Source: Syntrophus aciditrophicus SB
GTDB lineage: Bacteria; Desulfobacterota; Syntrophia; Syntrophales; Syntrophaceae
Reading direction: 5' to 3'
NCBI RefSeq assembly: GCF_000013405.1
Contig: NC_007759.1
Coordinates: 2,171,001 to 2,235,000 of the forward strand
Length of the DNA stretch: 64,000 bases
The translations under genes were made by a program, and so were the position numbers. Under the pieces are notes generated by a model. The model was not told the DNA's origin, searched no databases, and was given only the letters and a program-made list of their open reading frames with translations. Below are positions 1-64,000 of this stretch, piece by piece; within the stretch, counting starts at the first letter, position 1, and each line of letters begins with the position of its first letter.

Positions 1-47
1 GAAAGAATGAAACCGGGGGCCTGATCACCTTTTTTCAGCATTGCCAT
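1..47 (-). CDS. Redoxin-like protein, N-terminus only (cut by window edge)
   Basis: Fifteen codons are visible on the minus strand. They read like the N-terminus of a peroxiredoxin/thioredoxin-fold (AhpC/TSA or redoxin) protein, with the typical K-K-G-D-x-A-P-G-F pattern after a short start. A strong ribosome site (AGGAGG, 10 bases before the ATG at 47) supports the start. The catalytic cysteine region lies outside the window, so the subclass cannot be told. Confidence 0.55.
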   Translation of the reverse strand, partial: MAMLKKGDQAPGFIL

Positions 48-167
48 TGGGTAAAACCTCCTGGATATCCCTCTCAAGCAGTACTTCAGATAAGGGAGGG
101 GCAATCTTTAACGACGACTTTTTTCAAAACAGGCCATGTTTGTCCACTCACTTCCATTTTTTCTGAA

Positions 168-515
168 CTATTGGACTTCTTTCAGCGATTTGTTCAAGAT
201 GGAAGCGAGCTTCCAGGCCCCGTCTGATTTCCTGTACACGATCAGCACATCCGCCAAGTATTGCCTGCCGCTGGTCGCGTCCTTCAAACGCATGCCGATG
301 TCGTATTCTATCATTTCACCCTGTTGTACCCTGCTGTTGATTCTGAATTCCTGAAACTCCGATAAATCGTTAAATTTCCATATCAATCCATCTATACTCT
401 TCATCGTTTGACCAATCAGATCCCTCTTGATCTGGTTGGCTTCCGGTGTTCTGGAACACCCGGCCAGCAATCCAATCGTCGCCACTATGAGGCAAATCAG
501 GACTTTTCTTTTCAT
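168..515 (-). CDS. Small lipoprotein of unknown function
   Basis: A 115-residue protein with a lysine/arginine start, a hydrophobic segment and a lipobox (LLAGC, about residues 16-20), so it should be lipid-anchored and exported. The rest is a small charged domain resembling periplasmic NTF2-like or DUF lipoproteins, but no family is recognised. The ATG at 515 is chosen over the longer frame starting at 548 because AAGGAGGT lies 5 bases upstream of it and the signal peptide then begins correctly with MKRK. Confidence 0.75.
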   Translation of the reverse strand: MKRKVLICLIVATIGLLAGCSRTPEANQIKRDLIGQTMKSIDGLIWKFNDLSEFQEFRINSRVQQGEMIEYDIGMRLKDATSGRQYLADVLIVYRKSDGAWKLASILNKSLKEVQ

Positions 516-835
516 TGCGACCTCCTTATTGTTTAAAGCTCTATCCAAAGGGGCTTTTTATTTTTCTCATGAGTATAAGAATACAGGAAGGGGTCATTAA
601 AATTAAATAATATTTAAGCAATAAATACAAATATCGACTACACAAGTTACCTGTGTGAAAAATATCACGGTTTCCCTGTTGAATATCAGTGAAGCTTATC
701 ACTTTACCCCCATTGAATGTGACTCGGGAGGTGAATAAAATAGAAACAAAGGAAGGCTGTCCGAGGTAAACAGAATTAACTCCTGAGAGTATGACGTGCG
801 GGGGAACAATTCTTTCCTCCCGGGAGGGATTCGCC

Positions 836-1042
836 ATGAATTATAAAGAATACCTGAAAACATTGATCGGCAGAAGGGGAACACTGGATATGCCCAAAAA
901 TGGTCCCCACTACACTCTTCATTTCAATGAATCGGATTCTCGACACAAAAATGCCCACCTTGTCGATGTGGATGATAATTTTGTGGTCATTCATCATGAT
1001 GTCTATGGGATACTTAGAATTCCGCTCTCTTCTCTCTGGTAG
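836..1042 (+). CDS. Small conserved-type hypothetical protein (68 aa)
   Basis: A short protein rich in Tyr, His and Asp whose C-terminal half reads like a small beta-barrel (DVDDNFVVI, GILRIPLSSL), the way Sm-like or PilZ-like folds do. The ATG at 836 is preceded by GGGAGGGA at good spacing; an in-frame ATG at 791 has no such site. It has no signal peptide and stands alone between divergent or opposite neighbours. Function unknown. Confidence 0.6.
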   Translation: MNYKEYLKTLIGRRGTLDMPKNGPHYTLHFNESDSRHKNAHLVDVDDNFVVIHHDVYGILRIPLSSLW

Positions 1043-1051
1043 TTTGTTTCT

Positions 1052-1573
1052 TTACATTGTGTCATTCTTCGCTTCCAATGGCGCCCCCACCTCCCTTAGA
1101 TGGAAAGCGGTAACAGCCTGCCCATGAAAAGTTCTAGTGACCTTGAAGAACCCTTCAATTTTGAGTGAAATGAGCCCTTTTCCGCCGCCTGCAGAGCAGC
1201 TTGGGCCATGATTGCCACTGAAGTAGAAAATTGCGCTCACAGGCTTTTCTCTAATATTGGAAAGCTGGACTGAGATGCCGTGGAAGAAAGGAGACGTTGC
1301 GGAATCCGGATTGATGTTTTCTCTCCCTGCCCTGTCAACCTGTTCACCGACCGCGAAACCTGCCTCAATGTGGGTGTCAAGAAATACGATTCGACGATCG
1401 TTTGCCTCCAGAAACGATATCAAATCCTGATTGTCGGGAAGGGTAATCTGGATGGGATCACAAAATTCCTGTACTTTGCTGCTCCTCATGACCGAGGGTA
1501 TCCACGAAACCTCTTCGAATGGCTTGGAGATGGCGGTTAACATGCGTAAAATCTTGTTAAGCCGTTCAATCAT
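1052..1573 (-). CDS. Hypothetical protein (173 aa)
   Basis: An open frame of 173 codons ending 10 bases from the convergent gene at 836-1042. The protein has no signal peptide or membrane segment; a central stretch with alternating hydrophobic residues (GISVQLSNIREKPVSAIFYF) suggests a beta-sandwich or PilZ-like domain. No clear ribosome site precedes the start, so the N-terminus is uncertain. I do not recognise a family. A frame of 86 codons on the other strand inside it is taken as a shadow. Confidence 0.45.
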   Translation of the reverse strand: MIERLNKILRMLTAISKPFEEVSWIPSVMRSSKVQEFCDPIQITLPDNQDLISFLEANDRRIVFLDTHIEAGFAVGEQVDRAGRENINPDSATSPFFHGISVQLSNIREKPVSAIFYFSGNHGPSCSAGGGKGLISLKIEGFFKVTRTFHGQAVTAFHLREVGAPLEAKNDTM

Positions 1574-1723
1574 AGGAATTTTTAATTCGCCTGTCTTAGA
1601 AGTCAGTAAGAGATCAATCGAGGAAAATCTTTAAGTCAACAGAGAGTTTCATAGCAGAAATAGTGTATTTATTAAATGTTTTTTAACAAGATTGCATATT
1701 TGGCAACTATTTCCGGAAAGCAG

Positions 1724-1748
1724 TTACGGCGTCTGCAGAACGCCGCAA
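1724..1748. other. Hairpin between convergent/tail-to-head genes
   Basis: Nine-base arms (TTACGGCGT and ACGCCGCAA, one mismatch) flank a 7-base loop just beyond the 3' end of the VOC gene at 1786. It may end the Nudix-VOC transcript, but no T-run follows on either strand, so rho-independent termination is doubtful. Confidence 0.3.
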
Positions 1749-1785
1749 ATTAATCAGTCATGATGGACAAGGCTTGAGAAGCCGT

Positions 1786-2370
1786 CTAATCCGCTGTTAC
1801 GGTCTTGCCGAGCTCTGTCAACAGTTTCTTGATCTCTTCAGGATTAAGCTCCAAAGCAACTTTTCCGCCTCCGGGATGTGAAAATATGAGGGTCGCGCCG
1901 GTATTCGTCTTCTCGACCTGCCACTTTATATCGTCAGGAAGCTTCACCTTTTCAGACAGCCAGTCGCTGGAATGAAATTCCGCAATCTGAATCAGGACAC
2001 CAAAGGCATGACGGGGATGAATAAAAATCTCTTTCCAGACGCCGCCGGCATACTCACTGTGGCCGAAGAAGGGAATGCCCTGTTCTTCAAGATGTTTCAT
2101 GGTCCCGCGGAGGTCAGGCGTTTGCAGGGTGATATGGTGAATGCCCCCCTCTTTTCTCTTAAGAAAACCGTCCAGGAAGCTTCCCGTCCCTGTGGGCGAG
2201 ATGATCTCCAAACGGGACAGGTCTCCCAGGGAAAATAACCTCCAGAAATACTTCATGTGGGGATCTTCACCCCCGACGCAGGCAACGGCCCCCAGGATGA
2301 CGCGAAAGAAATGTTCAGCCTTTTCCCGGTCTCGAACCGCCAGAGATACGTGATCTATACGCGAAATCAT
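1786..2370 (-). CDS. VOC-superfamily (glyoxalase-like) protein
   Basis: The first 130 residues form a vicinal-oxygen-chelate module: an opening IDHVSLAVRDREKAEHFF strand-helix and a second half starting HHITLQTPDL, as in methylmalonyl-CoA epimerase and lactoylglutathione lyase relatives. The metal-binding pattern would be H7, the second-module H and a Glu. The 60-residue C-terminal extension (two short amphipathic stretches ending in a helix) is not part of the core fold. Its start codon overlaps the Nudix stop (ATGA), so the two genes are translationally coupled. Substrate unknown; methylmalonyl-CoA epimerase is possible but unproven. Confidence 0.7.
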   Translation of the reverse strand: MISRIDHVSLAVRDREKAEHFFRVILGAVACVGGEDPHMKYFWRLFSLGDLSRLEIISPTGTGSFLDGFLKRKEGGIHHITLQTPDLRGTMKHLEEQGIPFFGHSEYAGGVWKEIFIHPRHAFGVLIQIAEFHSSDWLSEKVKLPDDIKWQVEKTNTGATLIFSHPGGGKVALELNPEEIKKLLTELGKTVTAD

Positions 2371-2846
2371 ATTTCCCCCTCCCTTTCAAGCCTTTCACAT
2401 AATTCATCGATAAACCCTGTCTGGCCTTTGAGAAGCTTTTTCTCTGCCACTGAAACGGGAAACCATTCCGCCCGGTCGACTTCCGGAAATTCCGACAGTT
2501 TACCTGAATGAGGCGGCCATTCCATTGTAAAGGTATTACTTTTTAAGGCGTTTACATCACAGTCGCCTTCAAAGGCCCACGCGCTGACTAATTTGCCGCT
2601 GGGTTGTTTCCTCGGGGTTAAGACCAGGAAATTCCCTTCTGCGTCGAAGCCTGTCTCCTCCTTGAACTCACGTTTTGCCGCAGCCAAGGGATCTTCTTCA
2701 TTTGAATACTCGCCTTTCGGAATGGACCATGTTCCTTCGTCCCTGCCTGCCCAGTAAGGCCCGCCGGGATGAACCAGCAGCACTTCCAGTTTTAAATCCC
2801 GATAACGATACAAAATCAATCCGGCGCTTCTTCTGTTATTTTTCAT
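2367..2846 (-). CDS. NUDIX hydrolase
   Basis: A 159-residue protein with a complete Nudix box (G-x5-E-x7-R-E-x2-E-E-x-G, about residues 45-67), the Mg-binding helix that hydrolyses nucleoside diphosphates linked to another moiety. The start NRRSAGLILYRY and the P-K-G-E-Y turn resemble small predicted (di)nucleoside polyphosphate hydrolases (MutT/Ap4A type). It is the first gene of a two-gene unit with the VOC protein. No strong ribosome site is seen before the ATG. Confidence 0.85.
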   Translation of the reverse strand: MKNNRRSAGLILYRYRDLKLEVLLVHPGGPYWAGRDEGTWSIPKGEYSNEEDPLAAAKREFKEETGFDAEGNFLVLTPRKQPSGKLVSAWAFEGDCDVNALKSNTFTMEWPPHSGKLSEFPEVDRAEWFPVSVAEKKLLKGQTGFIDELCERLEREGEI

Positions 2847-3303
2847 AATGAACAGTTTTCCATAAGTTTAGAGAGTCGTTTGAATATTACCGGAAGAGTA
2901 TTTTACGAAATTTATCAAGGTCTGACTTTCCGTTTCACCGATACAATCATATAGATTCTGCACAATAACGGATTGATTAGAAAATTCAAGCCGTTGTTTT
3001 AAAATAGGTGCCGCAGCGGGAACCCACTGAACGGTTGGATGAGCCTTTTCGTCGCCATCAGCTGCATTACCTTTCAATACAGGGATGATTCAGCTTATTT
3101 TTTATATTTCATAACTTTCATGGCTGTAGAATTCACTCAGCAGAAAGGACAGTCGGGAGTGGATAGATTGTATTCAACTCAACGGGAGAGATGGATACTT
3201 GATATGCACTCTCCAGCCTGGCGCAAGAAAAATGAGCATCAACAGCCGTGATGACTAAAATATAGAATAATAATATCAACATGTTACAATGCCTACGACA
3301 CTT

Positions 3304-3318
3304 TGGCACGGCAAATGC
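3304..3318 (+). promoter_or_regulatory. Candidate sigma-54 promoter (-24/-12)
   Basis: TGGCACGGCAAATGC has the GG and GC dinucleotides separated by exactly 10 bases and matches the consensus TGGCAC element perfectly; the -12 part is one base off TTGC. It lies 51 bases upstream of the His/Gly-rich secreted protein at 3370. Spacing and position fit, but one such match can occur by chance. Confidence 0.4.
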
Positions 3319-3369
3319 CATGACAAGATCAAGGAAGTAAAAACAAAAATCGACAGGAGGCATGGAATC

Positions 3370-3669
3370 ATGAAAAAATTGACAACGCTGTTCATTACGG
3401 CCCTCATGGTGACAGGATTGACGACATCCGCTTTCGCCGTTGGTCCTGCCGGAAACGAGCGTGGACGGGATGACCGCGAAAGCTACCGGAGTGAAACTGT
3501 CCGAGGTGGCTTTCAGGGCCGATACGAGCGAGGAAGAAATGTTCATCATGGCAGGCATGTATACAACCGGGCGCAGCATAGCGGATACGGACGCGGCTGG
3601 GGACATCATGACAGGTATGGACACGGGTGGGGGAATCACGGCGGATTCGGGCACGGCTGGGGCCGATAG
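3370..3669 (+). CDS. Secreted Gly/His/Arg-rich low-complexity protein
   Basis: A 99-residue protein with a clear signal peptide (MKKLTTLFITALMV ... TSAFA, cleavage near residue 24). The mature part is dominated by R, G, H, Y and W, ending in imperfect GHGWG repeats. Such tails can bind metals or nucleic acid, but nothing here proves it. The ATG at 3370 is chosen because AGGAGG sits 9 bases before it. A perfect rho-independent terminator follows at 3781, so it is probably monocistronic, with a possible sigma-54 promoter at 3304. Confidence 0.8.
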   Translation: MKKLTTLFITALMVTGLTTSAFAVGPAGNERGRDDRESYRSETVRGGFQGRYERGRNVHHGRHVYNRAQHSGYGRGWGHHDRYGHGWGNHGGFGHGWGR

Positions 3670-3780
3670 GTCAGGCTCATGCCTCGATGACCGGAAACGA
3701 TCTCAACCTGTTCTCTGATGCCGCCGGCCGCAATCAACCCATCGTATCCGTCCACCAGAATGAGATTAAGCAGGAATTGA

Positions 3781-3819
3781 GATAAAGCAGGATAGATTAT
3801 GGGTCCTGCTTTATCTTTT
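3781..3819 (+). terminator. Rho-independent terminator
   Basis: A perfect 12-bp stem (GATAAAGCAGGA / TCCTGCTTTATC) with an 11-base loop is followed by TTTT. It lies 110 bases after the His/Gly-rich gene and faces the amylase gene from the other strand. Confidence 0.85.
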
Positions 3820-3870
3820 AAAGAATGGGGCAGGAAAACGTGGGCAGTCGTCTGAATCGCCGCTCAGTCG

Positions 3871-5385
3871 TTATTGATTTTTGATCGTTAAAATGATCGC
3901 GCTTTTTTTGCCTAACCTGATCTTCAGCTTTCCTTCCCGGATGGGGTGCAACTGGTTATCCAGCAGGGAAACCAGGGTGGCATCCGACAGCTTCTCACGG
4001 ATGCGCCGGGGCAGATCAGGATTGTGCCCGATGTCAATGATCACCTCAGAGGGCATATCCAGCCACCCGTTATGAAATCCAGCTATAACTATATTATCTT
4101 CCACGTACCTCAAAAAGATCATCAGGAAATAGTCGACATACAGACAGACAAAATAGCCGGAGGAAAGAGCGTCGTTGCTCCGCCTGATCGAGATCATTTT
4201 TCGTGTATGATCATAGATTTCTTTTTCATGGGAATATTCAGTTTTCACCTCATAGTCGGCATTCAGTTTTTCCCAGGGGAAATCCCGCCTGTTATCGGGG
4301 TCGGAATGGCCTTCAAGCCCCAATTCCGTCCCATAGTAGATTTGAGGAATGCCTCTGATCGTGAAAAGAAAGGTCAAGGTCAGTTTCATGACGTCCGTTG
4401 CTTTTCGATAATCGCCCGCCTGCCGATCGAGAATCCAGGTCATGAAACGGGCCGAAAGATCGTGGTTGTCCAGCAGGGTGACAAGCTGATTGTGGTTGGA
4501 GTAGGATCGGTCGCGTTCCAGTATGCCTGTTCCAATGTTGTAAGGTGAAATGAAATCCGTCATGCCATGGTCATAAACGAATACATTTTTGATGGCATTC
4601 TGCATGGGAAAATCAAAAAGCTGATCGATGGCATCGTATTTCTGATATTGAGACAGGTTGTCGATATCAAAAACGAGGACTTCCCCCAGCAGGGTAACAC
4701 CCGGGAATTGCCCCTTGACCTGTGTTTTAAAGTAGGTCCAGAAGTTTCTTTCAACGTGTTTGACCGTGTCCATGCGGATTCCGTCAACACCCGTTTCCCG
4801 CAGCCAGGAAAGAATTGTTTCCGTATGATAATCGCACACATCGGGTAAATCCAGATCCATGTCCGGCAATCCGGACAACTGTCCCTCCGTTTCGCTTGTC
4901 TCCAAACTTATATTCATCCTGTTGAACCAGGAGGAACAGATGGGGGTGGGATTGTCCAGACTGTCGAAAATTCCGGGATGCCTGTATCCGGTATGGTTCA
5001 CGACAACATCCAGAATAAGTTTTATCCCGTTCATGTGAAGCCGATCCACCAGGTCTCGAAGATAATATTTGCTTCCTGGGAGATAGTGGCCGTTATCGAT
5101 ATAAAGGACAGGATTTACGGCGTTGAAATCCAGCGCCCAATATCCGTGATAGCCGTGCGCGGTTTCGAGATCAATCTGGCGGTAAACCGGAGTGATCCAT
5201 AAAGCCGTTATTCCGAGATTCTTGAGGTAGGGAATTTTCTCGATAATCCCGTCGAAGTTGCCGCCATGATAAAAAAAAGGGTTGTCCTTGTTTATCTTCT
5301 GTTTTACTTCCGGTTTCTGGTTTTCTATCCCATAAAACCTGTCGGTAATGATGAAATAAATAATGTCTTTACGGGTAATGGCCAT
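3871..5385 (-). CDS. Alpha-amylase family glycoside hydrolase (GH13), cytoplasmic
   Basis: A 504-residue enzyme showing the four GH13 signatures in order: DVVVNH (about 125), GIRMDTVKH with the nucleophile Asp (about 205), the general acid in LLGEV (about 235) and LLDNHD (about 305), then a beta-domain C-terminus. There is no signal peptide, so it should act inside the cell on maltodextrin or storage glucan. The ATG at 5385 has GAGGAAATC just upstream and begins at the conserved first barrel strand; the frame extends 48 codons further into the neighbouring protease gene, which is not used. The two genes are 37 bases apart and probably co-transcribed, although functionally unrelated. Confidence 0.9.
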   Translation of the reverse strand: MAITRKDIIYFIITDRFYGIENQKPEVKQKINKDNPFFYHGGNFDGIIEKIPYLKNLGITALWITPVYRQIDLETAHGYHGYWALDFNAVNPVLYIDNGHYLPGSKYYLRDLVDRLHMNGIKLILDVVVNHTGYRHPGIFDSLDNPTPICSSWFNRMNISLETSETEGQLSGLPDMDLDLPDVCDYHTETILSWLRETGVDGIRMDTVKHVERNFWTYFKTQVKGQFPGVTLLGEVLVFDIDNLSQYQKYDAIDQLFDFPMQNAIKNVFVYDHGMTDFISPYNIGTGILERDRSYSNHNQLVTLLDNHDLSARFMTWILDRQAGDYRKATDVMKLTLTFLFTIRGIPQIYYGTELGLEGHSDPDNRRDFPWEKLNADYEVKTEYSHEKEIYDHTRKMISIRRSNDALSSGYFVCLYVDYFLMIFLRYVEDNIVIAGFHNGWLDMPSEVIIDIGHNPDLPRRIREKLSDATLVSLLDNQLHPIREGKLKIRLGKKSAIILTIKNQ

Positions 5386-5422
5386 GATTTCCTCAGGTTG
5401 ATTGATGCGGGGTTTCAAGTTT

Positions 5423-6271
5423 TTATAAATATTTTGCGTTAAAGGCATCGCACTGGCCGGGATCACCCGACTCGAAACCTCGTTTGAACCACCGGACCCT
5501 CTGTTCCGACGTGCCGTGGGTGAAGGCATCGGGTACGATTGTTCCCCGTGTCTGTTTCATGATCCGGTCATCACCGATGGCGCTTGCGGCCCCCAGGGCC
5601 TCTTCCAGATCACCGGATTCCAGAATGTTGCGCACCTTGTCCGCATGGCAGCCCCAGACACCGGCAAAACAGTCGGCCTGCAATTCCACCCGCACGGAAA
5701 GCTGGTTGGCCTCCACCTTGCTCATTTGCTGCATGGCCCTTTGGGTCTGATCGGTAATACCCAGGAGGTTCTGTACGTGATGACCCACTTCATGGGCAAT
5801 CACATAGGCCTGGGCAAAATCACCGGGTGCCTGAAAGCGGTTCTTCATATCTTCGAAAAAGCTCAAGTCTATATAAACCTTGCGATCACCAGGACAATAG
5901 AAGGGTCCCATGGCTGCCTGCGCGAATCCGCAGGCGGATTGAACAGCCCCGGAAAAAAGAACCAGCTTCGGCTCCTCATAGGTTCTTCCGCTGCGGCGGA
6001 ATATTTCGTGCCAGGTCGTTTCCGTATCGGCAAGGACGACGGATACAAATTGACTCGTGGGATCCTGTCGCACCGTCTGCTCCTGCTGAGACACGGGCGG
6101 AGGTCCGGTTTCCTGAACCTGTTGCAGGACGACCGATGGATCAATGCCGAAGTAGAGGCTCAGAAGCACCAGAATAACCGTACCGATCCCCGCCCCCGCA
6201 ATCCCGCGTTTGACGGTCACCCCTCGTCTGTCCTCAACATTCTCGCTCCTTCTTTGATTTTGCCAGCGCAT
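5423..6271 (-). CDS. Neutral zinc metallopeptidase, YpfJ family
   Basis: A 282-residue membrane-anchored protein. The N-terminus carries the family sequence NVEDRRG, then a single transmembrane helix (about 22-42), a Pro/Gln linker and a peptidase domain with the zinc motif HEVGHH (HExxH). Conserved LQADCFAGVWG and SEQRVRWFKRG blocks near the end confirm the family. The ATG at 6271 is preferred to 6280 because AAAGGA lies 8 bases before it. The active site should face the periplasm. Its substrate is unknown. Confidence 0.9.
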   Translation of the reverse strand: MRWQNQRRSENVEDRRGVTVKRGIAGAGIGTVILVLLSLYFGIDPSVVLQQVQETGPPPVSQQEQTVRQDPTSQFVSVVLADTETTWHEIFRRSGRTYEEPKLVLFSGAVQSACGFAQAAMGPFYCPGDRKVYIDLSFFEDMKNRFQAPGDFAQAYVIAHEVGHHVQNLLGITDQTQRAMQQMSKVEANQLSVRVELQADCFAGVWGCHADKVRNILESGDLEEALGAASAIGDDRIMKQTRGTIVPDAFTHGTSEQRVRWFKRGFESGDPGQCDAFNAKYL

Positions 6272-6692
6272 ACCGTTCATCCTTTCCCGGTGTTCCCTGC
6301 ATGACTTCTTCTAAAATCATGGCTGCAGAAAACGGTTTATTTCAGACTTTTCTTTCCTGAATTGACCTGATCACCAAAGGATTCTTTCCAATACCGTTCA
6401 CTTTTTATAACTCATTTTTTATAACTCATATCCGAAATCTTGGGAAGATGACTTTTTCAGCTTACATTATATCCGCATATCCGCCATGGTGGGGATGACG
6501 ACGTTCATTCCAGATTCCCTGTTTTCACGTCGACCCTTCCGGAAATTTGATTTTCCGTCATAATCTCTGTTAGTATTCTTTCAACTGTTTTTGGCTGTCA
6601 GGGCTTTGATAAGGGAAATCAGAAGAAAGAGGCAGGCCCCGGACTTTAAAAACGGGGTTTTCCTTCATGGAGAACAGGAAACTGGAAACACC
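6272..6692. other. Intergenic region between divergent genes
   Basis: About 420 bases with no convincing gene. It must hold promoters for both the YpfJ gene (minus) and the DUF4126 gene (plus). The only structure seen is a 14-base tandem duplication at 6402-6429. Confidence 0.5.
6402..6429. repeat. Two-copy tandem repeat, 14-base unit
   Basis: TTTTTATAACTCAT occurs twice with no gap. It is AT-rich and lies in the divergent intergenic region, so it may be a slippage product or a regulator site. Confidence 0.7.
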
Positions 6693-7268
6693 ATGGATAC
6701 TCTGATCGGAATGGCGATCGGCATCGGTTTGAGCGCCGCGTGCGGCTTCAGAGTCTTTGTCCCGTTGCTGATCATGAATCTTGCGACATCGAGTGGACAG
6801 ATTCACCTGTCGCCTGAATTTTCATGGATTGGAAGCCCTTATGCAACGGCAGCTTTCGCGACGGCAACCCTCATCGAAATTCTCTGTTATTACATACCCT
6901 GGGTCGATCACATTATCGATACGATCTCAACGCCAGCCGCAGTGATTGCCGGAACCGTCGTTACAGCGTCAACAGCGATCGAATTGTCTCCTTTTTTAAA
7001 GTGGACTCTGGCGCTGATTGCCGGTGGAGGAATAGCTGGACTGGTGCAGGGATCAACGGTCGCGCTTCGGGCAAAATCATCGATCTCCACGGGAGGAGCC
7101 GCAAATCCCCTGATTTCCACACTGGAGTTGATCGGCGCCATATTGACAGCCCTGCTCGCTGTCCTTGTTCCTGTTCTCTGCCTGATACTCGTCGGCTTTT
7201 TTTGTTTTGTTATCTTCCGGAAAGTCGGCCGCCTGATATTCGGAAGAATGAAATTTCAACAGAGATAA
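6693..7268 (+). CDS. DUF4126 family membrane protein
   Basis: A 191-residue integral membrane protein with about five hydrophobic segments. The opening GMAIGIGLSAACGFRVFVPLL and the glycine-rich segment around GGGIAGLVQGSTVALRA are typical of DUF4126. The ATG at 6693 starts the first membrane helix; the open frame upstream is not hydrophobic. It is followed after 20 bases by a second membrane protein (DUF2238), so the two are probably an operon. Function unknown. Confidence 0.85.
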   Translation: MDTLIGMAIGIGLSAACGFRVFVPLLIMNLATSSGQIHLSPEFSWIGSPYATAAFATATLIEILCYYIPWVDHIIDTISTPAAVIAGTVVTASTAIELSPFLKWTLALIAGGGIAGLVQGSTVALRAKSSISTGGAANPLISTLELIGAILTALLAVLVPVLCLILVGFFCFVIFRKVGRLIFGRMKFQQR

Positions 7269-7288
7269 CTTGTCGTGAGAAAAGACCA

Positions 7289-7906
7289 ATGTTAAAACAA
7301 AACCGGATTCTGATCCTTTATATCATCATCTTTTTTCTTGCCCTGATCCTCTCAGGAATCCATCCAAAAGATCAACTGGTCTGGTTCCTGGAGGTCTCGC
7401 CGGCGGTGATGGCTCTTGCCATCCTGGCCGTCAGTTTCAAAAAATTCCGTTTCTCGAATCTCGTTTACTTTCTCATTCTTGTCCACTCCATCGTTCTGAT
7501 GATCGGGGGGCACTGGACATATGCCGAAGTCCCTTTTTTCAACTGGCTAAGGGATATCGGGATATTCTCCCGCAATAATTATGACAAAGTTGGGCATTTC
7601 ATGCAGGGTTTTGTTCCCGTCCTGGTCGCGAGAGAAGTCATAATCCGGAAGGACATCGTCAATGGCGGGAGATGGACGAACTTTTTTTCCATCGCCGTAG
7701 TCCTGGCTGCAAGTGCGTGCTATGAATTTATCGAATGGTGGATTTCCCTTCTGAGTGGAAGCAGGGGCGACGCGTTTCTGGGAACGCAGGGATATACCTG
7801 GGACACTCAGTCCGACATGTTTTTCTGCCTGATCGGCGCCGTTGCTGCGATAATGACACTGGCCAGGATTCATGACAGGATGATTCGCGATTCACAGCAT
7901 TCATGA
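7289..7906 (+). CDS. DUF2238 (YjdF-like) inner-membrane protein
   Basis: A 205-residue protein with six or so transmembrane helices. Family landmarks are GGHWTYAEVPFF, RNNYDKVGHFMQGF, YEFIEWW and GTQGYTWDTQSDM, which put conserved acidic and His residues near the membrane surface. The start at 7289 follows the DUF4126 stop by 20 bases. A second, clearly related copy lies at 29309-29944 in this window. Biochemical role unknown. Confidence 0.88.
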   Translation: MLKQNRILILYIIIFFLALILSGIHPKDQLVWFLEVSPAVMALAILAVSFKKFRFSNLVYFLILVHSIVLMIGGHWTYAEVPFFNWLRDIGIFSRNNYDKVGHFMQGFVPVLVAREVIIRKDIVNGGRWTNFFSIAVVLAASACYEFIEWWISLLSGSRGDAFLGTQGYTWDTQSDMFFCLIGAVAAIMTLARIHDRMIRDSQHS

Positions 7907-8113
7907 GTTCTCATCACGAATCGGCCGGATTGAAAACTGTTTTCTCTGGCAATATCGGAATGGCCGCGGATTAACGGAGCATCAGGAGAACAATTTTTAA
8001 TTTGTTATTTTGACCGACCTACAGTATTTATATTTTATGGTCGACAGAGCGATGAAACCGTCATCTGAAAACACAATACCGGATTGCCCGCATTCCAAAG
8101 GAGGAATACAAGC

Positions 8114-8554
8114 ATGAAGACTTTCCGTATTTTTCTCCTTGGTGTCTTTTCCCTCTTCTTTTTCAGCGTCGCTAGCCGGGCGGCTGACTGGCAGTTTTTC
8201 AGTGAGAGTCCGCGCGGCGATTACTTTTACGACGCCTCAGGCATGAAAACAATATCGAAAAACGTCATAAGGGTTTTGGTTAAGCTGGATATCACTCCGG
8301 AAGAATGTGAACGGTGGCATGCCAGATTCGGAGAGAAATATCGTGATTTCAGTCACGAGGAAGAGTTGAAGGAAATCAACTGTTCCACTAAAAAGGCCAG
8401 GGTCATTTCCGTTACAGAATACGATGAAAATGGCGAGGTTATCGACAGAGTCCATTTTGGTGACACATCCGGGTGGGACCGCATTGCCCCCGGCACTGTA
8501 AATCACGCTTTATCGAAAGTCGTTTGCAAAAGGCAGAGAGCGGGAAAGAGATAG
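8114..8554 (+). CDS. Secreted surface-adhesin protein E-like protein
   Basis: A 146-residue exported protein: signal peptide to about residue 24 (ends SRAAD), then WQFF, a YFYDASGM strand, an EINCSTKKARV block and a final W-D-x-I-x-P-G-T ... C motif. This layout, with two Cys that could pair, matches the small surface-adhesin E-like domain of many proteobacteria. AGGAGG precedes the ATG at 8114. Probably periplasmic or surface-associated; no partner gene is evident. Confidence 0.7.
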   Translation: MKTFRIFLLGVFSLFFFSVASRAADWQFFSESPRGDYFYDASGMKTISKNVIRVLVKLDITPEECERWHARFGEKYRDFSHEEELKEINCSTKKARVISVTEYDENGEVIDRVHFGDTSGWDRIAPGTVNHALSKVVCKRQRAGKR

Positions 8555-8640
8555 TGAGGCAACAAAACATTAAAACAAAATAACCGAGGGCGTCAGGTCG
8601 CATCACCGGCAGATGGATGCGCAGGGAACAGGGAAACTCC

Positions 8641-8766
8641 ATGATTACGATTAACAGAATAGTCGATACGATACTGATTTACTGGCGGGAAATTCCGGAC
8701 TGGGTGGTTTTTGGCTTTATAATCGTTATAGTTATCCTTGGCCTTAAATTCGTGCTCAAACCTTGA
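8641..8766 (+). CDS. Small single-pass membrane protein (41 aa)
   Basis: A 41-codon frame: a short amphipathic N-terminus (MITINRIVDTILIYW), then a hydrophobic helix (FGFIIVIVILGLKFVL) ending with KP and a stop. GGGAAACTCC lies before the ATG. The composition is that of a real small membrane protein rather than random sequence. It sits 86 bases after the adhesin-E-like gene and 185 bases before porB. Confidence 0.5.
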   Translation: MITINRIVDTILIYWREIPDWVVFGFIIVIVILGLKFVLKP

Positions 8767-8951
8767 AGACGGCATAGCGAAGCGGAACGCGGAACAGGGG
8801 GGGAACAGAAAAAACCGGCGGGATACAAGGCCTGAAATTAAAAAGCACACACTGATCAAGCGGGAAGTTCAACAAACAAGACCTTTTTTGGAATGGGACA
8901 GTTCGCAACCAGGTGTCTCTCTCATTCCTTGACGGAAGATGGATACTGAAA

Positions 8952-9827
8952 ATGGACATCCCCAGCGAAGAATACCTGCTTAAGTGCTCATCCTCGTGTG
9001 CCGGATGCAGCGACTCTCTTACCCTGCGTTACGTGCTCAAGGCAGCGGGACCTGATACGGTCCTGATCGTGCCGGCCTGCTGCACGAGTGTGATTCAGGG
9101 CATGTACCCGCAAACGGCATTCAACGTTCCCGTATATAACATCGCTTTCGGGGCCGCCGCTGCCTGCGCTTCCGGCATGTCGAACGCCCTCCGCGCCCTG
9201 GGCAGAAAGACCAGCGTGATCGTTTACGCCGGTGACGGCGGCACACTCGATATCGGGATACAGGCTCTTTCCGGCGCCTTTGAAAGAGGCACTGATTTTT
9301 TATATATCTGCTACGACAACGAAGCATACGGAAATACCGGCATGCAGCGCTCCGGAGCAACCCCCCTCGGCGCCCGGACAACAACGACCCCCTCAGGAAA
9401 AATGGATGTAAAAAAAGACATCGACGCGATTGTCGCGGCCCACAGCCCGCCCTACATGGCAACGGCCTGTCCCGCATACCCCCGGGATCTCTTCCAGAAA
9501 GTCCGGAAAGCACTCATGTTCCGGGGCCCATCCTTTCTTCACGTGCTTGCCCCCTGCCCTCCCGGCTGGCGTTTCTCACCGGAAAAGTCCGTTGAATTGG
9601 GAAAACTCGCCGTAAAATCCTGCATGTGGGTGCTTTACGAACGCGAGCACGGCAAACTGTCCCTCTCCTCACCTTCCAGAACAGCCATGAAAAAGCCGAT
9701 TCCTCTCGAAGAATATCTGGCGCCTCAGGGTCGCTTCGAGGGAATTAACGCGGAAACACTTGAAGCTCTCAAGCAGAACATCGCAGAGAGCATAAAAAGG
9801 CTGACAGCAGAGGAGGCGGGAGGATGA
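8952..9827 (+). CDS. porB: 2-oxoacid:ferredoxin oxidoreductase, beta subunit
   Basis: The thiamine-pyrophosphate subunit of a pyruvate (or related 2-oxoacid):ferredoxin oxidoreductase, which decarboxylates the acid to acyl-CoA and passes electrons to ferredoxin, or runs in reverse to fix CO2. Visible are the cluster cysteines (CAGC near the N-terminus and a CC pair after VLIVPA), the TPP/Mg motif GDGGTLDIG and the NEAYGNTGMQRSG loop. Length 291 fits. The ATG at 8952 starts at the conserved N-terminus; a GTG at 8913 is a weaker choice. Its stop overlaps the porA start, the first of a series of tight overlaps through porD. Confidence 0.9.
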   Translation: MDIPSEEYLLKCSSSCAGCSDSLTLRYVLKAAGPDTVLIVPACCTSVIQGMYPQTAFNVPVYNIAFGAAAACASGMSNALRALGRKTSVIVYAGDGGTLDIGIQALSGAFERGTDFLYICYDNEAYGNTGMQRSGATPLGARTTTTPSGKMDVKKDIDAIVAAHSPPYMATACPAYPRDLFQKVRKALMFRGPSFLHVLAPCPPGWRFSPEKSVELGKLAVKSCMWVLYEREHGKLSLSSPSRTAMKKPIPLEEYLAPQGRFEGINAETLEALKQNIAESIKRLTAEEAGG

Positions 9828-10936
9828 AAACGATTGCAACCGGCAACAAGGCAGTAGCTGAAGCTGTCAAACAGGCCCAGCCCACAGTGATCGCCGCCTA
9901 CCCGATTACCCCGCAGACTCAGATTATTGAGCAGATTGCAGAGTATGTCGCCTCAGGAAAGCTGAAGAGCCGTTTCATCCCCGTGGAAAGCGAACACTCC
10001 GCGATGGCGGCGTGCATCGGGGCCAGCGTTACCGGAGTCCGGACGTTCACGGCAACCAGTTCCCAGGGCCTGCTCTACATGCATGAAATGACAAACTGGG
10101 CGGCAGGCGCCCGTCTTCCCATTGTCATGGCCAACGTGAACCGGGCCATATCTCCCGGATGGAACATCTGGGCCGAGCATACGGATTCCATGCAGGAGCG
10201 GGATACCGGCTGGCTTCAGGTCTATGCGGGCAGCGTGCAGGAGGCCTATGATGCGACACTGATGGCTTTCCGCATTGCCGAGCACGAGGATGTCCTGCTT
10301 CCCGTGATGGTCAACCTTGACGGATTCGCTTTAAGCCACATTTCTCAGCCGCTGGACCCGGTCGAGATCGGAGATTTTCTCCCGCCGATGTTCCTTCCCC
10401 ATGCCATCGATACCCAAAACCCCGCCGGTTATGGGGTGCTGACCGGCCCTGACGATTACTTCAAATTCCGCTGGGACATCGAACGCTCCATGCGGGACTC
10501 GGTCAAGGTTATTGAATCCGTGCAGGAAGATTATGCCCGTCGATTCGGCCGGTGCTATGGCTTCACGGAGGATTACTGCTGTGATGACGCGAACGTCGTC
10601 GTGATTTCAATGGGAACACTGGGCAAGGAAGCCGAAGTGGCCATCGACATGCTCCGCAGTGAGGGGATTCGAGCCGGCTCTCTGCGCCTGCGCTGGCTGC
10701 GTCCGTTCCCGGAAATCAACCTCGAAGGTCGGGAGATCGTCGTGATCGACCGGGCTTACTCTTTCGGCTTCGGAGGCATCCTGGCCACATCCATCCGATC
10801 CCGGATAAAAAGGGACCTTTACAGCGTGATCGCCGGTCTCGGGGGACAGGAAGTTACGTATGAAGATATCGCCGATTTCATCCGTCAGCGTCGTATCGGT
10901 GAGGAATGCTGGTTCGGGGTGAACGACCATGCTTGA
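9824..10936 (+). CDS. porA: 2-oxoacid:ferredoxin oxidoreductase, alpha subunit
   Basis: A 370-residue alpha subunit. Characteristic blocks are GNKAVAEAVKQAQ, the YPITPQTQI signature, the VESEHSAMAACIGAS substrate/TPP-contact region and the RPFPEINLEG and VIDRAYSFGFGG segments of the C-terminal transketolase-like domain. Translation is coupled to porB through ATGA. Family resemblance is to the four-subunit POR/VOR type; whether pyruvate or a branched-chain 2-oxoacid is the substrate cannot be told from sequence alone. Confidence 0.9.
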   Translation: MKTIATGNKAVAEAVKQAQPTVIAAYPITPQTQIIEQIAEYVASGKLKSRFIPVESEHSAMAACIGASVTGVRTFTATSSQGLLYMHEMTNWAAGARLPIVMANVNRAISPGWNIWAEHTDSMQERDTGWLQVYAGSVQEAYDATLMAFRIAEHEDVLLPVMVNLDGFALSHISQPLDPVEIGDFLPPMFLPHAIDTQNPAGYGVLTGPDDYFKFRWDIERSMRDSVKVIESVQEDYARRFGRCYGFTEDYCCDDANVVVISMGTLGKEAEVAIDMLRSEGIRAGSLRLRWLRPFPEINLEGREIVVIDRAYSFGFGGILATSIRSRIKRDLYSVIAGLGGQEVTYEDIADFIRQRRIGEECWFGVNDHA

Positions 10937-11456
10937 GATCCGCATCCACTCCCGGGGCGGCCAGGGTGGGGTGACAGGGGCAAGGCTTCTTGCCCTGGCA
11001 GCGATCCATGACGGGAAGTACGCAACGGCCAGCGTCTTCTACGGGCCGCAACGCCGGGGGGCGCCCGTCATGTCCTTCGTCCGGATAGATGATCGCCCGA
11101 TCAGGATCTACAGTCGCATCAAGGAACCCGATATGGTCGTAATCCTGGATGCGAGCGTGATGGATATGGTCAATGTGCTGCAGGGTTTGAAACAGGGCGG
11201 CAGGATATTCATCAACAGCGTTGAAGCAAAAGATTTCCCCGGTTTTTCCACTTGTCACGCAGACCTGACCGGAATCGCGCAGAAGGAAAATATCATCGTT
11301 GCCGGCTATACGATTTTGAACACACCCATGCTCGGGTGTCTCGCAAAGATGGGGATTATCTCGCTGGATTCGGCAAGAAAGTCGATTCTGGAGATGTTTC
11401 CCGATGAATGCAACGTCAGGGCTGCAGAAGCAGGATATCGAGAGATGAAACTATGA
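10929..11456 (+). CDS. porC: 2-oxoacid:ferredoxin oxidoreductase, gamma subunit
   Basis: A 175-residue gamma subunit with the hallmark SRGGQGGVTGARLLA loop and YGPQRRGAPVMSF, which contact CoA in this enzyme family. The start overlaps the end of porA by 8 bases and its stop overlaps the porD start. Confidence 0.9.
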   Translation: MLEIRIHSRGGQGGVTGARLLALAAIHDGKYATASVFYGPQRRGAPVMSFVRIDDRPIRIYSRIKEPDMVVILDASVMDMVNVLQGLKQGGRIFINSVEAKDFPGFSTCHADLTGIAQKENIIVAGYTILNTPMLGCLAKMGIISLDSARKSILEMFPDECNVRAAEAGYREMKL

Positions 11457-11704
11457 GTCAGGGTCGTCAGCGCCTCGCCATGAGCAGGCCAAAACAGGGA
11501 GCTGCAGGCAGGACCGGATTCTGGCGGATTTCAAAACCGGTCGTGGATAAGGACAAATGCGACTCCTGCGGGATCTGCAGGATGTACTGCCCCGATAACG
11601 CCATTGACGGGAATATCGAGATTGACCTGGAGTTCTGTAAAGGCTGTGGAATCTGCGCCAACGAATGTCCGAAAAAAGCCATTGAAATGGTGCGGGACAG
11701 ATGA
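11453..11704 (+). CDS. porD: 2-oxoacid:ferredoxin oxidoreductase, delta (2[4Fe-4S] ferredoxin) subunit
   Basis: An 83-residue bacterial-type ferredoxin subunit carrying two CxxCxxCxxxCP motifs (CDSCGICRMYCP and CKGCGICANECP), which hand electrons from the TPP centre to external ferredoxin. The ATG at 11453 overlaps the porC stop (ATGA). Last gene of the B-A-C-D operon. Confidence 0.9.
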   Translation: MSQGRQRLAMSRPKQGAAGRTGFWRISKPVVDKDKCDSCGICRMYCPDNAIDGNIEIDLEFCKGCGICANECPKKAIEMVRDR

Positions 11705-11967
11705 AAATTTTCTCTGTTGTATTGGATAATACCTGCTTATCCCCGCTTCTCAGACAAACAGGACCGTCCGCATCCTGATGTATTGCAAACGGACATATCC
11801 GAACTCGAATGCGGAATTTTACGGCAGTACACATGCAGTTAACTCATGGATTTTCATTAATGATTCTAAATATCTGCGATCAGATAACCAAAACGGGCAA
11901 TACCTTGAAAATTCCAATTAATTCTTGACAGTCTTCAGTAAAAATAATAAACGGAAACACCAATTGG

Positions 11968-12055
11968 GCCTGGGTGGCGGAACTGGTAGACGCAAGGGAC
12001 TTAAAATCCCTCGAACCTTGCGTTCGTGAGGGTTCGATTCCCTCCCCAGGCACCA
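11968..12055 (+). tRNA. tRNA-Leu (anticodon TAA)
   Basis: A complete tRNA: acceptor arms GCCTGGG/CCCAGGC, D-loop with TGGTAGA, anticodon loop CTTAAAA with anticodon TAA at 12002-12004, a long variable arm as expected for Leu, T-arm GGTTCGATTCC and encoded CCA at 12053-12055. Its 3' half is the integration site of the island that follows; a decayed copy lies at 22054-22109. Confidence 0.95.
11999..12055 (+). repeat. attL: tRNA-Leu 3' half, intact copy
   Basis: From the anticodon stem to the CCA end this stretch is repeated at 22054-22109 with 5 substitutions and one base missing there. The longest identical run is 24 bases across the T-arm. The integrase gene begins (by its 3' end) 7 bases downstream, the usual arrangement at a tRNA attachment site. 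Confidence 0.85.
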
Positions 12056-12061
12056 GTAAAA

Positions 12062-13156
12062 TCAATTACTTGCGAGTTTTAAAAGGGGAGCTTTACTCCT
12101 CTTTTTTTGTGATTGTGATAAATTTGTGATAATCGGTTTTTCTACATCATCCATCATTTCAATGGCTGCTCTCAAACTTTCCGTGTGATGATGAGCATAC
12201 CTCTGAACCATCGTTACAGTTTTCCACCGTCCTAATTTTTGAACAGTATACAAATCGGCACCCTTACGGATTAAGCGTGTGGCAAACGTATGCCGAAGGT
12301 CATGGAACCTGAAATTGCTAATATTTGCCTTTTTAAGGGCGACATAAAAGGCTTTCAGCAACAGCCTGTTCCCTTTGCGGTCCCCCAAAGTGTTTGGGAA
12401 AACATACCCTTCCAATGGTAATTCAGGATTATGCCTGTTCTTTAGAACAGTCATGGCTGTTTCGTTGAGCGGAAGAGTGTCAATGCAGCGATTTTTCTGT
12501 TCATGGATGGTGACAGTTCGCCGTTTCATATCCACCTGGGACCATTTCAAATCAAGGATTTCACTTTGGCGCAAGCCCGTATGAATGGCGAATATAATAA
12601 TATCCTGGAGCCACTTCGGAGATTCCTTGAGCAGATTTGTTTCTTCCTCTGAAGTTAACCATCTTTCGATCTTGTTGGTTACCCTATCCTTCTTCACCTT
12701 TGAAACAGGATTTTCATTTGCTAATCCCCACTCACGAATTGCCAAATTGAAGGCATGGCTCATTGTGATGAGTTCGTAGTTGATTGTTCGGGATGAAACT
12801 CCATCAGACCTCCGTTTGACTTTGTAATCGGATATCATTGCCGGAGTAAGTTCCGTTAAATACTTCTCTCCAAAATAACTCTTTAACTGCGTGACAATGC
12901 TTTTATCTCTCTTATACGACGAAGCAGCCTTATTTACGGCAGAATACTCCGTCATATACTTATCCATCAAATCCTTGAACTTGTAACTATCCCCTGGCAG
13001 TTTTTCAAACCACTTTCCTTCCGCTATATCCCCTTTCAATTTGTCAAAGATCCTTATGGCGAGTTTTCTGTCTTCCGTCTCAGTTGACCGGCGAAATTGC
13101 TCTCCATTATGAGAAAAACTCATCCACCAGACCGTTCCTCTTTTATACAGACCCAT
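12062..13156 (-). CDS. Tyrosine site-specific recombinase (island integrase)
   Basis: A 364-residue phage-type integrase. The N-terminus (LYKRGTVWWMSFSHNGEQFRRSTET) is an arm-binding domain, followed by a SAM-like core-binding domain (about 65-160) and the catalytic domain with HTGLRQSEIL (Arg), HDLRHTFATRL (H-x-x-R) and RWKTVTMVQRYAHH (second His/Trp position and Tyr nucleophile). AAGGAG precedes the ATG. The stop codon is 7 bases from the tRNA-Leu 3' end. The 3' end of the gene contains the 19-base sequence TGTGATAAATTTGTGATAA (12114-12132), which is repeated near the right end of the island. Confidence 0.95.
   Translation of the reverse strand: MGLYKRGTVWWMSFSHNGEQFRRSTETEDRKLAIRIFDKLKGDIAEGKWFEKLPGDSYKFKDLMDKYMTEYSAVNKAASSYKRDKSIVTQLKSYFGEKYLTELTPAMISDYKVKRRSDGVSSRTINYELITMSHAFNLAIREWGLANENPVSKVKKDRVTNKIERWLTSEEETNLLKESPKWLQDIIIFAIHTGLRQSEILDLKWSQVDMKRRTVTIHEQKNRCIDTLPLNETAMTVLKNRHNPELPLEGYVFPNTLGDRKGNRLLLKAFYVALKKANISNFRFHDLRHTFATRLIRKGADLYTVQKLGRWKTVTMVQRYAHHHTESLRAAIEMMDDVEKPIITNLSQSQKKRSKAPLLKLASN
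12084..12108 (+). terminator. Terminator after tRNA-Leu
   Basis: AGGGGAG and CTCCTCT pair (one G-T) around a 5-base loop, followed by a T-run. It serves the tRNA transcript and lies inside the coding 3' end of the integrase gene. A related hairpin follows the decayed tRNA copy at 22137. Confidence 0.7.
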
Positions 13157-13159
13157 TTC

Positions 13160-13537
13160 TTATCTCCTTTGTGGGTCCCTTGATCCGGTCTGATTTCCCG
13201 TGGCGGCATTATAAGCTTCATCCTTGCTTTGGTCAATTGCCCTTCTGATCATTCTATCAATAGAGAAATTCGCCCTTTGTCGTTTTTCCATCAAACTTAT
13301 TGATTTATTTTTATTTTCAACATCTGTCTCGACTTTCTTATTTTCCATCCAAGTGTCGATTTCTTGTTTCTTGAATCGAATCAGTTTTCCGACTCTATAA
13401 TGGGGGATGTCTGAAGTCATGGCATAGAGGGTTTTTATTTTCACCTTCAGGTAGTTGGACAGGTCCTCAATATTCCAAAAGCCATCATCAATCATTAGAT
13501 TCTTTGCTTGGAGTTCACTTTCAGAATGGGTATTCAT
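13160..13537 (-). CDS. Excisionase-like helix-turn-helix protein
   Basis: A 125-residue protein. Residues 18-63 read FWNIEDLSNYLKVKIKTLYAMTSDIPHYRVGKLIRFKKQEIDTW split over a classic MerR/AlpA-type winged helix (excisionase family: helix, turn, 'hyRvGkliRF', 'W'). The C-terminal half is basic and probably disordered. It ends 3 bases before the integrase start and overlaps the ATPase gene by 17 bases, so all are one transcript. Likely directs excision or regulates the integrase. Confidence 0.8.
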   Translation of the reverse strand: MNTHSESELQAKNLMIDDGFWNIEDLSNYLKVKIKTLYAMTSDIPHYRVGKLIRFKKQEIDTWMENKKVETDVENKNKSISLMEKRQRANFSIDRMIRRAIDQSKDEAYNAATGNQTGSRDPQRR

Positions 13538-15023
13538 ATTTCCTCCATTCTTTCAGCTCTCCATCCATCAATTGTTCTATCTGTTCCGGCGACTTTTTCC
13601 CTTCCTTCCGCATGGCTTGCAGTTTTTCATGATAGAATTCGCGCTCTTCAGGAGACTGAAAGTCAACGGGAACCTGCTCTTGTTTACACTCTCTACCTCT
13701 CTCTACATCTCTCAAAACACTAAGATTCTGTTCAGTTTTTTCAGGTAGAGAGTTGGTAGGCTTTGACGACTCTCTACCTGTATATCCATATTGTTTCAGG
13801 ATCATGGCATATTCATCAGCGGTAATGACTATTTCAGAATAACCATGAACAATCCGGTTGTGGAAACTCATCCGCTTTAACCTTTTACCTATCCATTGTG
13901 AAGTAACACGCTTGTCTTCCGGTCTGCCCTCATTGTATCGGGTGCGGATGTCGTTGGTCTTGATGGTCCATTCTATAAATTGATCACAAGCAAACTTATC
14001 AGTTATTTCCTTGATAATGGCAACTAGGCGACCTTCAACCGAATCTTTTCGGGATTCATCCTTTTCACCCGCAATGGCATGAATTGAATCCTCCAGGATA
14101 TGGCAATCAACGGGCAGCAGGGAATTGACCAGGAATAGCGGTTTTGAAATATCCCAAAGCCTTCCAGAAATGCCCTCGGCGGGTTCCATATTGGGAAAGG
14201 TTGTGACGAGATGTTTCGCTCTCCAGGCAGTTAACCTCTCTTTGAGTTCCAAAGCCAGTTCAGGACGGATGTTCTCATAGTTACCTGGGCGGTTTGGCAT
14301 GATGATTGGCAGACATCTCGTTTCAAGGATGGTGTGAAGGGGTTCATTGCTGGCTATGATGGTCGGTCCGTAAATATCGTAATACACCGTATCATTGAAT
14401 GGACCTTGTTCCGGAAATTGAACACGGGAACACTTGGCGCCTTTTTCATACCGCAACAGAAGAATATCCTCACAACCACTCCGTTCCGCTTTTTTGGAAA
14501 CATCAAGCAGATCAAAGAACAGTGTTCCATGTAGATTCTGACTATATCGGAAGATGGTAGCTTCCCGCAGTTCAATCAGGTGGATTCCGCGGAAGGCAAC
14601 ATAAACAATGGACTTGCCCGTTCTACTCTTCCCCCGTTCCGGCACAGCATGAAAGAGAATATAGGGGCAGTAATCAATTCCGGGATGGTCGTGCAGGTAG
14701 GTCAGAAATGTATAATGGGCGATAATGGTCCACTGTTCTTCATCCAAGGCAGAGAAGCGTTTAAGGTAATGAAGTAAATCATTGTAGAGTGCCTGATCTT
14801 CCTGACTGAAGTAACGCATAACTTCCGCAGCTCGCGGAAGCGTGAACTGGAAATGTTTCTTTTCAGGAATTGAGAAACTTTCTGTTTCTGTCACATACTC
14901 TGGAGCAAGGACAAGTTCACGATCTTTAAGGATCGCATAAACAAGCTGCCCGTCATCCTGGATACAGACGTCAACCAGTCCAGGGAAGTAGGCTGAAAGT
15001 GTCGATTCACAGAAAGGGTCCAT
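13521..15023 (-). CDS. Island ATPase (primase/helicase C-terminal-like)
   Basis: A 500-residue protein with one possible Walker A loop (about residues 130-143, VPERGKSRTGKS) followed by regularly spaced hydrophobic strands and a DLLDVSKKA/ASNEP region that could be Walker B and sensor I. This resembles the helicase-like C-terminal half of phage and island primases (DUF3631/DUF927-type) without a primase domain. A C-terminal winged-helix-like segment (TSQWIGKRLKRMSFHNR) precedes a charged tail. GGAGGTGAACAATA precedes the ATG, and TAATG couples it to the Rep gene upstream. Family placement is inference. Confidence 0.55.
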   Translation of the reverse strand: MDPFCESTLSAYFPGLVDVCIQDDGQLVYAILKDRELVLAPEYVTETESFSIPEKKHFQFTLPRAAEVMRYFSQEDQALYNDLLHYLKRFSALDEEQWTIIAHYTFLTYLHDHPGIDYCPYILFHAVPERGKSRTGKSIVYVAFRGIHLIELREATIFRYSQNLHGTLFFDLLDVSKKAERSGCEDILLLRYEKGAKCSRVQFPEQGPFNDTVYYDIYGPTIIASNEPLHTILETRCLPIIMPNRPGNYENIRPELALELKERLTAWRAKHLVTTFPNMEPAEGISGRLWDISKPLFLVNSLLPVDCHILEDSIHAIAGEKDESRKDSVEGRLVAIIKEITDKFACDQFIEWTIKTNDIRTRYNEGRPEDKRVTSQWIGKRLKRMSFHNRIVHGYSEIVITADEYAMILKQYGYTGRESSKPTNSLPEKTEQNLSVLRDVERGRECKQEQVPVDFQSPEEREFYHEKLQAMRKEGKKSPEQIEQLMDGELKEWRKYEYPF

Positions 15024-16330
15024 TATTGTTCACCTCCAGCCGAAAGAGTTCCAAGCTGAATGGCTTTTTTGATGCAAGCGACTTCAAACTCTTTGATATT
15101 GTTACGTCCAGCCAACCTGTTTTGCAGTTCTGTAAGGGCTTCTTCTCGGTCTGTTATTCCCAGGCGGGCAGCAAAAGAAGAAAGACAACCATCCATGTGG
15201 GAAAGTAGCCATTTCAGGGATGCGGTTTCCGTTGATCGACAAATACGCGTTACCTCTTCAACCGGGGCATTTTGCTGAAAGCTTTCCTGGACAGCGCACC
15301 ACAAAGGGTGGATGGTTCTCCGCTCAGCTTTTTCATTATCCAAGAGCCGGAGGGAAAACCATTTTGAAGTGAGATAAAGCCATACACCTGCTTGTTTGTT
15401 TTCCAGGTCATCCAGAGAGTTAATTCCGAATTGCTTCAGCGCAGGGCGGTGAATTTCATGTTCCATCCGCCAGATATCATCACTTGATTCGCGTTTCCAG
15501 AAGTCAAGGAACCATAGTTTGGTTCCTTCCTTTTTAACCTCCAAACCTTTATTGTAAATGCGCAGCTTAATATGGGAATTTGGACTTGCCACATAATAGG
15601 ATTCCATTTCGTCCTCATCCAGGTATAGTCTACGTTTTTTGTTGCGACTAACCTTGTGAGCACGCAAGAAATCATAAGAGAGGCCACCGGGAATCCAGAA
15701 ATCAGCGCATAAATCTACACGGCTGACCTTGACAAATGAAATGATTCCCTTCCCTATGGATTCTAGGTCTTCGCCGATCCAGTTTAAAGCTTTATCAATT
15801 CCTTCTTGCCAAAGGGTTTTGGCACTGATGGAAAGATAGACATTTGGAGTTGAGCCAGGTTTTGCAGCTTTTCCGACAAAGAGGTTGTAAGCTTCGAACT
15901 GAAGGTGAAAACGGTAGTTTTCTCCCTTACTGTTTGCTCTGAAAATGCATTGCCTCCCGGTAGGTAACTTAACAAGCAATCCTCCTTTCTTGCGTGCTTG
16001 TTGCTTCATTTTGTCCAGGGAAAGCAGTCGTCTTTTCCAATCCAGTCCCCAATTCACATAAAAACCGAGGTCCAGGGTGTCAATACCACGCAGGAGAAAC
16101 TGGAATTCTGTAACGGGTGGGGTTGCAGCATGGCGTGTTACAGATTCCGCCATGCTGGTTTTAGTTTCTTCAAGGTCGAGTTCACCACGAGCTATGACAG
16201 ACGCTTCGGCTTGCGCCTGGCCGGCGCAGGCCGGGGCGTCTGTTTCAGCATTGGGGAGATCGGCTTTGAAAACTTCTTTCCGCTTTTGTTTTTTTGATTT
16301 TGTATTCTTCATGGTGGAGGAAATTACCAT
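15023..16330 (-). CDS. Replication initiation protein (Rep_trans-like)
   Basis: A 435-residue protein. After a 70-residue polar N-terminus comes a two-part domain with FVKVSRVDLCADFW (R-x-D-x-x-x-D) and IWRMEHEIHRPAL (R-x-E-x-E), the pattern of replication initiation factors of the Rep_trans/RstA type that nick an origin and start rolling-circle replication in filamentous phages and ICEs. Catalytic Tyr could be among those in the YYVASPN or VWLYLTSKW segments. The start region sits inside an 11-bp inverted repeat (16305-16336) containing two alternative ATGs (16330, 16312). A candidate origin lies about 1.1 kb upstream. Family call is from motifs only. Confidence 0.6.
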   Translation of the reverse strand: MVISSTMKNTKSKKQKRKEVFKADLPNAETDAPACAGQAQAEASVIARGELDLEETKTSMAESVTRHAATPPVTEFQFLLRGIDTLDLGFYVNWGLDWKRRLLSLDKMKQQARKKGGLLVKLPTGRQCIFRANSKGENYRFHLQFEAYNLFVGKAAKPGSTPNVYLSISAKTLWQEGIDKALNWIGEDLESIGKGIISFVKVSRVDLCADFWIPGGLSYDFLRAHKVSRNKKRRLYLDEDEMESYYVASPNSHIKLRIYNKGLEVKKEGTKLWFLDFWKRESSDDIWRMEHEIHRPALKQFGINSLDDLENKQAGVWLYLTSKWFSLRLLDNEKAERRTIHPLWCAVQESFQQNAPVEEVTRICRSTETASLKWLLSHMDGCLSSFAARLGITDREEALTELQNRLAGRNNIKEFEVACIKKAIQLGTLSAGGEQ

Positions 16331-16336
16331 GAAGAA
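16305..16336 (-). promoter_or_regulatory. Hairpin over the Rep gene start codons
   Basis: TTCTTCATGGT and ACCATGAAGAA are perfect 11-bp arms around a 10-base loop. Read on the minus strand, each arm contains one candidate start codon of the Rep gene, so in mRNA both would be paired. This could limit Rep synthesis or be a protein-binding operator. Confidence 0.55.
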
Positions 16337-16363
16337 TTTCAGGACAACCGGACAGAAAATGAA

Positions 16364-17347
16364 TTATTTTTTGTCCGGTAGAGGAATGACGTTCCATAAT
16401 TTTCTTGCCCTTTGAACTGCTTTTTCAAAGGTTTCAGGAGTCACTATTAAATCCGGGTCGACATGATCTATACCTTTTCCCTTAGCTATGGCATCAAACA
16501 GTTCATGAATATCCACAGTTGTTAATTTCTGTTTCAAGCCAATGGACATATTCGATATCAACCCGGCAAGGTAAAATTTTATTCTTCTACCCTCTGTCTT
16601 CATCTGTGGCTTGGCTCGCATGGCCTTTGTAATGCGGTCAAATCTCTCCCGCTTTTTATCCACCGAAGCCTGATGAAATAGCTCACTCAGTTTTGGATCA
16701 TGAATAACGTTTTTATCAAGCCTGAGAAGCTTTTCAAAGGCATTGTCGTCACCATGTCTTGCTTTCCAAAGAAGTTTCGGAGGATATTCTCCGTATAAAA
16801 CCGCACAAGGTGCCCAAACCTTGAGGAAGAAAAGCACTTCAGGGGTTGTAAAGTTTTTCTTTCTGCGCTTCTTTTCTTCAGCATCAAGTTTTAAATCTTC
16901 GTTCATTACATCAGCAACGATGTATTCTTGAATACCTTGATAAAGCTCCTTCACATTATTGAAGACTTCGTATTGTTCTTCCGTTGACATATTTTTAAAA
17001 AGATCAATGCTTTTTTGTATATTCGGAACTTTAAATTCGGAAAGAAATGTTTCAAAGAAAGTAACCCATCCCGCTGTTTCTTCATCAAGAGACTTAAAAG
17101 CCGACATTACTCCTTGACGCACTTTGCGATGTTTACGACAGAAACCAAGCCATTCTTTGTGTGGAGGAAGAGGAATATATCCTTCCAGTCGTTCCTGCTT
17201 TTTTAGAGTGATGATGAATTCGAGGATAAAATCCGCATTAATTGCTATTGACAGTCCAGCCGTTGCCAAAAGAGGACTTTTGTCTTTTGCCCAATCTTCG
17301 AAATAACTCATTTGGAAGTGTTTTTTTTCTATCGTCTGTGTTTTCAT
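16364..17347 (-). CDS. Island protein of unknown function (327 aa)
   Basis: A mostly helical, soluble 327-residue protein without signal peptide or recognisable catalytic motif. It is the first gene after the candidate origin palindrome and lies 33 bases before the Rep gene in the same direction, so a role in replication or its control is possible. The Lys/Arg-rich stretch EEKKRRKKNFTTPE in the middle may contact DNA. I do not recognise a family. Confidence 0.65.
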   Translation of the reverse strand: MKTQTIEKKHFQMSYFEDWAKDKSPLLATAGLSIAINADFILEFIITLKKQERLEGYIPLPPHKEWLGFCRKHRKVRQGVMSAFKSLDEETAGWVTFFETFLSEFKVPNIQKSIDLFKNMSTEEQYEVFNNVKELYQGIQEYIVADVMNEDLKLDAEEKKRRKKNFTTPEVLFFLKVWAPCAVLYGEYPPKLLWKARHGDDNAFEKLLRLDKNVIHDPKLSELFHQASVDKKRERFDRITKAMRAKPQMKTEGRRIKFYLAGLISNMSIGLKQKLTTVDIHELFDAIAKGKGIDHVDPDLIVTPETFEKAVQRARKLWNVIPLPDKK

Positions 17348-17427
17348 TTTAATTTATCAAAGCTTTTGGGGTTGGCGTTGCTCGGGGCGGCTCTACCGCC
17401 GCCCTCGCTGCCAAAAGGTGGATATTA

Positions 17428-17518
17428 TCTAAGCGGAGGTAAAGGAGTTACCCACAACCGCAGCCGCCTTGCTCCATACGGGCTACGGCTGTGGATGTGG
17501 ATAACTCCTTTACTTAGA
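17428..17518. repeat. Long imperfect palindrome with DnaA-box-like arms (candidate origin)
   Basis: The left arm (from 17428) and the right arm (to 17518) match over about 34 bases with a 5-base insertion on the left. Each arm holds a DnaA-box-like 9-mer: TTATCCACA read on the minus strand at 17496-17504 (perfect consensus) and TTACCCACA at 17448-17456 (one mismatch). Arms also share TAAAGGAGTTA. It lies directly upstream of the replication gene block and is the only long dyad in the island. It could be a double- or single-strand origin. Confidence 0.7.
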
Positions 17519-17538
17519 TGTTAGTTGACATTTTATCC

Positions 17539-18084
17539 TTATGGCTTCTTAATTTCCCTTGGATAATAACCTGACCACTCTGCAGGCTGGACACAGAACA
17601 GCTCTACGTTGTCGTAAGCTTCGGTGCCTGTAGAATCAATCAACCAAATCTCTCCAAATCCGGATAAATACATGTCCGGTATCGTGTTTGGAGTAATGTA
17701 GCTCTTTATGTAGGATAATGGTATGTCAGCTAACTCAATTAAGAGTATTGCCGCCAGCGGTAGTTTCCAATCCAGCTCGTTTCGTTTTTTCTCCTTCTCT
17801 ATTACTTTTAACTGAATCAGTTCTAAGGCATATTCATTATTCATGTAATCTTGCTTTTCAATGTACTTGTTAAAAAAAATATCGTTAGGATGACCACGCC
17901 TCACCTGAACGAGTTCTATACCGACCTCGCTACCATCTTTTCTTATGCAAATGAAGTCTGGTCTTTCTGAAACGGAATGCACTTCCAACAATTGACCGGT
18001 AATTTCTTCATAAGCCTCGAGGAAATAGTCTAGGATACCCTTTTCGACTGTTTTCTTTATTTGTTCTTTGTTGTAATAATTCAT
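17539..18084 (-). CDS. PD-(D/E)XK nuclease-like protein
   Basis: A 181-residue soluble protein. After an N-terminal helix comes ERPDFICIRKDGSEVGIELVQV, a P-D ... E-x-V-Q arrangement on two strands as in PD-(D/E)XK nucleases, where the last residue is usually Lys but may be Gln. A second half with hydrophobic strands (LPLAAILLIEL, EIWLID) completes an alpha/beta fold. No ribosome site is evident before the ATG. As cargo next to the replication module it may act in defence or DNA processing; this is inference. Confidence 0.5.
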   Translation of the reverse strand: MNYYNKEQIKKTVEKGILDYFLEAYEEITGQLLEVHSVSERPDFICIRKDGSEVGIELVQVRRGHPNDIFFNKYIEKQDYMNNEYALELIQLKVIEKEKKRNELDWKLPLAAILLIELADIPLSYIKSYITPNTIPDMYLSGFGEIWLIDSTGTEAYDNVELFCVQPAEWSGYYPREIKKP

Positions 18085-18112
18085 AAAATATAATGAAATT
18101 TAACTTTTCATA

Positions 18113-18607
18113 TCATTGATACTTGGAAAGTTCCTTCTTCGCTTGCTGTAATTCACTCTCATATTGAGCTATCAACTTATATGATTTTTGTATTAATTCA
18201 GGGCGGATTTTGTTTACTGCTTGATTTGCTTCTGTTTCAGCATCGGTTGAGCTCCTGACCATTTCAGATGCGATTCTTTTCGCCTCTTCCGGGTCTTTTC
18301 CCTCAATAATCAAGCCACGAACCACTTCATTATAATCAATTAGAAATCCCTCATCCCTATCATTCCTCCATTCCCTAATGAAAGATTCCGTTTTGTATAT
18401 CTTCTGTTCAAGCATTGCAACTCGTATGCACCAATATTTCTGAGGATTTGTAACACGCTGAAATGTATCTGATTGATCAACTGTCATTACAACCCATATA
18501 ATCATTATAGGACTAAATAAAATTATTATTACCTTAACTATCCCCTTCCACCATGTGGATTCTGATCGAGCATTTTTCTCATTGCAAATTTTGTTTGTTA
18601 AATTCAT
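18113..18607 (-). CDS. Single-pass membrane protein with coiled-coil tail
   Basis: A 164-residue protein: polar N-terminus, one strong transmembrane helix (about 23-43, VKVIIILFSPIMIIWVVM), then a long Glu/Lys/Gln-rich helical region to the C-terminus that would form a coiled coil. GGAG lies 7 bases before the ATG. Part of the island cargo on the minus strand. Function unknown. Confidence 0.6.
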   Translation of the reverse strand: MNLTNKICNEKNARSESTWWKGIVKVIIILFSPIMIIWVVMTVDQSDTFQRVTNPQKYWCIRVAMLEQKIYKTESFIREWRNDRDEGFLIDYNEVVRGLIIEGKDPEEAKRIASEMVRSSTDAETEANQAVNKIRPELIQKSYKLIAQYESELQQAKKELSKYQ

Positions 18608-18775
18608 CCTGTAACTCCAATATTTGGCTTAACAAGAGCAGTATCTGCTAATATTCACTTTTTCAGGAGGGGTGAAGATCACAGATAAAAATGAGGGAAT
18701 AGTAAGTCCAACAAATACTCACTCAAAATCTATGCCGATTTTTGAGGGGCTTGTCACTTTTAGGATTGTGTTTTC

Positions 18776-19000
18776 TCATACCGTAATTAGCGTTTTTATT
18801 TTATCTTTACAGGCTAATGCCGCCAAAAACACTGCCGTTGATTCTCTGTTGTCCATTGAAAGAATTATAAAAACTCCTTTTGAGTCAGAAATAACTAAGT
18901 CAACACTATCATCCGCTTTAGCGGTTGTTTCGATCGTAATGTGCCCTTTGGAATTTCTTTCGTATGTCCTTCTGTCTAAATCTGTAAATTTATAATTCAT
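18776..19000 (-). CDS. Small hypothetical island protein (74 aa)
   Basis: A 74-residue beta-rich protein (alternating polar and hydrophobic residues, DSVDLVISDSKGVFIILS). AAGGAGAAAA precedes the ATG and the start overlaps the 3' end of the upstream membrane protein gene by 11 bases, so the two are co-translated. An open frame of 107 codons on the plus strand over the same place lacks a ribosome site and is rejected. Confidence 0.6.
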   Translation of the reverse strand: MNYKFTDLDRRTYERNSKGHITIETTAKADDSVDLVISDSKGVFIILSMDNRESTAVFLAALACKDKIKTLITV

Positions 19001-19646
19001 TTTTCTCCTTTCTGTTTATATTCCATTTTTCACTTGCAAGGGCCACATTAGAATCTTCACCTTCTTTAAATTTCCAACCGTTATCTATCAATTGCTTTGC
19101 CGCCATTTCGTTGGCTTTAAAGCCCAAAAATATCGAAAATCCAATAATTACCAGAAATATAACAAAAGCAGCATTTCTCGCATGTGATGATTCAGAAGTA
19201 TTCAATAAGACATATAAAATGACGATACCGGTGATTACGCCTCCCCACGAATTTAGCTTTTTCAGAAAAAGAGGAACTCCAAAAAAGAAACCAAAGAGGC
19301 AACATGGCCAATCAAAACCAATCTTTATTCTTTTAACCTCGTTCGAGTTATTATTTATCAGATTAACATATTGATTGAGTTCGTTATTCTTGGCCTTATT
19401 ACGCATTATAATAGAGATGAAAAAGGATACTACGCATACGATTATTGCTTCGTTTATGGTTTTATAGATTTCTGTACCTAAAAACAATTGCGGTATTGAT
19501 GAAACGATCCAAGAAATAACTAAAGAAAGCAAGATGTCTTTCCCAGATAATTTTGTTTTGATGATTAATTGTGATAGCCCGAACCCAACCCAGAAAAAAA
19601 TTATCGTGAAGGGAATTAAATAAGCTGATCCAGCTAAATTATCCAT
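18990..19646 (-). CDS. DUF2628-like membrane protein
   Basis: A 218-residue membrane protein: three to four helices at the N-terminus, a cytoplasmic linker, then IGFDWPCCLFGFFFGVPLF, a GVITGIVILYV helix and an FLGFKANEMAAKQLIDNGWKF segment. The last blocks have the layout of DUF2628 (W ... f.g, then a-N-x2-Y/A ... Gw). GGAGG precedes the ATG. It is the promoter-proximal gene of a pair with the 74-residue protein. Confidence 0.65.
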   Translation of the reverse strand: MDNLAGSAYLIPFTIIFFWVGFGLSQLIIKTKLSGKDILLSLVISWIVSSIPQLFLGTEIYKTINEAIIVCVVSFFISIIMRNKAKNNELNQYVNLINNNSNEVKRIKIGFDWPCCLFGFFFGVPLFLKKLNSWGGVITGIVILYVLLNTSESSHARNAAFVIFLVIIGFSIFLGFKANEMAAKQLIDNGWKFKEGEDSNVALASEKWNINRKEKNEL

Positions 19647-20060
19647 GTGACCTCCAAATAATTTTATAATTTTGATGTGCTCAAAAAATTAACACTAATT
19701 GCTCCAAAAATCTACTATGTTGACTTTTTCTATCAAGATCACAGGAAGACCGCTGATTGAGCTGCCAAATGAAAGAAGGAATGGACTGAAACTCGCCTCC
19801 TCTGCTGTGATAAAATTGTGATAAACGTGAGGAGATGGGATTTCTTTTTCAGCTATTATTAACTACTTATGAAAAATCAGACCAGAAACCAAGGGGTTAA
19901 TTTAAATATATATTCATGCCTTGTTATTTATTTCATCTACAAAAAAACAACAATGGTGAATGAAATATTTTAAGGATTTGCGTTTGAAATGATTGGTAAA
20001 ACACCAAGCTGTGGGTGGTGTGGCCTTCGCAGTCTCCATCAACTAAGGTTGTATGTGCCG
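19647..20060. other. Island intergenic region with an end-like repeat
   Basis: No gene is supported. At 19806-19824 it carries TGTGATAAAATTGTGATAA, a variant of the sequence at both island ends, followed at about 19879-19909 by a 30-base block that matches about 25 of 30 bases with one at about 22000-22030 next to the decayed tRNA. This region may be the fossil right end of an earlier, shorter element. Confidence 0.6.
19806..19824. repeat. TGTGATAA direct repeat, internal copy
   Basis: TGTGATAAAATTGTGATAA differs by one base from the copies at 12114-12132 (inside the integrase gene) and 21899-21917. Confidence 0.75.
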
Positions 20061-20651
20061 TCACCAAGGGTAATAGATTCTTACATTTTCTGCTGGTTCA
20101 CACAGGAAATATGAGATGTCAAAAAAGTAGTCAGCCGCCATTTCCAGTTTCTTACTCAACCCAGGATCTCCCTCAAAGAACCAAAGAACTACTCTTCGGC
20201 CCTCGTCTTGAACCGCCTTAACAAGCGGAACATAATCCTCATCGCCAGCGACCAAAATAGCAATGTCGTAGTTGCCTCTGTGAGCATGAGTGAGCATTTC
20301 AGTAGCTATCGTAATATCCACTCGTTTGGTGGGGCGTCCCTTTTTCTTCTTAAACACCCTCGGAGCTTCGATACCAATATTTTTGAGTTGCGTCTCAACG
20401 TCCTCGATTTTGGGATCATCTCCTTGCACCGCTGTGTAGTAGTATTTCCGAATAACGTCACAGTGTACATGGTAAGGAATATTCGCAAAGTGAGACCAAA
20501 CATATACGTCTTGAAGGAAATCAACATGTTTTTCTGGCGGTGCGTCAGCCAACCCAGCTTTATATCTGATTGCCAGATTCTCACCGTCGACGAAAACCAT
20601 AGCCCTTGTGGGGCCTCTTAGACTATCAGGCAAGAAGTGACTGGAACTCAT
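20061..20651 (-). CDS. NYN-domain (LabA/DUF88-like) predicted ribonuclease
   Basis: A 196-residue protein with the NYN/PIN-like acidic core: MVFVDGENLAIRY (first Asp), KRVDITIATEMLTHA (second Asp), and ILVAGDEDYVPLVKAV (the G-D-x-D signature). These residues bind metal in NYN RNases. An insert KKKKGRPTKR is basic and may contact RNA. The start lacks a ribosome site. It is oriented like the GIY-YIG gene 134 bases upstream and could share its transcript; both are island cargo. RNA cleavage is inferred from the family. Confidence 0.8.
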   Translation of the reverse strand: MSSSHFLPDSLRGPTRAMVFVDGENLAIRYKAGLADAPPEKHVDFLQDVYVWSHFANIPYHVHCDVIRKYYYTAVQGDDPKIEDVETQLKNIGIEAPRVFKKKKGRPTKRVDITIATEMLTHAHRGNYDIAILVAGDEDYVPLVKAVQDEGRRVVLWFFEGDPGLSKKLEMAADYFFDISYFLCEPAENVRIYYPW

Positions 20652-20785
20652 GGTGGGAGCCTCGTTTCATTTTACGTACAATGCCGGTCATCACTGGAAA
20701 GCGAATTTATAGCCGATCCGGTGCATGGTGTGGTTATCTAGCCTAATGTCAAGAAAACTTCGTCCTATAACATATTAAAAGCATT

Positions 20786-21511
20786 TCAAGGTCTTTCAGA
20801 AGTTCGTAGTGACACTTTCATCCGCGATTTGTCAGCACGCTTTTTTAATGCCAATTCAACACCAGTTTGACCTTCTCCGTAATCTGCGAAGAATCGTTCT
20901 ACAAAAGCTACGACATGCGAGTGCCGTCCTGCCTTTGCTAAAGATTTAGAAAAATGGTCGGCTAATTGCGTCGGAGCGCAGCGCTGTTTTGGTATCAGCC
21001 TACGAGCACCAAGGTCGTAGTTGTTAAGGCTAATGGATTTCGCATAAAGAGAGTAGGCCTTTTCATAATTTTCGAACGCTTCTTCACTCTTGCCTTCCTT
21101 GTCGAGTTTTTTGGCAAGTTTAAACGACTCAGAATAGTCTCGTATCGCGTCGCTGTAGTCAATCATCATTCGTGAATCTACCGGTGAGTGCATATTCTGA
21201 AGATTTATGACTGTTGCTGCATGGTTGGCGAGTAAAACGTCCTCGATTCTCAAAGCGTCTTCTTCAGAAATGCCGTCTTTAACAATTTCCACGTTATACT
21301 GGTTATTTAAAAACTTCTCGACATAGTAATACCATTCCGGCTGCCTGTCCTTGGAATATGCTCGATTGCCAGTTCCTTTCCCTACATAAAAAACTGTGCC
21401 ATCTTGAGCTTTATGAACATATACATAGTAACGACCTGGTTTGCATGGTTCATCAAGAGAACTAGCTCCACCACTACCAAGGATATCATCGCCAATACAA
21501 ATTTTAATCAT
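20786..21511 (-). CDS. GIY-YIG nuclease-domain protein with TPR-like C-terminus
   Basis: A 241-residue protein. Residues 27-110 read RYYVYVHKAQDGTVFYVGKG with Y-V-Y and Y-V-G in place of GIY and YIG, R at about 53 and an E in ALRIEDVLL, as in LEM-3-like GIY-YIG domains. Residues 125-175 look like one TPR-type helix pair (EEAFENYEKAYSLYAKSI). GAGGAATCTC precedes the ATG. The combination suggests a nuclease recruited by a protein partner; its target is unknown. Confidence 0.75.
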   Translation of the reverse strand: MIKICIGDDILGSGGASSLDEPCKPGRYYVYVHKAQDGTVFYVGKGTGNRAYSKDRQPEWYYYVEKFLNNQYNVEIVKDGISEEDALRIEDVLLANHAATVINLQNMHSPVDSRMMIDYSDAIRDYSESFKLAKKLDKEGKSEEAFENYEKAYSLYAKSISLNNYDLGARRLIPKQRCAPTQLADHFSKSLAKAGRHSHVVAFVERFFADYGEGQTGVELALKKRADKSRMKVSLRTSERP

Positions 21512-22053
21512 GAGATTCCTCTTATTAATTTGATTCAGTGTACAGAGTTAATTTCGCTGTGAAATTTACATTAGTAGTCTTGATATGTCTATCGTTTGTT
21601 TCAGGAAGAAGTTCGTCGAACCGCACAGAAGAAAATAAGGCAGTTGATGATTGTAAATCAACCCGCAAGGGTGTGTCCCTTGGGGTGTCCTTTTCCTCGA
21701 AATCGGCTTCAATAGGCTACAAAACATTACACAGAGGGACACACCAAGTTTAATAATAACAGATATTTGTAATAAAACAGGTGGCTTAGATATTTCTCTA
21801 ATTCGCCTTTCACGCCTGTAACCTTGGTAAGATTTTCAAGAGGTTATTAAAAGGTGTACAACTATAAATGATCGTCGGATTAATACTCCGAGGACGGATG
21901 TGATAAATTTGTGATAAACAACAGGGCAAAGGAGGGAAATGGATAGAATAGGCAGGAACAAATGGAATCTAATAAATTTCTATTTTCAGGCAGTTACGGG
22001 AAATCAGACTTGAAATCAAGGGATTAATTTTAACATTTTTTTGCTTTTTAAGA
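21512..22053. other. Right-end non-coding region of the island
   Basis: About 540 bases without a supported gene. It holds an 11-base inverted repeat (GGTGTGTCCCT at 21670-21680, AGGGACACACC at 21735-21745), the 19-base end repeat at 21899-21917, and at about 22000-22030 the block shared with 19879-19909. A 71-codon frame with a hydrophobic N-terminus starts at a GTG at 21538 but has no ribosome site and is not annotated. Confidence 0.55.
21899..21917. repeat. TGTGATAA direct repeat, right-end copy
   Basis: TGTGATAAATTTGTGATAA is identical over 19 bases to 12114-12132 at the left end and in the same orientation. Such end repeats could be integrase arm sites or the remains of an older integrase 3' end. 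Confidence 0.8.
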
Positions 22054-22109
22054 ACTTAAAATCCCTCGGTCCTTGCGGCTGTGAGGGTTCGATTCCCTCC
22101 CCAGCACCA
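22054..22109 (+). repeat. attR: decayed tRNA-Leu 3' half
   Basis: A 56-base copy of 11999-12055 with five substitutions and one G lost from the acceptor stem. It lacks a 5' half and cannot make a tRNA. It marks the right boundary of the island. Confidence 0.85.
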
Positions 22110-22136
22110 TGCAATATCAATTAGTTACATAATTCA

Positions 22137-22165
22137 AAGAGATTAAAAGGTCTCTTTTATTTTTT
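22137..22165 (+). terminator. Terminator after the decayed tRNA copy
   Basis: AAGAGA and TCTCTT form a perfect 6-bp stem around an 8-base loop followed by TTATTTTTT. Sequence before it (ATCAATTA) resembles that after the intact tRNA, so this is probably the original tRNA-Leu terminator displaced by island insertion. Confidence 0.7.
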
Positions 22166-22287
22166 GTGTAGACTCGTTCTCTCCCCGCGTTTATTTTTAC
22201 CCATATCACCATCAGAATCGAACGGTTTTCCAAAAGTATTCAGTATCCAATTCAGGATCAGCCAGTCGATCTACATACCTTTTAGAG

Positions 22288-22608
22288 CTATCCGGACTTA
22301 GAAGGAACATTTTCCTTTAGTTCGATGATGATCACATGTGTTTCTGATGCGCCTATATTCTCACCAATATGTTCTTGAGCCTGTGACCATAGCACTTCAC
22401 CGGACTTGAACTCCCTCATCAAAACCTTGCCGTTCCCCAAGGTCAGTCTGCGTTTAAAAGGGCTAAGAGCATATAGAACGAAATCAGGATGATAATGCAT
22501 GGAAGTCTTGCTTCCGGGCAAATCACGATACTCAAGGACACGCACTCTTTCATTTTCCAATAGCACCGTATACTTGTCGCCATCGGTCTTAACTGGATCT
22601 TGCGGCAT
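22288..22608 (-). CDS. Cupin-fold protein
   Basis: A 106-residue single-domain protein with a cupin-like pattern: YRDLPGSKTSMHYHPDFVLYAL (H-x-H) and a second strand set ending in EVLWSQAQEHIGENIG. It lacks a signal peptide. AGGGGGAACTATC precedes the ATG. Small cupins of this type are often metal-binding enzymes or sensors; the role here is unknown. Confidence 0.75.
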   Translation of the reverse strand: MPQDPVKTDGDKYTVLLENERVRVLEYRDLPGSKTSMHYHPDFVLYALSPFKRRLTLGNGKVLMREFKSGEVLWSQAQEHIGENIGASETHVIIIELKENVPSKSG

Positions 22609-22761
22609 GATAGTTCCCCCTTTATTTATGATAGTTGCTCTTAATTAAGGGAAAGGCTGACACGGACTATTTAGAGATGAATCTCGACAAGCGGTTTAGA
22701 TAGAGTAATTTTACCTTTTGTTGAAAACAATGCAACACAGATTGATGCGGTCATTACTCAG

Positions 22762-23442
22762 TCATTGAGTTCTGCATTTCAACCGTTCCATATCCTGAAT
22801 GCCGATGTTACCTCTGGAGGTCGTTATTATCCCTCTATCCTTCAGGATTTTCAGCTCCTTGTTGATGCTTTCCCGAGTAACGCCCGGCATTGCGCCCAAT
22901 TCCCGCTGGGACATCCGGACTTGATATTCCGCGGATTCCCTGCCTGAAAGTTGTGATGGCTCAGCCAGTTCGAGAAGGCGTCTGGCTAGTCGGGAGGAAA
23001 CTGTGAGAAAAGCTGTTTCCGCAAGGATGTCGTCTGTTCTCCGCAGGCGCATCGAAAGAGCGCGAAGAATGGAATGAACTGCATTTTCATTCTCGAAGAG
23101 GAAGGGGAAGAAATCGTTCCGATCAAGAACATAGAGAGTGCTGTCTTCAAGAGCCGTGGCATCGGCTGAGCGGGTTTGCTCGTCCAGCAGAGCCATTTCT
23201 CCGAAAAAGTCTCCGCCTCTCAGATGGGCAAAGGTTACTTCATCGCCCGCCTTGTTTGAAACGCTTATTCTTATCAACCCATTGGCGATGATGAAAAAAG
23301 CCGATCCGGTATCTCCTTTGTGGAAGAGAATCTCTCCCTTGTCCAGTGACTGGCCCTTGAGCAAACTGGCTAGGTGTCTGAGTTCCGAATTATTGAAAGA
23401 TTCGAAAAGCGGTATTGCTTTGAGTAAGTCTATTACGGGCAT
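22762..23442 (-). CDS. Crp/Fnr-family transcriptional regulator
   Basis: A 226-residue regulator with an N-terminal cyclic-nucleotide-binding barrel (KGEILFHKGDTGSAFFII ... GGDFFGEMALLDEQTRSADA; the last is the phosphate-binding cassette pattern G-E-x-A-L ... R-x-A) and a C-terminal Crp-type winged helix (MSQRELGAMPGVTRESINKEL). The conserved FFGE...R.A pattern suggests it binds a cyclic nucleotide; no Fnr-type cysteines are seen. The ATG at 23442 is chosen because GGAG lies 9 bases upstream. It follows the DapF-like gene by 31 bases, probably the same transcript. Confidence 0.85.
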   Translation of the reverse strand: MPVIDLLKAIPLFESFNNSELRHLASLLKGQSLDKGEILFHKGDTGSAFFIIANGLIRISVSNKAGDEVTFAHLRGGDFFGEMALLDEQTRSADATALEDSTLYVLDRNDFFPFLFENENAVHSILRALSMRLRRTDDILAETAFLTVSSRLARRLLELAEPSQLSGRESAEYQVRMSQRELGAMPGVTRESINKELKILKDRGIITTSRGNIGIQDMERLKCRTQ

Positions 23443-23473
23443 GGTCATCTTCTCCATGTTTTTTTGAAGGTCA

Positions 23474-24361
23474 TTATTTCTCGAACATCTCCGGGTCCAT
23501 GGCTCCTTCACATATACGTGTCACCGGTCCTGTCATAGTGGCCACGAAGTCGTGAGAAAACCGGATGGTAAGACTCCCACCGGGCATGTGAACGGTGATT
23601 ACTTCATTACAAAATCCCAGTTTATAGGCAACGGCTGCGGCGGCGGTGCTACTGCTCCCAGAGGCCAGAGTATAACCTGCCCCTCGTTCCCATATCTCAA
23701 TGCGGATGTTGTTACGGTCAAGGATTTCCAAAAACTGAACGTTTGTCCGATAAGGGAAGCGGGGAGCTGTCTCGATCAGGGGTCCATAACACCGGGCAAG
23801 CTCAGGGGTGGATTTCTCACAGAGAATGACGCAGTGGGGGTTTCCTACAGTAGCGGCACAGTACTCGAAAGTTGCGCCTGAGATGTCCATATGCTCCCGC
23901 AATACTTCTCGCTCTTCTCCAGCCGCAGGTATCTTCGTGCTGAGAAAGCTCACTTTCCCCATTTCAACCGTTACAGTCCTACCTTCGTTTTGGACTTGGC
24001 AGACTACGTTCCCGCCAAGGGTCTCAACTGTGAAAGGGTCCTCATGAACCAAGCCCTGATCGTAGAGAAAGCGTGAAAAGATGCGAAGGCCGTTCCCGCT
24101 CTTCTCCGCTTCGCTACCGTCGGGGTTGAAGATTCTCAGGCGAAAATCGGATGATTCACTCTCAAGGGGACCAACAAGAATACCGTCGGAGCCGACTCCA
24201 CAATGACGGTTACAAATGAGTTGAACCAGCTCAGCATCAAGATCTCCGAGGTCATTAATAGGACGGATCACTAAGTAATCATTTCCGAGGGCATGATATT
24301 TATCGTATTTAATCTTCTTCTGTTTCGAACGATATTGCCGATTAATGATCATCTTCTCCAT
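23474..24361 (-). CDS. dapF: Diaminopimelate epimerase family protein lacking both catalytic cysteines
   Basis: A 295-residue protein with the two-lobed DapF fold: KYHALGNDYLVI near the N-terminus, NRHCGVGSDGIL, NPDGSEAEKSGNGLRIF, VGNPHCVI and ERGAGYTLASGSSS. In true DapF the catalytic bases are Cys in the 'CGNG' and 'ACG(S/T)G' motifs. Here both positions are Ser (S-G-N-G and A-S-G-S), and the Glu of G-x-G-E-T is Tyr. The fold is therefore clear but racemisation of diaminopimelate by the two-cysteine mechanism is unlikely. It may act on another substrate or lack activity. Next to a Crp regulator. Confidence 0.75.
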   Translation of the reverse strand: MEKMIINRQYRSKQKKIKYDKYHALGNDYLVIRPINDLGDLDAELVQLICNRHCGVGSDGILVGPLESESSDFRLRIFNPDGSEAEKSGNGLRIFSRFLYDQGLVHEDPFTVETLGGNVVCQVQNEGRTVTVEMGKVSFLSTKIPAAGEEREVLREHMDISGATFEYCAATVGNPHCVILCEKSTPELARCYGPLIETAPRFPYRTNVQFLEILDRNNIRIEIWERGAGYTLASGSSSTAAAAVAYKLGFCNEVITVHMPGGSLTIRFSHDFVATMTGPVTRICEGAMDPEMFEK

Positions 24362-24722
24362 GTCATATGCGTTACGTTAAAAAGACCCGGGAAACGGCAT
24401 TTCTACGGCAATTTCTGCAAAACTACAATTTAAGCCTTCAAATTTGGGCGAAAAGAAACAGGTCGACCAATGTATCATCCGAAGGAAAAAATGACCTTGT
24501 AGAAATTTAAAGGCTACTCAGCTCGTTCTGGGTAAATTAAGGAGCGGATCTTATATCTACGCCGCTGCCAACCAAACTTCTGTCAGTGTTTCCGTCTGTT
24601 TCAGCACGGTATAAGCATCTTCCACTTATAAATCCTTGTTCCTTGGATACTGTCAACAATCCGGAAGGTTCGGGCCACTGTCCACTCAAGTCCTGTTCAG
24701 GACAACTCATCATAACCGGCGA
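24362..24722. other. Intergenic region, nothing recognised
   Basis: About 360 bases between two minus-strand genes; no open frame of substance, repeat or RNA structure is seen. It should contain the promoter of the DapF-like/Crp unit. Confidence 0.5.
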
Positions 24723-25259
24723 TTAAGACTTCTTATCAACCGGAATCACGATATTGACCAGTTTCCAGGAAAAGCCTTCCCGTTTCAGCACAAATCTCAA
24801 TTCTTCTCCCTTGTCATTGGGCACCCAGACTGAAAATTTACTGAAAGAATCGTAAGAGTATCTTGCATTTTTGAAGAGATCCTCTTTTTTTGAAGATGTG
24901 GAATCGCTTTCACTTTCATGACCTGACTTCGATGTCTTCTTCTCCATCAGGCTGGCAAGACCACTGGGAGTAATAACCGTATCCACGACTCCATCAGCCA
25001 TCTTAGCGGCAAAACCAGTGGCAATGGCAGCAAAAGGGTTGTCCTGAAGTTCAGTAGAAGCTTTTTTCATCATTATTGCGCGGAACTGGTCTTTCACATT
25101 CTGTCGGAGTGCTGGAAAATCAATATTATCAGATAGTTTTTCTGAGTCCTGTTCAACAAGGGCTGTTCTTATTGAATATGCAGTCAAAAATGGACCAGCA
25201 GCAACATAGCCGGCAATAACAATTAAAAGAACAATAATGATCCAGGCAGCTTTCTTCAT
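24723..25259 (-). CDS. DUF2939 protein, membrane-anchored
   Basis: A 178-residue protein with an N-terminal anchor helix (WIIIVLLIVIAGYVAAGP) followed by YSIRTALVEQDSEKLSDNIDFPALRQNVKDQ, the recognisable DUF2939 start, a Ser/Lys-rich linker and a C-terminal beta region. TAGGAG precedes the ATG. Periplasmic location is likely. Function unknown. Confidence 0.8.
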   Translation of the reverse strand: MKKAAWIIIVLLIVIAGYVAAGPFLTAYSIRTALVEQDSEKLSDNIDFPALRQNVKDQFRAIMMKKASTELQDNPFAAIATGFAAKMADGVVDTVITPSGLASLMEKKTSKSGHESESDSTSSKKEDLFKNARYSYDSFSKFSVWVPNDKGEELRFVLKREGFSWKLVNIVIPVDKKS

Positions 25260-25387
25260 GCTTTTCTCCTATATGTGTTTCATCGCCTTTTTAACTTGCC
25301 TGATCTCTACCCTCAGTGAAAAGATCCCATTTTCGGGAATAGAAAGGCTTTCAGAGAAATAATACAGAAAGAACTTCATTAATCTGC

Positions 25388-25633
25388 TTAATCAATTATC
25401 TCCAGAACCGCTCTCTTGCCAAGTTTCGTCGACACTGCACTCAAAATCGTTCTCATTGCCTCTACATTTCTACCTTGTTTGCCGATAACCTTGCCCAGGT
25501 CTTCCTTAGCAACTCGAAGTTCGATAGCGATTGTATGTTCGCCAACAACCTCAGAAACCTCCACCGCATCGATATTATCAACCAACGCCTGAGCAATATA
25601 CTTGATCAATTCTTTCACTGGCTTAACCTCCAT
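25388..25633 (-). CDS. khpA: KH-domain RNA-binding protein KhpA
   Basis: An 81-residue protein that is a single KH domain: [19 protein letters not shown], then a [18 protein letters not shown] helix-turn-helix with the G-x-x-G RNA-binding loop. Size and sequence match KhpA (YlqC). KhpA usually sits between rpsP and rimM; here it stands alone, so it may be an extra copy. Confidence 0.85.
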
Positions 25634-25874
25634 GAAAATATTCTCAATAAATCTTTAGCAGATATAGACTTTCTACAGCAATCATTTCCAAGCGCAATTC
25701 ATTTCTTAATGAGCCTAAGCCCCAGCAGTAACTTATTCCATTAATACCTTGACTTTAAGGGAGGTTTGTTTTATCTCCACCACACCCTGCGCAACTGTTC
25801 ACCTCATGTATAATATTCGAACTCTATTGAAGCAAACAAGCTATCACTGATCTCTACTCGTCTCGAATGGATTG

Positions 25875-27293
25875 AGAGATATAACCCAAAGTTGTGGACA
25901 GCATAGAAAGAAGGCGTATCCTCCAAACGTTTAAACCAAAAACGAGCCCCCTTTGGCAAGAGGGGGAGGAAAGGATACGCCCGTGGAGAATAATGACCGC
26001 GATTATTGGGAAAAGCAAGTTAAAGAAGAAGCAAAGAGCGTCCTGGAGCTGATTATCCGAGAAGGAGCCTGCCGGATGTTGCAGGCGGCGATTGAGAACG
26101 AAGTAAGCGAGTACATTGACCGCTTTAAGAATGAAAAAGACTCAAGGAACAGGCGGTTAGTTGTGAGAAACGGTTCCTTGCCTGAAAGAGAGATCGTAAC
26201 AGGTATCGGCCCCTTAAAGCTAAAACAGCCCAGGATTCATGACAAAAGAGAAGATCAGCTTTTTACGAGCAATATTCTGCCGAGATATATGCGCCGGATT
26301 CCCTCGGTTGATGCCTTAATCCCGGCACTGTATCTTAAAGGGATCTCCACGGGAGATTTCAGCAAGGTGCTGGAATCCATATTGGGGAAGAATGCATCGG
26401 GGCTTTCCGCCACCAATATCGTCCGGCTGAAGAGGCTCTGGGAGCAGGATTATAAGGAGTGGGCCGGACGGGATCTTTCTCTCAAGAGATATGTGTATTT
26501 CTGGGCCGACGGCATTTACTTCAATGTTCGTTTGGAAGATGCCGAGAATAAGCGGCAATGCATCCTGATCATTATGGGGACATTGGAAAACGGGAAGAAA
26601 GAACTCGTCTCCATCCTAGATGGCTATAGAGAAAGCAAACAGGCCTGGCAGGAGATGCTGGGAGACCTCAAGCATCGCGGGCTTAAAGAAGGTCCAAAAT
26701 TGGCCATTGGTGATGGTGCCTTGGGATTCTGGGCGGCCCTGCGGGAGGAATTTCCAGAAACGGTTGAGCAGCGTTGCTGGGTTCATAAGACGGCCAATAT
26801 TCTGGATAAGATGCCGAAAAGTGTCCAGCCGAGAGCCAAAGGACACATCCGGGACATGTACATGGCACCGACCAAGGAGGAAGCCATAAAGGCCTACAAC
26901 CACTTCATTTCTCAATACCGGGCAAAATATGAAAAGGCTTGCGACTGCTTAGAGAAGGATCAGGACCGTCTCTTTGCATTTTATGATTTTCCGGCCGAGC
27001 ATTGGCGTCACATCCGCTCAACCAACCCTGTTGAATCGACCTTTGCCACGGTCAGACTTCGCACAAATCGGACAAAGGGCTGTGGGTCAAGATTGGCAAC
27101 ACTGACCATGGTTTTCAAGTTGGCAATGGAAGCGGAAAAAACCTGGCAGAGAATCAGGGGCCATCAACTCATCGGCAAGGTCATTGAAGGCATCCGATTT
27201 GTGGATGGCATAATCATGAAAGAGGCTGCTTAATTTTGGCTGGGACGGATACGCTGATAAAAGACATCATCCACAACATTTGACAATATCTCT
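25875..27293 (+). mobile_element. IS256-family insertion sequence
   Basis: About 1.42 kb with one transposase gene. The ends are inverted: AGAGATAT (25875-25882) with ATATCTCT (27286-27293), and further in GTTGTGGA (25891) with TCCACAAC (to 27277) and GGCGTATCC with GGATACGC. No flanking target duplication is visible, so the true tips or age are uncertain. It sits just before a broken integrase gene. Confidence 0.8.
25953..27233 (+). CDS. IS256-family transposase
   Basis: A 426-residue mutator-type transposase that appears intact: YVYFWADGIYFNVRLED holds the first catalytic Asp, ILDGYRESKQAW follows, LAIGDGALGFWAAL has the second Asp, and VESTFATVRLRT carries the Glu. ATG at 25953 or GTG nearby. 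A complete, apparently active enzyme. Confidence 0.92.
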   Translation: MARGGGKDTPVENNDRDYWEKQVKEEAKSVLELIIREGACRMLQAAIENEVSEYIDRFKNEKDSRNRRLVVRNGSLPEREIVTGIGPLKLKQPRIHDKREDQLFTSNILPRYMRRIPSVDALIPALYLKGISTGDFSKVLESILGKNASGLSATNIVRLKRLWEQDYKEWAGRDLSLKRYVYFWADGIYFNVRLEDAENKRQCILIIMGTLENGKKELVSILDGYRESKQAWQEMLGDLKHRGLKEGPKLAIGDGALGFWAALREEFPETVEQRCWVHKTANILDKMPKSVQPRAKGHIRDMYMAPTKEEAIKAYNHFISQYRAKYEKACDCLEKDQDRLFAFYDFPAEHWRHIRSTNPVESTFATVRLRTNRTKGCGSRLATLTMVFKLAMEAEKTWQRIRGHQLIGKVIEGIRFVDGIIMKEAA

Positions 27294-27307
27294 GGGGGTA
27301 TTTTTTT

Positions 27308-27640
27308 ATGGCTCTGAATGACATGAAGATTCGGAGAGCTCAAACCACAGAAAAACCACTTAAACTTTTCGACGGCGATGGACTTTTTCTTTTTGTGACA
27401 CCCAGCAGCAAGTTTGGCGGCTGAAATACCGTTATGAAGGAAAAGAAAAACTTCTCTCTCTGGGAAAGTATCCCGAAATCGGGCTGGCTGACGCCAGGCA
27501 AAGAAGAGAAGACACCCGAAATCTTCTTGCTCAAGATCTTGATCCGGCCATAGTCCGGAAAGCCCAGAAGCAGGTAAAAAAGGAGGAAACAGATACCTTA
27601 GAGGTCATAGCCCGCCGTCTGGAAGCTTTGACTTCATCAT
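27308..27640 (+). pseudogene. Truncated, frameshifted P4-type integrase
   Basis: The frame starts MALNDMKIRRAQ and reads the DUF4102 arm-binding domain of P4-type integrases up to TPSSKF. One base is missing in the next (Trp) codon; the following frame then reads KYRYEGKEKLLSLGKYPEIGL, LADARQRREDTRNLLAQDLDPA and TDTLEVIARRLEAL. The gene stops being recognisable near 27640, before core and catalytic domains. The IS256 element lies directly upstream. Confidence 0.8.
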
Positions 27641-28150
27641 CTCCCTTCGATTCAACTTGCGCCCATCCACTATGAACGTTCCATCGCCAACTGCGTGAAC
27701 GGTTCGCTTCTCTTTTCGTGAATTGTCAAAGTACGCGGCGACGCCTTCAAGTACCACAATATTGTGTTTTTCAATGATATCTATAATTTTACATTCAATA
27801 TTCGCCAGGCATTCCTTAATCAAGGGCGACCTGACATGTTTTCCTTCCAAAGGAGTCAGCACGAACCTTTCAAATTTGTCTGTGTCGGCACCGGAACATG
27901 TTCCCACTCCAACGACTTTGTCCAACAGGTCAATGGTGGGAATTGAAATTACACATTCCTTCGATTTTCGAAGTGCGGTATAGGAATAGTTCCATGGTCC
28001 AGTAGTTATGGCAAACCTTGGCGTAAAGTCCATCACCATGGTCCACGAGATCGTCATTATGTTGTTCTTCTTACCATCATTTGTCGTAACGAAGACAACC
28101 GGGCCTGGCTATATCAGCGTGAAGGCTTTGCTGATCGGCATTTCTCTCAT
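27605..28150 (-). pseudogene. Flavin reductase-like protein with an in-frame amber codon
   Basis: A split-barrel flavoprotein frame (flavin reductase/FMN-binding family) of about 180 codons: MREMPISKAFTLI, then TAG at 28109-28111, then PGPVVFVTTNDGKKNNIMTISW and the conserved GVGTCSGADTDKF. In relatives the amber position is normally Glu (GAG), so a single G-to-T change explains it. The part downstream remains open for 150 codons from an internal ATG at 28057. Either a recent nonsense mutation or (less likely) a readthrough codon. Its 3' end overlaps the integrase relic. Confidence 0.75.
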
Positions 28151-28867
28151 GAGCACTCTCACTCCCGTCCTGTTTGAAGTTTCTGTATATTTCCAATTTG
28201 ATCCGTGAAATTTAGCAAACCAGGCAATAGCCATGTGGTTATCTTTTACTTCTATGATCTACCTGTTCTCCTATCTCGCTTGAATTACTTTAAATCATTT
28301 GTAAATCTACTGACAGAAATTACGCAAAAATATTTTTCTCTTACCGGATATCATGTCAAAACTAAGATTATTGCGAAGATGGAAATTTTTACATGTTTTC
28401 AACACCGTCCGCTTTACAAGGACTATCATTAGAAACCGTGTATGACAGCCTAAATTATTGGATACGGCATTGCAGGAAGAAAATGCAAAGTTTCCATTAC
28501 AAATAAATAATCCCATACGGTTTTTCACTGGAATAAGTTCAGTGGAGAAGGGGCTGAAACAAACCGGCACATCAGCTAAACAGCATTTTATCGGGAACAA
28601 TATTTTCGTTGACTGTGTAGTGTCTATTTGCTTACCAGAACGGATGACACTATCGATGAAACCTTTCGTATTCTTTCAATCCGAAATCAATAGTTCTAAA
28701 GAAACTCTAATCTCAGACTCTGTAGAGTGAACAGATCATATTCGATGAAGCCAATAATCCACACGGCGACGAGTGTTGATGCCATTAAACCGAAGAAATT
28801 CAGTTAAACCAATTCCCTTTTTTATGGTGACTGTCTTACGTCAGTATTCCGTTACAGAATACGCAGG
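28151..28867. other. AT-rich region without recognisable genes
   Basis: About 700 bases; the short open frames on both strands have no ribosome sites, family likeness or biased composition. Probably decayed sequence next to the mobile-element remains. Confidence 0.5.
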
Positions 28868-29221
28868 TCAAATTTTAAATCCAATTTGCTTGATGATTAA
28901 TATCATTGCGCAGTACCCTGTTGCTGTTAGAATCATTGAGCTGGTTAATCCTGAGTAGAAACTGAAACCATGTTTTAAAAAAATTGGAAGACTTATAAAA
29001 AATATAAGTGAAGGAAGAACCATCCAGGACAGTTGCTTCGACAAAAGTGAAATTTTTTCAATGTCCTTAGTATCAATATAAATCCACATCATTGCTATAA
29101 TTGAAATTACTGGAAGAGAAGCCATAACAGCCGCAATAATCGAACTTTTTTTAGACACTTCAGATATTGCCGTTATGAAAATAACGGTAATTACAATTTT
29201 TAAAAAGTAGAAATAGTTCAA
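28868..29221 (-). CDS. DUF3147 family membrane protein
   Basis: A 117-residue protein with four transmembrane helices. SEVSKKSSIIAAVMASLPV, MWIYIDTKDIEKIS and SWMVLPSLIFFI are the familiar DUF3147 blocks. Length is normal. Isolated gene; function unknown. Confidence 0.85.
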   Translation of the reverse strand: MNYFYFLKIVITVIFITAISEVSKKSSIIAAVMASLPVISIIAMMWIYIDTKDIEKISLLSKQLSWMVLPSLIFFISLPIFLKHGFSFYSGLTSSMILTATGYCAMILIIKQIGFKI

Positions 29222-29308
29222 TGGACTCGCCCTCTTTCCTGAATATTGATTTCCTTTTGAAAGCCCCTGCTGCTCAGACTTTCAAAAAACTACAGATTGA
29301 CCATATTT

Positions 29309-29944
29309 TTATTTCAAAGTTCTTTTTCTTTCTGCAGGTAACTTATTGAAAGGATTCCTTAATAGGAAAAATAGTGCTGTAGCCAAGATTGCTCCCAGGG
29401 TATCAGCAAGCATATCCTTCTGGGCATCCCATATGTCACCCTGGCTTCCCAGATATGCCGCACCAGCTGCCGGATCGGACAAATCTGCATAAATCCACTC
29501 TACAAGCTCATAACTCATTGCAATCGTGGCAATGACAAATACTGGATATGTGAATAAAAGAAATTTGTTGTTTACCAATCTTTTAATCCATAGCCATTCA
29601 GCGATGGCGAACGCGTAAAAGCCCACCGAAAAATGAGCAATTCGATCAAAGTGATTTCTGGAAAATCCGAAAAAATTAGTTATCCAGTCAAAAGGAACAA
29701 GCGCGAAAGTATAATGTCCGCCTATCGTATGAAGATAAATCAAGATAAACATCAGAGAGTAAGCCGTACGGGAGCAATGAATCCCTATCCGATATAATCC
29801 GATGATCACCGCTAATATGATCCATACGGTCAAATTTTCAACAAACCATGTCGTCCTGTCATGCGGTGCAATTGCCAAAGCCAGAAACACAACGACATAC
29901 ATCGACATCAAATATTTCAAAAACTGGCCCGAATTATTATCCAT
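29309..29944 (-). CDS. DUF2238 inner-membrane protein, second copy
   Basis: A 211-residue multi-pass protein related along its length to the one at 7289-7906: GGHYTFALVPFDW, RNHFDRIAHFSVGF, YELVEWI and GSQGDIWDAQKDM line up with the same blocks there. The ATG at 29944 fits the paralogue's N-terminus; a TTG-started extension to 30025 is not hydrophobic and is not preferred. Function unknown. Confidence 0.85.
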   Translation of the reverse strand: MDNNSGQFLKYLMSMYVVVFLALAIAPHDRTTWFVENLTVWIILAVIIGLYRIGIHCSRTAYSLMFILIYLHTIGGHYTFALVPFDWITNFFGFSRNHFDRIAHFSVGFYAFAIAEWLWIKRLVNNKFLLFTYPVFVIATIAMSYELVEWIYADLSDPAAGAAYLGSQGDIWDAQKDMLADTLGAILATALFFLLRNPFNKLPAERKRTLK

Positions 29945-30258
29945 ATATTTAGTATGCTTTCCAATTTGTCTGGCAGTTCGTATCATCTCGCCTTTGGTTC
30001 GGAGTGTTCCAGATGCGTCTGCCAATTCTCAATATATATTTAGTAGAGCTAGAGCTGCAGGCGTCAAGTTCAGGACATCTGCAATCTGCGATTTCTTTTT
30101 AAAAAAGCAAGTCCGGTACATTTAGCAAAATTCTGCTAATTCTGCCTTAAATTTGATACTTAACCGCAGGTTCAGAATTGTTTTTCTCACACTCAATAAC
30201 TGAGCTCACCTCAACGCGAAACGATCTGACATTCTTTCTTTGCAAATGAACCCGGCTC

Positions 30259-30925
30259 AACCCTCCTTGACCGGTTCAAGAGAACCCTCCGGGGTGCAAA
30301 ACTGTTCTATATCCTTAATGGAATACTTCCACACCGGCGATTGTGACAAACTCTGCGAATCCTTTGCCTCCAAAGATCCGTATCCTTGCAGGTTTGAATG
30401 TCGATCGAAAGATTTTCGAAATTATTGATGAATACAGAAATCAGACGGTTCTGGACCTCGAGTCGCGTAAGCGGACAAAAGAAATTATTCCCGATACTGT
30501 AAGCGAGGAGATGCACCATGCGCCGGATCGTTTCGAAACGGAAATCGGCGACCGGAAGTTCATCGAATTCCTGCAGTCCGGTGAAATGGAAATCAAAGCC
30601 TAACCCGGTGGAAACCATAAACGAAAAACCCTGGCTGAAAGACGATATTTCCCCTTACCACCTCTACCTGAAATTCCTCTATGAATATTTCCGGAAGGGA
30701 ACCGGAAAATATGATTTCATCTTCCTTGGCAAAGCTTACCGATTCCGAAACGAAGTTACCCGGGGATATGAAAAACTTCATCAAAACTGCCTGGGAAGAA
30801 GATGGTTTTCGTTTCGGCCACGCCGCTCAACAACACCGTGGAAGATATCTGCAGTCATTTCAAGCTTTTTCAATTCCAAAGGAAGAGCGCCTTTCCCGAC
30901 ATCTCACTTGCAGTTCTATTATCCT
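30259..30925 (+). pseudogene. Relic of a PLD/SNF2-type helicase
   Basis: Three collinear fragments in different frames fit one large helicase of the kind with an N-terminal phospholipase-D-like domain. They are PPKIRILAGLNVDRKIFEII to KFIEFLQSGEMEIKA (30367-30600), DDISPYHLYLKFLYEYF (30640-30690), and MVFVSATPLNNTVEDI continuing HFKLFQFQRKS (30802-30880; helicase motif III SAT plus linker). Walker A and DEAD/H motifs and the C-terminal helicase domain are missing, so at least two deletions and frameshifts occurred. Related full-length proteins occur in restriction/defence-type islands. Confidence 0.7.
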
Positions 30926-31057
30926 TGCATGGATGTATGTTCATTGTGTAATTATACTATTAACACTATATGCATACCATCCAATGCACATCAAGGAGTT
31001 CCATAGTAATCTAAAATTTGACAAAAGCAGTGGCTGATCTTGTGAAAGGACAACACA

Positions 31058-33208
31058 GTGACAAGCACGAGAAAATTTATTCACAAAGCTTCATTGCGTG
31101 AAAAAGCTGAAGAGCAGTTAAAAATGAAAAATGAGGAAATAGCTGTTCCTCAGACCGCCGCACAAATAAAAGAGCTCATTCATGAGCTGCAAGCTAAACA
31201 GATTGAGCTGGAAATTCAGAATCAGGAATTGAAGCAGGCAAACTCAGAATTAGACGCTTCCCAGAAAATGTATAAAGGGATTTACGAACTTGCTCCTGTC
31301 GGATACCTGACACTTGATCGCCATGGAGTCATTCGCAAATCAAATCTGACCGGTGCAAATATTATCGGAATGGGCCGCAGCAGACTGATCAATCGACAAT
31401 TTGCCCTCTTCCTTCCCGAAGAAAACCGTCTCTTCTTTAAAGATTTCCTGAATCGGATTTTTGCCACTAAAACAAGTAAATCCTGCGAATTGACACTTCA
31501 AAATTTAATCATTGCAGGCATAGTCGCGATACCATCAGAAGGCGGAAATGAATGTTACCTTGTGTTAGGGGACATCACAGATCGGAAACAGGCAGGTGAG
31601 GCTCTTGCCAAGAGTGAAATGCTGTATCGCAACCTGTTCGAGAACTCTCCAATCGGCATGTTTCAATATTCCCATATTGAGAAACGACTCCTGAGAGTCA
31701 ATGCCGCCTATGCCAAGATGCTGGGTTATGAATCTCCGGAAGAAATGGTGTCAGCCATCACTGATGTCACAACCCAAATCCACAATGATCCTCAGAATCA
31801 CATCAATGTGCTTGCAGCTCTGAAAGAGCGGGACTGGTTTTATGGCGAGCAGCCGCTTCTCCACAAGGACGGTAGCGTCATAATTGCAAAAGTAGCGGTT
31901 CGTAAGGTTCTCAAGGCCGATGGGACGATAGACTACACAGACGGGTTTGTGGAAGATGTTACCGAGCAGAGACGGTTAGAAGAAACAGAGAAGAAGCACC
32001 TGGACGAGATAACCGACCTGTACGAGAACGCTCCCTGTGGTTACCATTCCTCTGCCAAGGATGGAACTATTCTCCGTATGAATCAAACTGAACTCAGTTG
32101 GCTGGGCTATTCCCGGGACGAGGTCATTGGCAGGATGAAACTTATGGATCTGCTGTCACCTGATGAAATAGAACACTTTCATCAGGTCTTTCCTGTCTTG
32201 ATGAAGCAAGGGCAATTACATGATTTAGAGGGTAAATTTATTCGGAAGGATGGCAGCATATTTCATGCGCTCATCACCGTAACCGCCATATATGATGAAA
32301 ATGGCGATTATCTCATGGACCGAGTTTCTGTCTTCAACAATACCGAACGGAACCGGGCTGAGCAGGCTCTTGCCGAAAATGAGGCACTGTATAGAAATTT
32401 GTTTGCGAATGCTTCGATCGGTATGTTTCAGACCACACTGGAAGGCAGATTCCTGCGCATCAATAGGGCTTATGCAACGATGCTGGGTTACGAATCGCCG
32501 GAAGAGGTCATTGCGACATTCACAAACACGGCTACCCAGCTTCATGCTGATCCCCGGAACCGGGCCGAACTCCTTTCTGCTTTGGAGCGGCAGGATTGGT
32601 TTTACGCCGAACAACCGTATCTCCGCAAGGATGGCAGCATCATGATCGGGAAACTGGCGGTTCGTAAAGTTGTTGCGCAGGATGGGACCACATCCTATCT
32701 GGAAGGTATTGTGGAAGACATCACGGAAAGAAAGAAGGCGGGGGAAGCTTTAATAAAAAATGAAAGAGAATTGAGAATAAAGGCGCAGAATCTGACGGAT
32801 GTCAATACCACGATGAAGGTCCTGCTGAATTCCATGGAAAATGATCAAGAAAAACTAAAAGAGAGATTCCTTGACAATATCAAGGCACAGGTTCTGCCTT
32901 ATCTGAAAAAACTCAAGAATACATCGTTGGACGATGTTCAGAAGGGTCTCATCAAGATAGCAGAAACTAACCTTGATGAAATCGCCTCACCCTTTGTGCA
33001 GAAATTGACTTCCAACTATCTGAACCTTACGAAAACAGAAATCCAGATCGCATCTCTAGTAAGAGAAGGCAAGACATCAAAGGAAATAGCTGCGATTTTG
33101 AATTCAAAAAAGCGAGTCATTGATTTCCACAGAGAAAACATCAGAAAAAAGTTAGGGTTGAATAATAAAAAGGGAAGCCTTTCTATTTTACTAAGGTCTT
33201 ATTCATAA
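31058..33208 (+). CDS. Four-PAS sensor protein with LuxR-type HTH output
   Basis: A 716-residue cytoplasmic protein. After a coiled-coil start come four PAS domains (about 65-170, 185-305, 320-435, 440-560) and a C-terminal segment with a LuxR/GerE winged helix (about 655-716: LTKTEIQIASLVREGKTSKEIAAIL). PAS 2 and 4 are near-copies (LYRNLF-NxxIGMFQ ... YAxMLGYESPEE ... RxDWFYxEQP), showing internal duplication. No histidine kinase domain is present, so it senses a ligand or redox state and acts directly on DNA. GTG start with AAAGGA 8 bases upstream. Confidence 0.85.
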   Translation: MTSTRKFIHKASLREKAEEQLKMKNEEIAVPQTAAQIKELIHELQAKQIELEIQNQELKQANSELDASQKMYKGIYELAPVGYLTLDRHGVIRKSNLTGANIIGMGRSRLINRQFALFLPEENRLFFKDFLNRIFATKTSKSCELTLQNLIIAGIVAIPSEGGNECYLVLGDITDRKQAGEALAKSEMLYRNLFENSPIGMFQYSHIEKRLLRVNAAYAKMLGYESPEEMVSAITDVTTQIHNDPQNHINVLAALKERDWFYGEQPLLHKDGSVIIAKVAVRKVLKADGTIDYTDGFVEDVTEQRRLEETEKKHLDEITDLYENAPCGYHSSAKDGTILRMNQTELSWLGYSRDEVIGRMKLMDLLSPDEIEHFHQVFPVLMKQGQLHDLEGKFIRKDGSIFHALITVTAIYDENGDYLMDRVSVFNNTERNRAEQALAENEALYRNLFANASIGMFQTTLEGRFLRINRAYATMLGYESPEEVIATFTNTATQLHADPRNRAELLSALERQDWFYAEQPYLRKDGSIMIGKLAVRKVVAQDGTTSYLEGIVEDITERKKAGEALIKNERELRIKAQNLTDVNTTMKVLLNSMENDQEKLKERFLDNIKAQVLPYLKKLKNTSLDDVQKGLIKIAETNLDEIASPFVQKLTSNYLNLTKTEIQIASLVREGKTSKEIAAILNSKKRVIDFHRENIRKKLGLNNKKGSLSILLRSYS

Positions 33209-33552
33209 AATAGCTCTTTGTCATGATCCTGCAAGGTAGATTGAAGCTGATGCTTCTCTATACGTTGAAGCTCAAAGACCGTTTATCGTTCAAATTTGAG
33301 AGATAATTTGAAATTTTGGCAAATGGTCCATCCCCTTCAAAAAAGTGGCTTATACAATTTAAAATACTTTTCAGCGGCACTCAATGCTCGTAATCCAAAA
33401 TTCTTCCTGCTTTTCCCCGGACCGGCAGCCGTGGGCATAAAGTATCAGTCTCTGATGCAAGGAAAATTATCATCATGAACGAATCAGGGGGCGGGTTTTA
33501 TCAATCCTGGTCATTATCGACTGTTTTAACGCTATGACCTCCTTGGTTTTCG
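33209..33552. other. Intergenic region, nothing recognised
   Basis: About 340 bases between convergent genes; a 60-codon frame lacks any supporting signal. No terminator hairpin is evident. Confidence 0.5.
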
Positions 33553-34386
33553 TCATAGTTCCCCTTTCTCAAATTTTTCAATCATTTCGCCTGCAATACT
33601 AATATTCAAAGGATGTTCTGGGAGATCTCCCCTGGTGAACCATGCGGCATCTGCAATTTCTTTGATATCTATAGAGATAGGCTGATTTTCATCTGCTTCA
33701 GCGATAAAACCTATCATCATCGAACCTGACGAGGGCCAGGGTTGACTCTTATAATAACGGATATTTTTAATATCCAATCCCACCTCTTCTTTGACCTCAC
33801 GTGCTAAAGCCTCCTCAAGCGATTCACCCACATCAACATATCCAGCAATTAATGAATACATGTTTCCTGGAAAATTTGGGCTGCGAGCAAGCAGTATTTT
33901 ATTATTGCAAATTATTGCTACTATAATCGCCGGAGAAATTTTTGGATAAAAAATTGTATCGCAATCTGGACATATCAGCGCCCTTTCATCAGGTTTCTGT
34001 TGCGTTCTTGTACCGCATCTTCCACAAAATTTATTCTGCGAGTACCAGTTCATCAGATGGAATCCGACAATACTGATCCATGCTATTTCCTGCTGTCTGA
34101 TAGTTCGGAAGAAATTTATTTCCTTGTAAATAAAATGGGGCTTATCGGCCTTCAGGCTATCCCATACAAGAAAACACGGTACATCATTCAATCTAAATAA
34201 AAATGTACGTTCCGTTTTATCTGAGATTTCAGAAAAATCTTTTTTTTGTGGTATTTCAAATTCATTGCCGTTGGTTTTCAATAACAGTGAATTCCCATTA
34301 TAATGAATAACATAATCCTTTTTTCCAATATTATTGTTTGCGAGATAGTGATTGTCAAAACGGTGGGGAAAAATTTCATGAATCAT
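33553..34386 (-). CDS. nudC: NAD+ diphosphatase NudC
   Basis: A 277-residue NudC: N-terminal domain, zinc ribbon FCGRCG ... CPDCDT (four Cys), PKISPAIIV, full Nudix box (GYVDVGESLEEALAREVKEEVG split as G-x5-E-x7-REVxEEVG) and the NudC-specific SQPWPSSGSMMIGF. It hydrolyses NADH to NMNH and AMP and removes NAD caps from RNA in relatives. Start lacks a clear ribosome site. Confidence 0.92.
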   Translation of the reverse strand: MIHEIFPHRFDNHYLANNNIGKKDYVIHYNGNSLLLKTNGNEFEIPQKKDFSEISDKTERTFLFRLNDVPCFLVWDSLKADKPHFIYKEINFFRTIRQQEIAWISIVGFHLMNWYSQNKFCGRCGTRTQQKPDERALICPDCDTIFYPKISPAIIVAIICNNKILLARSPNFPGNMYSLIAGYVDVGESLEEALAREVKEEVGLDIKNIRYYKSQPWPSSGSMMIGFIAEADENQPISIDIKEIADAAWFTRGDLPEHPLNISIAGEMIEKFEKGEL

Positions 34387-34481
34387 GCCGATACCTGATT
34401 TGGGGCTTAGCCTTTAATTCAACTTTAACGTTGCCGAGTTAAAATCTTTTTTTTAACAATTATTCCAAAAATATACTTTTT

Positions 34482-34832
34482 TTAGTTTGAATTGTCTTCT
34501 TTGTAATTAAACACTTCTTTTGCCCATTTCCTTGACCATTCTCCAAATGGACGTATCAGCTCAATGAGTTGATGACCATGTTCCGTCAATTGATAGCCAC
34601 GGATTGTTCGCTCCGCAATATCGGCTTTTCGTAATTCCTTTATTCGACTGTTTAGAATAGTGGGGGAAATGGATTCACACTTTTCCTGAAGTTCTCTGAA
34701 TGTATACGGACCATTTTGTAGTTGCCATACAACCCCCATCGCCCACGTTCTCCCGAGTAAATCAAACAGCGCCATGATTGGGACCCCTGTTTTGGAACCT
34801 CTCACAGGTCTTCCTGGAATCGGAATTGGCAT
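34482..34832 (-). CDS. HxlR-family transcriptional regulator
   Basis: A 116-residue winged-helix protein: GRTWAMGVVWQLQNGPYTFRELQEKC, SPTILNSRIKELRKADI and YQLTEHGHQLIELIRPFGEWSRKW are the HxlR blocks. It lacks the usual Cys near the N-terminus (sensing residue in HypR/YodB types). ATG at 34832 has AGGAGAACAA before it. Two hundred bases from the VOC gene, same strand; it may regulate it. Confidence 0.88.
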   Translation of the reverse strand: MPIPIPGRPVRGSKTGVPIMALFDLLGRTWAMGVVWQLQNGPYTFRELQEKCESISPTILNSRIKELRKADIAERTIRGYQLTEHGHQLIELIRPFGEWSRKWAKEVFNYKEDNSN

Positions 34833-35029
34833 TTGTTCTCCTGTAATGGCTGTTATCAAAATTATAGAGGACGTCCTTCCCTATTTAAAAAAGACGTCCT
34901 CCATTTCACGTATTTAACATTATTTTGGTTAGTGCTCACCCCAAAGCCTATAGCGTCAAGCCTATATTCTTTAATTGGACCCGGTTATACATAGACAGGG
35001 TGATTCGACATACCGTGAAACACTTCCCG

Positions 35030-35401
35030 TCATGCCTGCTGAAAAAACTGAACATTCAGACCATTCGGATCTTTGATAAAGAAAAATCTTTCTCCACCAG
35101 GAGTTTCAAACGGTCCGGCGTGGACGGGGATGTTGTGGCTTTTTACCGTTTCCAGCATGGCATCAACGGAATCGACAGCAAAACCCAGAGAGATGAATTC
35201 ATTGTAATTGACTGCGCTTTTGTTGCTATCCGCCAGGAGCTCAACCAAGGTTTCGTTGGTTATGCCGTTACCCATAAACGCGATTTCCATCCCGGGTCCC
35301 GCAGGAAAACGGTTCATCACGCGAAGTCCCACCAGGTTGGCATAAAATGCGATTGATTCATCCAAATTTTGTACATAGATTGTTGTCCATAAAAACTTCA
35401 T
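35030..35401 (-). CDS. VOC-superfamily (glyoxalase/bleomycin-resistance-like) protein
   Basis: A 123-residue one-domain VOC protein: MKFLWTTIYVQNLDESIAFY opens the fold, LVELLADSNK and a C-terminal RFFFIKDPNGLNVQFFQ ends it, with the final E/Q position Gln. GAGGAGGAAAAAG precedes the ATG. Such small proteins act as dimers on electrophiles; HxlR neighbours often control this kind of gene. Confidence 0.85.
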   Translation of the reverse strand: MKFLWTTIYVQNLDESIAFYANLVGLRVMNRFPAGPGMEIAFMGNGITNETLVELLADSNKSAVNYNEFISLGFAVDSVDAMLETVKSHNIPVHAGPFETPGGERFFFIKDPNGLNVQFFQQA

Positions 35402-35709
35402 CTTTTTCCTCCTCGAATGCTTAGGTTTTCGGCAGTTAAAAACTCTTCACTAGTGATTATGCAGCATGCTACTTATTAAGTAGCATTAATTTTCCTGATT
35501 AACAATTTTTTTTGAAAAATCAACTTTCACAGGAGTAAACTATTTATAACATATTGTAATTAATAATTTTATGGCGGAATAACACCGTTTATCGTTCAAG
35601 AATAAAGATATAGGCTCAATCAAATGTGTGCGGAAGCTCAGTTACATTTTATAAGCATAGGCTTATAATAAAGCTCAAGTACAATAAAAATCTTTGGCCG
35701 TTAAATATA

Positions 35710-35738
35710 TTGACACACAGAAAGGAAAGCCCTATACA
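35710..35738 (+). promoter_or_regulatory. Sigma-70 promoter of the CsoR-like operon
   Basis: TTGACA (35710-35715) and TATACA (35733-35738) are separated by exactly 17 bases. A start at about 35745 would leave a leader of about 13 bases before the ATG at 35758. Confidence 0.8.
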
Positions 35739-35753
35739 TACCCCATGGGGGTA
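35739..35753 (+). promoter_or_regulatory. CsoR-family operator
   Basis: TACCCCATGGGGGTA is a GC-boxed inverted repeat of the kind CsoR/RcnR/FrmR proteins bind (T-A, run of C, A-T, run of G, T-A). It starts right after the -10 box and covers the predicted start site; its G-run also lies where the ribosome site is expected. The protein encoded 4 bases further is a CsoR-like repressor, so autorepression is likely. Confidence 0.75.
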
Positions 35754-35757
35754 TATT

Positions 35758-36021
35758 ATGAGTCAGGAAAGAAAAAAAATTATTGGCCGTTTGCGAAGGA
35801 TTGAAGGGCAAATTCGGGGACTTCAGAGGATGGTTGAAAGCGAAGCACCCTGCGTAGATATTCTCACACAGGTCTCAGCTGTTACTTCTGCCATGAAAAA
35901 AACGGGGAATGAAATTGTCCAGAACCACTTGCAGCAATGTATTTCCGAAACCTCTCAGGGAAACGATGAGGCACTGGAAAATTTTAAGAAAGCTTTAGCC
36001 CGATATATCCGCATGGCATAA
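35758..36021 (+). CDS. CsoR/FrmR-family metal- or thiol-sensing repressor
   Basis: An 87-residue all-helical repressor with RLRRIEGQIRGLQRMV at the DNA-binding N-terminus and the sensor residues Cys32, His57 and Cys61 (numbered from the ATG at 35758), matching the C-H-C copper triad of CsoR rather than FrmR (which lacks the second Cys) or RcnR. Copper binding is inferred; a persulfide role (CstR-like) cannot be excluded. The operator overlaps its own promoter. It is 14 bases ahead of the Fe-S protein gene, which it should also control. Confidence 0.88.
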   Translation: MSQERKKIIGRLRRIEGQIRGLQRMVESEAPCVDILTQVSAVTSAMKKTGNEIVQNHLQQCISETSQGNDEALENFKKALARYIRMA

Positions 36022-36035
36022 AGAAGGAGTAAAAG

Positions 36036-37046
36036 ATGGAAGCGGAAAAAATATCAAAGATCAGTCGTCGTTCCCTCCTGAAGGCATCTACTGGGGCATT
36101 GGCCATTCCGGGCTTAGCATTCCCAGGAACGGTCCAGGCAGATGTAAAAGAACAACTGGCAACTCTGATTGATCTCAGTCGATGCAATGGTTGCGTGGAC
36201 CTTGCGAAACCGTCCTGCGTCACCGTTTGTAAAGAGATCAACAAAAACACCATTCCGGCGATTGCTGATCCCATTCCCGTGCCATGGCCACGCAAGACAG
36301 TCGAGGACTGGTCCAGGAAAAGGGAGGTCAGCAACCGCTTGACACCCTATAATTTCATTTATGTTCACAAGGCCGACATCGTCTGGAAAGGAAAGCCGCA
36401 AACCATTTATGTTCCAAGGAGGTGCATGCACTGCGACAACCCGGCATGCGCAACAATCTGTCCCTTTTCGGCAAATCATAAGCAAAGGAACGGAGCGGTG
36501 GTGATCGATCAGGATTTCTGTTTCGGTGGGGCCAAATGCAGGACGGTCTGTCCCTGGGAGATCCCCCAGCGGCAGTCCGGTGTAGGCATTTATCTGCACG
36601 TTCTGCCTGCCCTGATGGGAAACGGTGTCATGTACAAATGCGACCTCTGCAATCAGCGATTAAAGGAGGGAAAGCCACCCGGCTGTGTGGAGGCCTGTCC
36701 AAGGGAAGCCATGATCATCGGGCCCAGAAAAGAGATTTATGCAGTAGCGGAAGAACGGATTAAGGCCATGGATGGTTACATATACGGAAAGGAAGAAAAC
36801 GGCGGGACGGCAACCCTGTATGTATCCCCGGTTCCCTTTGAACTGATCAATGAAACCATGAAGAAAAAACCGGGCCAGCCCGACATGAAGCCAGGTGTCG
36901 AACGGCGAATGGCAGGAACGGATCCCGCAGGGAAACTGGCGTTGATTGCGCCGGTACTGGGAATTGCTGCCAGCGCTGCAGCGGGCTTTAACTGGCTGTC
37001 CCGGCGGAAGCAGAAGGTGCAGGAAGAGGAAAAAGACAATGGCTGA
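36036..37046 (+). CDS. Tat-exported four-[4Fe-4S] electron-transfer subunit with C-terminal anchor
   Basis: A 336-residue protein of the DmsB/FdoH/HybA type. The N-terminus has a twin-arginine signal (SRRSLLK), followed by four Cys clusters: CNGCVDLAKPSCVTVC, CMHCDNPACATICP, CFGGAKCRTVCP and CDLCNQRLKEGKPPGCVEACP. A transmembrane helix near the C-terminus (LIAPVLGIAASAAAGF) anchors it with clusters in the periplasm. In homologous enzymes this subunit links a molybdopterin or hydrogenase catalytic subunit to a cytochrome b; no such catalytic gene is next to it. Confidence 0.9.
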   Translation: MEAEKISKISRRSLLKASTGALAIPGLAFPGTVQADVKEQLATLIDLSRCNGCVDLAKPSCVTVCKEINKNTIPAIADPIPVPWPRKTVEDWSRKREVSNRLTPYNFIYVHKADIVWKGKPQTIYVPRRCMHCDNPACATICPFSANHKQRNGAVVIDQDFCFGGAKCRTVCPWEIPQRQSGVGIYLHVLPALMGNGVMYKCDLCNQRLKEGKPPGCVEACPREAMIIGPRKEIYAVAEERIKAMDGYIYGKEENGGTATLYVSPVPFELINETMKKKPGQPDMKPGVERRMAGTDPAGKLALIAPVLGIAASAAAGFNWLSRRKQKVQEEEKDNG

Positions 37047-37743
37047 AAAGATTTTGCAAGAAAAGGGTCTCGTTGTCCGTCATGGAAGCGTTGAATTAAT
37101 CGAGCACTGGGGTATTGCCCTTTCCGGACTGGTTCTACTGCTATCAGGGCTCTTTGAGCTTCCCATGGCCAATCGATATTACATCACTTCGCTGCCGGGG
37201 TTTTCCTGGTCCGGGGATTATTTCATATCATTGCAGATACATTATATCGCTTCAATTCCCTTCATTGCCCTTGCATTCTTTCATCTCGTTTACCATGGTA
37301 TTCGGGGAGATCGGGGACTGATCCCGCAAAAGGGGGACCTGCATGCATCCATAGATGTCATCAAAAGCTTTTTCGGTAAGGGTGAGGAACCGCCTTTTCA
37401 AAAATATCTGCCCGAGCAGCGTCTGGCTTACGTCGGAATGGCTGCGATCATTGCCATGCTGATTCTGTCCGGCCTGATCAAAACCTTCAAGAATGTTTAT
37501 GCTCCAGATATGCCTCTGGCAATCGTCCTGACTGCCACATGGATACATAACATTCTCTTCATCCTTTTTATCCTTGCCTTTCTGGGGCATATCGGTGCGA
37601 TCGCTCTGAAGCCAAACCGCCCGATGGTCCGGGGAATCTTCACAGGCGCCGTTCGACTCGATTACGCCCGGCGCCGTCATCCCCTGTGGCTGGCGGAGAT
37701 CAAGCGGAAAGGAAGGTGTCAATCAAAAGGGGAAGAAGACTAA
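37039..37743 (+). CDS. Formate dehydrogenase/hydrogenase-type cytochrome b
   Basis: A 234-residue membrane protein with four helices and the His ligands of di-haem cytochrome b556: VELIEHWG (helix 1), SLQIHYIASIPFIALAFFHLVYHG (helix 2) and WIHNILFILFILAFLGHIG (helix 4). The start overlaps the Fe-S gene by 8 bases. With its partner it should take electrons from the periplasm to menaquinone, or the reverse. Confidence 0.88.
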   Translation: MAEKILQEKGLVVRHGSVELIEHWGIALSGLVLLLSGLFELPMANRYYITSLPGFSWSGDYFISLQIHYIASIPFIALAFFHLVYHGIRGDRGLIPQKGDLHASIDVIKSFFGKGEEPPFQKYLPEQRLAYVGMAAIIAMLILSGLIKTFKNVYAPDMPLAIVLTATWIHNILFILFILAFLGHIGAIALKPNRPMVRGIFTGAVRLDYARRRHPLWLAEIKRKGRCQSKGEED

Positions 37744-38104
37744 TTGCTTGTTTTAGCATACAAAGGCTCCTCCTGAGTCCCACTGCGTTTAATTTTTTTG
37801 CCGACTTTAACATAGAGGTGCTGTTGCGGGTCATAAATCAAGGTGATTCGTCCAAATTCAGCCACTCGAAATCCGTTTTTCATTTCCGGCAGGAACACAA
37901 GGCAATTGCCTATGAAATAGAAAATATCCATCTGCCTATATTTGCCATCCCCCAAATTGAGAAGCATTGACCAACTATAACCTCCACTTCCCATTCTGCC
38001 CACATCAGAGTAGACAATCTCCAGTCTCTTGTCGTTATTGATATCGACAACCGCGGCTTCGATTGTTTCAATCATGTCTTTGTGACCGCCGTAGTACTTA
38101 TTAT
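37740..38104 (-). pseudogene. C-terminal part of an exported protein gene split by the ISL3 element
   Basis: From the left edge of the IS (after removal of one target copy) the frame reads KYYGGHKDMIETIEAAVVDI and continues to a stop at 37740, 118 codons. It has an FG-GAP-like 'DINNDKRLEIVYSDVG' calcium-loop motif. It joins in frame with 39418-39564 on the far side of the element. Together they encode 167 residues. Ending of this piece is 4 bases from the cytochrome b gene on the other strand. Confidence 0.85.
38097..38104. repeat. Left target-site duplication of the ISL3 element
   Basis: CTTATTAT, identical to 39418-39425 on the other side. Confidence 0.95.
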
Positions 38105-39417
38105 GGTTCATCCGACTAAAGCGTACTTGGCTTCATGAATGGCCATGATTTTAAGTTTGAAGAACTCGATATCCCGGAACCCATAGGCCATCCGTTTCAT
38201 GGTTTTGATTTTATTGTTTGTGCCTTCCAAGGGAGCCGACGAGATGCGGTAATCATAATAAGAGAGGATACCGGATTGAAATGCGGCAAGTGACTTCGCA
38301 AACTTTTTCAACATTTTTATCCCGGAAGTTTCCGCCCTCTTGATCCAATCAACCAATACCAGGCGTGCTTTTTTCTTGGTTGGCTGTAACCAGACCTGTC
38401 GGAGATCTTCTTTCAGGTAATAGGCGCATGAAAGTGGCTGATTTAGCTGGAGGGCATCGTTCAAGCGGGCCTTTTCAGCTTTGGATGAATCAAGATTTTC
38501 CGGATTTTTCAGAAGAAGCCAGCGGGTACCCTTCAGGACTTTCTTCTGAAGGAGATCTTTTGCCTCTCGATAAAGGTCTCTTCTTAGCCCGGACAATTTG
38601 TCGTTGAAGAGCTTGATGACATGAAAATGGTCAAAAACAATCGTCGCTTTCGGAAGATGAGTCGATACAGCGCTGATATAAGCGGGAGACATATCCATGG
38701 CAACGGCTTCAATCTTGGCTTCGGCACGTTTGACCTTTTTCCAGAAAGAGTCAAGCGCATCGGCTCCCTTGCCATCACCGACATAGACGATCGTCCCTTT
38801 GGTCATATCCAAAACAACAGTCAGATACCGATGCCCTTTGCGAATCGAGATCTCATCGATGGCAATTCTCCGAAGATCCTTCAGGCAGGGCTTGGAAAAC
38901 CTCTTCGTCAAATCCCGTTTCTGAATTTCCTTGATCGCGTCCCAGGATACCGACAGATGTGCGGCTACATCCTGGATCGTCATGTGTTTCGACAATTCCA
39001 AGGCATATCGCTCAAAAGCACGGGTGTAAGAAAATCGGGGGTCAGCAAATCCCAGCGACACTTGACGAATACTGCCGCAACGAAGGCAACCCACCCGCTG
39101 AACGCTGAGATCGAAGAACACATTCTTGAAACCGATGGGAATGCTTCGAAACCGTCTCCTGGTCGTTCCTCGCATGATGATCTCCCGGCTTCTACAGACT
39201 GAACAACAAAGCTTGCTCCTTTTGTGGCGTATGGTGAACGTGATACTTCTTCCTTCATATCGCGTCCTGACATAATCGTAGCCGACTAGGCTGAATCCGT
39301 GGTAAAGAAGACTTGTGGACATGCTTCCCCTCCGTTAATTGGAAATCTTCGAACAATTTCCTCTTGGGGTGTATGTCCATTTTTTTCAATATAAAGTACG
39401 CATCAACCGGATGAACC
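38105..39417 (-). mobile_element. ISL3-family insertion sequence
   Basis: 1313 bp. The ends are 24-base inverted repeats with 20 matches (GGTTCATCCG ... GCGTACTT), flanked by a perfect 8-bp duplication, the size expected for ISL3. It carries one complete transposase gene and interrupts a small exported-protein gene. The unaltered duplication points to a fairly recent insertion. Confidence 0.95.
38108..39322 (-). CDS. ISL3-family transposase
   Basis: A 404-residue DDE transposase that reads complete: an N-terminal zinc finger (CCSVCRSREI, CLRCGS), a HTH region (SVSWDAIKEIQ), then IAIDEISIRKGHRYL, AVAMDMSPAYISAV and VFDHFHVIKLFND, and APLEGTNNKIKTMKRMAYGFRD with the final Glu. Stop lies 4 bases inside the left end of the element. 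Confidence 0.95.
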   Translation of the reverse strand: MSTSLLYHGFSLVGYDYVRTRYEGRSITFTIRHKRSKLCCSVCRSREIIMRGTTRRRFRSIPIGFKNVFFDLSVQRVGCLRCGSIRQVSLGFADPRFSYTRAFERYALELSKHMTIQDVAAHLSVSWDAIKEIQKRDLTKRFSKPCLKDLRRIAIDEISIRKGHRYLTVVLDMTKGTIVYVGDGKGADALDSFWKKVKRAEAKIEAVAMDMSPAYISAVSTHLPKATIVFDHFHVIKLFNDKLSGLRRDLYREAKDLLQKKVLKGTRWLLLKNPENLDSSKAEKARLNDALQLNQPLSCAYYLKEDLRQVWLQPTKKKARLVLVDWIKRAETSGIKMLKKFAKSLAAFQSGILSYYDYRISSAPLEGTNNKIKTMKRMAYGFRDIEFFKLKIMAIHEAKYALVG

Positions 39418-39425
39418 CTTATTAT
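39418..39425. repeat. Right target-site duplication of the ISL3 element
   Basis: CTTATTAT, identical to 38097-38104. Confidence 0.95.
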
Positions 39426-39564
39426 CATATTCGCTAATTAATTCTTTTTGTTCCTTCGTGGCATCCTTTAGACAAACCTTTTCCGCCATTGCGGCATGAG
39501 CGGTATTCATCAAAACAAATGCCATAGTAAAAACACAACCCAAAACCCTGATATGCTTTTTCAT
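39418..39564 (-). pseudogene. N-terminal part of the split exported protein gene
   Basis: Forty-nine codons from an ATG at 39564 (AAGGTGG 5 bases upstream): signal peptide MKKHIRVLGCVFTMAFVLM ... AHA, then AEKVCLKDATKEQKELISEYDNK. It stops at the IS boundary; the frame runs on into the element for a few codons. Confidence 0.85.
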
Positions 39565-39904
39565 GTAATCCACCTTATCTGCAATTTCTAATTTTACAAG
39601 CGCCGGCATCCTTTTTCAGGTTAGATTGCTGAAGTCAGACTCCAAGAAGAATTATTGCGACAGTGATTAAAGCTCTAAACAATCGACACCATTGCACTCA
39701 GTATAATGTTAAAGAAATCTCCTGCACAAATTTACGTACTTAGTCTCCGGCGCAATAACTGACATAGAAATATATCACACTGTGATTGGTGAGGACTATC
39801 ACATTGAATCTATTGATCAAAATTAATGGCAAGGGTAAAGATTTACTCATAGAAGACAAGTTGAATGGGAATTTCTTAAAAATCTATTATCAGGAGGCGG
39901 CCAG
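39565..39904. other. Intergenic region between divergent genes
   Basis: About 340 bases with no gene. Promoters for the interrupted exported protein (minus) and the DnaJ-domain gene (plus) should be here; a CACACTGTGATTGGTGAGGACTA-like dyad lies around 39778-39805, too weak to name. Confidence 0.4.
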
Positions 39905-40561
39905 ATGATCACGAACGCGGCACAGCAAAAAAATTGGGAAGAAGGGGTTGTGAACGAAAATGGTTTTGTTGATTTCTACGAGCTGCTGCAGTTGAGTTCG
40001 AACGCAGACACCGACACCATTGAACGCGTCTTTCGGCATCTCGCCAAAAAGACGCACCCAGACAACAGGGAATCAGCGGATCCTGACAGGTTCCGCCTCA
40101 TTATCGAGGCTTATCGAACGCTCTCAAACCCCGAACTTCGCGCCGGTTATGACGTCAAGTACCAGGATTACTGGAACCGCAAGTGGCAGCTCGTTTCTGA
40201 GGCCGGCGACGGAATCGCTTTCAGCGACGACCTCGAAACCCGCAAGAGTCTGCTTTCACTTTTATATGTTCAGCGTCGACGCAACCCGGGCGACCCGGGA
40301 CTTTTTGATTATCACATGGCTCGACTTCTCGACAAACCGTATGAGCTGGTGCAGTTCCATCTATGGTATCTGAGGGCCAAGAACTGGGTGGAGCGTCTTG
40401 ACACGGGACACCTTGCGATCAGTGCTCTGGGTGTGGACCAGGTCGAAAAGGAACGGCTCCGACTCAGGAATGATCATCTACTCATGGCTTCCGATGGCAC
40501 GGAAAGGCAGGCGGAACGTTCCGGCTCGGCAGATTTGCTTGCGTTTCCCCCAAAAACCTGA
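39905..40561 (+). CDS. J-domain protein
   Basis: A 218-residue protein. Residues 20-80 form a J domain (DFYELLQLSSNADTDTIERVF ... HPDN ... FRLIIEAYRTLSNPELRAGYD) with the HPD motif that stimulates DnaK. There is no G/F or zinc domain. The C-terminal half (about 110-200) reads like a winged helix (DYHMARLLDKPYELVQFHLWYLRAKNWVERLDTGHLAIS), an unusual pairing. AGGAGGCGGCC precedes the ATG. A Usp gene follows after 80 bases, so both may be stress-induced together. Confidence 0.85.
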   Translation: MITNAAQQKNWEEGVVNENGFVDFYELLQLSSNADTDTIERVFRHLAKKTHPDNRESADPDRFRLIIEAYRTLSNPELRAGYDVKYQDYWNRKWQLVSEAGDGIAFSDDLETRKSLLSLLYVQRRRNPGDPGLFDYHMARLLDKPYELVQFHLWYLRAKNWVERLDTGHLAISALGVDQVEKERLRLRNDHLLMASDGTERQAERSGSADLLAFPPKT

Positions 40562-40641
40562 TTTCAAACGGGGCAGGAATAATGATATAAGTGCTCAGGA
40601 ATCATTAATATTGCCATTTAATTATCAATAAGGAGGGCGAA

Positions 40642-41124
40642 ATGAAAAAGATACTTGTGGCAATCGATGAATCGAAGAATGCTTTTAAATCCGTAGATTT
40701 TATCAGCCGCTTTTTTTCAGGAAGTGAGGGTGTGCAGATTACTCTTTTTCACGTCCTTCCGGAATTTCCGCCTTCTTTCTGGGATGATGGCCATTTTCTT
40801 AATGCAGCGGAAAAGTCGGCGAGACGGGAAGTTATCGAAAAATGGCAGAACAACCAGCAGCTTAAGCTTGAATCAGTATTTAAGAAAGTAACCGAGAGGC
40901 TGGAGAACGCAGGGTTGAACAAGAATCAGATCACAACCAAATCAGTCGTTGCAACCCTTGACGTTGTTGCTGACCGCATTCTGGAAGAAGCCAGAACAGG
41001 CGGCTATCAGATGCTTGTGATGGGTAGACACGGATACTCGAGCACCAGGAAGCTTACCATGGGAAGTGTTTCTAATGCGGTCCTCAGCCAGGATTCAGCG
41101 CTGGCTGTTTGCATAGTCAAATAA
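40642..41124 (+). CDS. Universal stress protein (UspA family)
   Basis: A 160-residue single Usp domain: KKILVAIDESKNAFKSVDF at the start, LVMGRHGYSSTRKLTMGSVSNAVL with the ATP-binding G-x2-G-x9-G-(S/T) pattern near the end. AAGGAGG precedes the ATG. Probably binds ATP. Confidence 0.92.
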   Translation: MKKILVAIDESKNAFKSVDFISRFFSGSEGVQITLFHVLPEFPPSFWDDGHFLNAAEKSARREVIEKWQNNQQLKLESVFKKVTERLENAGLNKNQITTKSVVATLDVVADRILEEARTGGYQMLVMGRHGYSSTRKLTMGSVSNAVLSQDSALAVCIVK

Positions 41125-41285
41125 TAATATTACATAGAAGGGAGGGCAGCCATATTCATCTTCAACCGAAAGGTAATCGGCGGTTGGTAACTCTTCCTCG
41201 GTTCATCCGGATAATGACTGCTTTTAACCATTTGACACCAGCTTGCGTGATTTTTTTGCGTGTTGCAGACGGTTACTTGCAGGCA

Positions 41286-41717
41286 TCAGGATTTCTCCTT
41301 ATACAGCACCTCTATTTTCTCAAGAAGCCTGGCCTTATGAAACTTATAAGTTGCCTGAAACAAAACGCTTTCGTCATCGACTGGCGTTAAAGACCGAAGT
41401 CCGTCAAGCACCGCCTGGCGGTCAACACCCGGCTGCTCGGCCAGAACGCAAAAAGCATCACGGAGAAGCATCGCCATGGCGGAAGAGGATTCTATGCACG
41501 TTTCCGTCGCTCTTTTTATTGATTCCTTTATTTCTTCGTCAGTCAATTCCTGTTCCCTCCCCTGAGAATTATAAAGATCAGCCCGTCTGATTGAACTGCT
41601 GTTCCCGGATACTGAAACACGATGCATAAGCACCATAACAGAATCATTACCGCCAAGGTCTATGCAACAGACTGCCGACATGCCGTGCCGGCTGAAAGTC
41701 TGTTTTCTTCGGATCAC
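41286..41717 (-). CDS. Hypothetical protein (about 143 aa)
   Basis: A frame starting at a GTG (41717) directly after the stop of the gene before it. The C-terminal 90 residues (LTDEEIKESIKRATETCIE ... VLFQATYKFHKARLLEKIEVLY) look like a genuine helical domain; the first 50 are less convincing. No family recognised. Translational coupling with the upstream small gene is likely. Confidence 0.5.
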   Translation of the reverse strand: MIRRKQTFSRHGMSAVCCIDLGGNDSVMVLMHRVSVSGNSSSIRRADLYNSQGREQELTDEEIKESIKRATETCIESSSAMAMLLRDAFCVLAEQPGVDRQAVLDGLRSLTPVDDESVLFQATYKFHKARLLEKIEVLYKEKS

Positions 41718-41923
41718 TCATCCCCAGCAATCTTCCTCGCGTGTACCGTATGCAATCCAGGAAGAATTTTTCGGGGGCAAAGGATAATCAGGATGCCTGA
41801 CCGCATATTCCTTTTGCGCCTTTGCTATGGCTTCACTGTTGTTCTGCGCATAGACGACCAGATGGAATAATTCCCTTTTTCTCCAGTCTCCGACAAGTCA
41901 AGAAGTTCAACTCTGTATCGCAT
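41718..41923 (-). pseudogene. Small hypothetical gene with a frameshift
   Basis: Starting at an ATG (41923; AAGGA about 10 bases upstream) the frame reads MRYRVELLDLSETGEK. One base appears missing in an A5G3 run at 41873-41880; after it, the other frame reads ELFHLVVYAQNNSEAIAKAQKEY and on to DCWG and a stop at 41718. Together these give about 68 residues of balanced protein-like sequence. Function unknown. The frameshift could be a sequencing error. Confidence 0.5.
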
Positions 41924-42456
41924 CGAGGTTATATCCTTCGGGAACGACCTTTCCCGGCCGAGGAAAACCTTAACCGGATACAACGTCCTTTCGTTTCATG
42001 AAAATCATTAAAATCTATTTCTCTGTATTCCAGATCGCTTGCATTCGTCGCAGTCGTTATTTTCCGGCTGATTCTTTTCATAACTCAAAAAACACAGGCG
42101 GCAGATGGTAACCAGGACAGCATGCAATTCCGGCAACAGGCAACCCGCAACCCGCAACCAGCCCTTCTCTATAATTAAATGGCAACCGTGACAAGTGCTA
42201 TTTCGTCAACATTACGCACCGCGGCGACTGTTTCCGGCGTTCATCACTGAATCGGGATGACAGATCAAACTCAACAATTGACCGATTTCGAGAACCATGC
42301 GAGAGTACAAGGGTAATGTTTAAGTAACCATGACAGTGCCGTTAGAATAAGCGACCCGGAAAATAAACATCAATTTATCTACAATATCGGAGGAAAACGG
42401 TCGCATCGACACAGGATGCTGGCACATGCGTGTCGATGCTGCCGCAATTGATCAAC
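41924..42456. other. Long non-coding stretch
   Basis: About 530 bases with no supported gene. It has a short GCAACCC tandem (around 42135-42160). Promoter of nadB should lie near its right end. Confidence 0.45.
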
Positions 42457-44142
42457 ATGGATACACAGCATACAGAGATCGTTGTTACAGATATCCTGAT
42501 CATTGGGAGTGGCATCGCGGGACTCAGAGCGGCTCTCGAAGCAAGTAAATGCGGGAAAAAAGTAATTATACTGACTAAAAGCAGAATCACCGATTCGAAT
42601 ACCTATTACGCCCAAGGCGGAATCACAGGTTTAGACCCTGAACGTGTAGCCAGAGGGAAAGACAGTTATGAATCGCTCATACAGAATACACTGGCAGCAG
42701 GTGATGGCCTGTGCAACAAGCAAGTTGTGGATTTTTTTGCACATCATTCTTACGAACCAATAAAGTTTTTGATTCAGCAGAATGTTCCTTTTTCAAAGGA
42801 TGCTGACGGCTGGATACTGCACCAGGAAGGCGGCCATGAGCATGAAAGAATATACTGTGTCGCGGATTATACGGGCAAAGCGATTGAAGAAACACTGGCA
42901 GGCAAGGTGCTGCAGGACAAAAACATAAAAGTATATGAACATTTTCTTACCTTCACATTAATAACCAGGCGTAAACTCAGGAAAAATCCAAACCTTGACG
43001 ACAGGTGTCTTGGTGTTTACGCGATAGACCGCCTGAATGAAACAGTGGCAGCATTCAAGGCAAACGCCGTAATACTGGCAACGGGTGGAGCTGGAAGAGT
43101 ATTTCAGTACACAAGCAACCCGGACAATGCTACCGGCGACGGGATTGCAATGGCATATTACGTTGGGGCAAAAATCGCTAATATGGAATTCTTTCAGTTT
43201 CATCCGACGGTATTATACGAACCCTTTGGAATGCAGCCTAATGAACGGAGATTTCTGCTGACCGAAGCATTACGTGGAGTCAGCGTGGGCGGAATACTGA
43301 CCACCAGCCCGGATTCTACGGAAGATTTTGTATTAGCGTATCATCCTGACGGATCGCACGCGACTCGTGATAAAGTATCGCAGGCTGTCGATGCTGAAAT
43401 GAAAAGATCAGGGTTAAAACATGTTTATTTGAATGTCACCACGAGAATTTCAGGAAAAACTCCCGAATATATCAAGGAACATTTTCCCCAGATATACGCT
43501 CACTGCCTCAACAAAGGCATAGATATAACCGTGCAGCCAATCCCTGTCGTTCCGGCTGCACATTATACTTGTGGAGGAGTACTGGTTGATATCCGCGGGA
43601 GAACAAGCATTCCCGGATTGTTTGCAATAGGCGAAGTATCATGTACCGGGCTGATGGGAGCGAATCGTCTGGCGTCTAATTCGTTGGCTGAAGCGGCATT
43701 ATTTGGAAAAGTTGCAGCAGATGAAGCGATAAAATTTTCTGAAAACAAAAATACAGAGGATGTGCCTGCCTGGTATACCACCGGAATCATCAGCCATGCA
43801 GACGTCGCGACAGTAAACCAGATATGGGATGTGGCCAGAACGACGATGATGAGTTTATGCGGAATCGACAGAACTGAAGAGAGATTAAGAGCAGCCGTCG
43901 GCATATTGGATAGTTTATATGACACAATAAACAAAATATACTGGGGGTATTATCCCAACGATCAAATATTTGAAACCAGAAACCTGGTGCAGGCAGCAAA
44001 ATTAATCGCCAAAGCGGCATTATTCAGAAAGGAAAGTCGTGGAGGGCATTACAGGTCAGATTATCCACAGAAAAAACCTGAATACGAATCCATGACATTA
44101 ATACAGAACGGAACAGAGATGAAACTAGTGCCCGTAGAATAA
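42457..44142 (+). CDS. nadB: L-aspartate oxidase
   Basis: A 561-residue FAD enzyme of the succinate dehydrogenase/fumarate reductase flavoprotein family. NadB features: dinucleotide motif IIGSGIAGLRAALEA, TYYAQGGI, HQEGGHEHERI, FQFHPTVLY, FLLTEALRG and GLFAIGEVSCTGLMGANRLASNSLAEA. It oxidises L-aspartate to iminoaspartate for NAD synthesis; in anaerobes fumarate or quinone is the acceptor. Start at the ATG at 42457 rather than a GTG at 42430, but no ribosome site distinguishes them. nadA and nadC are not near. Confidence 0.88.
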   Translation: MDTQHTEIVVTDILIIGSGIAGLRAALEASKCGKKVIILTKSRITDSNTYYAQGGITGLDPERVARGKDSYESLIQNTLAAGDGLCNKQVVDFFAHHSYEPIKFLIQQNVPFSKDADGWILHQEGGHEHERIYCVADYTGKAIEETLAGKVLQDKNIKVYEHFLTFTLITRRKLRKNPNLDDRCLGVYAIDRLNETVAAFKANAVILATGGAGRVFQYTSNPDNATGDGIAMAYYVGAKIANMEFFQFHPTVLYEPFGMQPNERRFLLTEALRGVSVGGILTTSPDSTEDFVLAYHPDGSHATRDKVSQAVDAEMKRSGLKHVYLNVTTRISGKTPEYIKEHFPQIYAHCLNKGIDITVQPIPVVPAAHYTCGGVLVDIRGRTSIPGLFAIGEVSCTGLMGANRLASNSLAEAALFGKVAADEAIKFSENKNTEDVPAWYTTGIISHADVATVNQIWDVARTTMMSLCGIDRTEERLRAAVGILDSLYDTINKIYWGYYPNDQIFETRNLVQAAKLIAKAALFRKESRGGHYRSDYPQKKPEYESMTLIQNGTEMKLVPVE

Positions 44143-44217
44143 TCAATCAAATTTTAATGTCCTGAACGGTCCTGAACAAGACTTGAGTTGACAGTAGCCC
44201 GATTCTTCCCGCAATGT

Positions 44218-45087
44218 TTATTTATACTTTTCATCCCTGTTCTTTATTGAAAGAAACCCTTCCGGCATGGGTGATTCAATAGAAATTCGCTCTCCGGTAA
44301 CCGGATGCGGAAAAGATAAATAATAGGCATGCAACCTGATGCGCCTTACAAAATCAGCAGCCGCGCCGTATTTTCTGTCACCTGCGATAGGACAGCCGAT
44401 ATCGGATAAGTGCACCCTGATTTGATTTTTTCTTCCCGTTTGGAGCTTTACATCAAGCAAGGTGTATTGGTTTACCTGCTTGATGATCCGATAATGAGTA
44501 ACTGAAAATTTCGCTTTGGATGATTCCCGGGTTGAATGAACTTTCTGCGCATGATCCTCGACAAGCCAGCTCTCAATGGTACCATCGGGGCTTTCAGGCT
44601 TCCCCTCAACTAACGCATAGTAACGTTTTTCGGCCTCTTTCCATTTTTCTTTAATGTGATCCATTGCCATCTTCGATTTGGCGAATAGCAGCACGCCCGA
44701 TACTTCCTTATCCAGGCGGTGTACAGCAAACGCATGGATCTTCCCCCTGCTGTGCTCTTTTAAGGCCTGGGCAACAATCCATTGCACGCTGGCACTGCCA
44801 TCTGCACTGAATGTAGCAATCCCGACAGGTTTTTCAACGGCGATAACATGCTGATCTTCAAACAATACAGGAAAAGGAAGCCCTGCTTTTGCGGCTATCC
44901 CGCCGTATGTGTTGATTTCAACCACATCTCCGGCCGAAAGCTTATGTGAATGCAATGTAACGGGCTTATTGTTGCACCTGATATTGCCGTGGCGTAAAAG
45001 CTTTTTGATCCTGGTGCGAGATGAATCGGGGTATTGCTCCGCAAGAAATTCAATAAGTGTCGTGGGTTTATTTACAGTTATCTTCAT
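44218..45087 (-). CDS. RluA-family pseudouridine synthase
   Basis: A 289-residue enzyme with an N-terminal S4 RNA-binding domain (about 1-75) and the catalytic domain with HRLDKEVSG (nucleophile Asp), and QTGRKNQIRVHLSDIGCPIAGDRKYG. It converts uridine in rRNA or tRNA to pseudouridine. Start at 45087 is chosen because the S4 domain begins there; it follows the flavoprotein gene (stop 45104) by 16 bases, so the two are co-transcribed. Confidence 0.9.
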   Translation of the reverse strand: MKITVNKPTTLIEFLAEQYPDSSRTRIKKLLRHGNIRCNNKPVTLHSHKLSAGDVVEINTYGGIAAKAGLPFPVLFEDQHVIAVEKPVGIATFSADGSASVQWIVAQALKEHSRGKIHAFAVHRLDKEVSGVLLFAKSKMAMDHIKEKWKEAEKRYYALVEGKPESPDGTIESWLVEDHAQKVHSTRESSKAKFSVTHYRIIKQVNQYTLLDVKLQTGRKNQIRVHLSDIGCPIAGDRKYGAAADFVRRIRLHAYYLSFPHPVTGERISIESPMPEGFLSIKNRDEKYK

Positions 45088-45103
45088 GTTCACTGTTGAC
45101 TGT

Positions 45104-46378
45104 TCAGATATGCCTTTCCAAAACTTTTTCTGATAAACATGATGAAGCCGCCAGCCAGGCGGTAGACCATGCAATTTGAAGGTTATATCCACCGGTATCC
45201 GCGTCCAGGTCTATCAGTTCACCGGCAAAATAAAGGTTCTTGATGATTTTCGATTCCATGGTTTTGGGATTTATTTCTCTTGTTCTTATCCCACCGGCGG
45301 TAATGATGGCTTCCTTAAATGAACGATGACCGGTAACTCTAAAGCGCATATCTTTCATCAGCAGGAGAATCTTTCGCCGTTCCTTCGATGTCACCTGGTG
45401 GCATTCTTTATCCGGGTTTAATTGCAGAAGATCAATGAACACCGGGATCATTTTCGCCGGCAGCCAGTCTTTAAACATATTATCAAGGTGCTTCTTCCCA
45501 TTCTCATTCAAATCACGCTGCAGCCGGGCATCAAGCTTCTGCTCATCCAATGCGGGCTTCAGATCCACTGTCAATTCCACCTTTTTTCCTTTTCTCAATT
45601 CATCTACTATAAACCGGCTGAGGGTAAGGATAATCGGGCCGGACAAACCAAAATGGGTAAAGAGCATTTCTCCGAATTCTTCTTTTAACTTTTTGCCGTT
45701 CACCCAAACCAGGGCTTTAACATTTTTCAGACTCAATCCCTGCATACGCCCGGCCAGACTGCCTTCTGTTTCAATGGGCACCAGCGCCGGCATTACAGGT
45801 TCGATGATATGTCCCAGCGGCCCGACAAGCTTGTACCCTTCACCGTTTGATCCCGTAGCTGGGTAGGAACACCCGCCGGTGCACAGAATGACCGCATCGG
45901 CATTAAAGATCATCTTTCTTCCGCTGCAGACCGCTTCGACTCCCGTAATGGTCTGATCGGAAACAAGAAGTTTTTCAATTTTACACTGGTATCGTATTTC
46001 AACTTTTGAGCTGATCACCCATTGCAGCAGGGCATTCACAACATCAGCGGCCCTGTTGCTGGCAGGGAAAATTCTTCCACCACGTTCGACAACGGTTTCT
46101 ACGCCATACCTGGCAAGTAAATTGATAATATCCTGTACAAAGAATTCAGAAAATGCATGCCTAAGGAAGCGCCCGTTGGGGTAAATATGATCGATAAATG
46201 CGGAAACAGGGGCATCGTTTGTGATGTTGCAGCGACCTTTACCGGTGATCGACAACTTACGCCCGGCTCTCTCCATCTTTTCAAGTAAAAAAACACGGGC
46301 TCCAAGCTCCGCAGCTCTGGCGGCAGCAATTAAACCAGCCGCTCCGGCTCCAACAACGATAACATCATATTTCTTCAT
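45104..46378 (-). CDS. BaiN/HI0933-family flavoprotein
   Basis: A 424-residue FAD-dependent oxidoreductase (predicted NAD(P)/FAD type) with VIVVGAGAAGLIAAARAAE, GRKLSITGKGRCNITN, PVSAFIDHI, GGCSYPATGSNGEGYK and NLYFAGELIDLDADTGGYNLQIAWSTAWLA. ATG at 46378 begins the nucleotide-binding fold. Reaction unknown. Confidence 0.9.
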   Translation of the reverse strand: MKKYDVIVVGAGAAGLIAAARAAELGARVFLLEKMERAGRKLSITGKGRCNITNDAPVSAFIDHIYPNGRFLRHAFSEFFVQDIINLLARYGVETVVERGGRIFPASNRAADVVNALLQWVISSKVEIRYQCKIEKLLVSDQTITGVEAVCSGRKMIFNADAVILCTGGCSYPATGSNGEGYKLVGPLGHIIEPVMPALVPIETEGSLAGRMQGLSLKNVKALVWVNGKKLKEEFGEMLFTHFGLSGPIILTLSRFIVDELRKGKKVELTVDLKPALDEQKLDARLQRDLNENGKKHLDNMFKDWLPAKMIPVFIDLLQLNPDKECHQVTSKERRKILLLMKDMRFRVTGHRSFKEAIITAGGIRTREINPKTMESKIIKNLYFAGELIDLDADTGGYNLQIAWSTAWLAASSCLSEKVLERHI

Positions 46379-46518
46379 AAGGCATGATTCAATTTTCATA
46401 TTCAACGGTTTTATCGACTCATGAAAGACGTTCGGTCATGACTTATCACAAATCAACTCATCAAAACAGCATCAGGTTATTCGTTGATTATCTTATCGCA
46501 CCAGCCCGATCCGCTTGA

Positions 46519-47275
46519 CACGATCTGATTTCCGGCGGCACTTCCCGGCAGGCCCCTCGCCTTGCCGACATCGAAATTATCCACTTCCTGGACATCGGCA
46601 TAACCGCTTACGACGAAAAAAAGTATAATGAGGCCTTCCGGCACAATGATTTTAGTTCGGAGCTGCCGGGCGCGGCCAAACAACAGCGGTATATCTCTCA
46701 GGATCAGGCGCTGCCGGTGGTTTTGTATCCGAAGGAGTACGAGATCCTCTGGACCGACAGGCTCGGCACGGAGATCTTTTTCCGTCCGGTGAAAGCTGCA
46801 GACGAACGGTCTATTCAAGAACTTGTTTATGATTTGCCGGAGCAGGATATTTTTATCCGCTTCTTCCACAGCCTCAAAACTTTTCCTCACAAGGTGGCGA
46901 TGCCCTTTGCCGCGATCGATTATAAAGACAAGATAGCAGTTGCCGCGGTAATCGGAAAAGAGGAACCGGAAGGCCGGGAAAGGATTGTGGCTATCGGCCC
47001 TTACATCAACAACCCGGACACAGGATTTGCCGAGGCGGCCTTCACCACACATCATGACCGCCTGTAGCGGGGCATCGGCTCCTTCCTGCTTCAATATCTC
47101 ATTCGCATCGCGAAAGAGAAAAACATGGTCGGGTTCACAGTGGATGTGCCTTCACGCAACAAAAAGATGATGCGCGTTTTTCCGTATCGGCTATCCCATG
47201 ACGACTCATCTCGAGTCGGGAGTTTACGAACTCAAGATCGATTTCAGCCGGGGAAATATCTTAGGGATTCAATGA
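46519..47275 (+). pseudogene. Decayed acetyl-CoA hydrolase/GNAT fusion
   Basis: No start survives. A first piece (LADIEIIHFLDIG to KYNEAFRHNDF) resembles the N-terminus of an acetyl-CoA hydrolase/transferase. A long internal deletion then joins it to a GNAT acetyltransferase domain (YEILWTDRLGTEIFFRPVKA ... GIGSFLLQYLIRIAKEKN). Two further lesions: TAG at 47065-47067 where relatives have Gln, and one extra T around 47177-47181 that shifts the frame before RIGYPMTTHLESGVYELK. The stop is at 47273-47275. Confidence 0.75.
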
Positions 47276-47537
47276 CGCCGGCTTTCAAAACACCGGGTTT
47301 ACAGAGAGGATTGCGGGCCCTCATGGGGACGGTTTTGTGTCGGAGTCTCAGGCCGTTGCGGATCGTTACTCGAGCACCGGCAGCTCACATTTCTTCCCGG
47401 ATGGGGGTGTCTGGGATTGAAAATTTCTGGAAGAGATTCTGATCCCGGTTAACTGGTTTTCGGTTTTTGTCTTCAAACCGGCCGGCAAATATGGTTCCAA
47501 ACAGGCACATGAACTCGGAATATTTGAAAATACTCTG

Positions 47538-48818
47538 CTAATTCCTGAATATCCAATGATCCATCACAAGCGCAGCTGTAATCCCGACCACGAAACCATT
47601 CCCAAGGACAGGCTGTAAGGCCGGCGGAAGACCATAAAGAAAATCCACCGGAAGAAAGGTGATAACTGTCGCCAGCATTAACGGCAATCCAATGACCAAC
47701 CCGTCCGTGATCTGAAATTCCCTGATCGAATCAAATACCACCATCAATCCCGCGGCTATCTGTGATGAAAGGATATAGATCAGAACCGTTCCGATGACAA
47801 TGGAAGGGACACTGACAATAAAGCCAATTACGGCTGGAGAAAATGACATCAAAAAAAGCAGAGCAGCGGATGGCAACATCGCAACCCGGGATGCACAGCC
47901 GGTGGCGATGATAATGCCCGGACTGAGAGAAAAATTCACCGGTCCGATCACCCCAAAAAATCCAGACAAGATATTAGACAGTCCGGTGATGAGAATACCG
48001 CGGTTGATCCGCCCGCTCCCATCCGCGGGTTTCAACAGTTCATTCATGGACTGGATGGAGCCCAGGTCATTTACGAATAAAGCCAGAAAGCAGAACAGAA
48101 ATGAGATCATTACTCCGCTTTCAAAAGACAGCCGGAAAGCCATGTTCCTGAAGAAACAGGATACCGGCTCGGCATGCGCGATATGGTCCATCCTGAAGGT
48201 TTCCGGAAATATCATGAACCAGATGAGACTTCCCGCAATCATGGCCCAGATGATCAGGGTGGATTTCCAGATGCCGGAAAGAAATCGATGGGCGGCAAAC
48301 AGGACCAATACCATGAGCAGAGAAAAAACGATATGAGAAAGGGGCCCCGTTCTGGCTGTGCTGGATGTAATCAGGTTCACAATGGTCGGCGCCAGCGTGA
48401 AGGCGATCAGGATAAGGACAGCGGCGACCACTCGGGGGCTGAAAAGTGTTTTGAGGCGACCGAAAAGGCCGGTCACACTCACAATTGCAAGAATGAGCCC
48501 TCCAAGGAGAATCGATGTATAAATCGTGTCAGGATGATGTCCCGCAGCAGCGATGATTCCGATAAGAAGTATTGACGAGGGTCCTACAATCAGTGGCATC
48601 CGGTGTCCCAACATAAGCTGCGCCAGTAAAGCAGCCGCCATGACGAACACCAGCCTTTGCAGATAGGCCATCTGGTCGCCGATGGAGATGAAATGTAACG
48701 CTCCCGTGATCTTACCGATGACGATAATTATGGGGATGGTTACGGCAAACCACTGAATTCCATAGAGAACAGTTTTCAAAAATGGAGGCCGTTCATCAAG
48801 ACCATACTTAAATTTCAT
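47538..48818 (-). CDS. Uracil-xanthine permease (NCS2 family)
   Basis: A 426-residue membrane protein with about 13-14 hydrophobic segments. NCS2-type blocks are DERPPFLKTVLYGIQWFAVTIP at the N-terminus and GSIQSMNELLKP, LSGFFGVIGPVNFSLSPGI midway. It should import a nucleobase with protons. The ATG at 48818 is chosen by alignment of the first block; AAAAGG lies about 10 bases before. Confidence 0.85.
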   Translation of the reverse strand: MKFKYGLDERPPFLKTVLYGIQWFAVTIPIIIVIGKITGALHFISIGDQMAYLQRLVFVMAAALLAQLMLGHRMPLIVGPSSILLIGIIAAAGHHPDTIYTSILLGGLILAIVSVTGLFGRLKTLFSPRVVAAVLILIAFTLAPTIVNLITSSTARTGPLSHIVFSLLMVLVLFAAHRFLSGIWKSTLIIWAMIAGSLIWFMIFPETFRMDHIAHAEPVSCFFRNMAFRLSFESGVMISFLFCFLALFVNDLGSIQSMNELLKPADGSGRINRGILITGLSNILSGFFGVIGPVNFSLSPGIIIATGCASRVAMLPSAALLFLMSFSPAVIGFIVSVPSIVIGTVLIYILSSQIAAGLMVVFDSIREFQITDGLVIGLPLMLATVITFLPVDFLYGLPPALQPVLGNGFVVGITAALVMDHWIFRN

Positions 48819-49096
48819 ACAGGAAAACCTTTTTATGAAATTCAGCAATAAAAAATTCGTCGCGGATAAACAATCCCAATCCTCATGAATACGATTTTCA
48901 AAATTGTCTGTTTATAAATGGATTCTCCTACAGGGGAGATCACGGTGTTGTTTCATGTGTCACTTTCTTTCCGATTCTGGAATGGGTTTCCTTTTCAGAC
49001 GCAAAAGAAATCCTTACAAATGTACGCTGGCGCGCAAAAATTTTCAGGTCGGAATCGCAGCAGGTTTCATATGAACCGGGCTCGAAAATCCTCGAA
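48819..49096. other. Intergenic region between permease and fdhE
   Basis: About 280 bases; no gene or clear riboswitch fold was recognised. Confidence 0.4.
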
Positions 49097-49927
49097 CTAC
49101 CGGTATCCTTCCTCGTGGGCCAGGATGTCCAGATGAAGTGTGACCATGTCTTCTACATCGAGATTGGCTTCCTGTTCCGAACCCCTCAAGTCGATGATCT
49201 TGATGTAGCGCTTGCAGACGTTGCATACGTCCACACGGCATCGTTCGTCCCCTTCAATCGTGAAGTAGGCAAGGGTCTGCTGTTCTTCATTGCCGCAGAA
49301 TGGGCATTTCACCCTGCGATAGTTCCACTCGAAACCGCAGTGGCTGCAAAAAAGATAACGACGCGCGTCACCGGCCTTGATCTTTCCGATTTTCGGCTCT
49401 TTTCCGCAGATGGGGCAGTAACCTTCAGACCAGCCCAATTCGGATATTTTATCGCCATATTTATGGGCGATTTTCTCCAGTTCCGGCCTCAGGCTTTCCC
49501 TCAGGAAAAATTTCACGAGATCAAAAAAGTTGTCATCATCTTCTTCGGGGAACTCTTCTTCAGAGATGGGAACGAAAATTTGGCGAATCATCTTTTCAAA
49601 ATCCAACTCTCCGTCGTAGAGCCGATCCGTCATTTCCTGCACTTTGTCAGGCGACTGCTCCGCCGCGATATCCAGCAGCCGCAAAAAGTAGCTCTTCGGC
49701 AGGGCCGCGTCGAATTGATCTGAACTGAAATCGATGAGGGGCTCTCCCTTGGCCACTTTTCGGGGAATCAGGTTTTCATCCACCTGAAAGATTGAGCTGC
49801 CCGCTGGCGCACTGTACTGCTCCCGCAGGTTGAGCATCTCCGTCAGTATATCCAGCATTTCACTGTAATGCGGGTTGTCGGACTTGTACTGTTCAATTGT
49901 TTTCAACGCCTCTGTCATGCTTGCCAT
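49097..49927 (-). CDS. fdhE: Formate dehydrogenase accessory protein FdhE
   Basis: A 276-residue protein whose C-terminal half holds four CxxC pairs (CPICG, CSHCG, CPFCG, CNVCK) with GYCPICGKEP and RYLFCSHCGFEW as in FdhE, which binds iron and matures formate dehydrogenase before Tat export. GGAGG precedes the ATG. No formate dehydrogenase catalytic gene is in the window; the beta/gamma-type pair at 36036-37743 may belong to the same functional network. Confidence 0.9.
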   Translation of the reverse strand: MASMTEALKTIEQYKSDNPHYSEMLDILTEMLNLREQYSAPAGSSIFQVDENLIPRKVAKGEPLIDFSSDQFDAALPKSYFLRLLDIAAEQSPDKVQEMTDRLYDGELDFEKMIRQIFVPISEEEFPEEDDDNFFDLVKFFLRESLRPELEKIAHKYGDKISELGWSEGYCPICGKEPKIGKIKAGDARRYLFCSHCGFEWNYRRVKCPFCGNEEQQTLAYFTIEGDERCRVDVCNVCKRYIKIIDLRGSEQEANLDVEDMVTLHLDILAHEEGYR

Positions 49928-50010
49928 GCAATTAATGCCTCCTATCGGTGAACTTGCGTATATATGCCGTCTTACACTCCTGTTGAATTTAAATGTTCTT
50001 CACATAACCG

Positions 50011-50277
50011 TCATCGGGCGCCGCCTGCCAGCTCTCTGACCGCGTTTTCATACCAGGCGCTGTTTTTGATCATCAGTTTGGCAGTGGGAAAACCGACGGG
50101 GAAAGTGATCAGCAGATGCAACGTTCCGGCCTTACCCAAAACGATGATTGAAGAAGTCGCCCGGAAGAGGATGAGAAAAAAGTAAAGAAACCAGCCGACA
50201 CCGAGTGCCAGAACCCCTATGACCGTGAATAGTCCTATGGTTCCAAAGATGAAAACACCGGACAGAATCCGTTCCAT
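50011..50277 (-). CDS. Small membrane protein (88 aa)
   Basis: An 88-residue protein with two or three hydrophobic segments (LSGVFIFGTIGLFTVIGVLALGVGWFLYFFLILF) and a soluble tail. Position and composition support it; no family recognised. It follows the two Slp genes on the same strand after 86 bases. Confidence 0.55.
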   Translation of the reverse strand: MERILSGVFIFGTIGLFTVIGVLALGVGWFLYFFLILFRATSSIIVLGKAGTLHLLITFPVGFPTAKLMIKNSAWYENAVRELAGGAR

Positions 50278-50362
50278 AAACGATATATCGGGGGTTTCCA
50301 GACCGAGCGAGAGAACTGTTTTCTGCAGAGAGTCTGATCAGTCAGAGGTGCGCTTTTTTTGA

Positions 50363-50893
50363 TCACCACCAGTACGGGGGTCCAGGCCACCATGGGTAGG
50401 GATATCCCCATCCGTATGGTGAGCCCCAGAACCAGGGGTCGCGGTAGCGAATCTCCTGACTCTTCTCCCACAGGCGGACATCCCGGGAATCGACAACCGG
50501 ATAGACATAGCGGATTTCCCCGATCTCCTGCTCCTCCTTTCCGATAATTACGCCTACAAGTGTTATTTCACGCCCTTTGCTGTAAATGTACGGATCAAGA
50601 AACCCCTCATAGCGCACCATGAAACGGCCTGAAGACTTGTCCACGTTCCTGGGCCGCTTCTGAAAATCGAGCTCCGTCTGCATGACCTTGAGTACTGTCT
50701 CGCTTTTTCGGTTTATGGTCTCGAGAATGACGCCGCCCCAGATGACCACTTTCCCATTATAACGATCGGGGGCCTTCTGAACATCGGACAGTGAAACGGC
50801 AGGCTCCGCCTCCCTGAGAAGCTTCTGCGGAAAGGGTGCGCAAGCCGCAAGCAAAACAAGAAACAGAAGGGCAGGAATAAATGAATATTTCAT
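50363..50893 (-). CDS. Slp-family outer-membrane lipoprotein (second copy)
   Basis: A 176-residue lipoprotein: signal and lipobox (LLAAC), then VSLSDVQKAPDRYNGKVVIWGGVIL, TELDFQKRPRN and GRFMVRYEGFLDPYIYSKGREITLVG, the Slp (carbon-starvation lipoprotein) domain. The tail is Gly/Trp/Tyr/Pro-rich (GWGYPYPWWPGPPYWW). It overlaps the Slp gene before it by 4 bases (ATGA). Confidence 0.88.
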   Translation of the reverse strand: MKYSFIPALLFLVLLAACAPFPQKLLREAEPAVSLSDVQKAPDRYNGKVVIWGGVILETINRKSETVLKVMQTELDFQKRPRNVDKSSGRFMVRYEGFLDPYIYSKGREITLVGVIIGKEEQEIGEIRYVYPVVDSRDVRLWEKSQEIRYRDPWFWGSPYGWGYPYPWWPGPPYWW

Positions 50894-51405
50894 CGGATCA
50901 CTCCCCCCACGCCAATACCGATACCGAACCGGGGTCCGGTGTAGATGTCATCCGGGGCCCAGATGTGGTGCTCTTGCGGAAGGATAACGGGATAGCCGTA
51001 CCCAATCTCCCCGAGGGGAAGAACCTTTCCCCCCTGGACCTCACCGGCAACGGTAATCTTTCTTCCCCTGGCATAGATCGCCGGGTCCAGGAAACCCTGG
51101 AACCGGATCAGAAAGCGTCCATGGCTGAGATCCGTATCCTCGGGCCTTTTATTCCAGTCGAGAGGCTTCTGGACGACCTCAACCCAGCTTTCCTCTTTCT
51201 TCACGGTCGTCGTCACAATCTCCCCTCCAAGCAAAACCACCTTTCCCGCAAAGCGTTCCGGATGCCCCTGAAGCTCCCGGAAGGTAATATTCCGGTCCAC
51301 TCTGTCCATGATTGCCGGGGAAATCACGGAGGCACACCCCTCTATGAGAAGAAAACAGAACAGACAGAAAAAAAACCTGCTCACGATGGATATAACGCGA
51401 ATCAT
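50890..51405 (-). CDS. Slp-family outer-membrane lipoprotein (first copy)
   Basis: A 171-residue relative of its neighbour: lipobox (LLIEGC), FRELQGHPERFAGKVVLLGGEIV, LDWNKRPED and GRFLIRFQGFLDPAIYARGRKITVAG. GAGGTTGAT precedes the ATG. The two are tandem duplicates that have since diverged. Confidence 0.88.
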   Translation of the reverse strand: MIRVISIVSRFFFCLFCFLLIEGCASVISPAIMDRVDRNITFRELQGHPERFAGKVVLLGGEIVTTTVKKEESWVEVVQKPLDWNKRPEDTDLSHGRFLIRFQGFLDPAIYARGRKITVAGEVQGGKVLPLGEIGYGYPVILPQEHHIWAPDDIYTGPRFGIGIGVGGVIR

Positions 51406-51579
51406 ATCAACCTCGATTCCGAAAAGGGGAAATTACGCCTGAACCGTCTATTTCATCCAAATCCTTTTTAATTTATAAATCATGTATCAGTAAAGATCAA
51501 TCTCCATCCGAATGCTATCCTGAAATCAAAATCTCGATGAAGCCGCCATTTCATGGCGGGATGAAAGCCCCAAGCGGCA

Positions 51580-51845
51580 TTCTTTCTTATAAACACAACC
51601 CAACCCGGAATACCACCCCGAACACGATATGCAGAACAAGCTGCTCGTACCACATGGAGGGCGCCGCACTTCTGCCCGGCAGCCCCTGGCCCGCCACCGT
51701 CAATGCAAAAAAAGCATGGAAAGCCACAGCAGAAAGACGTATGTCGCCATCACGATGACGCTGGATGGGTCAAAGCCAAAAAACACTGTAGTGACGTAAT
51801 ACAACACTCCGAAGACGTTACTGGTGATCAGGTGCACGATGGCGC
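51580..51845 (-). pseudogene. Fragment of a membrane protein gene
   Basis: On the minus strand AIVHLITSNVFGVLYYV ... SSVIVMATYVFLLWLSMLFLH runs into a stop, and in the next frame TVAGQGLPGRSAAPSMWYEQLVLHIVFGVVF follows. Together they look like two transmembrane helices of a DUF-type integral membrane protein with one frameshift. No start or end is recognised. Confidence 0.45.
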
Positions 51846-52134
51846 CGTATCTCGAAGCTCAAGGGCATACGGTCATCAGACTGGTCCGGGATAAGTCGAA
51901 GTCCGGGGCTTTCTGGGATCCGCGGCACGGCGTCATTGAACTGCCTCCCGACGCAGACATCGGCGCCGTGATCAATCTGTCCGGTGAAAACTTCGCCGAC
52001 GGGCGATGGCCAGCGGATAAGAAGGAAAGGATACGGCCCAGCCGTATTGAAGGAACCCTGCTTTCAGCCCGGACGGTTGCCGAACTAAACCCTCGTCCAA
52101 AGGCCTTCCTTTCATCTTCCGGAATCCCCCTTGA
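51846..52134 (+). pseudogene. Fragment of a TIGR01777 (SulA/YfcH-like) epimerase
   Basis: Reads LEAQGHTVIRLVR, then VINLSGENFADGRWPADKKERI, PSRIEGTLLSARTVAEL and KAFLSSSG, the central part of the SDR-type TIGR01777 family. The nucleotide-binding GxxGxxG start and the C-terminal half are missing. It abuts the membrane protein fragment. Confidence 0.75.
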
Positions 52135-52540
52135 CTCACAACATCGTCCTTTCATATACTAACTGCATGAAAAAATCTTATCTATCTGACGCTTCTCACG
52201 GTTTCCCTGCCCCCCCTCTTTCCGTCTCTACGAAACCGAACTGAGCAATAAAAAACCGGCCAGTTATGATAACTGTCATTACCCCCTTGTGAACAAAACT
52301 CTTTGCCTGATCCATCTTTGGCATGATCAGGGATCTGGAGGTGGATTTTTTCGTCTCCAGGGTAAATACGGAGCTGGCTCCCGCAAAAGCCCACCCTTTA
52401 AGATGAGGATAAAGGAGGCGAAGCGAAGGATCCTGACGGAGAAAAAGGGGAAGCCCCATTCACCGGAAAACCGAAAAAATTGTACGCGGCCGATCAATTT
52501 CAACATTTGCAATCCATAGACCTGCAGATGGGAGAGGAAC
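52135..52540. other. Intergenic region, nothing recognised
   Basis: About 400 bases between the epimerase fragment and the HDAC-family gene; overlapping minus-strand frames (70-87 codons) have no ribosome site or family likeness. Confidence 0.45.
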
Positions 52541-53593
52541 ATGAAGAAGACGGGCGTTGTTAAAGACGAAAGGTATATGAATCATCTTACCGGACCGGGA
52601 CACCCGGAAAGTCCGCGGCGGCTTGAAGTCATCTATGACATGCTCGAAGACCGTGATATGCAGGGACGCTTTCAGGACGTACCGGCCAGGGAGGCCAGGA
52701 TGGATGAGCTTCATCTCATCCATTTGCCGGATTATGTGAACAGAGTCGCATCAACCGCAAGGATGGAATACAGCTGTCTGGATCCGGACACGGACACTTC
52801 TCCCGGATCCTATAAAGCGGCTCTGCTGGCCGCCGGAGGGCTATGCGAGGCCATCTCCATGGTGGCGTCCGGAAAACTGGACAATGCTTTTGCACTGGTG
52901 CGACCACCGGGTCATCATGCCGAGGCCGACAGGAGCAAAGGGTTCTGCCTGTTCAACAATGTGGCCATTGGCGCCCGATATGCCCAGACAGCACTTCATC
53001 TCCAGCGGATACTGATCATTGACTGGGATCTTCATCACGGAAACGGCACCCAGCATTCTTTTGAAACGGATCCATCCATCCTCTATTTTTCAACCCACCA
53101 ATACCCTTATTTTCCGGGAACCGGGGCCTGTGATGAAGTGGGAAGGCGGACGGGCCTCGGATTTACGGTAAATGTACCACTGAGCAGAGGATACGGTGAC
53201 GGAGAATATGCGGCCATTTTCGAGAAGATTCTTAAATCCATCGCACCGGAATTCAGCCCCGATCTGATCCTGGTATCCGCCGGCTTTGATATCTACGGAG
53301 GAGATCCGCTGGGCGGAATGAGGGTTTCCCCGAAGGGATTTGCCGGGCTGACCCGTTTAATCGTGGATATCGCCGTATCCTGCTGCAGCGGCAAGGTCGT
53401 CCTGACCCTTGAAGGAGGTTATGATCTGACCGGTCTGAGAGACAGTGTAAAGGCTGTTCTGAAGGAACTGGCCGGACTGTCACACACAGATTATGCCGAT
53501 ATGGCGTTGCAGGCCAACCAGGCGGCCGTCGACAGGGCATTGAAACCTGTTCTTCAGGTGAACAGAAATTACTGGAAGGGCCTGACACCTTGA
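52541..53593 (+). CDS. Histone deacetylase-family protein
   Basis: A 350-residue class II HDAC-like hydrolase: YMNHLTGPGHPESPRR, RPPGHHAEADRSKGFCLFNNVAIGA (catalytic His pair), IIDWDLHHGNGTQ (zinc-binding Asp and His) and ILVSAGFDIYGGDPLGG (second zinc Asp). Bacterial members remove acetyl groups from acetoin metabolites, polyamines or proteins. GGGAGAGGAAC precedes the ATG. Confidence 0.92.
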   Translation: MKKTGVVKDERYMNHLTGPGHPESPRRLEVIYDMLEDRDMQGRFQDVPAREARMDELHLIHLPDYVNRVASTARMEYSCLDPDTDTSPGSYKAALLAAGGLCEAISMVASGKLDNAFALVRPPGHHAEADRSKGFCLFNNVAIGARYAQTALHLQRILIIDWDLHHGNGTQHSFETDPSILYFSTHQYPYFPGTGACDEVGRRTGLGFTVNVPLSRGYGDGEYAAIFEKILKSIAPEFSPDLILVSAGFDIYGGDPLGGMRVSPKGFAGLTRLIVDIAVSCCSGKVVLTLEGGYDLTGLRDSVKAVLKELAGLSHTDYADMALQANQAAVDRALKPVLQVNRNYWKGLTP

Positions 53594-53650
53594 CAGCCGC
53601 AATTCCCCTTTCCTGGCACCCCGGCGTTTTTCTGAACCGGGGAAGGCCGG

Positions 53651-55606
53651 TTAATTCCCTGGGGATTTTCTGATTTCCCGGATCAGGCGGCGCAGGAGAA
53701 CGGCATCCCGCCGGGAAAAACGTCTGTCCCGGTAATAACGGCGGTGAAAAGCGTTCACAAAACAGCCGGCCTTCTTCCGCAGCTCCTCATCCGATACCTC
53801 TCGAACAAACTCAAGAAGCCCCTGCGACGGTCCCCTGAGATAACCGAGTTTTTTCATCCTTGCGAGAAACTGACTGATCAGAACATCTTCTCGCGGCCTG
53901 TTCCTCCGCAGGAGCGCATACCCCATGATAACAAGAATCAGTCCCGCAAGCGTCAGAAACGTCAATCGGTTCGACCAGCCTGTCTTTACCGGGTCTCTTA
54001 TCGCCGGCCATTTAAATAAATCCAGATTTTTTAACCCGGTCTGCAACGTTTCAAAAAGATGAAACTGCCTCTGCATGTCATAGCCGATAACCGCCATATT
54101 CCAGTAATAACGAAGGAAATCCAGAGTCATCCCCATCCGGAAAAAGAAGCCTGCCTCGTTCACACTCCCTGATTCCTGATAAGGCGGGGTAGGATCGAAA
54201 CGCACCCACTCCTTCTCATTCAGATAGGCCTCCACCCAGACATGGGCATTTTTCTGAAGTACGATGTAGTAGCCGCCCGTTTGCGAATAATAACCGCTTC
54301 GATATCCCCCGATCAGCCTTGCCGGAATGCCGGCGGTTCTCAGCATGACCGCCATGGCCGAGGCGAAATATTCACAGTTCCCATACCGACGCTTCAGTAA
54401 AAAATCCTCGAGGGGATGGGGTGATACAGGAAGGTCTCGGAGGGAATAACGATAGGAGCCCACCTTAAGGAACCGGTAGATCCTCTGCACCGCCTCCTGT
54501 TGATCCGCCCCTCGGATCAGCTCCGTCACCAGAGTTCGGATCTGGGGAAGGTCGCCTGGAAGCTGCAGCCAGACTGCCCGGTCGATCTCTTCCTCCGGCA
54601 GAAATTCCGAAAGGACCGATACGCCTTCGTATCTGAGACGGCGGTTCAGAGGCCTGCTTGTCTTATAGGTCAAGCCGGGTCCCCTGACGGCTCCACGCAG
54701 GATCAGGTTCACCGGCTTATCCGCTGTAAAAAGGGAATCCATCCCGTGGGGTTCCAGATAAAGGGTATAGGATATCCTCTGACCCTGAAGGGCAGGTGGA
54801 AAAGAGGGGGATTTCTGCGCTTTTTGGAAGCTGTGCCATGATTTCCCATCAAAATGATCCAGAACAATTCCTCTCCAGTACAGTTTTTCCTCAGTCAGCG
54901 GTTTCGTACGGACTCGGAAGACGACCGTATTATCCTCCTGGATGGCTGACACTTGGCCAAGGCCCACATGATCGGAAAATCCGGAGGTTCCGATCCCCTT
55001 GCGCTGAAAGGTTTCAAAAAGCGGGTGACCAGTGCGGGGCAGGAGGAAAAAAAGAACCGTGGTGAGGGGAAGGACGACGAGAGGAAGAATCAACCCATGG
55101 GAAACCAGTTTCATAATCACCCGTCCTTCCAGGACAAGATCCGGCGATTCCGCGTAATAAGAAAGGAGGATTGCGCCGGCGCCCATGAGAAAGATATAAA
55201 CGACTAAGTACAGCAGGAAGATCATGTCCAGGCTGAGAAGTGCCGATCCAGCCAGCAGAAAAACCGACAGTCCGAAAATTTGCAGGTAATCCCGGACCTT
55301 CTTCTCCTCCAGGAGTTTGACGACGGTCAGGAGCATCAGCAGTTCGATGACGGGGATGACGACATCGTCGGTGCGAACCCGGACTATGGCAAAAATCATC
55401 GCCGCCAGGGCAAGAATATTCAGAAAGATCCGCGGCGGAAAGCGAGCCGTCCGAAAATCCCCGTAAAGGCCGGCCAGGAAGAGCAGGACACAGCCTCCTG
55501 TGTACGGAATCCCGGTATAACCGCCAACGGAAAGAATTCCTGTGGCCACAATTCCATAAGAAAGCCCCTTGAGAATCGATTCAACTCTGAGAAATCGGTT
55601 CTTCAT
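53651..55606 (-). CDS. Transglutaminase-like membrane protein (DUF3488/TgpA type)
   Basis: A 651-residue protein: several N-terminal transmembrane helices (about 1-190), a periplasmic core with the Cys-His-Asp triad of the transglutaminase/protease fold (YGNCEYFASAMAVMLRTAGIPARL, HVWVEAYL, RFDPTPP), then a helix and a cytoplasmic tail. It overlaps the DUF58 gene by 26 bases. MoxR-DUF58-TgpA units are widespread and thought to act in envelope or protein-complex assembly. Confidence 0.9.
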   Translation of the reverse strand: MKNRFLRVESILKGLSYGIVATGILSVGGYTGIPYTGGCVLLFLAGLYGDFRTARFPPRIFLNILALAAMIFAIVRVRTDDVVIPVIELLMLLTVVKLLEEKKVRDYLQIFGLSVFLLAGSALLSLDMIFLLYLVVYIFLMGAGAILLSYYAESPDLVLEGRVIMKLVSHGLILPLVVLPLTTVLFFLLPRTGHPLFETFQRKGIGTSGFSDHVGLGQVSAIQEDNTVVFRVRTKPLTEEKLYWRGIVLDHFDGKSWHSFQKAQKSPSFPPALQGQRISYTLYLEPHGMDSLFTADKPVNLILRGAVRGPGLTYKTSRPLNRRLRYEGVSVLSEFLPEEEIDRAVWLQLPGDLPQIRTLVTELIRGADQQEAVQRIYRFLKVGSYRYSLRDLPVSPHPLEDFLLKRRYGNCEYFASAMAVMLRTAGIPARLIGGYRSGYYSQTGGYYIVLQKNAHVWVEAYLNEKEWVRFDPTPPYQESGSVNEAGFFFRMGMTLDFLRYYWNMAVIGYDMQRQFHLFETLQTGLKNLDLFKWPAIRDPVKTGWSNRLTFLTLAGLILVIMGYALLRRNRPREDVLISQFLARMKKLGYLRGPSQGLLEFVREVSDEELRKKAGCFVNAFHRRYYRDRRFSRRDAVLLRRLIREIRKSPGN

Positions 55607-56471
55607 AGCTCACTTCCGCCAGATCCCGGAGCAATCTCAGCTTGTGATGACGGCCGGTGCCCGGCTTTCGGATCAGGTTTCCCAAGCGCAGTCCCACAGG
55701 GACATTCCTTCTCAGTGCGGCAATCAGCAGAAACGTCGCGCAGGACAGTTTCAGCTCCAGGCCGGGGAGGTCCAAACGATGGACATCAAGAATCAGCGGC
55801 GGGCGGGACGGCGCTTTCCTCTCTCGGGTTTTCAGCGTCCCGGTGCGGGCGGTGGCCTTCCAGGAAATTGTCCGCAGGGCGTCCCCCCGCTGATAATTCC
55901 GGATGGACAGGACCTCCGGATCATCCCCTTTCTGATCCTGATTCCAGCTGTCCCCCTCCAACCGGAAATCCGCCGGCCAGCTGCCGGGGGAAGCTTTCAC
56001 AGGTTGGGGAAAGACGATGCAGGAAAAGTTATCGCTCGGCGTTCGCTGGCGGACAATCAGATTCAGGGGAAATATGGAACTGATCTTGAGGTTGCGTAAA
56101 ATATGCATCCCCCGGCGGTCAAAGGACAGATCCATGGATTGGACAGCCTTTTCCCGGCAGGCAACAAAGGGATAAAGCAGAACTTGCTCCTCGATCGTCA
56201 CCCGCAGCAGAAAGGCGGGAATTCGCCGTCTCGGATTGAACAGGATCACCTGAACCGGAATGGCTTTACGGGCATAGATTTCATCGGGAAAGACGATTTC
56301 CAGTTTGAGTCCCGACAGGTTGATCCGGCCCAGAAAACCCGAAACGGCCAGGAAACTGAGCAAAGCGGCTTCGATCAGATAAATCAGATTATTGCCGGTG
56401 TTGATCGCCGCGATTCCGATCAGGAGCGTCAACGTAATGTAAGCCCATCCCGCCCGCTTTATCCGGATCAT
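55581..56471 (-). CDS. DUF58-domain protein
   Basis: A 296-residue protein with two N-terminal helices (AYITLTLLIGIAAINTGNNLIYLIEAALLSFLAV), a beta domain and the DUF58 block GDDPEVLSIRNYQRGDALRTISWKATARTGTL. DUF58 is thought to be a VWA-like partner of MoxR. Start overlaps the MoxR stop (ATGA). Confidence 0.9.
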   Translation of the reverse strand: MIRIKRAGWAYITLTLLIGIAAINTGNNLIYLIEAALLSFLAVSGFLGRINLSGLKLEIVFPDEIYARKAIPVQVILFNPRRRIPAFLLRVTIEEQVLLYPFVACREKAVQSMDLSFDRRGMHILRNLKISSIFPLNLIVRQRTPSDNFSCIVFPQPVKASPGSWPADFRLEGDSWNQDQKGDDPEVLSIRNYQRGDALRTISWKATARTGTLKTRERKAPSRPPLILDVHRLDLPGLELKLSCATFLLIAALRRNVPVGLRLGNLIRKPGTGRHHKLRLLRDLAEVSYEEPISQS

Positions 56472-57405
56472 GCCGGGAGCCTCACTCTGTCAATCAGCGA
56501 CTGAATCAAAGCTCGTCTGTCCAGCGACTCCTCATCTTCCATGAGCAGGATTCGGTGGGACAGTACATGGGGGGCCAATTCCCGGACGTCTTCCGGAAGC
56601 ACAAAATCCCGCCCATAAAAAAATGCCAGGGTCCTGGCCGCCGAGGTCAAAGCCAGTCCCCCGCGCGTAGAAATCCCCACCCGGATACGAGGATCCTCCC
56701 GCGTTGCCCTGACCAGGTCCAGGATGTATTCCAGAATCCGGTCGGAGACGTAAACCTTCCGGGGAATTTGCTCCTGAGTATCCAAAACCTCATCCCGGGA
56801 GAGAAGAGCCGTTATATCGGCAAAACTGCGCCGGGCGCTCCCGAGCTTCAGGATTTCTTTTTCTTCCCGGCTGGAGGGATAACCGATGCTGATCTTCATC
56901 ATGAACCGGTCCATCTGGGATTCCGGCAGGGGAAAGGTCCCGTAATGTTCGACGGGGTTCTGCGTCGCGACGACAAAAAACGGCTGAGGAGGGGATAGGT
57001 TCTGCCCTCGATGGTCGTCTGCTTTTCTCCCATGGCTTCCAGCAGAGCGCTTTGTGTTTTCGGCGTGGCCCTGTTGATTTCATCGACCAGAACGATATGA
57101 TTGAAAACCGGCCCCGGATGAAACTCGAATTCTCCGCTTTTCTGATTGTAAACAGACAAACCGGTAATATCGGCAGGCAGAAGGTCGCTCGTGCATTGAA
57201 TCCGCCCGAAGCTCAACCCCATGATCCGGGCAAGCGCCAGCGCGAGCGTCGTCTTTCCGGTTCCCGGCAGATCTTCAAGCAGAAGATGCCCCCGGGAAAA
57301 ACAGGTCACCAGGGCAAGTTTCAGGACCGTATCCTTGCCGGACAGATAACGGGAAAGATAGTCAAGAATTTCGTTGATCCTGCCGTACCGGAATTTCATT
57401 TCCAA
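56468..57405 (-). pseudogene. moxR: MoxR-type AAA+ ATPase with a frameshift
   Basis: The N-terminal frame (168 codons from 57405) has Walker A (GTGKT in LLLEDLPGTGKTTLALALA), HPGPVFNHIVLVDEINRATPKTQSALLEAMGE (Walker B, sensor 1) and breaks after GRTYPL. The other frame then continues PQPFFVVATQNPVE, MDRFMMKISIGYP and on to a normal C-terminal lid ending at 56468. One base is missing near 56986-56996 (relatives read YPLPxPFFV). Everything else is intact, so it is either a sequencing error or a recent loss. Confidence 0.85.
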
Positions 57406-57846
57406 GGACGAAACGCCCCTCGCTGTTCATTGAAAAAAATCACCCGAATATATCTCGTATCGGGAAGTCGTTACTCTATAGAACAGACTGGTTTGAAGTC
57501 AAGAACTGTTCTTGAAGGTTATCCTCCCCTCCCGCAAACGTCATGCAGATCGTCTTCAGGATAACGTGGTCGGTCTGCGCGCAGCCGGGTTGCCGGAAAC
57601 GCCAAAGACGCGGAGACACTCATAGTTTCCGGAATTGACTTGCCCTCTCCCGGATAAAAAGATTAAGAATATGCAAATGCGTGTTCCCCTGGAACTCATC
57701 AGCATCAGGCAGGAAAGCGGCAGCCATCGCGGGCCTTCGGATGATCCGCATTCTGTATCTGACTGAAAGTTCATGTTAAGATGCTTCCCGTACTGGAGAA
57801 ACACGCTACACGCGATGCCGGTCAAACCGTGACCAAGGAGGAACCT
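57406..57846. other. Divergent intergenic region
   Basis: About 440 bases with no gene. An 8-base inverted repeat (CCGGAAAC at 57593-57600, GTTTCCGG at 57625-57632) is the only structure seen. Promoters for the MoxR operon and the ABC operon must lie here. Confidence 0.45.
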
Positions 57847-58596
57847 GTGACAACCCCTGTAATTCGCGTCGTCGATTTATGGAAAATCTATGGAGAGGAA
57901 ACGGACGGTTCCATGGCACTCCGCGGCGCAAACATGGAAATAGCGCGCGGCGAAGTTCTCGCCCTGCTGGGCAGAAGCGGATCCGGCAAAACGACCCTGC
58001 TGAATCTCCTTGCCGGCCTCGATCGACCCAGCCGCGGTTATATTGAAGTGGAAGGCAGGAATCTTCAAAGCCTGGGAGAAAAAGGCCGGACTTTGCTGCG
58101 CCGGACCCGCATAGGCTTTATATTCCAGTTTTTTAATCTCATCCCTACCCTGTCAGCCTTTGAAAATGTTTACCTGGCCCTCGAACTGGCGGGAAAAACA
58201 ACGCCGGCACAGGCATTCGAGGCTCTGGAAAGCGTGGGTTTGAAAGGCAAGGAAAAGCGCTATCCTCACGAGCTGTCCGGCGGGGAACAGCAGCGGGTCG
58301 CCATCGCCCGGGCCATCGTCAAGGCACCCGCCCTGATCCTGGCGGATGAGCCGACAGGAAACCTTGACACCGCCACCGGCCTTCAGATTCTCGAACTTCT
58401 TTCGTCTCGATGCCGGGACCTGGAAACATCGCTTTTAATGGTAACCCACACATCCATGGCCTGCCGGTTCGCGGACCGTGTTCTGCGCATGGTTGACGGT
58501 GTGGTCATACCTGAGGACGATGGTGAAGCGCGGGAAATCCGGAACGAGAAAATCGAGTCCGGCTTCCCGGCAGAGAAGCCACGTCATCATCGATAA
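57847..58596 (+). CDS. ABC transporter ATP-binding protein (LolD/MacB type)
   Basis: A 249-residue ATPase with Walker A ([12 protein letters not shown]), Q-loop, signature [14 protein letters not shown] and Walker B ([12 protein letters not shown]). The LolD/MacB-like pattern matches its partner, an FtsX-fold permease. The GTG at 57847 has AAGGAGGAACCT right before it; the longer frame from 57781 has none. Fourteen bases separate it from the permease. Confidence 0.9.
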
Positions 58597-58610
58597 AAGG
58601 GACAGCGCAG

Positions 58611-61097
58611 ATGCGAACCGTAACCAGGTCATTCCTGAGATATCTTGTCAGGCGGCGCAGCCTGAGTCTGCTGCAGTTGATGGGTATCGCCTTCGGTGTG
58701 GCGGCTTCCCTGGGTATGGCGTTTTCCGCGATGTCGGCCCTGGCGAGTTTCACTCACGCCATTGAATATCTTCAGGGAAAATCGACCCATTCCCTCGAAC
58801 GGAACGCCGGCCCCATGGACGAAGCCATTCTCCAGGGGCTGATCAGTGATCCGTCCGTAGAGTCGTTTTCGCCAGTCATCGATCGCCGTCTTCGCGTTGC
58901 GGATGGCAGCCAGATTCGGATCCTCGGAATCGATCCTTTTCTCGATACGGCAATTCGGCCTGAGTTGGCCCGGACTTCTTTTTCCGACGATCGGAGAAAG
59001 GGCTCAGAAGAAAGCCTTTCCTTTGTTCTCGAAGAAAAAGCCGTCCTGATGGAAGCCGGAATGGCTCAGCATTTGAACCTTGCGGCTGGGAGTAAAATTT
59101 GGAGTTCCCATGGAGAACTGGAGGTCATCGGCACCTTTCCCAACCCATCGGGCGAACCCCTGCTGCTCATGGATATCGCCCATGCGCAGAAACTCTTCAA
59201 CATGCCCGGCCTGATCGACCGAGTCGACCTTGTCCTGGCGGAAGAGCAGGAATTTCGAAACCGATGGAAAACCGGTTTTCAGATCAAGTCCAACCGGCAG
59301 CGTCAGGAAACCTTCACTGCCATGCTGGGCGCGTTCCGGCTGAATCTTGAAGCCCTGTCGCTCATGGCGCTCTTTGTCGCCGTTTTCCTGATTTACAACA
59401 CCACCATGTTCGCCGTTGTCAGCCGCAGGCGGGATGCAGGCATTCTTCGAAGTCTGGGGGCGAGCCGCGGCGAGATCATCCTGGCGTTCATGACGGAGAT
59501 CCTCATTTTCGGAGTCATCGGAGGGGCCGTCGGCAGTGTGATGGGATACATTCTGAGCCGCCTTTTGACGGAGGTCATCGGGGGAACGATCAGCAATCTC
59601 TATTTCTTTCTGCGCCCGGTTCCTCTGGCATGGTCGTTCTGGATGCCGGCCGCCGGTGTGCTCATCGGCTGCGGGGCGAGTGTCCTGGGCAGCATTTTCC
59701 CGCTGATCGAACTGGCGCGCCTGGATCCCGTTAAAGCGCTTTACGGCCGATCCGTAAGCCGCAGAGGAGACCTCGCCGCAAAAAAAGTCGCGGCATCCGG
59801 CATGTTGATCCTGCTTCTCAGCGCCGCCGTTTTTCTCCTGCCTTCGAACAGCATCTACACCGCTTATGGCGCCCTCTTCGGGGTCCTTTTCGGACTTAGC
59901 CTGCTTACCGGTTACATCGTTATTGTCTGTTCGCCCTTTCTCACGGGCTTCCTGACCGGCCTGGGCGGCATTCCCGGAAAAATCGCGGCCGGCAACATCC
60001 GCCGGAACCTGGGACGCACCGCTGTGGCTGTCGCGGCTTTCATGGTGGCTCTTTCCATGTCTGTCGGCCTTTCTCTGATGATCGGAAGTTTTCGCGAATC
60101 GCTCCTCTGGTGGATGGACAGGCAGTTTCAGGGGGATCTCTATATTTCCAACGCGTCGGAAAAGGAAGTTCCGGAAAGGTTTTATCTTGAGCTGAAGGCC
60201 ATGCCAGGCATCGCCGTAGACGCGTACCGCAAGACCCAAATGACTTATCGCAACAGGCCCATGTTCGTCTCCTCAGTCAACGCCCCCGTGCTCCAACGAT
60301 ACGCGCGCTTCGCCTGGCTGTCCGGTGATGATGAGCATTGGGAGGCCGTCAAGAAAGGAGATGTGATCATTTCGGAGAGTTTCGCCCGTAGTTTCGGCGT
60401 CGGGGCCGGAGACATCATCACCCTGGAGGGCATGCAGGGGCCGGCGAGGCTGCGCGTTGAAGCCGTATTCTATGATTACTCTACAGAACATGGCCTCGTG
60501 ATGATGGATCGCGGCACCTACCTTCGGCTCTTCGCCGATCGGACCATCAACAGTGTGGCGGTTTTCCTTGACCCGGGGAATCCCCGGCGCCCGCATATCC
60601 TTGATCAGATCAGGCAGAAGGCCCGGCAGCATGGTCTTCCCGTCTCCAATCGGGAGCAGTTTTACGGAAACATCCTTGCAATCTTTGACAGCACCTTCGC
60701 GATCACCCGTTCCATGAGGTTCCTGGCCATCATCATCGCCTTTTTCGGCATTGCCGGCGCGCTGATGACCCTTTTTCTCGAACGGAAGAGTGAGTACGGA
60801 ATCCTCAGGGCGCTTGGATTGTCGACAGGGCAGGTCGCGCTCATGACCCTGCTCGAAGCCATCGGGATGGGGATCATGAGTTTTCTGCTCAGTGCCGGTA
60901 GTGGCACCCTCTTCGCCTTTATTCTTATCCGGGTGATCAATCTTCGCAGTTTCAACTGGACGATTTTTTTCCACCCACACCTTTCCCCTTATCTTCTCAC
61001 CGCCCTGACAGCCCTTCTGGCCAGTTTCGGAGCGGCGCTATATCCGATATGGGTGGTTCTGCGGACTTATCCGCAGATGCAGATACGGGATGATTGA
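58611..61097 (+). CDS. FtsX-domain ABC transporter permease
   Basis: An 828-residue protein: an N-terminal helix and periplasmic domain (about 20-240), an FtsX domain with three helices (about 240-370), a second membrane block (about 390-480), another periplasmic domain (about 485-680), and a second FtsX domain (about 690-828). Its four-plus-four helix layout is that of AttF/LolC-like double permeases. It should extrude or hand over a lipid or lipoprotein, together with the ATPase before it. Confidence 0.88.
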   Translation: MRTVTRSFLRYLVRRRSLSLLQLMGIAFGVAASLGMAFSAMSALASFTHAIEYLQGKSTHSLERNAGPMDEAILQGLISDPSVESFSPVIDRRLRVADGSQIRILGIDPFLDTAIRPELARTSFSDDRRKGSEESLSFVLEEKAVLMEAGMAQHLNLAAGSKIWSSHGELEVIGTFPNPSGEPLLLMDIAHAQKLFNMPGLIDRVDLVLAEEQEFRNRWKTGFQIKSNRQRQETFTAMLGAFRLNLEALSLMALFVAVFLIYNTTMFAVVSRRRDAGILRSLGASRGEIILAFMTEILIFGVIGGAVGSVMGYILSRLLTEVIGGTISNLYFFLRPVPLAWSFWMPAAGVLIGCGASVLGSIFPLIELARLDPVKALYGRSVSRRGDLAAKKVAASGMLILLLSAAVFLLPSNSIYTAYGALFGVLFGLSLLTGYIVIVCSPFLTGFLTGLGGIPGKIAAGNIRRNLGRTAVAVAAFMVALSMSVGLSLMIGSFRESLLWWMDRQFQGDLYISNASEKEVPERFYLELKAMPGIAVDAYRKTQMTYRNRPMFVSSVNAPVLQRYARFAWLSGDDEHWEAVKKGDVIISESFARSFGVGAGDIITLEGMQGPARLRVEAVFYDYSTEHGLVMMDRGTYLRLFADRTINSVAVFLDPGNPRRPHILDQIRQKARQHGLPVSNREQFYGNILAIFDSTFAITRSMRFLAIIIAFFGIAGALMTLFLERKSEYGILRALGLSTGQVALMTLLEAIGMGIMSFLLSAGSGTLFAFILIRVINLRSFNWTIFFHPHLSPYLLTALTALLASFGAALYPIWVVLRTYPQMQIRDD

Positions 61098-61139
61098 ATT
61101 GCAGCAGAAAATACAGGAAAAGAAAGGACCGCGGAAAGC

Positions 61140-62261
61140 ATGATCAACCGATATCATTACAGAAACACATCCTTCCTTATCCTGATCATCATGATACTCG
61201 CCTGCGCGCCTGCAGGGGCCGAAGGCGAATGGAAGCAGGCGACCGGACCCAGGCAGTGGAGTTTCCCCCGGGATCACGGCAACCATCCTGAATTCAGAAC
61301 GGAATGGTGGTATTTTACAGGCAATCTGATCGATGCGGAAGGCAACCGATACGGATATCAGTTGACCTTTTTCCGGCACGGAATCCGGCAGACGGCGCCC
61401 ATGCCCTCAAACCCCTGGTCGATTCGCGATGTCTATCCCGCCCATTTTGCCGTCACGGACGTTGCCGGTGCGAAATTCTCTTCCGCGGAGCGCATCAGCC
61501 GTTCAGGCCCCGGTCTGGCGGGATCGAAGCAGGGGCGAATGAACGTCTGGAATCTGAACTGGTTCGCGCGGATGGAAAACGGGCGCATCCACATTGGTGC
61601 GCGTAGCGGGCAGACTGGGCTGGACTTGAACTTGAGGCCGAAAAAGCCCCCGGTTCTCCACGATCGGAACGGTCTGAGCCGGAAAGGATCAAGACCCGGG
61701 CAGGCATCCTATTACTATTCTTTCACGGATCTGGAAACAACGGGAAACCTGGAAACCACCGGAACGGGCAGGAGGATTCAGGTCAACGGGACAAGCTGGT
61801 TCGACCATGAATTCGGATCGAACACACTCGCGGAAGATCAGACAGGTTGGGATTGGTTTTCCCTGCATTTTTCCGACGGCAGAGACCTCATGATCTATTT
61901 CCTCAGAAAGAAGGATGGCTCACTGGAAAAAGAATCCTCGGGAACCCTCGTGGAATCGAACGGCATATCCCGCCACCTTGATCTTTCTGAAATTCGGATT
62001 AGAACTCTGAGATACTGGACGAGCGCGAAAACAGGCGGCCGATACCCAGCCGGTTGGCAGATCGATATCTCTTCGGCTGATCTTTCCGTACGTCTTGATC
62101 CTCTCCTGCAGGATCAGGAATTGACAACCCCGGGGTCAACGGGCGTCAATTATTACGAGGGCGCTGTAACCGGCAAGGGATTGTCACAGCAGAAGCCGGT
62201 CACCTGTGAAGGATACATCGAGATGACCGGCTATGCGGGAAGCATCGGAGGTCTGTTTTGA
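61140..62261 (+). CDS. AttH/CrtC-like (COG5621) predicted secreted hydrolase, lipoprotein
   Basis: A 373-residue protein with a signal peptide and lipobox (MILAC) and then two calycin-like halves: WSFPRDHGNHPEFRTEWWYFTGNL (family start with W-W-Y), YPAHFAVTDV and SWFDHEFGS ... WDWFSLHFSDGRDLMIYFLR. These are features of the AttH/hydroxyneurosporene-synthase-like family that is often encoded with AttE/AttF-type ABC transporters, as here. Likely carries a lipid in the periplasm; not a carotenoid enzyme by context. Confidence 0.85.
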   Translation: MINRYHYRNTSFLILIIMILACAPAGAEGEWKQATGPRQWSFPRDHGNHPEFRTEWWYFTGNLIDAEGNRYGYQLTFFRHGIRQTAPMPSNPWSIRDVYPAHFAVTDVAGAKFSSAERISRSGPGLAGSKQGRMNVWNLNWFARMENGRIHIGARSGQTGLDLNLRPKKPPVLHDRNGLSRKGSRPGQASYYYSFTDLETTGNLETTGTGRRIQVNGTSWFDHEFGSNTLAEDQTGWDWFSLHFSDGRDLMIYFLRKKDGSLEKESSGTLVESNGISRHLDLSEIRIRTLRYWTSAKTGGRYPAGWQIDISSADLSVRLDPLLQDQELTTPGSTGVNYYEGAVTGKGLSQQKPVTCEGYIEMTGYAGSIGGLF

Positions 62262-62392
62262 AAACGAGATCATATTTGACCAGGCGCCAAGTAAAGCCTG
62301 CTCAGGCAGACGACGCCGATCAGGACAGCCGCGGTTTCTTTCACAAAAAGAACAACGAAAGGCCCTGCAGACTTTGTTTTTGGCAACTCCCA

Positions 62393-64000
62393 TCATTTTG
62401 AACCGCCAACCTTCCTTTTTTTATTCTTGTTGCATGGGTTGCCGCGGCGGCGATGGGCGCCATACCACTCCATTCTGTCGAGAACCCTTGCCGCGGCTTG
62501 AGGTGACGAAAGGACGATCGGTTTGTAGCGTCTGCCGTAATCAAACACCGATCCACGGATCGGCGAATCGGGCACGTTGATGATCGGCTTGCCCGTGGAC
62601 TCCATAAGTTCGGCAACCAGGGCAAGCAAATCTTTTTCCCAGGGAGTCAGCCCGGGATATTCACCGTCGCCGGACACGGGCCGCTGATCGATGCCGCTCA
62701 TGGGAACACCCAGCAGGGAAAGAGCGATAACGGCATCCACCGCGTCACATTCGGCCACCGTCCTGAGCACTCGAGGACCTGTTTCTCCACCTGCTGAGGC
62801 GACCAGATCCAGCGGGTTTCGCCTGCTCCAGAACGGAGGCAGGATTTTGTCGAGAGCGGCATAGAGCTCGGCCGGGAGTTTCGCAAGATGCAGTCCATGG
62901 CGGGCAACCGCGTCCGCCGCCATGACCCCGGCTCCACCGCCCTGCGTCACCACTGCAATCCGCCTTCCCCTGGGCAACGGATTGCAGGCGAGGCAACTCC
63001 CAAGGTCAAGCAAAGCGTCTGTTGTCAAGCAGGTAACGACTCCCGCCTGCCTCGCAGCGGCCTCCCACACAGCCGCGGAACCGGCCATCGCGCCGGTATG
63101 AGAGGCTGCCGCTTTGCTTCCGGATTCAGTCAGGCCGGCACGCAGGACAACGACAGGCTTCACCGCCGCCGTGCGCCGGGCTGCGTCGAGGAAAAGCCTT
63201 CCGTCATCGATGCCTTCGATATACATCAGGACACACGAGGTGTTTGGATCGTCGCGGAGATAGTCGAGAACGTTGACAGCGCCGATTTGCGCCTCGTTGC
63301 CCACGCTTGCGAACTTGTCGATGCCGATGCCTCGTCGCCGGCAGCCGTTCACGACCTGAGAACCGAGATTGCCTGACTGCGAGACAAAACTGAGTGTGCC
63401 CCGGGCTGGATGGAGCGCGACGAATCCGACGGCATGCAGTTGGACCTCGTTGGAAATCATTCCCATGCAATTCGGCCCCATGACCGTTACCCCGCCCTCC
63501 GTTGCGATTCGAGCGATATCCTGCTCCGCCTCAGCTCCTGCTGCCCCGGTTTCGGAAAATCCGGCAGCGATTGCGATGGCCGCCGGGATTTGCTTGCGTC
63601 CACATTCTTTCAGCATAGAAGCCACCTGGCGCCCTCCCACGGTCAACAGGGCCAGATCGGGCGCTTCGGGCAGCGCCTCTATACTCTCATAGGACTGAAG
63701 GCCGAAGAAAACCCCTCCTCTGGCATTGACCGGATAGACCTTCCCTGTATAGCCGCCGTCCAGAATATTGCGCAGGACTGATCCACCCCATTTCGTTACG
63801 TCATCCGACGCGCCCACGATCGCTATGGAACGGGGAGCGAGCAGGGACCGCAGGTTGGGCTTGAATATGCGCTTCGCCTGTTGCGGCACGGTAACCTGCG
63901 ACAGGATGATCAGCGCATCGACGGCGACAGGCTGACCGCCCCGCACAAGGACCGGGTTGACATCGATCTCGGCAATCCGGGGATGATCGATCGCGATCTG
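62393..64000 (-). CDS. ADP-forming acyl-CoA synthetase, fused, partial at the window edge
   Basis: The visible 535 codons run from the right edge. The first 20 (IDHPRIAEIDVNPVLVRGGQ) are the end of an ATP-grasp (beta) domain; after a short linker comes the alpha part: CoA-binding Rossmann fold (PRSIAIVGASDDVTKWGG), MGPNCMGMISN, the ligase domain with the phosphorylated His in AAASHTGAMAGS and VVTQGGGAGVMAADA. The order beta-alpha is less common than alpha-beta. Enzymes of this family form acyl-CoA with ADP and phosphate and, with 2-oxoacid:ferredoxin oxidoreductases, make ATP in anaerobes. The start lies beyond 64000. Confidence 0.85.
   Translation of the reverse strand, partial: QIAIDHPRIAEIDVNPVLVRGGQPVAVDALIILSQVTVPQQAKRIFKPNLRSLLAPRSIAIVGASDDVTKWGGSVLRNILDGGYTGKVYPVNARGGVFFGLQSYESIEALPEAPDLALLTVGGRQVASMLKECGRKQIPAAIAIAAGFSETGAAGAEAEQDIARIATEGGVTVMGPNCMGMISNEVQLHAVGFVALHPARGTLSFVSQSGNLGSQVVNGCRRRGIGIDKFASVGNEAQIGAVNVLDYLRDDPNTSCVLMYIEGIDDGRLFLDAARRTAAVKPVVVLRAGLTESGSKAAASHTGAMAGSAAVWEAAARQAGVVTCLTTDALLDLGSCLACNPLPRGRRIAVVTQGGGAGVMAADAVARHGLHLAKLPAELYAALDKILPPFWSRRNPLDLVASAGGETGPRVLRTVAECDAVDAVIALSLLGVPMSGIDQRPVSGDGEYPGLTPWEKDLLALVAELMESTGKPIINVPDSPIRGSVFDYGRRYKPIVLSSPQAAARVLDRMEWYGAHRRRGNPCNKNKKRKVGGSK

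Follow-up and report, generated by a model that had tools for sequence, protein, structure and literature searches.

A CsoR-family repressor dedicated to an orphan Fe-S protein/cytochrome b pair in anaerobic bacteria: a possible response to reactive sulfur

Introduction

Copper-sensing members of the CsoR family combine a Cys-His-Cys ligand set with second-shell Tyr and Glu residues, and among these residues the tyrosine has the greatest value in predicting a response to Cu(I) (PMC4235346). CstR instead senses persulfide, which it does through two cysteines (PMC9774590; PMC9405070), and in E. faecalis it regulates rhodaneses and a CoA-disulfide reductase-rhodanese (PMC9405070). It is unusual to find a regulator of this kind in charge of a quinone-linked relay, since such proteins normally control sulfur enzymes or metal pumps. 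Here, we describe an operon of that sort in the window, by which we mean the whole 64,000-nucleotide stretch of Syntrophus aciditrophicus SB DNA that was analysed. The repressor, a dedicated operator, and a two-gene membrane relay made up of an Fe-S protein and a cytochrome b occur as a unit across a group of anaerobes. Our best reading, to which we assign a probability of about 0.5, is that a CstR-like sulfane-sulfur sensor derepresses a menaquinol-linked periplasmic electron relay. We found no description of a CsoR-FeS-cytb operon in the open-access literature, where absence is no proof that none exists.

Results

The operon comprises three co-directional genes on the forward strand, encoding an 87-residue CsoR-family repressor (35758-36021), a 336-residue Fe-S protein (36036-37046), and a 234-residue cytochrome b (37039-37743), with the last two genes overlapping by 8 bp. 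Its neighbors are unrelated to it: upstream are a NADH-pyrophosphatase-like NUDIX gene, an HxlR regulator, and a glyoxalase, and downstream a gene for a 123-residue protein with no Pfam match is followed by an ISL3-type transposase gene on the reverse strand (38108-39322). The predicted promoter (35710-35738, forward strand) had been called perfect in an earlier, sequence-only reading of this DNA, a description that suits the -35 element TTGACA (35710-35715) but not the -10 element TATACA (35733-35738), which lies beyond a 17-nt spacer and matches at 4 of 6 positions. The palindromic operator proposed in the same reading is real. It occupies 35739-35753, assigned to neither strand, and its sequence TACCCCATGGGGGTA pairs the half-sites TACCCC and GGGGTA around a central ATG; it abuts the -10 element, ends 4 nt before the csoR start codon, and is the sole exact occurrence of the pattern TACCCCNNNGGGGTA in the whole 3,179,300-bp genome, which is a single contig.

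Both elements recur in relatives. TTGACA is present in 30 of 30 readable CsoR-FeS loci, a count that includes the window, and as a rule it lies 22-24 nt ahead of the operator; the operator stands at the same place in all 30 (exact in 19 and with 1-2 mismatches in 11, again counting the window). When 500 bp upstream of the CsoR-less loci were examined, a site within 1 mismatch appeared in 1 of 84. This conservation reads as a strong phylogenetic footprint of an autoregulated operon. Five loci belonging to one clade carry two tandem CsoR-type operators upstream of CsoR, one of them inside the -35/-10 spacer.

A Pfam profile search identified the window CsoR as the sole PF02583 protein of its genome (100.9 bits against a cut-off of 22.8; E = 5e-29), and this match and the gene order bear out the proposal that a CsoR-family repressor with Cys32, His57, and Cys61 heads an electron-transfer module. 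In a comparison sample of 60 genomes of the order, PF02583 proteins occur in 11, one in each, and 10 of these 11 lie directly upstream of this Fe-S gene (Fisher p = 0.006, shared ancestry ignored). The regulator is therefore dedicated to the Fe-S/cytochrome b pair, and it also precedes the pair at three loci outside the order (L167, L175, and L180). The one exception, genome G016, lacks the pair and has a CsoR that is 38.6% identical to that of the window and belongs to a separate lineage. At its locus (L240, about 6159-9205), this copper-type CsoR (Tyr-Cys, His, Cys) is preceded by a C-rich palindrome unlike that of the window and lies near a CopA-like heavy-metal ATPase with HMA domains.

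The presence of CsoR is phylogenetically clustered, because the minimum of 13 changes that it requires on the Fe-S tree is fewer than in any of 500 shuffles, but it has been repeatedly gained or lost, with some of the apparent absences being contig ends. Among CsoR-less relatives, some pairs are found beside divergent Crp/Fnr-type genes or downstream of PAS-sigma54 activators, a variety that points to a stand-alone module to which different regulators are attached. With many relatives lacking CsoR and some having these other regulators, the signal need not be sulfur everywhere.

The Fe-S protein, which has Fer4 Pfam matches, opens with a Tat motif (SRRSLLK) and closes with a long C-terminal helix, predicted at residues 297-334 as a membrane anchor; these features come from the alignment and from an AF2 model of modest confidence (mean pLDDT 62.5, with the cluster region largely below 50). 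The Tat signal and the four ferredoxin-type motifs uphold most of the earlier description of a Tat-exported four-cluster protein, which has to be qualified in that only 15 cysteines are invariant in an alignment of 107 non-redundant sequences. The third motif is C-[FL]-G-G-A-K-C (C-x-G-G-A-K-C in its general form), so one of the four clusters would be without one Cys ligand and have three. Gly165 of this motif, which is Gly in 105 of the 107 sequences and Asp in 2, occupies the alignment column that holds Trp in NarH and Cys in FdnH and PsrB. Because NarH, with the same non-Cys position, carries one 3Fe-4S cluster alongside three 4Fe-4S clusters (PMC3475470), a 3Fe-4S cluster is likely here by analogy. 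The protein resembles HmcB, HybA, and FdnH, yet it falls below every NCBIfam cut-off, reaching at most 151 bits against 263-420 for the nearest models.

The cytochrome b, of FdnI/Ni_hydr_CYTB type, matches PF01292 (E = 1.5e-19) and has four invariant histidines (23, 68, 170, and 184) in 88 of 88 sequences, the last two being 14 residues apart. This pattern is as expected of FdnI-type di-haem proteins and agrees with the original di-haem assignment. Against NCBIfam the protein scores 50 bits where the cut-offs are 116-339, and the best names are those of formate dehydrogenase gamma subunits.

No molybdoenzyme or hydrogenase large subunit lies beside the pair in the window, as had been noted, and a recurrent catalytic alpha or large subunit is absent generally across more than 100 loci. 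A search for conserved neighbourhoods, as the sequence-only reading had proposed, recovered CsoR-FeS-cytb repeatedly, and in general the relatives showed no co-regulated catalytic subunit. An orphan catalytic partner elsewhere in the genome was considered and rejected, with molybdopterin and NiFe searches giving no clear candidate and the NiFe-like and short Mo proteins of the genome showing no sign of partnership with the pair. The genome encodes two FdnG-type formate dehydrogenases, both with their own cytochrome b subunits and one with a clearly called beta subunit. It also encodes a 683-residue molybdopterin oxidoreductase (L134:6718-8766; G000:C1:about 3017717-3019766) that has no obvious Tat signal or adjacent beta or gamma partners.

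At two loci, L189 (4670-9133) and L158, the Fe-S gene is preceded at a distance of 21 bp by a gene for a pyridine-nucleotide disulfide reductase, and behind cytochrome b comes a multihaem cytochrome gene, which in L189 is of the octahaem Cytochrome_cB type. An octahaem cytochrome is present in few lineages only and was rejected as a universal partner, and a search of the window's own genome for PF11783, run without a positive control, returned no match.

These surroundings bear on an alternative that we regard as possible but less likely, namely that the pair connects menaquinone with a periplasmic formate dehydrogenase, hydrogenase, or multihaem cytochromes encoded elsewhere, while CsoR simply senses general thiol stress. 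Such a shared role would suit a pair whose nearest named relatives are HmcB, HybA, and FdnH/FdnI, which in some lineages has an octahaem Cytochrome_cB or disulfide reductase gene beside it, and which shares its genome with a multihaem cytochrome/rhodanese cluster. Both formate dehydrogenases are already supplied with cytochrome b subunits, however, multihaem neighbours occur at few loci, and a three-Cys cluster would be unusual for low-potential donors.

The X-Y-Z set of the window CsoR is Cys32, His57, and Cys61, the Cys-His-Cys arrangement of copper-type CsoR, but finding this motif in a single family member is no proof that copper is sensed. Position A is Pro31, and in the orthologues it is mostly Pro and never Tyr. 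The second-shell Glu position appears as Asn in the InrS alignment, an assignment made uncertain by gap placement. Both cysteines are kept in 30 of 31 orthologues, with one lacking the first, whereas position Y varies among those 30 (Tyr in 11, His in 10, Asn in 8, and Arg in 1), so that the histidine is replaced in 20 orthologues that keep the same operator and operon. Since the orthologues retain both cysteines and not the histidine, selection has kept the dithiol rather than the metal site. Asn at position Y is also found in the solved chains 7mq1 and 7mq2 of the CsoR fold, the latter described as CstR (PMC9774590).

On these grounds the label of copper-type sensor given to the protein at first does not stand, and copper regulation was rejected: the predictive Tyr is absent and the His is not conserved. 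The window CsoR could still bind metal, at least in this species, because it retains its own His57. It is nonetheless unlikely that Cu(I) or Ni(II) is the signal through which CsoR would switch on a relay that eases metal damage or passes electrons to metals, even though the X-Y-Z set is complete and the combination of Pro at A and His at Y recalls InrS, a sensor of Ni(II) (PMC4235346). In addition to the two residue differences, the real copper-type CsoR of the order sits near a CopA-like ATPase and behind another palindrome. As for a copper exporter or chaperone, the operon contains no ATPase, and the pattern search of the 3,179,300-bp genome found no second exact operator that could serve metal pumps. 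The wider suggestion of a metal- or thiol-responsive quinone relay thus loses its copper part, and the thiol-responsive part fits the conserved dithiol. We file the window regulator neither as a copper CsoR, two defining features of which it lacks, nor as a CstR, given that it keeps His57 and that the persulfide response is an analogy; it belongs to PF02583 and may act like CstR.

Some relatives have sulfur genes next to the pair. In six cases cytochrome b is followed by a double rhodanese of periplasmic type, a CoA-disulfide reductase-rhodanese adjoins the pair at six other loci, and the gene order at L175 is TusA-DsrE-DsrE-CsoR-FeS-cytb. The Pfam family seen most often in the gene immediately downstream is rhodanese, with 6 of 55; among 110 distant genes it accounts for at most 1, a value assumed because the list of distant genes gives only families with at least two members. 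The rhodanese neighbours come mostly from related genomes, and the Fisher tests ignore shared ancestry. Genomes with the CsoR version have a periplasmic rhodanese modestly more often, in 8 of 10 against 6 of 20 pair-bearing genomes (p = 0.019, ancestry ignored), and the pair alone shows no significant genome-wide co-occurrence with rhodanese (p = 0.18). Most loci have no sulfur gene beside the pair. The window is among them, with no sulfurtransferase or sulfide-oxidation gene in its operon, and the genome's rhodanese homologue is located far away in a multihaem cytochrome cluster. In the same genome, at G000:C1:93771-100454 (L246), multihaem c cytochromes with 10, 7, and 9 CxxCH motifs, of which the one with 9 also carries a fused cytochrome b561 domain, are interleaved with two exported double-rhodanese genes.

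Discussion

Taken as a set, the repressor and relay would seem to answer reactive sulfur and not copper. By analogy with CstR, a tetramer of the CsoR fold would sit on the operator abutting the -10 element, whose position and conservation we observed, and repress its own operon. Persulfide or polysulfide would then join Cys32 of one subunit to Cys61 of another, as in the di-, tri-, or tetrasulfide bridges that define CstR, whereupon the repressor would leave and the Fe-S protein and cytochrome b would be made. The signal peptide suggests that Tat carries the Fe-S protein across the membrane in folded form, and the C-terminal helix and the conserved histidines of its partner suggest that it is held on the outward-facing side of that membrane beside cytochrome b. 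Electrons would most likely pass from menaquinol through the haems to a high-potential three-Cys cluster and on to an acceptor in the periplasm, for which sulfane sulfur carried by rhodanese, or polysulfide, is the probable candidate. Such a relay would remove excess reactive sulfur or excess quinol. We identified no catalytic site for the reduction of sulfur.

A bolder version, which we consider doubtful, makes the pair itself a molybdenum-free menaquinol:sulfane-sulfur reductase, induced by its substrate via the CstR-like repressor, with periplasmic rhodanese delivering sulfur for reduction at the invariant C-x-GGAK-C three-Cys cluster or a neighbouring site. Electron flow in the opposite direction, with the oxidation of periplasmic sulfide or persulfide feeding the menaquinone pool in place of a sulfide:quinone oxidoreductase, is improbable, for although FdnI-type cytochromes normally reduce quinone, the pair lacks both a flavin and any known site for sulfide oxidation, a three-Cys cluster like that of NarH would be typical of quinol-oxidising complexes, and the hosts are strict anaerobes. 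That scheme would share its regulator logic with CstR operons, which include sulfide:quinone oxidoreductases (PMC10318464).

If the preferred reading of a sulfane-sulfur sensor controlling a menaquinol-linked relay is true, it would connect a regulator of persulfide type with the quinone pool of syntrophic and sulfidogenic anaerobes, which live near the limits set by thermodynamics. It would give a function to a widespread orphan Fe-S/cytochrome b pair and show how such anaerobes sense and dispose of reactive sulfur without oxygen.

Among known electron-transfer proteins, HybA/HmcB, FdnH, and NarH share the four ferredoxin-type motifs of the window protein, HybA also has a Tat signal, and NarH likewise lacks the second Cys of motif III, with Trp where the window has Gly; unlike all of these, the pair has no catalytic alpha subunit and scores below the NCBIfam cut-offs. 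The same two differences, the lack of a linked alpha subunit and the low NCBIfam scores, separate its cytochrome b from FdnI, the gamma subunit of formate dehydrogenase, which it otherwise resembles in its PF01292 domain and in four invariant histidines with the last two 14 residues apart.

With the copper sensor CsoR and the nickel sensor InrS, the window regulator has in common the fold, the Cys-His-Cys set, and a G/C-tract palindromic type of operator, but it differs in having no Tyr at A, a histidine that orthologues do not conserve, an operon without a metal pump, and a single operator. The likeness to CstR and the cst-like operons of S. aureus and E. faecalis extends to the CsoR fold, the two conserved cysteines, an operator before the regulator's own operon, Asn or another residue often replacing His in orthologues, and, near the pair in some relatives, rhodanese and CoA-disulfide reductase-rhodanese genes; in contrast to CstR, the window CsoR keeps its His, and the main targets are a Tat-exported Fe-S protein and cytochrome b. 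TTHA1953 of Thermus thermophilus, which controls Sox genes, lies far from its targets, and these are Sox proteins rather than an Fe-S/cytochrome b pair, but it too is a CsoR-family repressor placed over sulfur electron metabolism, the role that we propose here (PMC10318464).
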